Below, in pieces: positions 1 to 32,010 of a DNA stretch of 32,010 nucleotides. Below the pieces are notes generated by a model, which was not told where the DNA came from, searched no databases, and worked only from the letters and a program-made list of their open reading frames with translations. Source of the DNA: Spirochaetota bacterium. Its GTDB lineage: Bacteria; Spirochaetota; UBA4802; UBA5550. The position numbers were made by a program, and so were the translations under genes. The stretch is taken from NCBI GenBank assembly GCA_016928865.1, contig JAFGJX010000046.1, positions 1 to 32,010 on the forward strand. Reading direction: 5' to 3'. How positions within the stretch are numbered: position 1 is the stretch's first letter; each line of letters opens with the position of its first letter.

Positions 1-327
1 ACCCACCACGAGAACTGGGACGGCACGGGCTATCCGGGAAAGATTGACGTGGAAACCGGCGAGCCGATCGAGAAGAACCCCGATGGCACGGCGGTTCCCC
101 TGAAGGGTGAGGAGATCCCGATATTCGGAAGGATCGTGGCCCTGGCCGACGTCTTCGACGCGCTCTCTTCAAAGCGGGTGTACAAGGACGCGTGGGAGGA
201 AAAATCGGTGCTGGAGGAGATACGAAACATGTCCGGGAAGAAGTTCGACCCTGATCTGGTCGACATTTTTTTCGAACGCCTGGACGTGATTCGCTCCATC
301 ATGAAACGGTACCCGGACAAGGACTAG
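1..327 (+). CDS. HD-GYP domain c-di-GMP phosphodiesterase, C-terminal part (5' end outside window)
   Basis: The reading frame is open from base 1 and stops at 325-327, so only the last 108 residues are visible. They begin with [13 protein letters not shown], the HHExxDGxGYP signature of HD-GYP domains, followed by [15 protein letters not shown], the conserved helix with the second metal-binding Asp. The family hydrolyses cyclic di-GMP to pGpG or GMP with a di- or trinuclear metal centre. The sensory or receiver part that would normally precede it is cut off. The insert between GYPG and GRI ([20 protein letters not shown]) is longer than usual, where many members have only a few residues. The next gene is convergent 37 bases away, so this gene ends its own transcription unit. 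Family assignment is firm; substrate and partner are inferred from the family. Confidence 0.93.
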
Positions 328-364
328 GGCAGACCTGAAACGAACGGCGCACCCGCACGAGCCC

Positions 365-1711
365 TCAGCCAATGATATCCTGCTTTATCAGTCTCGAGAG
401 GCCCTTCAGGGTAAAAGCCTGCGTCTGCATGAAGAAGATCTTGCGCGATATAAAGACAGTTGACAGATAGACAGACACAATACGAGCAATCATCGTCGAC
501 CACGCTGCCCCCAGGCCGCCATACATGAGTATGAGCGGGATGTTCAGAATCACATTGATGACGGCGCCGCAGACGGTCGAGTATAATATTGCCCGTGAGT
601 GATTTTCCGCGTTGCACCAGTAATTACGGGCAATTCCCATCGAATAGAATATCCCGGCCCATATATGGATATTTAAAATCATTGATGCCTTGACAAACTG
701 GTCGCCGAAAATAATGGCTATGAGCCATTTGCTTAAAAAGAAGGTGGGCAGGACGACCGAATATGAGAGCACGGCCATGATTGAAAAAAACTCCTGGAGC
801 CGGCTGTAGTACTGTTCCTCGCTCTTCTTTTTCAGCTCGACTATCTTGGGATACAGCGTGATGCCGACCGCCCAGGGCACGAAGTACCAGACCTCGGAGA
901 TCTTCACCGCCGCCGCATATTCGCCGACCTCGCGATAGTCCACCATGTTTCCCAGCATGATCTGACCGATTTTAAAAAACATCACCCCCGAAAGCCATGA
1001 GATCAGGAGCGGCCAGCTGTCGCGCAGAATCGAACGGGTAATTACCCAGTCAAACCGCCAGTGGAACATGTAATGGCCGGTATGATGACGGTACACGATA
1101 AACATGCCGGCCTGGGCCAGTAAAACTTCGGCCGAAGCTGCGGCTGCAAAGGCGATAAGCGGCGCCTCGGACAAAATGAGGGCTATCCTCACCCCGCTCA
1201 TTATAATGAATGCGATATTGTTGGCGATTACCGGGTATTTTGATTTTATCTGTGACTGAAAATAAAGATCAACGACATCAAACGATGAAAAAAGATACGT
1301 CAGCGATACGATCGAAACAAGAAGCTTGGTCAGAGGCTCATCGCTGTTAACGATAAATACAGCAATGATGGAAATGACAATTGCCAGGAGTCCGCCGAAT
1401 TGACGAATAAAGAAGCCAGATCCAAGGATTTTCCTGGACTGGTCAGGATTGTTAATCAGGTCCCGTATCAGTATATCATTGATGCCAAAACTGGCGAAGC
1501 ATGCCACCAGCGAAGTCAGGCTCATGGCGTAGTCAAGATTGCCATACTGCTTCGGGCCGAGGTAGCGCGCCATCCAGCCCACGATAAAAAGGTTAACAGC
1601 GAGGCGAATTACGCGATCGTAGATAAGCCACGATGCGTTCACGAACATCCGGCGGAACTCCCCGGGCGCTTTTATTTTCTTATATAACTTTTTAATAATC
1701 GCAATCGGCAT
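365..1711 (-). CDS. Wzx-like oligosaccharide flippase (MATE/MOP superfamily)
   Basis: This 448-residue protein is hydrophobic throughout, with many membrane helices and short basic loops, a size typical of lipid-linked oligosaccharide flippases of the polysaccharide_synt family. The N-terminal block (residues about 25-75: ASWLIYDRVIRLAVNLFIVG, then ARYLGPKQYGNLDYAMS) has the family's usual 'RxxGPxxYGxLxYA' arrangement. Near the C-terminus GGLGAAWSTMIARIVSVYLS resembles the 'GixGAAxaTvia' helix. Such proteins move undecaprenyl-linked sugar units across the inner membrane. The neighbouring sulfotransferase-like gene and glycosyltransferase remnant support a surface polysaccharide role. There is no strong Shine-Dalgarno sequence before the ATG at 1711; an internal ATG (residue 22) cannot be excluded. 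The sugar carried is unknown. Confidence 0.88.
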   Translation of the reverse strand: MPIAIIKKLYKKIKAPGEFRRMFVNASWLIYDRVIRLAVNLFIVGWMARYLGPKQYGNLDYAMSLTSLVACFASFGINDILIRDLINNPDQSRKILGSGFFIRQFGGLLAIVISIIAVFIVNSDEPLTKLLVSIVSLTYLFSSFDVVDLYFQSQIKSKYPVIANNIAFIIMSGVRIALILSEAPLIAFAAAASAEVLLAQAGMFIVYRHHTGHYMFHWRFDWVITRSILRDSWPLLISWLSGVMFFKIGQIMLGNMVDYREVGEYAAAVKISEVWYFVPWAVGITLYPKIVELKKKSEEQYYSRLQEFFSIMAVLSYSVVLPTFFLSKWLIAIIFGDQFVKASMILNIHIWAGIFYSMGIARNYWCNAENHSRAILYSTVCGAVINVILNIPLILMYGGLGAAWSTMIARIVSVYLSTVFISRKIFFMQTQAFTLKGLSRLIKQDIIG

Positions 1712-1851
1712 GATTAAGCGCCCGATGCCCCACGGTTATAGGTATAAGTGCAGCATGAATGAAAACTCCGTTGATAGTACCGAGACATAGAATTATGTAA
1801 AGTGATTTTCATGTGCCAAATTCAGGGTGTCGCGGTATAAAAAAAATAAGC

Positions 1852-1880
1852 TTGAAAAAATATGAACAATTGCTTATATG
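1852..1880 (+). promoter_or_regulatory. candidate sigma70-type promoter for the sulfotransferase-like gene
   Basis: TTGAAA at 1852-1857 and TATATG at 1875-1880 are separated by 17 bases, about 70 bases before the ATG at 1948. The surrounding spacer (1712-1947) is strongly AT-rich, so chance matches are likely; the exact 17-base spacing is the main support. Confidence 0.35.
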
Positions 1881-1947
1881 CCTTTTAAAGACTATTTGCT
1901 CATAATCACCAAATGCACAAACATTCGTAATTTAACAAGCGTTTTCG

Positions 1948-3261
1948 ATGACAACGATTTCCTATAGCAAAACGATATCGTTTGCACCCCTGTTCATACA
2001 TGCGATGTTTCGCACCGGCAGCACCTATCTCTGGAGTAAATTCAGGCAAAATCCAGATTTCCATTGTTTCTATGAGCCTATGAATGAAACCATACAAACG
2101 ATCGATCGAAAATATTATCATATACTTAACAGCCATAAGCAGATTATATTTGAAAATCTACACCATCCCCATCTTAAGAAAAACCCCTTCCAGGAATATA
2201 AAAATCTGTTAAACACCTATGGTCCCGGAGTACAATTTTACAAAAAATCATTTGCATTCGATGAATTCTGTTCAAGCGAAGAGAATCCGGACCTTAAACG
2301 CTATATTGATTTCCTGCTATTACAAAAAAAAGGTCAAAGGACCCTTTTACAATTTAACTCAACAGCTCTCCGCAGCCGCTGGTTCGCTGAAACCTATCCT
2401 GGATCAATTAATATATATTTGATTAGAAATCCCCGCGACCAGTGGGAGTCGTATATGGATCTCGCAAGCAATAATTTCGGGATATTTGGCGGGGATCTAC
2501 TTGCCATCTCTAAGAACAAGGACGATCATCGGTTCCAGCCCATCGGTGAACGTCTGCCCCTTTTCCACTATGACGATGACATTCTTATGAAAGAAATAAT
2601 GTTTTATACATCCGTTTCGAAAATATATTCAAATGAAGAAAAGTATTTTTTATTCTATTATCTCTGGATGACGGCATTTTTTGAAAATTTATTTTCAGCA
2701 GACTATATTCTGAGCATCGATGAACTCTCAAATGACCAGGAGGCGCGGGACAGATTTCAGGCGTATCTTGCCAGTCACGGCATCAGAGGCGTTTCGTTTA
2801 ATGACGCCAGGATAAAAAACTATACGCAATTTTTAATCCCTGTAAGCGTCATGGAGGAGATCGAGAACGCCGTTTTTCAAATCATCATCGGCGTGGCAGG
2901 ACAGAGGTCCCCTTCTGATATACGTGAAGCCATACTGCGTCACGGAAACACAGCTGCATACATTAACAACATTAGCATGGCGCTTTCCAAAACATCAGGC
3001 ACAATCGCCACAATGAATGCCTTCAACTTTACCACAGCGGGTTTTATAGACAAACCTCAGAAGGCCATTATATCCGACATTATACAGTCAATGACCAACA
3101 CCATATATCAAACCGAAATTCAAAAACGTAGTTTACTGACCAGTTATTCGTATCGGCTGGGTCAATTAATACTCTCTCCCTTGATGTTCTTGAATTGTTT
3201 GTATAAACGACTATTCTCCACTCAATCAGGCCAGACGCATCAGTACATTAGTAACAGATGA
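1948..3261 (+). CDS. sulfotransferase-like protein (PAPS-binding fold)
   Basis: The 437-residue product has the two classical PAPS-binding features. FRTGSTYLWSKF at residues 21-32 is a 5'-phosphosulfate loop, near the N-terminus as expected. IYLIRNPRDQWESYM at about 156-170 resembles the 3'-phosphate-binding motif (R160, R163). YEP near residue 42 is also common in sulfotransferases and branching enzymes acting on glycans. The remainder (about 200-437) is not recognised, and the protein is longer than the usual 250-330 residues. Such enzymes transfer sulfate from PAPS to a hydroxyl group, often on a surface glycan. The gene is plainly more AT-rich than its neighbours (many AAA, AAT, ATA and TTT codons), suggesting horizontal acquisition. 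No clear ribosome binding site is seen. Acceptor unknown; a non-sulfating P-loop relative remains possible. Confidence 0.72.
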   Translation: MTTISYSKTISFAPLFIHAMFRTGSTYLWSKFRQNPDFHCFYEPMNETIQTIDRKYYHILNSHKQIIFENLHHPHLKKNPFQEYKNLLNTYGPGVQFYKKSFAFDEFCSSEENPDLKRYIDFLLLQKKGQRTLLQFNSTALRSRWFAETYPGSINIYLIRNPRDQWESYMDLASNNFGIFGGDLLAISKNKDDHRFQPIGERLPLFHYDDDILMKEIMFYTSVSKIYSNEEKYFLFYYLWMTAFFENLFSADYILSIDELSNDQEARDRFQAYLASHGIRGVSFNDARIKNYTQFLIPVSVMEEIENAVFQIIIGVAGQRSPSDIREAILRHGNTAAYINNISMALSKTSGTIATMNAFNFTTAGFIDKPQKAIISDIIQSMTNTIYQTEIQKRSLLTSYSYRLGQLILSPLMFLNCLYKRLFSTQSGQTHQYISNR

Positions 3262-3393
3262 TCTTGATTAATGAAATTGGATAAATGCAGCACGCATGGT
3301 TTTCATAAAAAGAGTCGTCAACATCAGACTGGATATGGACCAAGTCAATAATATCAATTCCATCGACAGAGCGGCATCCAAACAATCATCTGT

Positions 3394-4388
3394 GCCACAG
3401 AAACCCCCCTTGTTTCGGCAGTCATTTTCTTTTATTATTCGGAAAATACATCGCCAAAACCCTTGACAGCGTGTGCGCGCAGACATACCGGAACGTAGAA
3501 ATCGTCATCGTGGACGACGGCAGCACCGATGCCGGACCCGACATCGTCAGGAGGAAGGCGGCGACGCATCCCACCATCGTCTACCTGCGTCAGGAAAACG
3601 CGGGGGTCTCGGCGGCGCGGAACCGGGGCATCAGGGCCTCGAAGGGCGCGTATATCGCTTTCATCGACAGCGACGACCTGTGGGAGCCGACAAAGATTGA
3701 ACGTCAGGTCGCGGCAATGCGGGATACTGACATGCAGGCCTCTTACTGAGGTTATACCAACCTGTTTGACGAAACCGGAGCCCGCGTGCAGGGCAAGTTC
3801 AAAAAGATCTCCGGCGATATCCTCATTCCCTTCCTGAGAAACAAGGTCTGGCCCATGACGAGCACCTGGATGGTAAGCCGCTCCCTGATCGAAAAACACG
3901 GCATTCTGTTTGACGAGAAAACCAGCTGGGGAGAAGACGGAGAATTTTTCATTAAGATCGCCGCGCTTGCGCCGGTGTGCGCAGTACCGGAGTATCTTAC
4001 GAATTACCGCATCAGGAAAGAATCCCTGTCTGGTTATAAAATCGAGCACCGGAACCTTGTCAATGTCTGGGCGCGGACCAGGGACTGGCTGCGTGCACGA
4101 TCCGGCCGCACGGACAGCGACTACTGCGCCCGCATCATCGACGAGTTCAGGATCCCGTCGGTCATCATACGCTCACTGTACGAGTAAAAAAAACTGGGGC
4201 TCCGCGGCACGGGTGAGCATTTTATTATCGCAGGGTTCGATTCAGGCAGAGTGAAAACAGCGGGCATCATCCGCCACTGCTATTTTTTCATGGATTCCCT
4301 GAGGCTCATCCTGATGAAATTAGCCGCGACAAATGAATTCTTCTACCGGCTGGTCCGCCTTGCAGGGAATATCATCTATCGGAAATAA
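3394..4388 (+). pseudogene. decayed family 2 glycosyltransferase (frameshift plus two in-frame stops)
   Basis: Read in frame from about 3400, the translation TPLVSAVIFFYYS matches a GT2 N-terminus (compare 'PLVSVVIPxYNxG'). A one-base loss near 3439-3443 moves the frame, and GKYIAKTLDSVCAQTY, then VEIVIVDDGSTD (nucleotide-binding Asp pair), ENAGVSAARNRGI and AFIDSDDLW (the DxD-type region) follow without a gap. TGA at 3747-3749 interrupts SY*GYTNLFDETG, and TAA at 4185-4187 interrupts again. The same frame then runs on to 4388 with protein-like sequence. Together the pieces give about 330 residues, a normal GT2 length. No convincing start codon remains. The base composition is GC-rich, unlike the sulfotransferase gene before it. 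The gene once added a sugar to a surface glycan and is now probably inactive. Confidence 0.9.
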
Positions 4389-4411
4389 CGATTTCCGGGA
4401 TATGCACAGTC

Positions 4412-5023
4412 TTACGGTAGTGAGACCGCGAGCCACTCCGATCCCTCGCGGTCCCGCTTTATCGCCGCTTTTCCAGTGGCCAGTATCTCTTCGATTACGG
4501 ACCGGACATCACTCCCGTCCCAGTGAAGCCGGCCGGCAGCGGTATTCACGAACGCGTCCCTTCTCACGAGCGACCACCTGCCCGAACCGTCCCGCTTCCC
4601 GGCGGCGAGCATCCCCTCGAGCAGAACGACATACAGGCTCTGCACCCGGTCCTTCTTTACATATCCCATAAGCAGTTCGTCCGTTTCCCGCAGCCGCTCA
4701 GACAGGAGCTTGATGACGCTTACCGAAAATTCATGGTTTTTCTGGACGGTCTCGTTGAATGATTCTCGGTCCATCTTGATCAGGATGCAGTCCTCGGCAG
4801 CGACGGCGGTCGCCGACCGGGGCATCGAATTAATAACCGCCATTTCGCCGATGAATTCCCCCTCGCCCAGTATCCTGATATTCTCATTGAACGATCCGGA
4901 CCCCTTGCTGATCTGGACCTTCCCCTTGTGGATCATGTACATGACATCAGCCGGGTCTCCCTCGCGGAAAATACAGTCCCCCTTCCTGTAGTTAACCCCG
5001 AAATACTTGACGAGCTTGCTCAT
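4412..5023 (-). CDS. cyclic nucleotide-binding domain protein (CRP/FNR-like)
   Basis: This 203-residue protein starts at the ATG at 5023, behind AAGGAGG with a 5-base spacer; an upstream extension of the same frame is an antisense shadow. Residues about 10-125 form a cyclic-nucleotide-binding beta-roll: FREGDPADVMYMIHKGKVQI, then the phosphate-binding cassette GEFIGEMAVINSMPRSAT with E60, R69 and S70 where cAMP-binding members have them. A long helix (SVSVIKLLSERLRETDELLM) follows. The C-terminal 90 residues resemble a winged-helix position, but I do not see a clear CRP-type recognition helix, so it may signal by protein contact rather than DNA binding. The gene lies 101 bases downstream of the DUF1846 gene on the same strand and may be co-transcribed. 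The ligand (cAMP, cGMP or another) is not determined. Confidence 0.87.
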   Translation of the reverse strand: MSKLVKYFGVNYRKGDCIFREGDPADVMYMIHKGKVQISKGSGSFNENIRILGEGEFIGEMAVINSMPRSATAVAAEDCILIKMDRESFNETVQKNHEFSVSVIKLLSERLRETDELLMGYVKKDRVQSLYVVLLEGMLAAGKRDGSGRWSLVRRDAFVNTAAGRLHWDGSDVRSVIEEILATGKAAIKRDREGSEWLAVSLP

Positions 5024-5124
5024 GGGCGCCTCCTTGAATGATGGTAGCGCCGCCCGCGGTGATCCTCCGGCGACGCCGTCTCTATGCTCAATGCGGCCGG
5101 GGCGGCAGGCCGTCCCCGCCGCCG

Positions 5125-6654
5125 CTATACGATAAAAAGACAGGTGCTTGAAAAATACGGCTCGGTCGTGACGTTGATCCCGAGCTTGCGGAGGCCGGCC
5201 TCGTCGCCCGGCGTCGGGATGTGGGTCATGTGCATCTCGCAGCCCGCAAGCTCGGTCAGCTTTTCCATCGCCGCGAGGGCCGTCGGGTTCGTCGCCGCGC
5301 ATATGCTCAGGGCGATAAGCGTCTCCTCCAGGTCCAGGCTCACCGATTTCGCGCCGAGCACGTCCCCCTTCATCTTCTTGATCGACTCGATGATCTGCGG
5401 AGAGAGGAGATGGATCCGGTCCGGTATCTCCGCGAGCTTTTTGATCGCGTTCAGGATAAGACTCGGTGAGGCGTGGAACAGGCCTGAATTCTTCCCGGTC
5501 ACGATCGAGCCGTCCTGGAGCTCGATGGCGGCGCCGCAGAAAATCCCGTCCTTGCCCTTGCCCTGCTCGCGCGCCTCGAGCGCGGCGTTCCGAGCAGGGA
5601 CGACCACGATCCGGGCCTCGGGCTTTATCGCCAGCTCGTCCATCAGGAGCTCGACCCGCTGCACTGTCTCCCTGCTCGCGAAGCCGATGGCGTATTCGCA
5701 CGAATAACGGAAATAGCGGCGTATTACCTCCTGGCGGGCGGCCTCGCGCACGATCCCGTCGTCCACGATGCCGAACCCGGCGCGGTTCACCCCCATGTCA
5801 GTGGGAGAGCGATACAGGTTCTTCGAGCCGATTATCCGCTCCAGTATCCTCCTGAGCACCGGGAAGGTCTCGACGTCCCGGTTGTAATTTATTGCTATTT
5901 CGCCGTAGGCCTCCTGGTGAAAAGGATCGATAAGGTTGAAATCGCCGATGTCCGCGGTCGCCGCCTCGTATGCGATGTTGACCGGGTGCTTCAGCGGTAT
6001 GTTCCATATTGGAAAGGTCTCGAACTTCGCGTACCCGCTCCCCACGCCCCGCTTGTGGTCATGGTATACCTGCGACAGGCAGGTGGCCATCTTGCCGCTT
6101 CCCGGCCCCGGACCGGTCACCACCACCAGGGGGCTCGTGGTCTCGATGTAGTCGTTCGCGCCGTAGCCCTCGTCGCTCACCACCAGGTCCACATCGGTAG
6201 GATAGCCCTTGGTATAGCGGTGGGTGTACACCCTGATGTTCTGCCGCTCGAGCTTGTTTTTGAAGATGCTGGCCGCGGGCTGGTTCTCATACCGCGTGAT
6301 GACCACCGCGAGAATATTGATCCCCCAGTCGCGCAGGTCGTCGATCAGCTTGAGCGCGTCCGCATCATAGGTGATGCCGAAATCCGCCCTGACCTTCTTG
6401 CGCTCGATATCTCCCGCGAAAATGCAGAGAATGATGTCCGCTCTGTCAGCCAGCATCTGCAGCAGCCGCATCTTCACGTTCGGGTCATATCCCGGCAGCA
6501 CCCGCGCGGCGTGATAGTCGTACATAAGCTTGCCGCCGAACTCAAGGTACAGTTTATTGTTAAACAGCTTCACCCGCTCGAGTATCGAGTTCTTCTGCTG
6601 ATTGAGATACTTTTCATTGTCAAATCCGGTCTCCTTCATCCTTACCATCCTCAT
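5125..6654 (-). CDS. DUF1846 family protein
   Basis: The product matches the DUF1846 family over its whole length of about 500 residues. The start MKETGFDNEKYLNQQ, then LYLEFGGKLMYDYHAARVLP, FGITYDADAL and TGPGPGSGKMATCLSQVYHD are the conserved blocks as I remember them. The GPGPGSGK segment looks like a nucleotide-binding loop, but the family's biochemical role is unsettled and I do not assign one. I chose the ATG at 6654 because GAGGA lies 7 bases before it; an ATG at 6639 (MKETG) is also possible, and the longer frame to 6720 adds an unconserved, Arg-rich N-terminus without a good binding site. The last residues (STCLFIV) sit 101 bases before the cyclic-nucleotide-binding gene. The gene is divergent from flagellin across an AT-rich spacer. 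Confidence 0.88.
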   Translation of the reverse strand: MRMVRMKETGFDNEKYLNQQKNSILERVKLFNNKLYLEFGGKLMYDYHAARVLPGYDPNVKMRLLQMLADRADIILCIFAGDIERKKVRADFGITYDADALKLIDDLRDWGINILAVVITRYENQPAASIFKNKLERQNIRVYTHRYTKGYPTDVDLVVSDEGYGANDYIETTSPLVVVTGPGPGSGKMATCLSQVYHDHKRGVGSGYAKFETFPIWNIPLKHPVNIAYEAATADIGDFNLIDPFHQEAYGEIAINYNRDVETFPVLRRILERIIGSKNLYRSPTDMGVNRAGFGIVDDGIVREAARQEVIRRYFRYSCEYAIGFASRETVQRVELLMDELAIKPEARIVVVPARNAALEAREQGKGKDGIFCGAAIELQDGSIVTGKNSGLFHASPSLILNAIKKLAEIPDRIHLLSPQIIESIKKMKGDVLGAKSVSLDLEETLIALSICAATNPTALAAMEKLTELAGCEMHMTHIPTPGDEAGLRKLGINVTTEPYFSSTCLFIV

Positions 6655-6825
6655 AGATTGGTCCTCAGCATCAAACAGCGCATGACGTTCTCCCGTGCCC
6701 TGCCGGGCACGCCCCTCCATGTCTGGCGGCCGCGCATGAGGAATAAATACCCTTATTAATTATATGGAAAAAAATCAAGACAAATGTCATATTTCCAGGT
6801 TTATGTCTCATTTATTTATATGAAG

Positions 6826-6851
6826 TAAAAAACCTGTAAAAATTCCGATTT
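6826..6851 (+). promoter_or_regulatory. candidate sigma28 (FliA)-type promoter for flagellin
   Basis: TAAA at 6826-6829 is followed 14 bases later by TCCGATTT at 6844-6851, resembling the flagellar sigma28 consensus TAAA-N15-GCCGATAA but one base shorter in the spacer. Flagellin genes in many bacteria use sigma28, which makes the position meaningful. It would give a leader of about 160 bases. Confidence 0.45.
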
Positions 6852-6895
6852 AATAATAATAATGTAATATTGATTTATATTTTAATATATTCTAT

Positions 6896-6922
6896 TATAA
6901 TAGCCTATAATCGCCTATAATC
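6896..6922 (+). repeat. three TATAAT hexamers at exact 10-base spacing
   Basis: TATAAT occurs at 6896-6901, 6906-6911 and 6916-6921. The last two lie in a perfect tandem duplication of GCCTATAATC (6903-6912 and 6913-6922). No TTGACA-like element sits at the right distance upstream of any of them. They could be stacked -10 elements or a helically phased protein-binding site. Confidence 0.75.
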
Positions 6923-6979
6923 AAATTCACCAAAGAATGAAGCAATGACGACTTTCAGATCAGAAATATAGATGTAATA

Positions 6980-7001
6980 CCGTCATCACGGATGATGACG
7001 G
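6980..7001 (+). promoter_or_regulatory. leader hairpin just upstream of the flagellin ribosome binding site
   Basis: CCGTCATCA (6980-6988) and TGATGACGG (6993-7001) form a perfect 9-base-pair stem with a 4-base CGGA loop. It ends 9 bases before AGGAGG (7011-7016). There is no T-run after it, so it is not a terminator. A role in mRNA stability or translational control of flagellin is inferred only from its position. Confidence 0.6.
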
Positions 7002-7021
7002 GGAATTTCAAGGAGGAAAAT

Positions 7022-7870
7022 ATGATTATAAACCACAACATTGCGGCCATTTTCTCCCACCGCACCCTCAAGTTTCACGACTGGAGCATCACCAAAGACA
7101 TAGAAAAACTCTCGTCCGGCATGAGGATCAACAAGGCCGGTGATGACGCGTCCGGTCTCGCGGTTTCGGAAAAGATGCGTTCGCAGATCCAGGGCCTCAG
7201 GCAGGCCGAGCGGAACACCGAGGACGGCATGTCCATGATACAGACGGCCGAGGGCTACCTCGAAGAGGTGCACAGCATCATCCAGCGTGTCCGCGTGCTG
7301 GCCGTCCAGGCCGCCAACGGCATCTACACCAATGAAGACCGCCAGCTGATTCAGGTCGAGGTCTCCGAGCTGGTCGACGAGATCGATCGGATCGCGTCCC
7401 AGGCGGAGTTCAACAAGATGAAGCTCCTGACCGGCGCGTTCGCGCGGCTTCATCCGACCGCGTCGATGTGGTTCCACATGGGCCCGAACATGCACCAGCG
7501 CGAGCGGGTCTTCATCGAGACCATGTCCACGGCTGCGCTCGGACTCAGGAACCCGACCGTTCTCACCTTCATATCGATCTCGACGCCGGGCAAGGCAAAC
7601 TCGGTCATCGGCCTGGCGGACGAGGCGCTGCGGATCATTTCCAAGCAGCGGGCTGACCTGGGCGCGTACTACAACCGTCTCGAGCACGCGGCCAAGGGCC
7701 TCATGAACGCGTACGAGAACGTACAGGCGTCCGAGTCTCGGATCCGCGACACCGACATGGCGGAGCAGATGACCTCCTACGTCCGGTACCAGATCCTGAC
7801 GCAGGCGGCAACATCGATGCTCGCCCAGGCGAACGCGAAGTCGCAGACCATACTCGAGCTGTTGAGATAA
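7022..7870 (+). CDS. flaB: periplasmic flagellar filament core protein FlaB (flagellin)
   Basis: This 282-residue flagellin starts at 7022 behind AAGGAGG with an ideal spacer; an in-frame ATG at 6992 would place the binding site inside the gene and is rejected. The N-terminal D0/D1 block reads [16 protein letters not shown], then [20 protein letters not shown]. The C-terminal block reads [20 protein letters not shown] and ends in the typical TILELLR. The middle [19 protein letters not shown] is the short spirochaetal FlaB insertion that replaces the variable D2/D3 domains. The overall size and this middle segment fit Leptospira-type FlaB. FlaB forms the core of endoflagella in the periplasm. 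The gene stands alone between a regulated leader and a strong terminator, suggesting a monocistronic, highly expressed unit. Other flaB copies and sheath proteins are expected elsewhere. Confidence 0.96.
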
Positions 7871-7900
7871 GTTTGAGCCAGCATTGCAGTGTCATTCAAA

Positions 7901-7926
7901 ACGCCGGGCGGGAGCCCGGCGTTTTT
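7901..7926 (+). terminator. intrinsic terminator after flaB
   Basis: ACGCCGGGC (7901-7909) pairs perfectly with GCCCGGCGT (7914-7922) around a 4-base loop, and a run of five T begins at 7922. It lies 31 bases after the flaB stop codon and is a textbook Rho-independent terminator. Confidence 0.93.
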
Positions 7927-7992
7927 ATTTCCGGCAGCTGTACTTCTGTACCCGGACATTTTTCAGTGGCTGAGTACGGGTATAATTTAATA

Positions 7993-8021
7993 TTGACAAT
8001 AGCGTAATAGCCCGGCAGAAT
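7993..8021 (+). promoter_or_regulatory. candidate sigma70 promoter of the polyprenyl-sugar operon
   Basis: A perfect TTGACA at 7993-7998 and CAGAAT at 8016-8021 are separated by 17 bases, between the flaB terminator and the first operon gene at 8132. It would give a leader of about 100 bases. The -35 is exact; the -10 matches four of six positions. Confidence 0.5.
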
Positions 8022-8131
8022 GTAACATTATGGCAATTATTTATACAAATTTTTTATCGGTTTGAATCAATTTCTTGACCAAAATGTTGCACAGGGAATC
8101 AAATACTTTATAAATTCATAGCGCATATCAC

Positions 8132-8494
8132 ATGAACAATCTATTCTGGTTACTACTCTCCATCGCCCTCGGCGCAGCAGGACAGCTTTTTTTAAAGATG
8201 GCATCTGACGGCGCGGGCCACCAGGGCTCTCTCGTCCAGTTTTACGGCGCGCTGGCAACAAATCGTAATCTCTGGTTCGGGTTCATTTCATACGGGCTCA
8301 GCTTTGCCATTTGGATGAGGGTGCTTACGGCATATGAGCTGAGCTACGCCCGACCGATGGTGGGGCTCGGGTATGTGATGACCGTTATCCTGGCGATCAT
8401 ATTTCTCGGCGAGAAGGTTACCATGATGCGCTGGATAGGTATATTACTGACTGTTTCAGGAATCATCCTCCTGAACATCTCCAATAATAACTGA
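8132..8494 (+). CDS. small EamA/SMR-like membrane transporter (ArnE/ArnF-like)
   Basis: The 120-residue product has four predicted membrane helices (about residues 3-22, 45-65, 73-92 and 97-116), the size and layout of small multidrug-resistance and ArnE/ArnF proteins. ELSYARPMVGLGYVMTVILA followed by LGEKVTMMRWIGILLTVSGI resembles the 'A...AY...G.G...t.l.g...lgE.....r..Gi.lI..Gv' end of that superfamily. ArnE/ArnF are the proposed flippase for undecaprenyl-phosphate aminoarabinose. Here the gene opens an operon with a prenyltransferase and GtrA, which favours a polyprenyl-phosphate-sugar flippase over drug export. The ribosome binding site is weak. Its stop codon overlaps the next gene's ATG (TGATG). 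Family firm; substrate inferred. Confidence 0.78.
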   Translation: MNNLFWLLLSIALGAAGQLFLKMASDGAGHQGSLVQFYGALATNRNLWFGFISYGLSFAIWMRVLTAYELSYARPMVGLGYVMTVILAIIFLGEKVTMMRWIGILLTVSGIILLNISNNN

Positions 8495-9591
8495 TGCGAG
8501 GAAGATCGTTGAAAAAATCAAAAGTTGTCATATTAAAAACAAAACCTGAAACGGTGCTTGCCGATTATGAAAAATTACTGAAAATGGCAAATATAAAAGA
8601 TGCCCTTCCAAAGGGCGCTCCCGTCATACTGAAGGACAACATCTCATGGCACCTGCCCATGCCGGGCGCCAATTCAACCCCCTGGCAGCTCGAGGGCACT
8701 ATTATGACGCTCAGGAATCTTGGATATAAAGATATCGTTGCCGTTGAAAACAAGACCGTGGTCACCAAGCCAAAGCACGGGGAAAAACTGAACAAGTTTG
8801 ACATCGTTTTCAACAAGTACAACATCCCGGTGAAATACAATTTTAACCCGGAGGACATGAAATGGATCGTGTACCGGCCAAAGGCAAAGCTCCGCGTCCT
8901 GCCGAAGATTTACCCTGAAGGGATCAGGATACCGGACTACTTTATCGGGAAAAACATCATTCACTTCCCTACCATGAAATGCCATATCTACACGACCACC
9001 ACCGGATCCATGAAAAATGCCTTCGGCGGACTGCTCAGCACACGCCGCCACTACACGCATTCCTGGATCCACGAGACACTGGTTGACCTCTTGAAAATTC
9101 AGAAGGAGATACACCCTGGGATCTTCGCCGCGATGGACGGAACCACCGCCGGCAACGGGCCGGGCCCGAGGACGCTCATCCCGGTGAAGACGGACTATAT
9201 TCTCGCTTCAGCAGACCAGGTCGCGATTGACGCGGTAGCGGCCAGGCTTATGGGATTTGATCCTATGAAGCTCGATTATATACGGCTGGCAGTGGAGGAA
9301 GGGCTCGGCAACGGCGATCCGCGGAACATTGAGATCGCGGGCGAAGACGTTTCAAAGGTCAACCTGAATTTCTCCGTCGGGGACAACCTCGCCAGCACTG
9401 TAGGCGACCTGCTCTGGTTCGGCCCCCTGAAGGCCCTGCAGAAACTGATGTTCCACACTCCGCTCGTCTATATATTCATAATGGCTTCGGCGGTCTACCA
9501 CGACAGGGTATGGTGGAATCTGAAAGGCAGAAAAATACTGGCGGCATGGAAGGCTGAAAGCCCGTGGGGACAATTATGGGACCGGTATTGA
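8494..9591 (+). CDS. DUF362 domain-containing protein
   Basis: The 365-residue product matches the DUF362 pattern: an N-terminal APVILKDNISWH block, a central motif TMKCHIYTTTTGSMKNAFGG (compare 'K.H..t..tgalKNlfG'), ATAGNGPGPRT-like residues (DGTTAGNGPGPRTL), and a C-terminal ADQVAIDAVAARLMGFDP. Some family members carry ferredoxin-type cysteine clusters, but none are present here. A hydrophobic segment lies near the C-terminus (residues about 320-335). The biochemical role of DUF362 is not established, and I do not assign one. The ATG at 8494 overlaps the preceding stop, which suits translational coupling. A TTG at 8509 has the better Shine-Dalgarno sequence (GAGGAAG) and may be the true start. 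Its place in the operon ties it to polyprenyl-linked sugar metabolism. Confidence 0.85.
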   Translation: MRGRSLKKSKVVILKTKPETVLADYEKLLKMANIKDALPKGAPVILKDNISWHLPMPGANSTPWQLEGTIMTLRNLGYKDIVAVENKTVVTKPKHGEKLNKFDIVFNKYNIPVKYNFNPEDMKWIVYRPKAKLRVLPKIYPEGIRIPDYFIGKNIIHFPTMKCHIYTTTTGSMKNAFGGLLSTRRHYTHSWIHETLVDLLKIQKEIHPGIFAAMDGTTAGNGPGPRTLIPVKTDYILASADQVAIDAVAARLMGFDPMKLDYIRLAVEEGLGNGDPRNIEIAGEDVSKVNLNFSVGDNLASTVGDLLWFGPLKALQKLMFHTPLVYIFIMASAVYHDRVWWNLKGRKILAAWKAESPWGQLWDRY

Positions 9592-9592
9592 G

Positions 9593-10189
9593 ATGCGTCT
9601 GGCATTATTCGATTTTGATGGGACCATCACCACGCGCGACAGCCTCGGCGACTTTTTACTTCATACCTGCGGCGCGCTGCGCTGCGCCGCTGCACTAATC
9701 ATGCTTGCGCCGGTGCTCGCGCTTCGCCTTGCCGGGAAAATTCCCAACTGGAAGGCCAAGGAGGCGGTCTTCCGGCATTTTCTTGAGGGGTGTCCCGTGA
9801 CGGACTTCGCCGCCGCAGCTTCTGACTACGCGGCAAACCGCCTGCCGCGAATCATCAGGAAGATCGCGCTGGAGCGCATAGAGTGGCACCGCTCCCAGGG
9901 ACACCGCGCGATTATCGTATCCGCCTCGCCGGAGCAATGGATCAAGCCATGGTGCGGCCGGTATGGCATGGAGGTGATAGCCACCCGTCTTGAAATACGC
10001 GCGGACATACTGACAGGCGGGATCGACGGCGCCAATTGCTACGGCGAGGAAAAAGCGAGGCGAATACGGGAAACCGTAAACCTGGCAGAATATGAATACA
10101 TATACGCCTACGGAGACAGCAAAGGGGATACTGAAATGCTGTCGATGGCGAACGAACGTTATTACAACTGGACACAGGTCACGCAATGA
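9593..10189 (+). CDS. HAD-IB family phosphatase (SerB-like)
   Basis: All four HAD motifs are visible in this 198-residue protein. DFDGT at residues 7-11 gives the nucleophile D7 and the acid/base D9. IIVSAS around residue 110 gives motif II. K154 in YGEEKARR is motif III, and GDSKGD (174-179) gives the metal ligands of motif IV. A basic helical cap with a hydrophobic segment (about 31-48) sits between motifs I and II, and may lie against the membrane. HAD-IB enzymes are mostly phosphoserine-phosphatase-like. The gene begins one base after the DUF362 stop and overlaps the prenyltransferase start by ATGA. HAD and UbiA domains are also found fused in some bacteria, so this enzyme probably acts on the UbiA product, for example by removing the 5-phosphate of a polyprenyl phosphoribosyl lipid. 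That substrate is an inference. Confidence 0.88.
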   Translation: MRLALFDFDGTITTRDSLGDFLLHTCGALRCAAALIMLAPVLALRLAGKIPNWKAKEAVFRHFLEGCPVTDFAAAASDYAANRLPRIIRKIALERIEWHRSQGHRAIIVSASPEQWIKPWCGRYGMEVIATRLEIRADILTGGIDGANCYGEEKARRIRETVNLAEYEYIYAYGDSKGDTEMLSMANERYYNWTQVTQ

Positions 10190-11052
10190 AAGCGCTTTTG
10201 CGGATTATGAGGGTACATCAATATGTGAAGAACCTCTTCATCTTCCTGCCCGTTTTTTTCGGCCTCCAGATCACTAACAGCAGGCTGATGCTGATGACTG
10301 CGCTTGCCTTTCTTTTCTTCAGTCTGACGGCCAGTGCGATGTACATTGTTAACGACATCAGGGACTGCGAGGACGACCAAAAACATCCGGTAAAGAAAGA
10401 CAGACCCGTTGCATCCGGCGCCGTGACGAAAAAAGCCGCAACCCTCCTGGCCGCGATCCTGGCTGCAGCGGGGCTGACTGGCGCATTATTACTCAACCGC
10501 CAGATGTTTATGATCACGCTTGTTTACGTGCTGATCAACATACTCTATACCACGGTCCTGAAACACGTCGCCATCGTCGACATCATGGTCATTGCGGTCG
10601 GTTTCGTGCTTCGGTTGTTTGTGGGGTCATCGGTTTCAGGAGTCCATCTATCTATGTGGATCATCATCATGACCTTCCTCCTTGCGATCTTTCTCGCCCT
10701 GGCCAAGCGGAGGGAGGATGTGGCACTCTATATCGATATGGGTGAAAAAGCCCGAAAGGTCATCGACGGCTACAACATAGAATTTTTGAATATCTCGATG
10801 TACATCATGGCGGCGGTGATCATAATATCCTATGTCATGTACACCATATCGCCGCTCATACTGAACCGTCCCCATGGCGACAAGATATATCTGACCATGC
10901 TCTGGGTTGTTGCAGGCATACTCCGCTACTTACAACTGACGCTCGTGTTCAACAGCACCGGATCGCCCACCAGGGTGCTTCTGACCGACAGGTTCCTGCA
11001 GATCGTCCTCGCTGGCTGGGTACTCTCCTTCTGGATCCTTATCTACCTATGA
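10186..11052 (+). CDS. UbiA-family prenyltransferase, decaprenyl-phosphate phosphoribosyltransferase-like
   Basis: The 288-residue membrane protein has the UbiA metal-prenyl motif NDIRDCEDDQKHP (N56, D57, D60, D64), followed by KDRPVASGAV. The first block RIMRVHQYVKNLFIFLPVFF and the later DIMVIAVGFVLRLFVGSSVSG are what I recall of the phosphoribosyltransferase branch (mycobacterial DPPR synthase, Rv3806c) rather than ubiquinone enzymes. LTDRFLQIVLAGWVL near the end also fits that branch. DPPR synthase transfers 5-phosphoribose from PRPP to a polyprenyl phosphate, the first step towards lipid-linked ribose or arabinose. The gene overlaps both neighbours (HAD and GtrA) by ATGA, indicating tight coupling. 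The lipid chain length and sugar are inferred. Another aromatic-prenylation role is less likely because no quinone or haem gene is nearby. Confidence 0.85.
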   Translation: MKALLRIMRVHQYVKNLFIFLPVFFGLQITNSRLMLMTALAFLFFSLTASAMYIVNDIRDCEDDQKHPVKKDRPVASGAVTKKAATLLAAILAAAGLTGALLLNRQMFMITLVYVLINILYTTVLKHVAIVDIMVIAVGFVLRLFVGSSVSGVHLSMWIIIMTFLLAIFLALAKRREDVALYIDMGEKARKVIDGYNIEFLNISMYIMAAVIIISYVMYTISPLILNRPHGDKIYLTMLWVVAGILRYLQLTLVFNSTGSPTRVLLTDRFLQIVLAGWVLSFWILIYL

Positions 11053-11462
11053 TATATCTGGCGATTAAATACGCCTTCTTCGCCGCGATCGCGACCGGCG
11101 CAAACATACTGAGCCAGCACCTGTGCCTTCAGCTTTACGGCGGTCCTTTCAGCCTATACGCTGCCATGGCTGCGGGAACGCTTGTCGGACTGGTCATCAA
11201 GTACGTGCTGGATAAAAAATTCATCTTTTATCACACGACCGCTGGCGCCCGCGACGACATGCGCAAGTTCATCATTTATTCATCCATGGGCGTCTTTACC
11301 ACCCTGATCTTCTGGGGGAGCGAGCTTCTCTTTAACTACCTCTTTACCTTCACGGAAGCGAAATATCTTGGCGCCGCCATCGGACTCGGCATCGGCTACA
11401 TCACCAAGTACAACCTTGACAAGCGCTTCGTGTTCCGGGAATGGCAGAAAGAGACTGACTGA
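11049..11462 (+). CDS. GtrA family membrane protein
   Basis: This 137-residue protein has four membrane helices and the GtrA signature in its second half (FIIYSSMGVFTTLIFWGSEL) and end (GIGYITKYNLDKRFVF, compare 'Y..nR.wVF'). The same 'YVLDKKFIF' pattern occurs at the end of the first helical pair. GtrA proteins are thought to flip polyprenyl-phosphate sugars across the inner membrane; the mycobacterial member Rv3789 is linked to decaprenyl-phosphate arabinose. It is the last gene of the operon, starting four bases inside the prenyltransferase gene. Together with the ArnE/F-like protein at the operon start it gives two candidate flippases for one lipid-linked sugar. No terminator is evident after it. 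Confidence 0.88.
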   Translation: MIYLAIKYAFFAAIATGANILSQHLCLQLYGGPFSLYAAMAAGTLVGLVIKYVLDKKFIFYHTTAGARDDMRKFIIYSSMGVFTTLIFWGSELLFNYLFTFTEAKYLGAAIGLGIGYITKYNLDKRFVFREWQKETD

Positions 11463-11747
11463 GGTGCCTTCACGCACTATCGGGCTTCTGCTTCTCTCGG
11501 GTAATGCAAGATAAACGGTCACCCGTGCATTACAGGAAAACCGGCACCGCCCGTCACCATCGGCCACAAGTGGAGCGCGCGCAAAGCGCTGCAGCCTGAG
11601 GATGATGCAATCTCCTCCATCCAGCCCACTGGCGGGTTACGCGAGGCCTGCTTTGCAGGAAAAAATAGCTATTGACAAAAACGCCAAATGGCCCTGCTAG
11701 CATTAATTATCCGGCATGTCCTGGGCCGGTCACGCATTCCTTGAATA
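11463..11747. other. intergenic region with an inverted repeat
   Basis: This 285-base spacer has no convincing coding sequence. GTAATGCA (11501-11508) and TGCATTAC (11526-11533) form an 8-base inverted repeat with a 17-base gap, without a T-run. A candidate promoter for the next gene is listed separately. Confidence 0.5.
11672..11700 (+). promoter_or_regulatory. candidate sigma70 promoter of the 2-hydroxyglutarate oxidase-like gene
   Basis: TTGACA at 11672-11677 is exact; TGCTAG at 11695-11700 follows after 17 bases as a modest -10 match. The leader would be about 40 bases, which suits the ATG at 11748. Confidence 0.45.
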
Positions 11748-12962
11748 ATGAAGGTCCTTATGAAAAGCGAACGATCTGACTTCCTGATCATCGGCGCGGG
11801 GATCATCGGACTGGCGATCGCGCGATATCTTCGCGAGAAGCATCCTTCCGCGACAATCACCATCATCGAGAAAGAGCCGGACATCTGCCGCCACGCCAGC
11901 GGCAGGAACAGCGGCGTGCTGCACGCGGGATTCTACTACACGGCGGACTCGCTGAAGGCCAGGTTCACGAAAGAAGGCAACGCGGAGATGACCGCCTACT
12001 GCATCAAAAAAAAGCTGAGAATCAACCGGTGCGGGAAGGTCGTGGTCGCGCGGAACGAACGCGAGCTCGGCCCCCTGTTCGAGCTTGAGGCGCGGGCCAG
12101 GGCCAATGGCGTCGATGTCGCGATCATCGACGAGAAGGAGCTTGCGTCCATCCATCAGAACGTGAAAACGCGCGGCCACGCCCTGTATTCGCCCGCCACC
12201 TCAACCATCGACCCGGTAGAGGTCTGCTCGTCAATCAGGAAGGAGCTGCTCGACGGCGGCGTCATCATGCGGTTCGGGCGCGCCTACCTGCGGCGCGCGG
12301 GCGAACACGCGGTCGCCACGACGACCGGCACGCACGAGGCGCGCGTCATCATCAACGCGGCCGGCCTGTACGCCGATACGATCGCGAGGGATTTCGGGTT
12401 CGCGCGCGACTACATCATAATCCCCTTCAAGGGCATCTATCTGAAATACACGGGCCCGGACAAACCGGTAGCGATCAACGTGTATCCCGTTCCCGACCTG
12501 AAAAATCCCTTCCTGGGCGTACACTACACCGTTACCGTTGACGGGACCGTCAAGATCGGCCCGACCGCCATCCCCGCGCTGTGGCGCGAAAACTACGAGG
12601 GCCTGGACAATTTCAGGCTTCGTGAATTCCTCCAGATTGTATCGCGCGAGGCAGCACTGTTCCTCCTGAATTCCTTCGGGTTCAGGACGCTCGCACTCGA
12701 AGAGATAAAAAAATACAGCAGGCGATATCTTATCGGGCTCGCCGCGGGCATGGTCCACCGGGCGGAAACCGGCCGCTTCAACGAATGGAGCAGACCGGGC
12801 ATACGCGCCCAGCTGCTTGATGTCCGGACAAACCGGCTGGTCCAGGACTTCATCATAGAAGGGGACAAGGGCTCGGTGCATGTCCTGAACGCTGTCAGTC
12901 CCGCGTTTACGAGCAGCTTTCCCTTTGTCAGGTGGATCGTTGACTCCCATGTGAAATTATAA
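11748..12962 (+). CDS. lhgO: FAD-dependent oxidoreductase, L-2-hydroxyglutarate oxidase-like
   Basis: The 404-residue protein begins with a Rossmann FAD-binding motif IIGAGIIGLAIARYL (residues 14-28). CRHASGRNSGVLHAGFYYT follows at about 47-65, the highly conserved active-site block of the LhgO/L2HGDH branch of the DAO family. STIDPVEVC and the late block RPGIRAQLLD, then DFIIEGD and LNAVSPAFTSSF also fit LhgO. These enzymes oxidise L-2-hydroxyglutarate to 2-oxoglutarate and pass electrons to membrane quinones. The start may be the ATG at 11748 or the one at 11760 (MKSER), which has AAGG before it. The gene has its own candidate promoter and no metabolic partner nearby. A related 2-hydroxyacid or sugar-lactone substrate cannot be excluded, but the motif match is close. 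Confidence 0.88.
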   Translation: MKVLMKSERSDFLIIGAGIIGLAIARYLREKHPSATITIIEKEPDICRHASGRNSGVLHAGFYYTADSLKARFTKEGNAEMTAYCIKKKLRINRCGKVVVARNERELGPLFELEARARANGVDVAIIDEKELASIHQNVKTRGHALYSPATSTIDPVEVCSSIRKELLDGGVIMRFGRAYLRRAGEHAVATTTGTHEARVIINAAGLYADTIARDFGFARDYIIIPFKGIYLKYTGPDKPVAINVYPVPDLKNPFLGVHYTVTVDGTVKIGPTAIPALWRENYEGLDNFRLREFLQIVSREAALFLLNSFGFRTLALEEIKKYSRRYLIGLAAGMVHRAETGRFNEWSRPGIRAQLLDVRTNRLVQDFIIEGDKGSVHVLNAVSPAFTSSFPFVRWIVDSHVKL

Positions 12963-13097
12963 ACTCATTTTTTTATAATTGAAGGAACTATCATGACCCG
13001 TTACAGGTCTAATTATGATTGCATCCAAAGTTATGAAACGCGCTCTGAGATTGTTAATCCAATGCAGATTTATACCATACGCTCAAGGAGTCCTCAC

Positions 13098-14069
13098 ATG
13101 CTCGGCAGAATATTCATTTCACTGATGGTGCTCTTCGCCTGTTCGTGCGGCACGCTTATTGTACTGCCTGTGGACAACGATTACGACAGGCGGCGCGAAG
13201 AGGAGATGCGGCGCATCGAACAGGAGCGGCAGCACAGGATCGACGAGGAACGCCGGAGGCAGATGGAGGAGGAGCGCCTGTGGAGGCTGGAACAGGAGCG
13301 ACAGCGGAAAATCGAGGAGGAACGCAGGCGGAAACTTGAGAATGACCGCAGAAAAAAACTGGAGCAGGACCGACTTTGGAAGCAGGAGCAGGACCGACTC
13401 CGCAGGCTCGAGCAGGAACGCCGAAAAAAGATAGAGGAAGAAAAGAGGAAAATCGAGCAGGAAAAGCGGAGGCTTGAAGAAGAGCGGCTGCGGCATCTCA
13501 AGGAAAAGGAGAGGCAAGAGCGTCTGCGGAAGATGGAAGAAGAACGGAAGAATAAGCTCGAGGCTGAGAGGAAAAAACAGGAGGAAGAACGACTCAGGCT
13601 CGAACGGGAGCGCCGGGAAAAGCTCAACGAAGAGCGCAGACAGAAACTCGAACAGGAGCGGCAGAAGAAACATCAAGAGGAGCGCCTGAAGAAACTCGAA
13701 GAGGAACGAAAGAAGATCCTTGAGGAGGGGCGCAGAAAAAAGCTTGAAGAGGAACGCCGTAAAAGCGAACAGGAGCGTCTCAGGCTTGAGCAGGATCGCC
13801 GGGAGCTGATCAGGCGGGAGCAGGAGAAAAAAGCCGGGGAGGAGAAGCAGAAGAAGCTCGAGGAAGAACACAAAAAGATCGAGGAAGAGCGCTGGAAGAT
13901 GGAACGGGAACGATGGAAGCTTGAGGACAAGCGCCGCGAAAAACAGGACAAACCCGCGAAGAGCAAAACGGGCCGGACCGGAGAACAGGACACTCTCGCG
14001 AAATGCATTGAGTCGTGCCAGGACCTGAAGGGCCTGGCGCAGGTTGCGTGCCTCCAGAAGTGCAGGTAG
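13098..14069 (+). CDS. putative lipoprotein: long charged (E/R/K) helix with C-terminal twin CX3C
   Basis: I place the start at the ATG at 13098, behind AAGGAG with an 8-base spacer, rather than at 12993, because it begins a lipoprotein signal peptide (MLGRIFISLMVLFACSCG, Cys15 or Cys17 as lipid site). After a short linker, residues about 29-290 consist almost only of Glu, Arg, Lys, Leu and Gln in a repeating 'RRKKLEQER' style. This is either a coiled coil or a stable single alpha-helix of the ER/K type. The final segment AKCIESCQDLKGLAQVACLQ carries C303, C307, C318 and C322 in a CX3C-X10-CX3C pattern, probably a disulfide-pinned helical hairpin. The protein should be membrane-anchored and extend through the periplasm or outwards. 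Function unknown; a spacer, tether or cell-shape role is an inference from shape alone. Confidence 0.82.
   Translation: MLGRIFISLMVLFACSCGTLIVLPVDNDYDRRREEEMRRIEQERQHRIDEERRRQMEEERLWRLEQERQRKIEEERRRKLENDRRKKLEQDRLWKQEQDRLRRLEQERRKKIEEEKRKIEQEKRRLEEERLRHLKEKERQERLRKMEEERKNKLEAERKKQEEERLRLERERREKLNEERRQKLEQERQKKHQEERLKKLEEERKKILEEGRRKKLEEERRKSEQERLRLEQDRRELIRREQEKKAGEEKQKKLEEEHKKIEEERWKMERERWKLEDKRREKQDKPAKSKTGRTGEQDTLAKCIESCQDLKGLAQVACLQKCR
13179..13950 (+). repeat. degenerate codon-level repeats encoding the charged helix
   Basis: The DNA is a run of imperfect 24-to-27-base units around GAGGAACGC/AAACTCGAG-type codons. The units are too divergent and lack conserved spacers, so this is a coding repeat rather than a CRISPR array. 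Such stretches can change length by slippage or unequal recombination. Confidence 0.6.
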
Positions 14070-14281
14070 ATTTTTCTATATAGCCGGGTAACCCGGCGGA
14101 CAGGAGACCCGTTTGTGGGTCATGCAAGTATCACGAGTAGAGGACGCAATTTCTTGGATAGTTAGATTGTGGCACTATTCGACCATGACGTCATCGACGG
14201 CGCCACGGTTCTAGTCCCGGCCTTGGTATCTGACAGGAACAGGACATGGCCCGTAATATTCTTAACAACTCGGGAGGAACA

Positions 14282-14761
14282 ATGAAAACGCAGATGTGGA
14301 CATTGAGCAGACACTTCTGGATATTTTTCCTGGTGCTGCTTCTGCCGGGGCTGGTCATGCTCGGCATCGGCATAACCACTCCCGGGGCCCGCACTAACGA
14401 CGGTCATTCCTTGCTGACGTTCGGCGCGGCCTATACCGGGATCCTGCTACTAGTCGAGGGCGGCACCTTCATCTTCCTTCGGCGCCAGAAAAGGCGTGTG
14501 GAATACTTTACCGCGTGCGGCATACGGGGCATCGCCACCATCCTGGACGCGGAAACCACCGGAGTCGAGCTGAACGACATGCCGCAGGTGGAGCTGAAAC
14601 TGGAGGTCTCCATCCAGGGCCGTGCGCCATACACGATCACCCACAGGGGCTACTGGAACCTCCTCTCGCTCTCTTCGCTCAAACGCGGCGCGCGCCTTTC
14701 CGTACGGGTTGACCCGAAGAACCGGGAAAAAATCATGTTCGTGGAGGAGGACACGGACTGA
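14282..14761 (+). CDS. small membrane protein with C-terminal beta domain (DUF3592-like)
   Basis: The start at 14282 has GGGAGG 5 bases upstream, better than the ATG at 14246. The 159-residue product has two membrane helices (about residues 12-34 and 48-66), then a basic turn (FLRRQKRRVEYF). The cytoplasmic or periplasmic domain of about 90 residues reads GIATILDAETTGVELNDMPQ, then ELKLEVSIQG, and ends VDPKNREKIMFVEED. The 'G.A.I......G...n..p.....l.V.....y......v...........G....V.VDP' order is reminiscent of DUF3592-type domains that follow membrane helices, but I make this link from memory only. It lies 212 bases after the charged-helix lipoprotein on the same strand and may or may not share its transcript. 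No enzymatic motif is seen. Confidence 0.7.
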   Translation: MKTQMWTLSRHFWIFFLVLLLPGLVMLGIGITTPGARTNDGHSLLTFGAAYTGILLLVEGGTFIFLRRQKRRVEYFTACGIRGIATILDAETTGVELNDMPQVELKLEVSIQGRAPYTITHRGYWNLLSLSSLKRGARLSVRVDPKNREKIMFVEEDTD

Positions 14762-14860
14762 CACGTCATACATTACAATTGACGATCATTGATGTCCCAT
14801 CCCCACGGGACACAGCAGCATGGAATATATTCACCATAACCATAAAAATTTCTTAGCCAG

Positions 14861-17026
14861 TCACTTCTTCTTGATCACAATGACGGTCAGGTCGTCCTTG
14901 AAGTTTTCCCTTCTGCCGGCAAAGGAATAAAAATCCTCCATGACGCTGTCGAGGATCTCCCGGGCGCTGCCGTCAGGCGCGTTTTTAAACGACCTCAATA
15001 TGCGCGATTCATCATAGCTCGCGTCCAAGTTGTTGCCGGTCTCATTGAGGCAGTCGGTATACAGCATGAGGCAATCGCCGCTGCTGATCTTCAAGGCCAG
15101 TGATCTATACGGCTGCTCCATCTCCCTGGTGCCCATAAAGGGGCCCGCGATGCTGTTTTTCTCCCGGTCAAGGACCGTTCCCACCCTGCTGGAGCGGGCC
15201 ATCCGGTATATCATGTCAGGGTGTCCGCTGTTCACATATTCAAGGGTGTCGCCGCTCATGCGGACCAGTATACCGGTCAGATAGTTGTCGATGTGCCCGA
15301 TCTCTTTTATCAGCTTCCGGTTGATCTGATCAAAAACAGTATTGAGCCGCTCGTTCTTCATGCGCATGAACGTCTCGTAGATGATCGACTTGGCGATGAG
15401 GGTTATCAGTCCGGAGGAAATCCCGTGCCCTGACACGTCAAAGATCCCGACTCCCGCCAGCTCCCCGCCGTCCTTATAGAAGTCGTAAAAATCTCCTGAT
15501 ATGCCCGCCATGGGCCTGAAGATAAACGCGATATCGTACAGGCCGGATTCCGGCGGCCGCTCGGGAAGAAAGGACGACTGCATGTTCACTGCCATGGCAA
15601 GGTCGCGCTCGTGCATGTATTCGGCGATCTTAAGATTGTGGTTCGCATCGATCAGCTCCTCGTTTATCGTCTCAACTTCCTCCATCGCCTGCTGCAGCTC
15701 ATCATTCGCGCTGGCGAGCTGTTCAGTGCGTTCATGCACCCTCTTTTCGAGGGTTACATTCAGCTCGTCAAGGTTGTCCATCGTGTTGATAAGCCGCGTG
15801 ATCAGCAGAAGCGAGGTGCCGACATACAGGGCCGCGGCGGTGTAGCCGAAGATCATATTCTCCGGCGTATACCCGAAGATATTCAGCGCGAACCCGCCAA
15901 ATTTGGGAAAATAGACAAACCCGTCGTGTATGGCCCCCAGTATGACAATGATGCCGAACAGGCCGAACATGGGGGCATCGGGATGTCTTTTCATAAAAGC
16001 CGAGATATGGCATGAGAGGTTATACAGCCCGATGGGCGTGGTAAGGGCGATCAGTATGATGGCCTGCACGCGGTCAGCGGGCTTGCCGGTAACGGTGCAC
16101 AGCATAACGGCAATCAGGACCAGGTATATCCACAGGCCGATTTCAATTTTTTTCCTTTTAAGTTGATAAATGCGGTGGAGAAATATCGGGTGCACCACGT
16201 TCAGCGCGGCCCAGCTGAAGCCGAGCAGCTTGAGGCGCAGCAGCGTGCTCCCGAAAATATGCCAGAAAAAGTAATCGCAGGCATCGAGCACGATGAAAAG
16301 ACCCGCCACGAGCTGAAGCACGTAAAACAGGTATTCCTGGTTTCTCTTTCGAACGAAGTAAAGCCCGAACATCAGGAGCAGGGGCAGTCCCATGAAGATG
16401 ATGACATAATTCATGGTGACCCTGATGAAGTTCTGGAGGGACCGGTCGAAGGACCAGTCGTCATACCCGGCTATCGCCAGGGTGCCCAGCATCTCGCAGT
16501 ACACGAAGAATGAAATCCTGACGCTGATGACGTTCTTTTCGCCGTATTTAATCAGGCTTTTGGGAATCACGTAATGGCGCGGATGGTTCCACATGGAAAA
16601 CTCGTGGGGGGGGAAATTTCCCATGCCGCCGATCTTTACCCCGTTAAAATATGTTTCGTCCGCGTTTGCGATCTGTCCCAGTATCAGTCCGACACTCTCC
16701 CGCGGCAGGTCCCTGTCGAAGACAACGGTTTTACGGAGCCAGCATATGCCTTCAATCCTCCCCAGCGAATCAAGCGTTACCCCGGGCAACTGTCCTGCCA
16801 GCAGATATCTGGTAACGCTGCCGGGCATTGAAACAGTGAGCCAGCCGGAATCATCATAATCGCGGGAGGAATACTTTTTATTGTCGCTCAGCGTCAGCTT
16901 CCAGTCACCGGCCAGGGACGTCCTTGAATCGAGGGAAGAAACGACCGGCACGGCCCGCGCATCCAGATACGACAGCGAGATGACGAGAATAAACAAAATC
17001 GACGAGTATACCCTGATCGGAATCAT
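14861..17026 (-). CDS. 7TM-DISM receptor with SpoIIE/RsbU-type PP2C phosphatase domain
   Basis: This protein of about 721 residues has a signal peptide and then a galactose-binding-like extracytoplasmic domain (about 40-195: DYDDSGWLTVSMPG, GICWLRKTVVF, ETYFNGVKIGGMG). Seven membrane helices follow (about 205-415), then a coiled coil (NVTLEKRVHERTEQL, about 425-480). The C-terminal 240 residues are a PP2C-like phosphatase: GISGDFYDFY, VGIFDVSGHGISSGL, LMLYTDCLNE and DDLTVIVIK supply the metal-binding Asp residues. Such proteins dephosphorylate anti-sigma-factor antagonists after sensing an external ligand, possibly a sugar. I prefer the ATG at 17026, because AAGGA lies 10 bases before it; the ATG at 17035 is only one base from it. 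No cognate STAS protein or kinase is visible in the window. Confidence 0.92.
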   Translation of the reverse strand: MIPIRVYSSILFILVISLSYLDARAVPVVSSLDSRTSLAGDWKLTLSDNKKYSSRDYDDSGWLTVSMPGSVTRYLLAGQLPGVTLDSLGRIEGICWLRKTVVFDRDLPRESVGLILGQIANADETYFNGVKIGGMGNFPPHEFSMWNHPRHYVIPKSLIKYGEKNVISVRISFFVYCEMLGTLAIAGYDDWSFDRSLQNFIRVTMNYVIIFMGLPLLLMFGLYFVRKRNQEYLFYVLQLVAGLFIVLDACDYFFWHIFGSTLLRLKLLGFSWAALNVVHPIFLHRIYQLKRKKIEIGLWIYLVLIAVMLCTVTGKPADRVQAIILIALTTPIGLYNLSCHISAFMKRHPDAPMFGLFGIIVILGAIHDGFVYFPKFGGFALNIFGYTPENMIFGYTAAALYVGTSLLLITRLINTMDNLDELNVTLEKRVHERTEQLASANDELQQAMEEVETINEELIDANHNLKIAEYMHERDLAMAVNMQSSFLPERPPESGLYDIAFIFRPMAGISGDFYDFYKDGGELAGVGIFDVSGHGISSGLITLIAKSIIYETFMRMKNERLNTVFDQINRKLIKEIGHIDNYLTGILVRMSGDTLEYVNSGHPDMIYRMARSSRVGTVLDREKNSIAGPFMGTREMEQPYRSLALKISSGDCLMLYTDCLNETGNNLDASYDESRILRSFKNAPDGSAREILDSVMEDFYSFAGRRENFKDDLTVIVIKKK

Positions 17027-17238
17027 ACCTGACATATCCTTATAAATGTATATATTTTTATCTGTACCGGTGCTGCAATACCCGAGGCAATGAATCAGTA
17101 ATTATTAATTTAAGATTATTCTTCTATCATAACCATCATATACTGTCTGGCCATTATCAGATTAATCAGATATTGAGCTTTTTTCACAGATTCATCGATA
17201 AGCATGAGTAAGGCACCGGGCACTGCAGCATGACTGTC

Positions 17239-18384
17239 TCAAACCATGTGCTCCGGCGGGCGGGCCTTGACTGACTTTTTCTGAGGGATAAAAATCCTGT
17301 ATCCGATCCCCATCTTCATGAACAGGTACAGGAATGCCACCAGGGAGATCAGCACGGCGGCAACGAGAGCCTTGTTGTACTCCATCCGGTTGAATATCTC
17401 GCCTTCCCCGATCTTGGGCATCTTCTTCGGCGCGATAGGGAAGCTGTTTTTCCGGGCAAGGGTCTTCAGGTAGTTGATATTGATCACCGGCACATCCGCG
17501 CGGGCAAACCGCGACATGACGCTGTCAACGCGCATTGCCCGCTGCGAAGGCTTGAGGTTCAGACCCGACCGATACCGGCGCTTGCCGATAAACGAACCGA
17601 TCGCCACCGTGCCGCCCCCCACGTTGATATACGCGGCGACCTGCGCGTCCCGCGCCTGGTCGTGATAGATCTCCATGCGCGCGTTGATGCGCGTCTTCAT
17701 GTCGCCAAACTCCAGAATGGGAATGCCGTACCCCGCTATTGTTTCGCGCAGTATTTTCTTCCCCTCCTCCGACATGCCCATAGCGCTGTCCTGCACGCCG
17801 CCGAGCGATGCGGCAACGGTGCGGTAGGGGGAAAATTTCTTCTCATACAGCTCGTGCTCCATGTCAAGCCAGGTCAGGCCGGGGATATTGGCTCCCCAGG
17901 TGGAGGAGGAGACGCTGGTGATCATGATGAGGCGGAGGTCCAGCGCCTTTGCCGCGGAAAGGACCGCGAGGTTCATGGCGGGAAACGAGCCGGTGAGGGA
18001 AACCGCCACCGTGCCGCCGTTTTTCACCTTCGCCTCCTTCAGCATGGCCACGATGACCGCGGCCCAGTTCGGATTGATGCTAGTCAGCTTCGAGTCGATA
18101 TCTACCGTGGTGCTGGTGATCGGCGTCGAAAGCATGCCGATCAGGCCGGTCCTCATCGGGTCGATCACCCTGTTGATGGGGCCGATTGTGGCGATCCGGT
18201 GCCGCCTGATTATTTCGATCCCCTGAAGCATGTAGCGCGCGGCCTCTATCTTTTCGTCGTGCGACGGCTGCTTAACATTGACTTTGAATGACTCGACCAT
18301 GATCATCCCGAGGACCGCCATGATCGCGATCACCACGTGGATCTGCCACGAGACGGTGGTCGGCTTCCAGATGAGCTTTTTCAT
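17239..18384 (-). CDS. pgsW: poly-gamma-glutamate system protein PgsW
   Basis: The 381-residue protein has one membrane helix near each end (about residues 15-32 and 340-358) and a large domain between them. Blocks such as GPINRVIDPMRTGLIG, STPITSTTVDIDSKLTSINP and VAVSLTGSFPAMNLAVLSAA fit the PgsW family found beside PgsB and PgsC in many Gram-negative bacteria. DMEHELYEKKFSPYRTVAAS and INVGGGTVAIGS are further conserved-looking parts. Its biochemical role is not known; it is assumed to help make or export poly-gamma-glutamate. Its ATG overlaps the PgsC stop by ATGA, so the two are translated together. It is the last gene of the set, and no PgsA/CapA gene follows. Family naming is from memory of this gene order and sequence style. 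Confidence 0.83.
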   Translation of the reverse strand: MKKLIWKPTTVSWQIHVVIAIMAVLGMIMVESFKVNVKQPSHDEKIEAARYMLQGIEIIRRHRIATIGPINRVIDPMRTGLIGMLSTPITSTTVDIDSKLTSINPNWAAVIVAMLKEAKVKNGGTVAVSLTGSFPAMNLAVLSAAKALDLRLIMITSVSSSTWGANIPGLTWLDMEHELYEKKFSPYRTVAASLGGVQDSAMGMSEEGKKILRETIAGYGIPILEFGDMKTRINARMEIYHDQARDAQVAAYINVGGGTVAIGSFIGKRRYRSGLNLKPSQRAMRVDSVMSRFARADVPVININYLKTLARKNSFPIAPKKMPKIGEGEIFNRMEYNKALVAAVLISLVAFLYLFMKMGIGYRIFIPQKKSVKARPPEHMV

Positions 18385-18839
18385 AGCGCAAGGTCCCTGC
18401 CGAAAAAAAGGATAAGTATCAGCCGCACGATGGCGCTTGACGTCACCAGGGCCGACACGGTCTCGACAATGCCCTGCCTGTCCATCCAGATGGCGATGAG
18501 GCCGGGGATGATGTAGCCGACGATGGTAAGCTCAACCGCCTGCGGCCCCATGGGGACCGGCTCGAGAGTGCGCACCAGCCAGCCGAGAAGGAAACCGAGC
18601 AGTATCATGAGTACCGTTCGCCTCCTGCCGTAAATAATCATGAAAGAGCCGAGCGAATGAACGATAAAATAAGTAAGCAGGCTCACCGCCACGGTGGCGA
18701 GAATGACCAGCGGCCTGTCGAGATAGAGCGCGATATATCCGGGCACCACCATGCCGCCGGCCGCGATGCCAAAAAATTCCGAAAAAAGGAGGCTCACGCA
18801 CAGCCCCAGTCCGATTGAAAGGGTTATAATGTTTTCCAT
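18381..18839 (-). CDS. pgsC: poly-gamma-glutamate biosynthesis protein PgsC/CapC
   Basis: This 152-residue integral membrane protein has four or five helices and the PgsC look: SIGLGLCVSLLFSEFFGIAA, GGMVVPGYIALYLDRP, then VGYIIPGLIAIWMDRQGIVE. The two similar 'PGYIALYLDRP' and 'PGLIAIWMDRQG' halves are typical of this small family. PgsC works with the PgsB amide ligase in the membrane to polymerise glutamate. The gene starts 65 bases after the PgsB stop and overlaps PgsW by four bases, so the order is pgsB-pgsC-pgsW. The ribosome binding site is poor, which suggests dependence on upstream translation. Confidence is high because ligase, PgsC and PgsW occur together. Confidence 0.9.
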   Translation of the reverse strand: MENIITLSIGLGLCVSLLFSEFFGIAAGGMVVPGYIALYLDRPLVILATVAVSLLTYFIVHSLGSFMIIYGRRRTVLMILLGFLLGWLVRTLEPVPMGPQAVELTIVGYIIPGLIAIWMDRQGIVETVSALVTSSAIVRLILILFFGRDLAL

Positions 18840-18904
18840 GTCATATTCGTCTTATACGCCCGCGCCGGCCGGATCCCCTTTTTCTTGGAACGTCGCGTCT
18901 CCCG

Positions 18905-20098
18905 TCAGGACGGAACCGCATCGGACCTGTTCTTGAAATAGGTCACCAGCTCCAGCCCCGGTCCGGCTATGTTACCAACGCCCATGACCAGCGTGTTCTT
19001 CGTGCAATACTTCAAAATCTCTTCAAAAATCGTCTCTGTTTCAAGGTCTTCCGCGTTTATAAAATGCCGGGCGTCTATCCCCGCCTTCACCGCGTACCGC
19101 ACGAGAAAGTACGAGCCCGAGCCGATCAGGATGAAGCGGTCGGCGCGCGTCCATTGCGCCAGGGCCTCGCCGAACTGGCGCGACCGGTCGGGGCGGTCGA
19201 TGCGGCTGTTTATGATCATGAGACGCGAGGTGACGTCCGGGTGCTTGTCAAGGGCCATGCGCCACAGCATCCCGGTGGATTCAGGATCATTGCCGGCAAA
19301 GCCGTTGATGAAATGGATGCGGCGGCCGAAAAAATCGAGCGAGAGGTCGCTCATCGCGCCGATGTCCGGCATGGCCTTTTTCATGCCCCGCAGCGCGGTC
19401 TCCCGCGACACGCCCGCAGACGCGCAGACCCTGAGCGCCAGGGCTATATTGTCGCGGTGCTCGACGTAGGGAAAGTCGGCAAGGTCGGCTTCGCTGACGG
19501 CCCCGACCTCGTCCTCCGGTATCACGACAAGCTCGGTGCCGCGATCCGCGCAGGTTTCAGCGAACTCCCCGGGATAGTCGCGCTCGCACGTAAAGAGCTT
19601 CCTGCCGTGCGGGACCGTTCCAAGCAGGGCCAGGGCCACGTCCCGCTCCGACGGACCCATCGCATCGAGGTGGTCCTCCCGCACGTTGGTGATCACGCCA
19701 TGGGTCGCCCGCACAAGCTTCAGCTCGCACAGGCTCTGCAGATACGGCTGTATCGCCATGCATTCGATGACCAGGGCTTCCGCCCTGTTTCTCGCCGCGA
19801 AGGCGATAATCCGCACCTGCTCGATGATGTTCGGCTTCGACTGGCGGTATACCGGATATTCGGTGCCGTCGTGTATGATCATGCGCGGGAGCGTACCGGT
19901 GGTCTTCGCAAAGGTCCTGATGCCTCCTTCGCGCAGGCCCGCCGCGATGAGCCTGGTCACGGAGGATTTGCCCCGCGTGCCGTTCACGTGGATCCTGACC
20001 GGTATCGACCCCAGGTTCTTCATGTGCTTCAGGTACTCCGCGGCGCCGAGGCCAATGATTATCAGGACCACGACCCCCATGAGCATCATTTCATTCAC
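18905..20098 (-). CDS. pgsB: poly-gamma-glutamate synthase PgsB/CapB
   Basis: This Mur-ligase-like enzyme of 397 residues, close to the 393 of Bacillus PgsB, starts with a membrane helix (about 5-20). The P-loop VNGTRGKSSVTRL follows at residues 38-50. FAKTTGTLPRMI, ECMAIQPYLQ, GVITNVREDHLDAMGPSERD and HFINGFAGNDPEST are the other conserved PgsB blocks. It activates glutamate carboxyl groups with ATP and forms amide bonds at the gamma carboxyl. I chose the GTG at 20098 because GGAGGGGA lies just before it; the frame continues to an ATG at 20155, but that extension looks non-native. The gene precedes pgsC and pgsW, and follows an acyl-CoA synthetase-like gene by about 100 bases. Product size, D/L composition and fate (anchored or released) cannot be read here. 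Confidence 0.92.
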   Translation of the reverse strand: MNEMMLMGVVVLIIIGLGAAEYLKHMKNLGSIPVRIHVNGTRGKSSVTRLIAAGLREGGIRTFAKTTGTLPRMIIHDGTEYPVYRQSKPNIIEQVRIIAFAARNRAEALVIECMAIQPYLQSLCELKLVRATHGVITNVREDHLDAMGPSERDVALALLGTVPHGRKLFTCERDYPGEFAETCADRGTELVVIPEDEVGAVSEADLADFPYVEHRDNIALALRVCASAGVSRETALRGMKKAMPDIGAMSDLSLDFFGRRIHFINGFAGNDPESTGMLWRMALDKHPDVTSRLMIINSRIDRPDRSRQFGEALAQWTRADRFILIGSGSYFLVRYAVKAGIDARHFINAEDLETETIFEEILKYCTKNTLVMGVGNIAGPGLELVTYFKNRSDAVPS

Positions 20099-20200
20099 GG
20101 ACCATCCCCTCCGGCTTGCGCTGATACTACTAGCACCACGTTCCGCGCCGGTCAAGATATTTATCAGGATTGAGGCAAATGCCGGGCTCCCATTCCCCAG

Positions 20201-21679
20201 CTATGTTACCGCGGCCCCGCCGCGGTTCCGCAGATACACGCTGTACTGATACTGTTTCGAGAGGCAGAACACCGCCATCTCCGGCGTCTTGTAAACGATA
20301 ACCTTGTACCTGTTTCCTTCCCTTTTATGGATTATTTCATCTCCGGGAAACGCCGCGAGCGTCACTGGATAGATCGGCTTGTCATACTTGCTCATCGTCA
20401 TGAGGATGGTGTCAAGGATGGCTGTTTCGACCGTGGCGGCTCCTTTATTAAACATCTCCATTTCTTCGTCGGGCACATAGCCGAGCCGATGCGCCGCCTG
20501 TACCGGGCGTATGCCATACCGGGCAGAGCCGATCAGTCCCAGCACGATGATCGCGTCGAACGCGTCGCAGGACGCCATCAGCTCGATGGCTTCAGAAAAG
20601 AGAAAGACGTCGGGTTGCCCGACAAGGTCAACCGGGTTCGCCCTGCTCCAGAAGGGCGGCAGCTTCTGGTCAAACCTTTTCTTTATATCATCCGGGAGCG
20701 GCGGGATCGCCAGGCCGTTCTCTTCACATTCATCCGCCGCTATCACGCCCCAGCCGCCGCCCAGGGTGACAATACCGACCCTGTTCCCGCGCGGCAGGGG
20801 AAAGCTGTCAAAGGCTGCCGAAAGCTCCAGCAGCTCCGTGGGGTTCAGGGCCATCATTATGCCTGACTGCCGCATCACGCCCTCAAAAAGGCTGAACGAG
20901 CCGGCCAGGGCCCCGGTATGCGATGCCGCGGCCCTGCTCCCGCCTTCGGTCCTCCCCGCCTTCAGGGCAATCACCGGCTTCCTGAGCGTGCCGTTCCGGG
21001 CCACGTCCAGGAACCTCCTTCCGTCATCGACCCCTTCCATGTAGATGAGAATTACCGATGTCTCCGGATCATTGTCGAGGTATTCGAGATAATCCTCCAC
21101 CTTCAGCACCGCCTCGTTCCCCGAGCCGACGAACTTGCCGATGCCGAATCCTTCCAGCTCGGACCAGAGCATGATCTGGTTGCCCACGTTCCCGCTCTGG
21201 GCGATGATCGATATTCCTCCAGGGGCCGGCCGCGGATGCCCGCCGGTAGCGAACAGGCCTATGCCTACGTTCGCTATCCCCATTGTGTTGGGTCCGGCAA
21301 TGTTGATTGAATGCTCACGCGCGAATTCAGCCATCTGCGCTTCAAGGGCCGCGCCCTCGGCGCCTGTTTCGCTGAAACCCGAGCTTATGACAACGACATT
21401 GCGCACATCCTTCCCGACGCATTCCTGCAGGATTGGCATTATGGTACTGGCGGGCGTGGCGATGAACACAAGGTCAACCCGCTCCGGGATTTCAGCGAGA
21501 GACGCGTATGCCCTTAGCCCGTACACGGTCTGGCTGCTGGACGAGACAGGATAGACCCGTCCCCGGTATCCTCCGTCAAGGATGTTTGAAAGAATAAAGG
21601 AGCCCCATTTCAGCCGCGCTTCCGTGGCTCCTACAACGGCGATGCTTTTCGGGTTAAACAGAGGGTTAAGATCCTTCAT
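20201..21679 (-). CDS. ADP-forming acyl-CoA synthetase alpha-type subunit (CoA-binding)
   Basis: The 492-residue protein has the three-part layout of the alpha side of ADP-forming acetyl-CoA synthetases. A CoA-binding Rossmann domain begins FNPKSIAVVGATE (residues 8-20). A succinyl-CoA-ligase-like domain contains IIAQSGNVGNQIM, and the swinging phospho-histidine site is AASHTGALAG with His at about 254. A third domain has TLGGGWGVIAADECEENGL and NPVDLVG. The ATP-grasp beta part is absent, and none is encoded nearby, so the partner must be elsewhere or the reaction differs. These enzymes interconvert acyl-CoA, ADP and phosphate with acid, CoA and ATP. Some relatives are protein acetyltransferases, but they carry an extra GNAT domain that is missing here. 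AGGAAGG precedes the ATG closely. Confidence 0.86.
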   Translation of the reverse strand: MKDLNPLFNPKSIAVVGATEARLKWGSFILSNILDGGYRGRVYPVSSSSQTVYGLRAYASLAEIPERVDLVFIATPASTIMPILQECVGKDVRNVVVISSGFSETGAEGAALEAQMAEFAREHSINIAGPNTMGIANVGIGLFATGGHPRPAPGGISIIAQSGNVGNQIMLWSELEGFGIGKFVGSGNEAVLKVEDYLEYLDNDPETSVILIYMEGVDDGRRFLDVARNGTLRKPVIALKAGRTEGGSRAAASHTGALAGSFSLFEGVMRQSGIMMALNPTELLELSAAFDSFPLPRGNRVGIVTLGGGWGVIAADECEENGLAIPPLPDDIKKRFDQKLPPFWSRANPVDLVGQPDVFLFSEAIELMASCDAFDAIIVLGLIGSARYGIRPVQAAHRLGYVPDEEMEMFNKGAATVETAILDTILMTMSKYDKPIYPVTLAAFPGDEIIHKREGNRYKVIVYKTPEMAVFCLSKQYQYSVYLRNRGGAAVT

Positions 21680-21882
21680 GGCCTTCCTGTATGCGAACCG
21701 ATAATGTTCCCAACAATAAACAATCCGTGCTTCTTCTTTTCAACAAATTAATAATAAAAAATCAGGACCGCGCATGACAGGGCGTGCGCCGGGACAGGCT
21801 AATTCGGCCGTTCAGCTCTTTTTTTCGGCGCTTCATTGGCCTGTCGGAACAGGCTATAAATACGACCGCAATGGACGTCAGG

Positions 21883-22941
21883 TCACTTCCTGAGCGGCAG
21901 GACGAGGAGGCTCAGGGGGTCCACGCTTACGCCATTGAGTATCAATGAAACATGAAGATGCGCGGCGGTTGACTGGCCTGTCGATCCCACGCTGCCGATA
22001 CGATCTCCCGCTCGCACGGACGCGCCCTCCTTCACCTTCAGCCGGTCGAGGTGCATATAGACGGAAAAATTCCTGTTCCCGTGATCAACCACGACAAGAT
22101 TCCCTTCATAGTACATCGGTTCTGCTATCACAACCTCGCCGTCGGCAAGAGCGTATACCGGGTCCCCGGTGCTGCCGCGCAGGTCAACGCCGCGGTGTAC
22201 ATTCAGCCTGTTTTTCAGATAGATCTTTTTACCGTTTTTGATCCGGTACTGCATGACAAGACGCTTCGCCCAGAAGGGCGATGTGATGAAGTGCCTGTCC
22301 CGGGGATGCGATACCGCTTCACCCAGGAGGTCGGGGCCGCTCCTGGCAAAGGCCTCCTTTTTCTTTTCCCTGCACCGCTCGATGAATGCGATCTCTTCAG
22401 GCGTCGGCCGGTACGCCACATCGGAAAATTTTCCCAGGTCAAGCGGCCTTCTGGAAAACTGAAACGCACTCGCGGAAATAATCAACGTTATGTTCTCCAC
22501 ACGCTCCCTGCCGTCGGCAACATAGACCAGGCGGAGGATTTTATTCCCCGCCCTGGTTTCAGGATGTATTCCGAACAGCGCGCGGTAGCCCCAGCTTCGC
22601 TCTGACGCCGCTATCTCCCTGCCGTCGAACGTGAGTTGTTTCAGCTCCCAGGACGTCTTCCGCTCCGCGTCGTTGCGGTATATCTCGGCATATACCGCCA
22701 TGCCCTGGGCAAATCCGGAAGCCCAGAGATCGACGGTTATCTCCGCTCCCCTGTGCCGCATCGTCGCCGGCTCCGGTGTTTTATAATCCCGGGGAATTTT
22801 AACGTCAGCGGCATGTTTTGCCGGGGGCCCTGGATCACGGGCGATTGTGCCGCCGGACAGCACGGCGGGTGGGCGCAGGCAAAAAAGGGAAAGCGTCATA
22901 ACGAGAAAAACGACCGCCGGTCGCTGGGTATCACTCATCAT
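21883..22941 (-). CDS. M23 family metallopeptidase (LytM-like), exported
   Basis: The ATG at 22941 follows GAGG by 6 bases; the upstream TTG at 22953 would use that site as coding sequence and is unlikely. The 352-residue protein has an N-terminal signal helix (about 8-27), a beta-rich region of about 120 residues (VDLWASGFAQGMAVYAEIYR, then RALFGIHPETRAG), and a C-terminal M23 domain. Zinc ligands are visible in NVHRGVDLRG (HxxxD) and AAHLHVSL (HxH), with DHGNRNFSVYMHLDRLKVKE and GDRIGSVGSTG between them. Active members cut peptidoglycan cross-links or glycine-rich peptides in the periplasm. All expected residues are present, so it should be active. It lies about 200 bases upstream of the acyl-CoA synthetase-like gene on the same strand. 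The middle domain probably directs it to a partner; this is inferred. Confidence 0.9.
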   Translation of the reverse strand: MMSDTQRPAVVFLVMTLSLFCLRPPAVLSGGTIARDPGPPAKHAADVKIPRDYKTPEPATMRHRGAEITVDLWASGFAQGMAVYAEIYRNDAERKTSWELKQLTFDGREIAASERSWGYRALFGIHPETRAGNKILRLVYVADGRERVENITLIISASAFQFSRRPLDLGKFSDVAYRPTPEEIAFIERCREKKKEAFARSGPDLLGEAVSHPRDRHFITSPFWAKRLVMQYRIKNGKKIYLKNRLNVHRGVDLRGSTGDPVYALADGEVVIAEPMYYEGNLVVVDHGNRNFSVYMHLDRLKVKEGASVRAGDRIGSVGSTGQSTAAHLHVSLILNGVSVDPLSLLVLPLRK

Positions 22942-23373
22942 TCCAATCCTCAATCAATTTTCCGAGTAACTCCATCCCTGGAGTTTTTCATGATCGGCAT
23001 TACGAAATGAATTCGCACTGCCTTGCATTTTTCTCGACTTCCAGCCTCGAAAATGGCGATACTCCCGTGTATCGTCCACAGACTCCTGTTTCTCAGCAAA
23101 CTGCTATATATTACATCGACACAGTGTGATATACAGTATACCATTAAAACATCAGATGTGCCGCGATACTGAATTTCAAAAGGGGCCTTGAAACGTCCCC
23201 GCCGGGCCTTCATGGCAAGCGCGGGATGAAAATTCGCTGCGCCTCTTGTAATCATAATAAATCACAATTGCATACAGGCCTGAAAAAAAAAATTTTATGC
23301 CGGATAAAAAAATTGACAAGGCATGCTGGGATTTTAAGCTAAGATTCCAGATGAAAAATTAGGAGGCTGTTAA
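22942..23373. other. intergenic region upstream of ferredoxin
   Basis: This 432-base spacer separates the divergent M23 peptidase and ferredoxin genes. It contains a minus-strand open frame (22950-23255) with no recognisable protein features, which I take as chance. The 3' part (about 23280-23350) is AT-rich and carries a candidate ferredoxin promoter. I see no RNA gene or repeat in it. Confidence 0.5.
23313..23340 (+). promoter_or_regulatory. candidate promoter of the ferredoxin gene
   Basis: An exact TTGACA at 23313-23318 is followed after 16 bases by TAAGCT at 23335-23340, a modest -10. The leader would be about 27 bases and includes AGGAGG before the ATG at 23374. Confidence 0.42.
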
Positions 23374-23544
23374 ATGGCTCATGTAATTAGCGATGAATGC
23401 ACGAACTGCGGCGCCTGCGAATCCGAATGTCCCGTTGAAGCCATAAGCGAAAAGGGCGATAAAAGAGTGATCGACGCCAACGAGTGCACGGACTGCGGCG
23501 CGTGTACGGCAGTCTGCCCGGTTGACGCAATCTCTCCGGCATAA
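23374..23544 (+). CDS. 2[4Fe-4S] ferredoxin
   Basis: This 56-residue gene is complete and small. Two nearly identical cluster motifs, CTNCGACESECP and CTDCGACTAVCP (CxxCxxCxxxCP twice, residues about 9-20 and 38-49), bind two [4Fe-4S] clusters as in clostridial-type ferredoxins. Each is followed by the usual VEAIS or VDAIS. AGGAGG lies 7 bases before the ATG. The gene has its own candidate promoter and a strong terminator 24 bases after the stop, so it is monocistronic. It is a low-potential electron carrier in the cytoplasm; its partners, for example pyruvate:ferredoxin oxidoreductase, are not in the window. The internal repeat of the two halves is the ancient duplication seen across this family. 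Confidence 0.96.
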   Translation: MAHVISDECTNCGACESECPVEAISEKGDKRVIDANECTDCGACTAVCPVDAISPA

Positions 23545-23567
23545 ACCGGCACATCATAAAAAAACAG

Positions 23568-23601
23568 AGCCCGTCCGGAACATCAGGACGGGCTTTTTTT
23601 T
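23568..23601. terminator. bidirectional intrinsic terminator between ferredoxin and ClpX-like genes
   Basis: AGCCCGTCC (23568-23576) pairs perfectly with GGACGGGCT (23586-23594) around a 9-base loop, followed by eight T on the plus strand. On the minus strand the stem is followed by CTCTG and then a run of seven T, so it can also end the convergent ClpX-like transcript. Confidence 0.93.
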
Positions 23602-23625
23602 CCCTGTGATGCCGCATCGGAACGG

Positions 23626-25107
23626 TTACTTGCTGTAGTTTTCCTTTATGAAGCTGTTGAGATAATCATCCGGATTATCGACAGCCTCGCGGGGAATTGT
23701 AAAATGCTCAAGCTTCATGAGCCTCAGACCATGAAAATAATCACGGAAGAGGTCGTTGCAGAGCTGTTTTATGCTTTTCAGCCGTTCCCCCGCCATCTCC
23801 TTCAGCCTGTCAACCGCCTCCTTGCTGAAGTCGAGGTAGATGCCATGCTCCACGAGAAACTCCTTCTGGAAGCTCTGGATGCCCTCTTCGATGAGGAGTT
23901 CCCTGAGCACCTCGCCCGGGTTCTCTATCACCTGCCGGTCCACGGTCAGCTTCTTGATGGCGGTCGAGGGGAGGCTTTTTTCGAATTTTATCAGCACCTT
24001 TTCGAACACGCTCAGGAGACCGCGCGCGCCGGTCTTTTCGCTGTGCGCCTTTTTCGCAAGCAGCTTGAGCGACTCATCGGTAAAGCTCAGGTCAATACCG
24101 TAGGCCCTGAAGTCCAGCTTCTTGCCCAGCACGACGGTACTGTACTTGTTTTTGAGTATTTTATAGAGCCCTTCCTCGTCCAGCTCGTTCAACACCACAT
24201 ATACGGGAAGGCGCCCCACGAACTCGGACTCAAAGCCGAACTCTATGAGGTCTTCCGTCTTGACCTTCTTGAGTATATCCTGCCTGGCCTCTCCGGCAAC
24301 CTTGCTTTTCTCAAAGCCGATCGACTGTTTGTTGAGCCGCTTGTTGATCATGTCTTCCAGGCCGCTGAATGCGCCCGAGACGATGAAGAGTATGTTTCTG
24401 GTATTTATCTTCTGGCGGGAAACCTTCCCGGTCCTCTGCGCCTCCATGGCGGCCTCCACCTGGGACGCCAGGTCGTGGGGCGTCTTGAGGTCCACCTCCG
24501 CTTCCTCCATGAGCTTCAGAAGATTGCGCTGCACGCCGCTGCGCGACACGTCCGGTCCGTACATGTGGCCTGTCGAGGCGATCTTGTCGATTTCGTCCAA
24601 GTATATGATGCCATACTCGGCCTTCCTGATGTCTCCATCCGCCTCGTGCACCAGGTCCCTGACCAGGTCCTCAACATCGCCTCCCACGTAGCCGGTCTCG
24701 CTGAATTTTGTCGCGTCCGCCTTGACGAAAGGGACGCCGATCTTTTTCGCGATGAGCTTTACGATATAGGTCTTTCCCACACCCGTAGGCCCGATGAGAA
24801 GCATGTTGCTCTTGATATTGCCGACAAGCCGCTCTTTCGGAGGGATCTTGCTGTCCAGATTCATCCGGTTGAAATGGGTACACACCTTGGTGGCGATAAC
24901 CTCGATCGTCTCCTCCTGTCCCACCACGTACTGATTGAGAAAGCTTTCCAGCTCTTCCGGTTTTATATCAAAATTGAACTCCGAGGCTTTTTTGCCTGTT
25001 ACGCCCGGCTTGTCCCCTATGGTTTCCGCGTTCGCCTGGGCCTCTTCCGCGTCAAGGTTCAAAATCTCCTCGATGCTCTTTTCAGGATCAAATGCTGGTT
25101 TTGTCAT
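23626..25107 (-). CDS. ClpX-like AAA+ unfoldase without zinc-binding domain
   Basis: The 493-residue protein has the ClpX ATPase core: Walker A GPTGVGKT (106-113), the pore loop GYVG (139-142), Walker B IIYLDEID (167-174), sensor-1 region SGAF (244-247) and a sensor-2 block TGARGL. An IGF tripeptide (263-265) sits where ClpX docks on ClpP. The N-terminal zinc-binding domain is replaced by about 40 acidic residues, and the usual RKH pore-2 loop is not seen in the corresponding stretch (about 205-235). A C-terminal extension of about 100 residues follows the small domain. It resembles ClpX-related proteins of spirochaetes and deltaproteobacteria as I recall them, and is probably a second ClpX with its own substrates. 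AGAGGA precedes the ATG by 6 bases. No clpP lies next to it. Confidence 0.88.
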   Translation of the reverse strand: MTKPAFDPEKSIEEILNLDAEEAQANAETIGDKPGVTGKKASEFNFDIKPEELESFLNQYVVGQEETIEVIATKVCTHFNRMNLDSKIPPKERLVGNIKSNMLLIGPTGVGKTYIVKLIAKKIGVPFVKADATKFSETGYVGGDVEDLVRDLVHEADGDIRKAEYGIIYLDEIDKIASTGHMYGPDVSRSGVQRNLLKLMEEAEVDLKTPHDLASQVEAAMEAQRTGKVSRQKINTRNILFIVSGAFSGLEDMINKRLNKQSIGFEKSKVAGEARQDILKKVKTEDLIEFGFESEFVGRLPVYVVLNELDEEGLYKILKNKYSTVVLGKKLDFRAYGIDLSFTDESLKLLAKKAHSEKTGARGLLSVFEKVLIKFEKSLPSTAIKKLTVDRQVIENPGEVLRELLIEEGIQSFQKEFLVEHGIYLDFSKEAVDRLKEMAGERLKSIKQLCNDLFRDYFHGLRLMKLEHFTIPREAVDNPDDYLNSFIKENYSK

Positions 25108-25529
25108 GCTGTATCCTCTTGCTAATCAAACTGAAATAAACTCGCGTCCGGATTTTAAGACGCCTTACACGGCGACTGCTTATTGAAATATCCCGGCCAC
25201 ACAATCATAGTATCTATGATAGTAGAACATCTCCAGATGTTACGAATCAATTATTATGCCTTTATTTGTAAATTGATCAATAAATACAATATTTTTTTAC
25301 AAGCGCTTATAAAAACACCTTTTTTCATGGTATAGCTATCATGCAACCACCGGCACAACGAAAATGCGATCAGCATATATACCGATTCATCTAGCATCAC
25401 TCTACATCAACTATAAAAGCATATATGACAATGACGGATGAATCTTAAAAAAATTTCATGGAGAGAAAAAAATACTTGAAAATTTACTAAACATATATAT
25501 AGTATACATATGTAGTGAATGGGGCATGT
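25108..25529. other. long AT-rich intergenic region
   Basis: This spacer of about 420 bases separates the ClpX-like gene (leftward) from the zinc-ribbon gene (rightward). It is strongly AT-rich, with runs such as ATATATATAGTATACATATG near 25493-25511 and many TATA-like hexamers. No coding sequence, RNA gene or clear promoter pair stands out. Confidence 0.5.
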
Positions 25530-25649
25530 ATGAAAACAGCACCGGTTAAATCAATTATAAGAACTTGTCCGGATTGCGGGCATATATTAATTCCAGAATC
25601 CGGCTGCTTTTTTTGCCGCTTTTGCGGTTATTCTCTTTGCAGAATTTAA
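25530..25649 (+). CDS. 39-residue zinc-ribbon microprotein
   Basis: The predicted peptide has two cysteine knuckles: CPDCG at residues 13-17 and, after 8 more residues, CFFCRFCG at 26-33, then GYSLC ending near the C-terminus. The order CPxCG...GCxxCxxCGYSxC is very close to the zinc-ribbon tail of adenosylcobalamin-dependent (class II, NrdJ) ribonucleotide reductases as I recall it. Here it stands alone with its own ATG and no reductase upstream. It may be a regulator-like stand-alone ribbon or a remnant of a lost nrdJ gene. The binding site is weak (GGGG 5 to 6 bases upstream); a GTG at 25515 is possible. Another small ORF starts 13 bases after it. The cysteine pattern makes chance unlikely, although expression is unproven. 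Confidence 0.62.
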   Translation: MKTAPVKSIIRTCPDCGHILIPESGCFFCRFCGYSLCRI

Positions 25650-25662
25650 TTAAAGGAAAGCC

Positions 25663-25917
25663 ATGAAAACCTATGCAAACAGAACGGGCCATACTGTATA
25701 TGCGAATGCCGGAACTGAAAAAAGAAGTCCTCATCAGGCTGTATCAACACGGCTTTATAAAAATACTGCGGCAGTCCGCCGCCCTGTTAGAAACACCGGA
25801 ACCAGGAATATCGGACCCGTCGTTGATTCCATAATCAGGTCCTTCAAGGGCACCATTGTGACAACTGAAATTTCAGACATTAAATGGGGCATGCCACAGC
25901 AGGAATTTTTCCTCTGA
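25663..25917 (+). CDS. small basic hypothetical protein
   Basis: I do not recognise this 84-residue ORF. It begins 13 bases after the zinc-ribbon stop, and AAAGGAAAG before its ATG is a reasonable ribosome binding site, suggesting a two-gene unit. Its first 50 residues are rich in Arg, Lys, Thr and Asn (for example RRPVRNTGTRN), and the end is more hydrophobic (VVDSIIRSFKGTIVTTEISD). There is no signal peptide, helix-turn-helix or metal site that I can see. A 78-residue ORF on the opposite strand covers much of the same DNA and is no more convincing. Treat the gene as tentative. Confidence 0.35.
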   Translation: MKTYANRTGHTVYANAGTEKRSPHQAVSTRLYKNTAAVRRPVRNTGTRNIGPVVDSIIRSFKGTIVTTEISDIKWGMPQQEFFL

Positions 25918-25976
25918 TGAGAAATGCATCCTGAGCATATTTTTCTGATGCGCCATCTATCTGTGCACAATAAATT

Positions 25977-25998
25977 GCATACTATAAGCATACTATAA
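25977..25998. repeat. perfect 11-base tandem duplication
   Basis: GCATACTATAA occurs twice without a gap at 25977-25987 and 25988-25998, directly beside the long-loop hairpin that lies next to tRNA-Leu. It may be a slippage product or a footprint of integration or excision; the sequence alone does not decide. Confidence 0.8.
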
Positions 25999-26090
25999 AA
26001 GGAACAGAGCCGCCCTCAAACCCAGACACCACAACTCACCAGATTGCCACACACTCCACAATACCGGCTCTGTTTCTTTTTTATTTTTTA
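25997..26090. terminator. 16-bp stem with 52-base CA-rich loop and T-run (terminator or small-RNA-like)
   Basis: AAAAGGAACAGAGCCG (25997-26012) pairs with CGGCTCTGTTTCTTTT (26065-26080), 16 base pairs including one G-T pair. The 52-base loop is rich in C and A with very few G on the plus strand, so it should stay unpaired. More T follow on the plus strand (to 26089), and TTTTATAG follows on the minus strand. It could end the small-ORF transcript, the tRNA-Leu transcript, or both. The loop is much longer than in a normal terminator. Confidence 0.6.
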
Positions 26091-26124
26091 CAGTGAAAAG
26101 CCCCGGGTACGGGGCCGCCTCGTT

Positions 26125-26208
26125 TGCCGAAGGAGGGAATCGAACCCTCATGGTGTTGCCACCGGCGGATTTTGAGTCCGCTGCGTCTACCAGTTCCACC
26201 ACTTCGGC
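26125..26208 (-). tRNA. tRNA-Leu (anticodon CAA)
   Basis: The minus-strand sequence folds as a complete class II tRNA. The acceptor stem GCCGAAG (26208-26202) pairs with CTTCGGC (26132-26126), with discriminator A73 at 26125. The anticodon stem GCGGA/TCCGC encloses the loop CTCAAAA, giving anticodon CAA for UUG codons. A long variable arm (GGTG/CACC) marks Leu, and the T arm is GAGGG-TTCGATT-CCCTC. CCA is not encoded. The gene lies just upstream of the long-loop hairpin and downstream of the thioesterase gene. Confidence 0.97.
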
Positions 26209-26230
26209 TTGATTGTTGATTTCTGAATTC

Positions 26231-26647
26231 TTAATCTTGCTGGGGAATTTCGTCGTACTCTATATACTTGCCCTTGGCCCTGGCAACGATTTTGCCCATC
26301 TCATTCTCAATCTCTGCCCGGTTTTCGATGACACGCTTGCTCTTCTTCACATACCATCCTCGTATATAAAGGTTCTCGCCTATATATGCAGGCTGGAGAT
26401 ATCGCACCGTCAACTCGCTTGTCAGGGCTATTGTCTCGAGATACTTGTTGACGGTTATCATCGTTTCATCGAGTAACGCGGCAATCACGCCGGCATGGAT
26501 GATGTTTGGAGGTCCTTCCAGAAGCTCGTGTGCGGTATATTGTCCAAAGGCCGTTTTCGTGTCGTCGTCAAACTCCAGCTTCAGCTGGAGTCCCTTGTCA
26601 TTATCAGGTCCGCAACCGAAACATATTTTATCTTCAAATTCTATCAT
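26231..26647 (-). CDS. PaaI-type hotdog thioesterase
   Basis: The 138-residue protein is the usual size for single hotdog-fold thioesterases. It begins with ICFGCGPDNDKGLQLKLEF, an N-terminal motif common in PaaI-like members. The catalytic helix segment PPNIIHAGVIAALLDETM (about residues 46-63) has His51, Gly53 and the acidic pair D60/E61 where the family has 'HGGvia.l.De'. LTVRYLQPAYIGENLYIRG is the following beta strand. Such enzymes hydrolyse acyl-CoA thioesters, often aryl- or medium-chain CoA. Ala52 replaces the second residue of the HGG motif, a tolerated change. The start has no clear Shine-Dalgarno sequence. It lies 58 bases after the MshEN-like gene on the same strand; substrate unknown. 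Confidence 0.9.
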   Translation of the reverse strand: MIEFEDKICFGCGPDNDKGLQLKLEFDDDTKTAFGQYTAHELLEGPPNIIHAGVIAALLDETMITVNKYLETIALTSELTVRYLQPAYIGENLYIRGWYVKKSKRVIENRAEIENEMGKIVARAKGKYIEYDEIPQQD

Positions 26648-26705
26648 GGGGGCATATCTTGGATATTATGGCTGGTTTGTCAAGAACTAAATTGATTAGA
26701 GAAGG

Positions 26706-26993
26706 TCACTTCTCTTTCATCTTCTTGATGATCAGGTCCACTTCTTCCTGATCGAGCCATTCATCCACGTGGGAAGGCAAGACATCCGTTTCCATGAGGT
26801 ACATTTCCAGGGCCATCACAAGCTCTTCTTTCGAAAGATAGCCGAGTGTCACCAGGATCTCCCCGACCAACCTGCCGGGATTGTCCTTCTGCAGCAGCAG
26901 GGCTTCATCCAGCTGAGTCTCTGTTATGATCTTGTTTTCAAGCAGAAACTCACCGACCCGCTTCTTCCTGTTATTTGGTCCACTTGCAGCCAC
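26706..26993 (-). CDS. stand-alone MshEN/T2SSE_N-like protein (possible c-di-GMP-binding module)
   Basis: This 95-residue protein starts at a GTG (26993) behind AAGGAGG with a 5-base spacer. It holds two copies of the MshEN-type helix motif: RVGEFLLENKIITETQLDEA at 12-31 and RLVGEILVTLGYLSKEELVM at 41-60. These resemble 'RLGxxLVxxGxIxxxQLxxAL'. In MshE and PilB this module precedes an ATPase and can bind c-di-GMP through tandem 24-residue motifs. Here no ATPase follows, so it is a free module. The first copy has Lys where the conserved Gly is expected, and the second has an extra residue after RL, so ligand binding may be weakened. The acidic C-terminus (WLDQEEVDLIIKKMKEK) is unassigned. A signalling adaptor role is inferred. 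Confidence 0.75.
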   Translation of the reverse strand: MAASGPNNRKKRVGEFLLENKIITETQLDEALLLQKDNPGRLVGEILVTLGYLSKEELVMALEMYLMETDVLPSHVDEWLDQEEVDLIIKKMKEK

Positions 26994-27175
26994 GGGCCCC
27001 TCCTTTTAATTAGTTTCATCGAACTCCGGTCAGATTGTCAATACTATTTTATTGCGCGGCATGGTCATTATGCCACATCCCGCTCCACATCTGGAAGGGC
27101 ACGCCTGCGGCGCGCATTATATGCTTGACGGTATGACGATAAACCGGTATGGTTTTACTGGCACAGGTACCGCCA

Positions 27176-27817
27176 ATGAGAAACAGACGGCACACCAACA
27201 CCTTCTTCATCATCGCCGCAGTCATGCTGCTGACCGTCGCCTTTTCGACATACGCCCTGTCCGAAAAAAAGAAGCGCTCCTACGTGGGGAGCGCGTCGTG
27301 CGGTACGTGCCACGACGCCGATTCGATCGGAAACCAGTACCAGAAATGGCTGCGCTCTCCCCACGCCAAAGCGGTACTGATCCTGAAAACCGCACCGGCC
27401 ATCGAGTTAGCGAAGAAGCTTACGGTAGCCTCTCCCGAAAGAGACCGCCGATGCCTCTCCTGCCACACGACCGGTGGCGGCAAATATCCGGTTACCCTTG
27501 ACGAGGGGGTCGGCTGCGAGGCGTGTCACGGGCCGGGAAGCGACTACGGCGAGTTTGCCGGCCATGTCGACACGATCGACCGCATTGGCGCCTACGAAAC
27601 GGCCTTAAAGAACGGCATGTATCCGGTCCTCGGGATCAAGAACATCAAGAAGCGGGAAAAGCTCTGCCTCCGGTGCCATACCATAAAGCGTCCCTGCTTC
27701 CCGTCCGATCCGAAGGAGATATATCGACAGTCGATATCCCTCCAGGTCATATCAGACATGAGGAAGGGAGACCTCCAGCTGGAGCACCGGCTCATCCCTC
27801 CCTTTCCGCAGTACTGA
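27176..27817 (+). CDS. tetraheme c-type cytochrome (cytochrome c554-like)
   Basis: The 213-residue protein has an N-terminal membrane or signal helix (FFIIAAVMLLTVAFSTYAL) and four CxxCH haem-binding sites: CGTCH (42-46), CLSCH (93-97), CEACH (114-118) and CLRCH (164-168). The opening YVGSASCGTCHDADSIGNQY, then KWLRSPHAKA, and GVGCEACHGPGSDY match the cytochrome c554 / multihaem family. It should be matured and act in the periplasm, moving electrons in a respiratory chain whose donor and acceptor are not visible. I prefer the ATG at 27176 to one at 27149 because the signal helix follows it directly; neither has a strong binding site. The gene's last 26 bases overlap the 3' end of the opposite-strand gene. 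Confidence 0.92.
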   Translation: MRNRRHTNTFFIIAAVMLLTVAFSTYALSEKKKRSYVGSASCGTCHDADSIGNQYQKWLRSPHAKAVLILKTAPAIELAKKLTVASPERDRRCLSCHTTGGGKYPVTLDEGVGCEACHGPGSDYGEFAGHVDTIDRIGAYETALKNGMYPVLGIKNIKKREKLCLRCHTIKRPCFPSDPKEIYRQSISLQVISDMRKGDLQLEHRLIPPFPQY

Positions 27818-28772
27818 CCCCGTTCGGATCGATGTCTGTCTTCAGCCACTTCAGGCTCTCCACCCTCTGGAGCGTCAGGTTCAGTTCATGCAGGGTCCGC
27901 GCCATTGACAACAGCGTGTCGCCGCCGAACAGGTCGGTGCGCTCGAAGAGCCTTTTTTCGCACGCATAGAAGACCTGGTTCAGGGTCTCTGCGCCGAAGG
28001 CTGAATTTTCCTCGCCCTGCGACTCGCCGTTCAATTGCGCCACCAGCGGAACAAGCTCCCTCCTGAAAAGCATATCCACCAGCAGGCCGTACAGCTCATC
28101 GGTCCCGAGGATATACCTGGTGAGGCGGTTCAGACCGCTGACAAGCTCGTGCACGAAAACGCCCTCGCGCATGTCTTTGTACGCCAGCACCGGAACACTG
28201 CGGGCGGGGACGCTCGCGTAAAACTTCCTGACCAGTCCGTTCAGGTCAAGCGTTCGCATCCCGAGGTTTACCAGTATGAACCGGGTGGCTGGACCGATTA
28301 CCCCGTCGAACAGCTCATCAACGGTGTCAATGCATACCGCGTGATAATTAAACCTGGTGACGATGCTCCCGACAATCTCCCTCGTGGCAGCCTCATCGTC
28401 AAGGACAACGAACATACCGGCATCGCCGCCGCGAACATGTCCGATGACCGGCACGAGAGCTGCCAGTGATTCCGCATCGCATTTCACCAGCACATCGGCA
28501 ATGCCGCAATCGATAATACGATGCTTCAGTTCTTTTGTTATGGCGTCCGCGAGGCATACGACACTCCCTTTTTCACGCAGTATACGATAGAGTATGCCGT
28601 CCCCTTCAACGCAATCCGCGGCATCAGCGATGACCATATCATACGACGGCAGAGACCCGATCTCTTCAGGAGCTGTGGCGCCGGGAGCGCATGCGGTGAC
28701 CGAGTACCCGATCTTTTCAAGGGCCGCTCGATACTCGGAATTCTTTGATGCGAAGAGGAGGATTTTTTTCAT
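27792..28772 (-). CDS. protein with two receiver-like domains (degenerate response regulator)
   Basis: The 326-residue protein reads as two CheY-like alpha/beta units. The first (about 2-112) runs KKILLFASKNSEYRAALEKI, then YDMVIADAADCVEGDGILYR. The second (about 118-230) runs GMFVVLDDEAATREIVGSIV, then TRFILVNLGMRTLDLNGLVR. The DD pair at the second N-terminus is kept, but the phosphoacceptor position is unclear in both (IADAAD and LVNLGMR), and the conserved Lys is doubtful, so phosphorylation may be lost. A helical C-terminus of about 95 residues follows (RRELVPLVAQLNGE, then RVESLKWLKTDIDP). I do not recognise a named family. The ATG at 28772 is preceded by a GTG at 28775. The 3' end overlaps the cytochrome gene by 26 bases, tail to tail. 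Confidence 0.72.
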   Translation of the reverse strand: MKKILLFASKNSEYRAALEKIGYSVTACAPGATAPEEIGSLPSYDMVIADAADCVEGDGILYRILREKGSVVCLADAITKELKHRIIDCGIADVLVKCDAESLAALVPVIGHVRGGDAGMFVVLDDEAATREIVGSIVTRFNYHAVCIDTVDELFDGVIGPATRFILVNLGMRTLDLNGLVRKFYASVPARSVPVLAYKDMREGVFVHELVSGLNRLTRYILGTDELYGLLVDMLFRRELVPLVAQLNGESQGEENSAFGAETLNQVFYACEKRLFERTDLFGGDTLLSMARTLHELNLTLQRVESLKWLKTDIDPNGVSTAEREG

Positions 28773-29210
28773 CACGATATTATGTCTCTTATTATTATGA
28801 AAACAACGATGCTGTCAATACAAATACTTTATTACGCCGTATTGTCCGCTTGTGATCAGCTTCCGTCCCGCCGGATGAAAGCAATCTCCTGCCGTCCCGA
28901 ATTTCTTACAGCTGGCGCAGATTGGCAGCAAGGCTCTTATTATCTTAATCCGAGCCAGATAATCATTCTGATTTTTTCATGCATGCACAGTTGCTTTAAA
29001 TAAGGAGACAATACAAAAGAAGAGGACTGTTTTATCTTCACAGGGAATGGGAGTTCCCACCGTCCTTGACATAACATATATTAATATCACGGAAATCAAC
29101 CGGTGAAAAAAAAAGCGTTCCCCATTTTAATCCGATTCAGGATGCGGATGGTCGAGCCTCTGGTGAAAATTCCCAAAAGAAGTTCGCAATGATGGAGGTC
29201 CGATATCCGC
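28773..29210. other. intergenic region between receiver-like gene and hydrolase gene
   Basis: This spacer of about 440 bases lies between two minus-strand genes. Near 28790-28820 it holds the candidate promoter listed separately. I see no coding sequence, RNA gene or terminator hairpin with a T-run. A plus-strand open frame at 28782-29003 has no protein-like features. Confidence 0.45.
28791..28818 (-). promoter_or_regulatory. candidate promoter of the receiver-like gene
   Basis: On the minus strand an exact TTGACA (28818-28813) is followed after 16 bases by AATAAT (28796-28791), five of six matches to the -10 consensus. Transcription would start about 10 bases before the start codon, giving a very short leader. 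Confidence 0.45.
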
Positions 29211-30296
29211 CTACAACTTTGAAACGTCAATAATGGCTTCAGCGATCTCTTTCGGCTTGACCTCTTCGATGAAATGTCCCACGTTGTTGAATAATTGGAC
29301 ATGTCCGTCGAGCTGCGGGAGGTTGTCGGTCCACTGCCTGATCACCTCGTCCTTGCCGAGCGGATCCCACCGGCCGAGCACTGCCCGCACGCCGATATTT
29401 TGACCCTTCGGTCCCCACATCTTTTTGATATTGTCCTGCATGAACCGGTAAAAGGGGGCCGTGTCCTGCTCTCCAAGACTTGGTTCAGGGAAGGTATTGC
29501 CCGTGCCCCACTTGCCTGATTGACGCACAAAGCGCCTTGAACTCATCCTGTTGGATTTTGACTTAAATTGATCCTTGAAAAACTTCTTGGCGGTCTTTTC
29601 CTTTCCAATAAAAATGCCAAACAGTACCGCAGCAGCTATATAAATAATCAATTGGGATATTAGCTTGAACGGCTTCGCGGGTGTCCGATATATGGCGTAT
29701 GAAGAATAATGGCCCCAGAATATTCTCGGCATTACCAGCGGTATAGTTGCCCACCCAAGCCATCTGATAGGATACGTATTATATGTAATGCCGGTCTCGG
29801 GCATCGGAAATATCGTTGTATTGGTCAACACGAGACTTGATACACGTTTGTGGTCCTTCAGGAATGCCCCTACGCCGATCGGTCCGCCCCAGTCATGCAG
29901 CACCAGGGTAACATTTCCAAGGTCCAGATGCCGGATCAGTTGAAGCAGATTTTCCGCGTGGTTCAAGCTCTCCAGATGATACGTCGACTGATCGGACAGG
30001 CCGAAACCGATATGGTCCATCGCGATGACCCTGAAAGGCATTTTTGCCTTATCGATAACGTCCTGGATGATCTTTCTATAGATATACGAACATTCAGGAT
30101 TACCGTGCACGAACACGATGGTCCGCTTCGGCGTCCCTTTCCCGTGGCTGCTGTCCCTGAAGAACATTTTTTTTCCGGCGTCCCTTCCTTCCGGAATCCT
30201 GAACCAGAATCCGCACCCCTCCGGAAAATAGTCAGGGGGTACATCCGTGACCGGCGTGTTGCCGGGGATGGTGTCGACGCGTCCGTTGATTCCCAT
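29211..30296 (-). CDS. haloalkane dehalogenase-like alpha/beta hydrolase with hydrophobic cap insertion
   Basis: The ATG at 30296 has GGAGG 7 bases upstream and makes a 361-residue protein. The oxyanion block VFVHGNPECSYIYR (62-74) and the nucleophile elbow LVLHDWGGPIG (131-141) give D135 followed by W136. This Asp-Trp pair is the mark of haloalkane dehalogenases, where ordinary hydrolases have Ser. N66, the acid in GRWDP (about D311) and His341 in NVGHFIEE complete the expected set. The cap region (about 165-295) is unusually long and contains a very hydrophobic stretch, LISQLIIYIAAAVLFGIFIG (212-231), that could lie in or on a membrane, followed by a strongly basic segment. The gene starts one base after the chelatase stop, so the two are translationally coupled. 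Substrate unproven. Confidence 0.85.
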   Translation of the reverse strand: MGINGRVDTIPGNTPVTDVPPDYFPEGCGFWFRIPEGRDAGKKMFFRDSSHGKGTPKRTIVFVHGNPECSYIYRKIIQDVIDKAKMPFRVIAMDHIGFGLSDQSTYHLESLNHAENLLQLIRHLDLGNVTLVLHDWGGPIGVGAFLKDHKRVSSLVLTNTTIFPMPETGITYNTYPIRWLGWATIPLVMPRIFWGHYSSYAIYRTPAKPFKLISQLIIYIAAAVLFGIFIGKEKTAKKFFKDQFKSKSNRMSSRRFVRQSGKWGTGNTFPEPSLGEQDTAPFYRFMQDNIKKMWGPKGQNIGVRAVLGRWDPLGKDEVIRQWTDNLPQLDGHVQLFNNVGHFIEEVKPKEIAEAIIDVSKL

Positions 30297-30297
30297 A

Positions 30298-32010
30298 TCA
30301 TTCCCTCCATTCGTATTCTTGCGATGCGATCGCCGTGCGAACGGCATGTGCAATCGTTCCTGATTTTATTGCGTCAAGGGCGACGTATTTCGCCCCCATC
30401 TTCTCGGCTATCTGTTCGGACATGCGGAAGGCTCCGATTACCGCCGGCTCGACATCAATGATGACCGAGTTAAGGCGCCTTTCGCTTCGAATGGTCTCGG
30501 CCATGGCGAACAGCTCGTCATACAACAGAAACGTATTCGTGCCCTGCGATGCCAGACTGGCATCCATGCCCACATTGGCGCGCCCGTCGGTTATAAGCAC
30601 AAGAAGGGGCAGGATCCCCTTGTTGGTTATCAGGCTTGAACGAATCACATTATATCCCTCAAGCATTCCCGCGCACAGGGGCGTCTTGCCGCCGGTGGGA
30701 AGGTCCTGCAGCTTTTTCATCGCCAGGTCGATGCTGCTTGTCGGTGGAAGGAGCGTTTCGGCGCGGTCATTCCGGAAGGCGATCAGGCAGACCTTGTCCC
30801 TCTTGATGTAGGCATCTTGAAGAAAATAGAGAATGGCGCCCTTGGTCTCTCGCATGAGCTTGTTGCCGATGGAGCCGGAAGCGTCTACGACAAAGACGAG
30901 GAGAGTGTTTTTTTTCTGTTCGCGGATCTTTATACGAATGTCATCTGGCTGGATGTTTATCACGGCCTCCGCACGCGGCCGTATACTCTGGAAAGGGGCG
31001 GCAGCGCGAATGGTCGCATCAAACGCTATATCGCCGCCCGCGGAGCTAACTGCGGCGCGAACATATCTCCCCTGCTTTGCGGTCGATTCGGAGCAGTATC
31101 GCCTGCCTGGAGCGGTAAAGGTTGTCTTGATCCGTCCGTTGATAATGCGCGAAATGTCAAAAGGGATCGGGGTTGCAGCATTAGGCGCGTCACCGCTCCC
31201 GGCGAGGTGCGGCACGAAGAATCCCCCCACCGACTCCCTGGAATCATCCTCATGCTCCCTCCGGCTTTCCCCCGCATTTGCCTGGACACTCTCGTTGCTT
31301 TCCCCGGATTTCTTTTTCTCTTTTTTGCTCTTTTTCCGTCCGGAATCGCAATCGTCAGCCGTCGCGGCGCCGACCTGTATCTGCTCGGCCGGCTCATCCC
31401 TGTTAGCGCGGAGGCGTGCTCCTTTATGCGGTTCTTCATCCTTCCTCCGGACGCGATGAGGCAGGGCAAGGGAGGCCGCAAGCTCGAGGTCCCGGTACTC
31501 GAGCTCATTCCTCCCGTAATAGGCCGCCAGTGCACGTGCGGCTTTTTCAATTACGATGTCCGCCCGGTGGCCGGCCACCTGCGCCTCATTGCACATCCTG
31601 GTTATAATCGAATATTTCTCAAGGGTGATGCGAACATCTCCCATCATCGAAATGGCCTGCTGTACGCGCCGCTGCTCTTCTGTTTCCGCGTCAAGCCAGC
31701 GGCGGCAGAATGACGCCGGATCATCGATGAATTCATGATGGCGCTTCATGATCTCGACCCTGCGGCCGGTCTTATCTAGCGAATCAATCTGGATGCATAA
31801 GCCGAACCGGTCAAGAAGCTGGGGCCGAAGCTCCCCTTCCTCGGGGTTCATGGTGCCGATGAGCATGAACTCGGATAAGTGCCAGGAGCTTATCCCCTCC
31901 CGCTCCACAATATTGATTCCTCCGGCGGAGGCGCCCAGCAGCAGATCGACCAGGTGATCATCGAGGAGATTTGCCTCGTCCACGTACAGGATGCCCCGGT
32001 GCGCCTTCGC
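30298..32010 (-). CDS. magnesium-chelatase-like ATPase with VWA domain (ChlI/ChlD type), 5' end outside window
   Basis: The frame is open to the window edge, so the N-terminus with Walker A is missing; 570 residues are visible. They start in Walker B ([20 protein letters not shown]) and continue with sensor 1 ([20 protein letters not shown]), the pattern of the ChlI/BchI AAA+ domain. A highly charged linker (about 215-255, [13 protein letters not shown]) leads to a VWA domain with MIDAS residues DASGS and a later ITDGRANVG. This is the fused I+D arrangement found in 'magnesium chelatase subunit D' proteins that serve cobalt or magnesium insertion. With no photosynthesis genes in view, a cobaltochelatase with CobN is the likelier context. 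The gene couples to the dehalogenase-like gene downstream. Metal and partner are inferred. Confidence 0.9.

Follow-up and report, generated by a model that had tools for sequence, protein, structure and literature searches.

A putative lipoprotein with a long charged rod and a C-terminal twin-CX3C motif in a member of the Spirochaetota

The rod gene and its signal region

The window analysed here is a 32,010-nucleotide stretch from the genome of an uncultured Spirochaetota bacterium (assembly GCA_016928865.1, contig JAFGJX010000046.1, positions 1 to 32,010), and the genes and features discussed below are collected in Table 1. The initial annotation had described the rod gene product as a lipoprotein-type signal followed by an E/R/K-rich stretch and a C-terminal CX3C-X10-CX3C motif, and this architecture is borne out by the sequence of the gene; the Pro/Gly linker which lies between the rod and the hairpin was absent from that description. 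The ATG at 13098 is preceded by a good Shine-Dalgarno sequence and was taken as the start, while a longer in-frame ATG at 12993 was rejected because the signal would end up buried. Two of the six cysteines of the protein (C15 and C17) fall within the signal region, and the remaining four within the hairpin.

Table 1. Features of the rod gene and of neighbouring genes in the window
Feature	Position	Strand	Basis or remark
Flagellin gene	6992-7870
SMR/EamA, DUF362, HAD-IB phosphatase, UbiA prenyltransferase, GtrA cluster	8132-11462	+	Tight cluster
Candidate promoter-like site GTGAAA-17-TATAAT	12951-12979	+	Consensus scan, 10/12 matches; ~120-150 bp 5' of the gene
Shine-Dalgarno AAGGAG	13085-13090	+	Read directly; 7 nt 5' of the ATG
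Putative rod-hairpin lipoprotein gene	13098-14069	+	323 aa; homologues in G003 and G010
Signal peptide, residues 1-16	13098-13145	+	Sequence; 18/27 first residues identical in G003
Predicted lipid-modified Cys17	13146-13148	+	Position kept in seven lipoprotein relatives
Short segment GTLIVLPVDN after the lipid Cys	13149-13178	+	Visually resembles C-SFEVKIDPYDND, C-GRATLSVDPYHHN and C-GALIVVPEDD of relatives
ER/K-rich rod, residues 28-283	13179-13946	+	Predicted one continuous helix, 38 nm; 8-residue (24-bp) repeat
Flexible Pro/Gly linker, residues 284-295	13947-13982	+	pLDDT <50; separates rod from hairpin
C-terminal twin-CX3C hairpin module, residues 303-322	14004-14063	+	Exact CX3C-X10-CX3C
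Poly-gamma-glutamate operon	17239-20155	-	3 kb from the rod gene
TIGR04332 poly-gamma-glutamate system protein	17239-18384	-	Poly-gamma-glutamate operon
PgsC	18381-18839	-	Poly-gamma-glutamate operon
PgsB	18905-20155	-	Poly-gamma-glutamate operon
ClpX-like AAA ATPase	23626-25107	-	493 aa

The N-terminus of the window protein reads MLGRIFISLMVLFACSC-GTLIVLPVDNDYD, and as the homologue from the same genus (G003) carries MLGRLFISLMILCSLSC-GALIVVPEDD, we take C17 to be the lipid-type cysteine. It is preceded by a hydrophobic region and ACS, as expected of a lipoprotein signal, and the relatives have SLS-C, AWS-C, SSA-C, AVS-C, SVS-C and GLS-C at this position, all of which are of a loose type compared with the strict L-A-G-C lipobox. 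The lipoprotein-type signal suggested initially is upheld by the conservation of this cysteine in seven of seven lipoprotein relatives and by the presence of Lgt, LspA and LolA in the genome, and the protein is probably anchored in the membrane via a lipid. As VKOR is also encoded there, the genome is equipped for lipidation, lipoprotein sorting and disulfide formation; VKOR itself is found in 18 of the 20 genomes of the family and does not therefore track the hairpins. We note that this genome has two Lgt genes, which lie outside the window (G000 contigs C93 and C55).

The charged rod

Residues 29–295 are composed of 28% E, 23% R, 16% K, 9% L and 8% Q (84% together), arranged in eight-residue units of the type KLEEERRK whose 24-bp coding units are only ~60–80% alike. 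The charge-pattern analysis proposed in the initial annotation found opposite-charge pairs at i+3/i+4 far above the level of shuffled sequences (acid to base at +3, z = 8.2; base to acid at +4, z = 8.1), and only 9 like-charge pairs at i+4 where 63.5 were expected. There are 0.81 i+3/i+4 ion pairs per residue in the rod compared with 0.03 in the Braun lipoprotein Lpp and 0.18 in GCN4 (both control sequences were entered from general knowledge). Hydrophobic occupancy of the heptad a/d positions is 0.30 in the rod and 0.306 in shuffles but 0.98 in Lpp and 0.85 in GCN4, and by this measure a Braun-type hydrophobic core is absent. The hydrophobic residues tend instead to return every eight residues, equivalent to 80 degrees round a helix, and so leave no stripe for a partner helix.

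AlphaFold2 run without an alignment produced one helix for residues 28–283 (256 residues or 38.4 nm, in agreement with the ~260 residues and ~39 nm estimated earlier) with pLDDT 86–96 in most 10-residue blocks, though it should be noted that in single-sequence mode it tends to render charged stretches as helix and that a monomer model is silent on oligomerisation. The model, the charge pairing and the lack of a heptad seam are in keeping with the earlier suggestion of a single stable helix, and a single helix rather than a coiled coil is supported for the rod, which would then be monomeric. It might be argued that these rods are ordinary low-complexity coiled coils forming dimers or bundles, in which internal hairpins fold the rod back and the whole serves as structural filler, as an AlphaFold2 monomer cannot exclude oligomers and the hairpins found inside the G003 and G010 rods could reverse the direction of the chain. 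We think this improbable, given an a/d occupancy no different from shuffles and far from that of Lpp and GCN4, a density of ion pairs that neither control approaches, and hydrophobics which drift round the helix.

Lpp is itself a lipid-anchored helical rod in the diderm envelope, as the window protein is predicted to be, but Lpp is a trimeric coiled coil with a peptidoglycan-linked C-terminal lysine and the window protein appears to have neither of these features. A closer likeness is to the ER/K helices of myosin VI, myosin X, caldesmon and drebrin, which share the E/R/K composition, the alternating charged blocks, the i+3/i+4 salt bridges and the absence of a heptad seam (PMC5347031); the rod has both the dense opposite-charge pairs and the lack of a hydrophobic seam by which single alpha-helices of this type are recognised. 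It differs from them in belonging to a bacterial protein that is predicted to be exported and lipid-tethered, and in having an 8-residue rather than a 7-residue repeat.

The cysteine module and its relatives

The initial annotation had proposed a search for the same CX3C-X10-CX3C motif in other proteins, and relatives were sought with the C-terminal peptide first and a profile second. This recovered 40 copies in 18 proteins from loci of related spirochaetes, with X10 in all 40, although retrieval by a gap-free profile favours equal spacing. The copies share the signature CX3C-x2-[LYF]-x-G-x2-[RK]-x2-C-x3-C (consensus C-E-x-R-C-x-x-[LYF]-x-G-x-x-[RK]-x-x-C-[ILV]-x-x-C), and the loop glycine at module position 10 is present in 37 of them. 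When spacers of 4–20 residues were scanned in the related loci, 41 matches were found at exactly 10 (one of which is an antisense chance match inside a rod gene) and one each at 5, 15 and 19, so that the motif is not a chance pattern. Loss of the cysteines from all orthologues had been named beforehand as grounds for abandoning the proposal, and the pattern is present in every relative found.

The module occurs in 13 of 393 genomes of the phylum at E ≤ 0.001, and a second profile (A2) added a further genome, G209, with a match (E 7.6e-5) that was genuine on inspection; weaker A2 matches in other families (E 0.001–0.02) stand outside the module tally. The two named relatives are uncultured Spirochaetes (CALMRZ01 and RBG_13_51_14). 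G176 also matched the mini-lipoprotein profile but was set aside for want of the four-cysteine motif, and identity with the EexN lipoprotein was likewise rejected, with only the mini relative G009 scoring (16.9 bits vs an NCBIfam cut-off of 33) and a plasmid search giving no match. No Pfam, NCBIfam or PDB family matched the module over threshold, the whole window protein had no matches in Pfam, NCBIfam or Foldseek, and bacterial lipoproteins with a twin CX3C were absent from the literature searched, which left most subscription journals out of reach. The motif is a genuine module, and apparently one without an earlier description.

AlphaFold2 drew residues 296–322 of the window protein, run alone as a single sequence, as one helix and not as a hairpin (pLDDT ~63–73). 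A hairpin fold was predicted for a three-hairpin relative (L096, with L095 as a second sequence), which was modelled as three helix-loop-helix units at pLDDT ~70–80, every CX3C lying inside one of the unit's two helices or at its edge. Cysteine pairs in both helices of this model, and a genome encoding VKOR, are consistent with the oxidisable hairpin cap postulated at the outset. The small Tim proteins offered then as an analogue (Tim9/Tim10) do have a twin-CX3C helical hairpin held by two disulfides, and this part of the comparison stands, but they differ in spacing and assembly, are Mia40 substrates and show no detectable homology to the module, and are poorer analogues than the plant alpha-hairpinins. 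These peptides, which include the vicilin-buried peptides, are helix-loop-helix structures defined by the motif CX3C-X4-20-CX3C (PMC11591084), which residues 303–322 of the window protein fit with X10. Among the PDB folds listed for the three-hairpin relative, the known hairpin that comes closest is the vicilin-buried peptide VBP-8 (6o3q), at an E of 6.7 that is not significant. Searches of Pfam and of PDB sequences gave nothing over threshold that would point to homology with plant alpha-hairpinins, from which the spirochaete module also differs in being bacterial, in its predicted lipid anchor and in a spacing fixed at X10 with a loop glycine.

The shared cysteine framework (PMC11591084) raises the possibility that the hairpin is itself active, as in plants: a peptide that acts on membranes or inhibits proteases and is put on display or released against competitors, with the rod as no more than its carrier. 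Some modules score weakly in Pfam to Antimicrobial21, Ole_e_6 and Toxin_2, small Cys-stabilised peptides being among the Pfam names that fell short of threshold, and secreted multi-hairpin proteins occur without a rod. We give this little credence, as the Pfam scores are far under significance and convergent cysteine spacing is common, no immunity or dedicated export genes were seen, and a three-hairpin gene sits in a genus-conserved neighbourhood of cysS, an ABC transporter and enolase, unlike a weapon.

The module is found in three settings: minimal lipoproteins, small secreted multi-hairpin proteins, and rod proteins. One-hairpin minimal lipoproteins are encoded by G112 (59 aa), G009 (61 aa), G031 (64 aa) and G209 (91 aa), the spacer of the last being already E/K/D-rich. 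Small secreted rod-less proteins with two to four hairpins are found in every congeneric genome, including that of the window (G000:C100:69662-69994), and within the genus their genes mostly share the cysS, ABC transporter and enolase neighbourhood. One such protein from the window's own genome (L055:9040-9537), a small Cys-rich protein with three hairpins, adjoins cysS and is conserved across the genus, and a secreted four-hairpin protein (L063:9114-9845) comes from a different family of the same order. The rod proteins carry one to three hairpins, with a single C-terminal one in the window protein. The G003 rod protein (557 aa, three hairpins) is clearly homologous to it at the N-terminus and rod end, and is the only rod homologue among the five other genomes of the genus; the rod protein of G010 (440 aa) has its two hairpins inside the rod, and G003 encodes a further protein (212 aa) in which an ordinary signal peptide is followed by rod, hairpin and rod. 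As hairpins also occur inside the G003 and G010 rods, the hairpin is not always a tip. The first two hairpins are 130 residues apart in both G010 (L054:3685-5007) and G003 (L053:2569-4242), but the two gaps align no better in register than at other 8-residue-repeat offsets, and we take the equal length to be a coincidence rather than a ruler.

A possible stalk and its counterparts

The distance from the lipid-type cysteine to the first hairpin cysteine is 18 residues in G112, 20 in G031, 23 in G009, 44 in G209, 96 in G010, 102 in G003 and 285 in the window protein. Since the ends are constant and the middle is variable, the hairpin appears to be the working part and the middle a spacer. We tentatively favour, with a confidence that falls a little short of even, a dispensable and length-variable lipoprotein stalk which displays an oxidised hairpin at a distance from a membrane. 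The protein would leave the cytoplasm through Sec, receive a lipid at Cys17 and be anchored in a membrane, with residues 28–283 forming one monomeric, salt-bridged ER/K helix of ~38 nm followed by a short flexible linker and a helical hairpin of ~25 residues pinned by two disulfides (Cys303–Cys322 and Cys307–Cys318, by analogy with alpha-hairpinins). The rod would keep the hairpin, perhaps a conserved binding or sensing element with a partner of its own, distant from the membrane, and rod length could evolve freely through duplication of the 24-bp unit.

The initial annotation had also considered a ruler or a tether to endoflagella or peptidoglycan, and in such an arrangement, with the lipid seated in the outer membrane (or the inner one), the rod would cross the periplasm, where the hairpin would meet peptidoglycan, the opposite membrane or endoflagella. 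At 38 nm the helix could reach across the periplasm of a flagellated spirochaete, a flagellin gene lies within the window, and the oxidising VKOR works in the periplasm. A periplasmic ruler needs a conserved length, and a spacer that varies more than tenfold and a rod that is absent from most relatives, which are equally spirochaetal, argue against a fixed span; spacers of 18 and 285 residues cannot both bridge one gap. No peptidoglycan-binding domain was detected and no neighbourhood of the rod gene is conserved among the window, G003 and G010, which leaves the proposed tether to endoflagella or peptidoglycan without support, and we regard this arrangement as unlikely. We prefer the surface stalk that the initial annotation had also listed, and think it likelier that the stalk points outwards from what we infer to be the outer membrane than that it bridges the periplasm over a set distance.

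Bacterial surfaces are already known to present terminal domains over variable distances, and the Periscope proteins SasG, Rib and Sgo_0707 likewise have a repeat-grown variable rod between an anchor and a terminal domain (PMC8201768). They differ from the window protein in having tandem folded domains rather than one charged helix, and a cell-wall anchor rather than a predicted lipid anchor. The near-identical DNA repeats of the Periscope type are not found in the rod gene, where the length differs between species and the repeats are too diverged for strain-level switching, and the surface location of the window protein is only predicted. By analogy, then, it may be described as an alpha-hairpinin-type hairpin on an ER/K helix in a periscope-like layout, and as far as tested is a member of none of these groups by descent; it is a real and unusual protein assembled from known building blocks in a new combination. 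A more far-reaching proposal, which we consider possible but rather doubtful, is that the module (CX3C-x2-L-x-G-x2-R-x2-C-x3-C) defines a new bacterial family of disulfide-pinned hairpins on interchangeable spacers, in which a hairpin lipoprotein of ~60 aa became a surface stalk as a single ER/K helix grew to separate its hairpin from the lipid, to give a one-helix 'periscope'.

If the stalk reading is correct, very long single ER/K helices have a use in a bacterial envelope, and the envelope proteins of bacteria gain a disulfide hairpin module of strict spacing that is apparently undescribed and has no entry in Pfam or NCBIfam. The spacers of 18 to 285 residues between similar ends would then provide a natural length series allowing a direct test of the spacer-length question, and the small size of the module would suit NMR and binding screens. 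There would be little significance if the rod were a mere drifted low-complexity insertion.

Several neighbours of the rod gene are also of note. A poly-gamma-glutamate capsule made by the nearby operon would be a possible reason for a stalk that clears the capsule, to judge only from the proximity of the genes. The ClpX-like ATPase scores 317 bits vs a ClpX cut-off of 359, and its match begins at model position 57, so that it is apparently without the N-terminal zinc domain and has ~95 extra C-terminal residues. The composition of the tight cluster upstream of the rod gene (SMR/EamA to GtrA) suggests a lipid-linked pathway.
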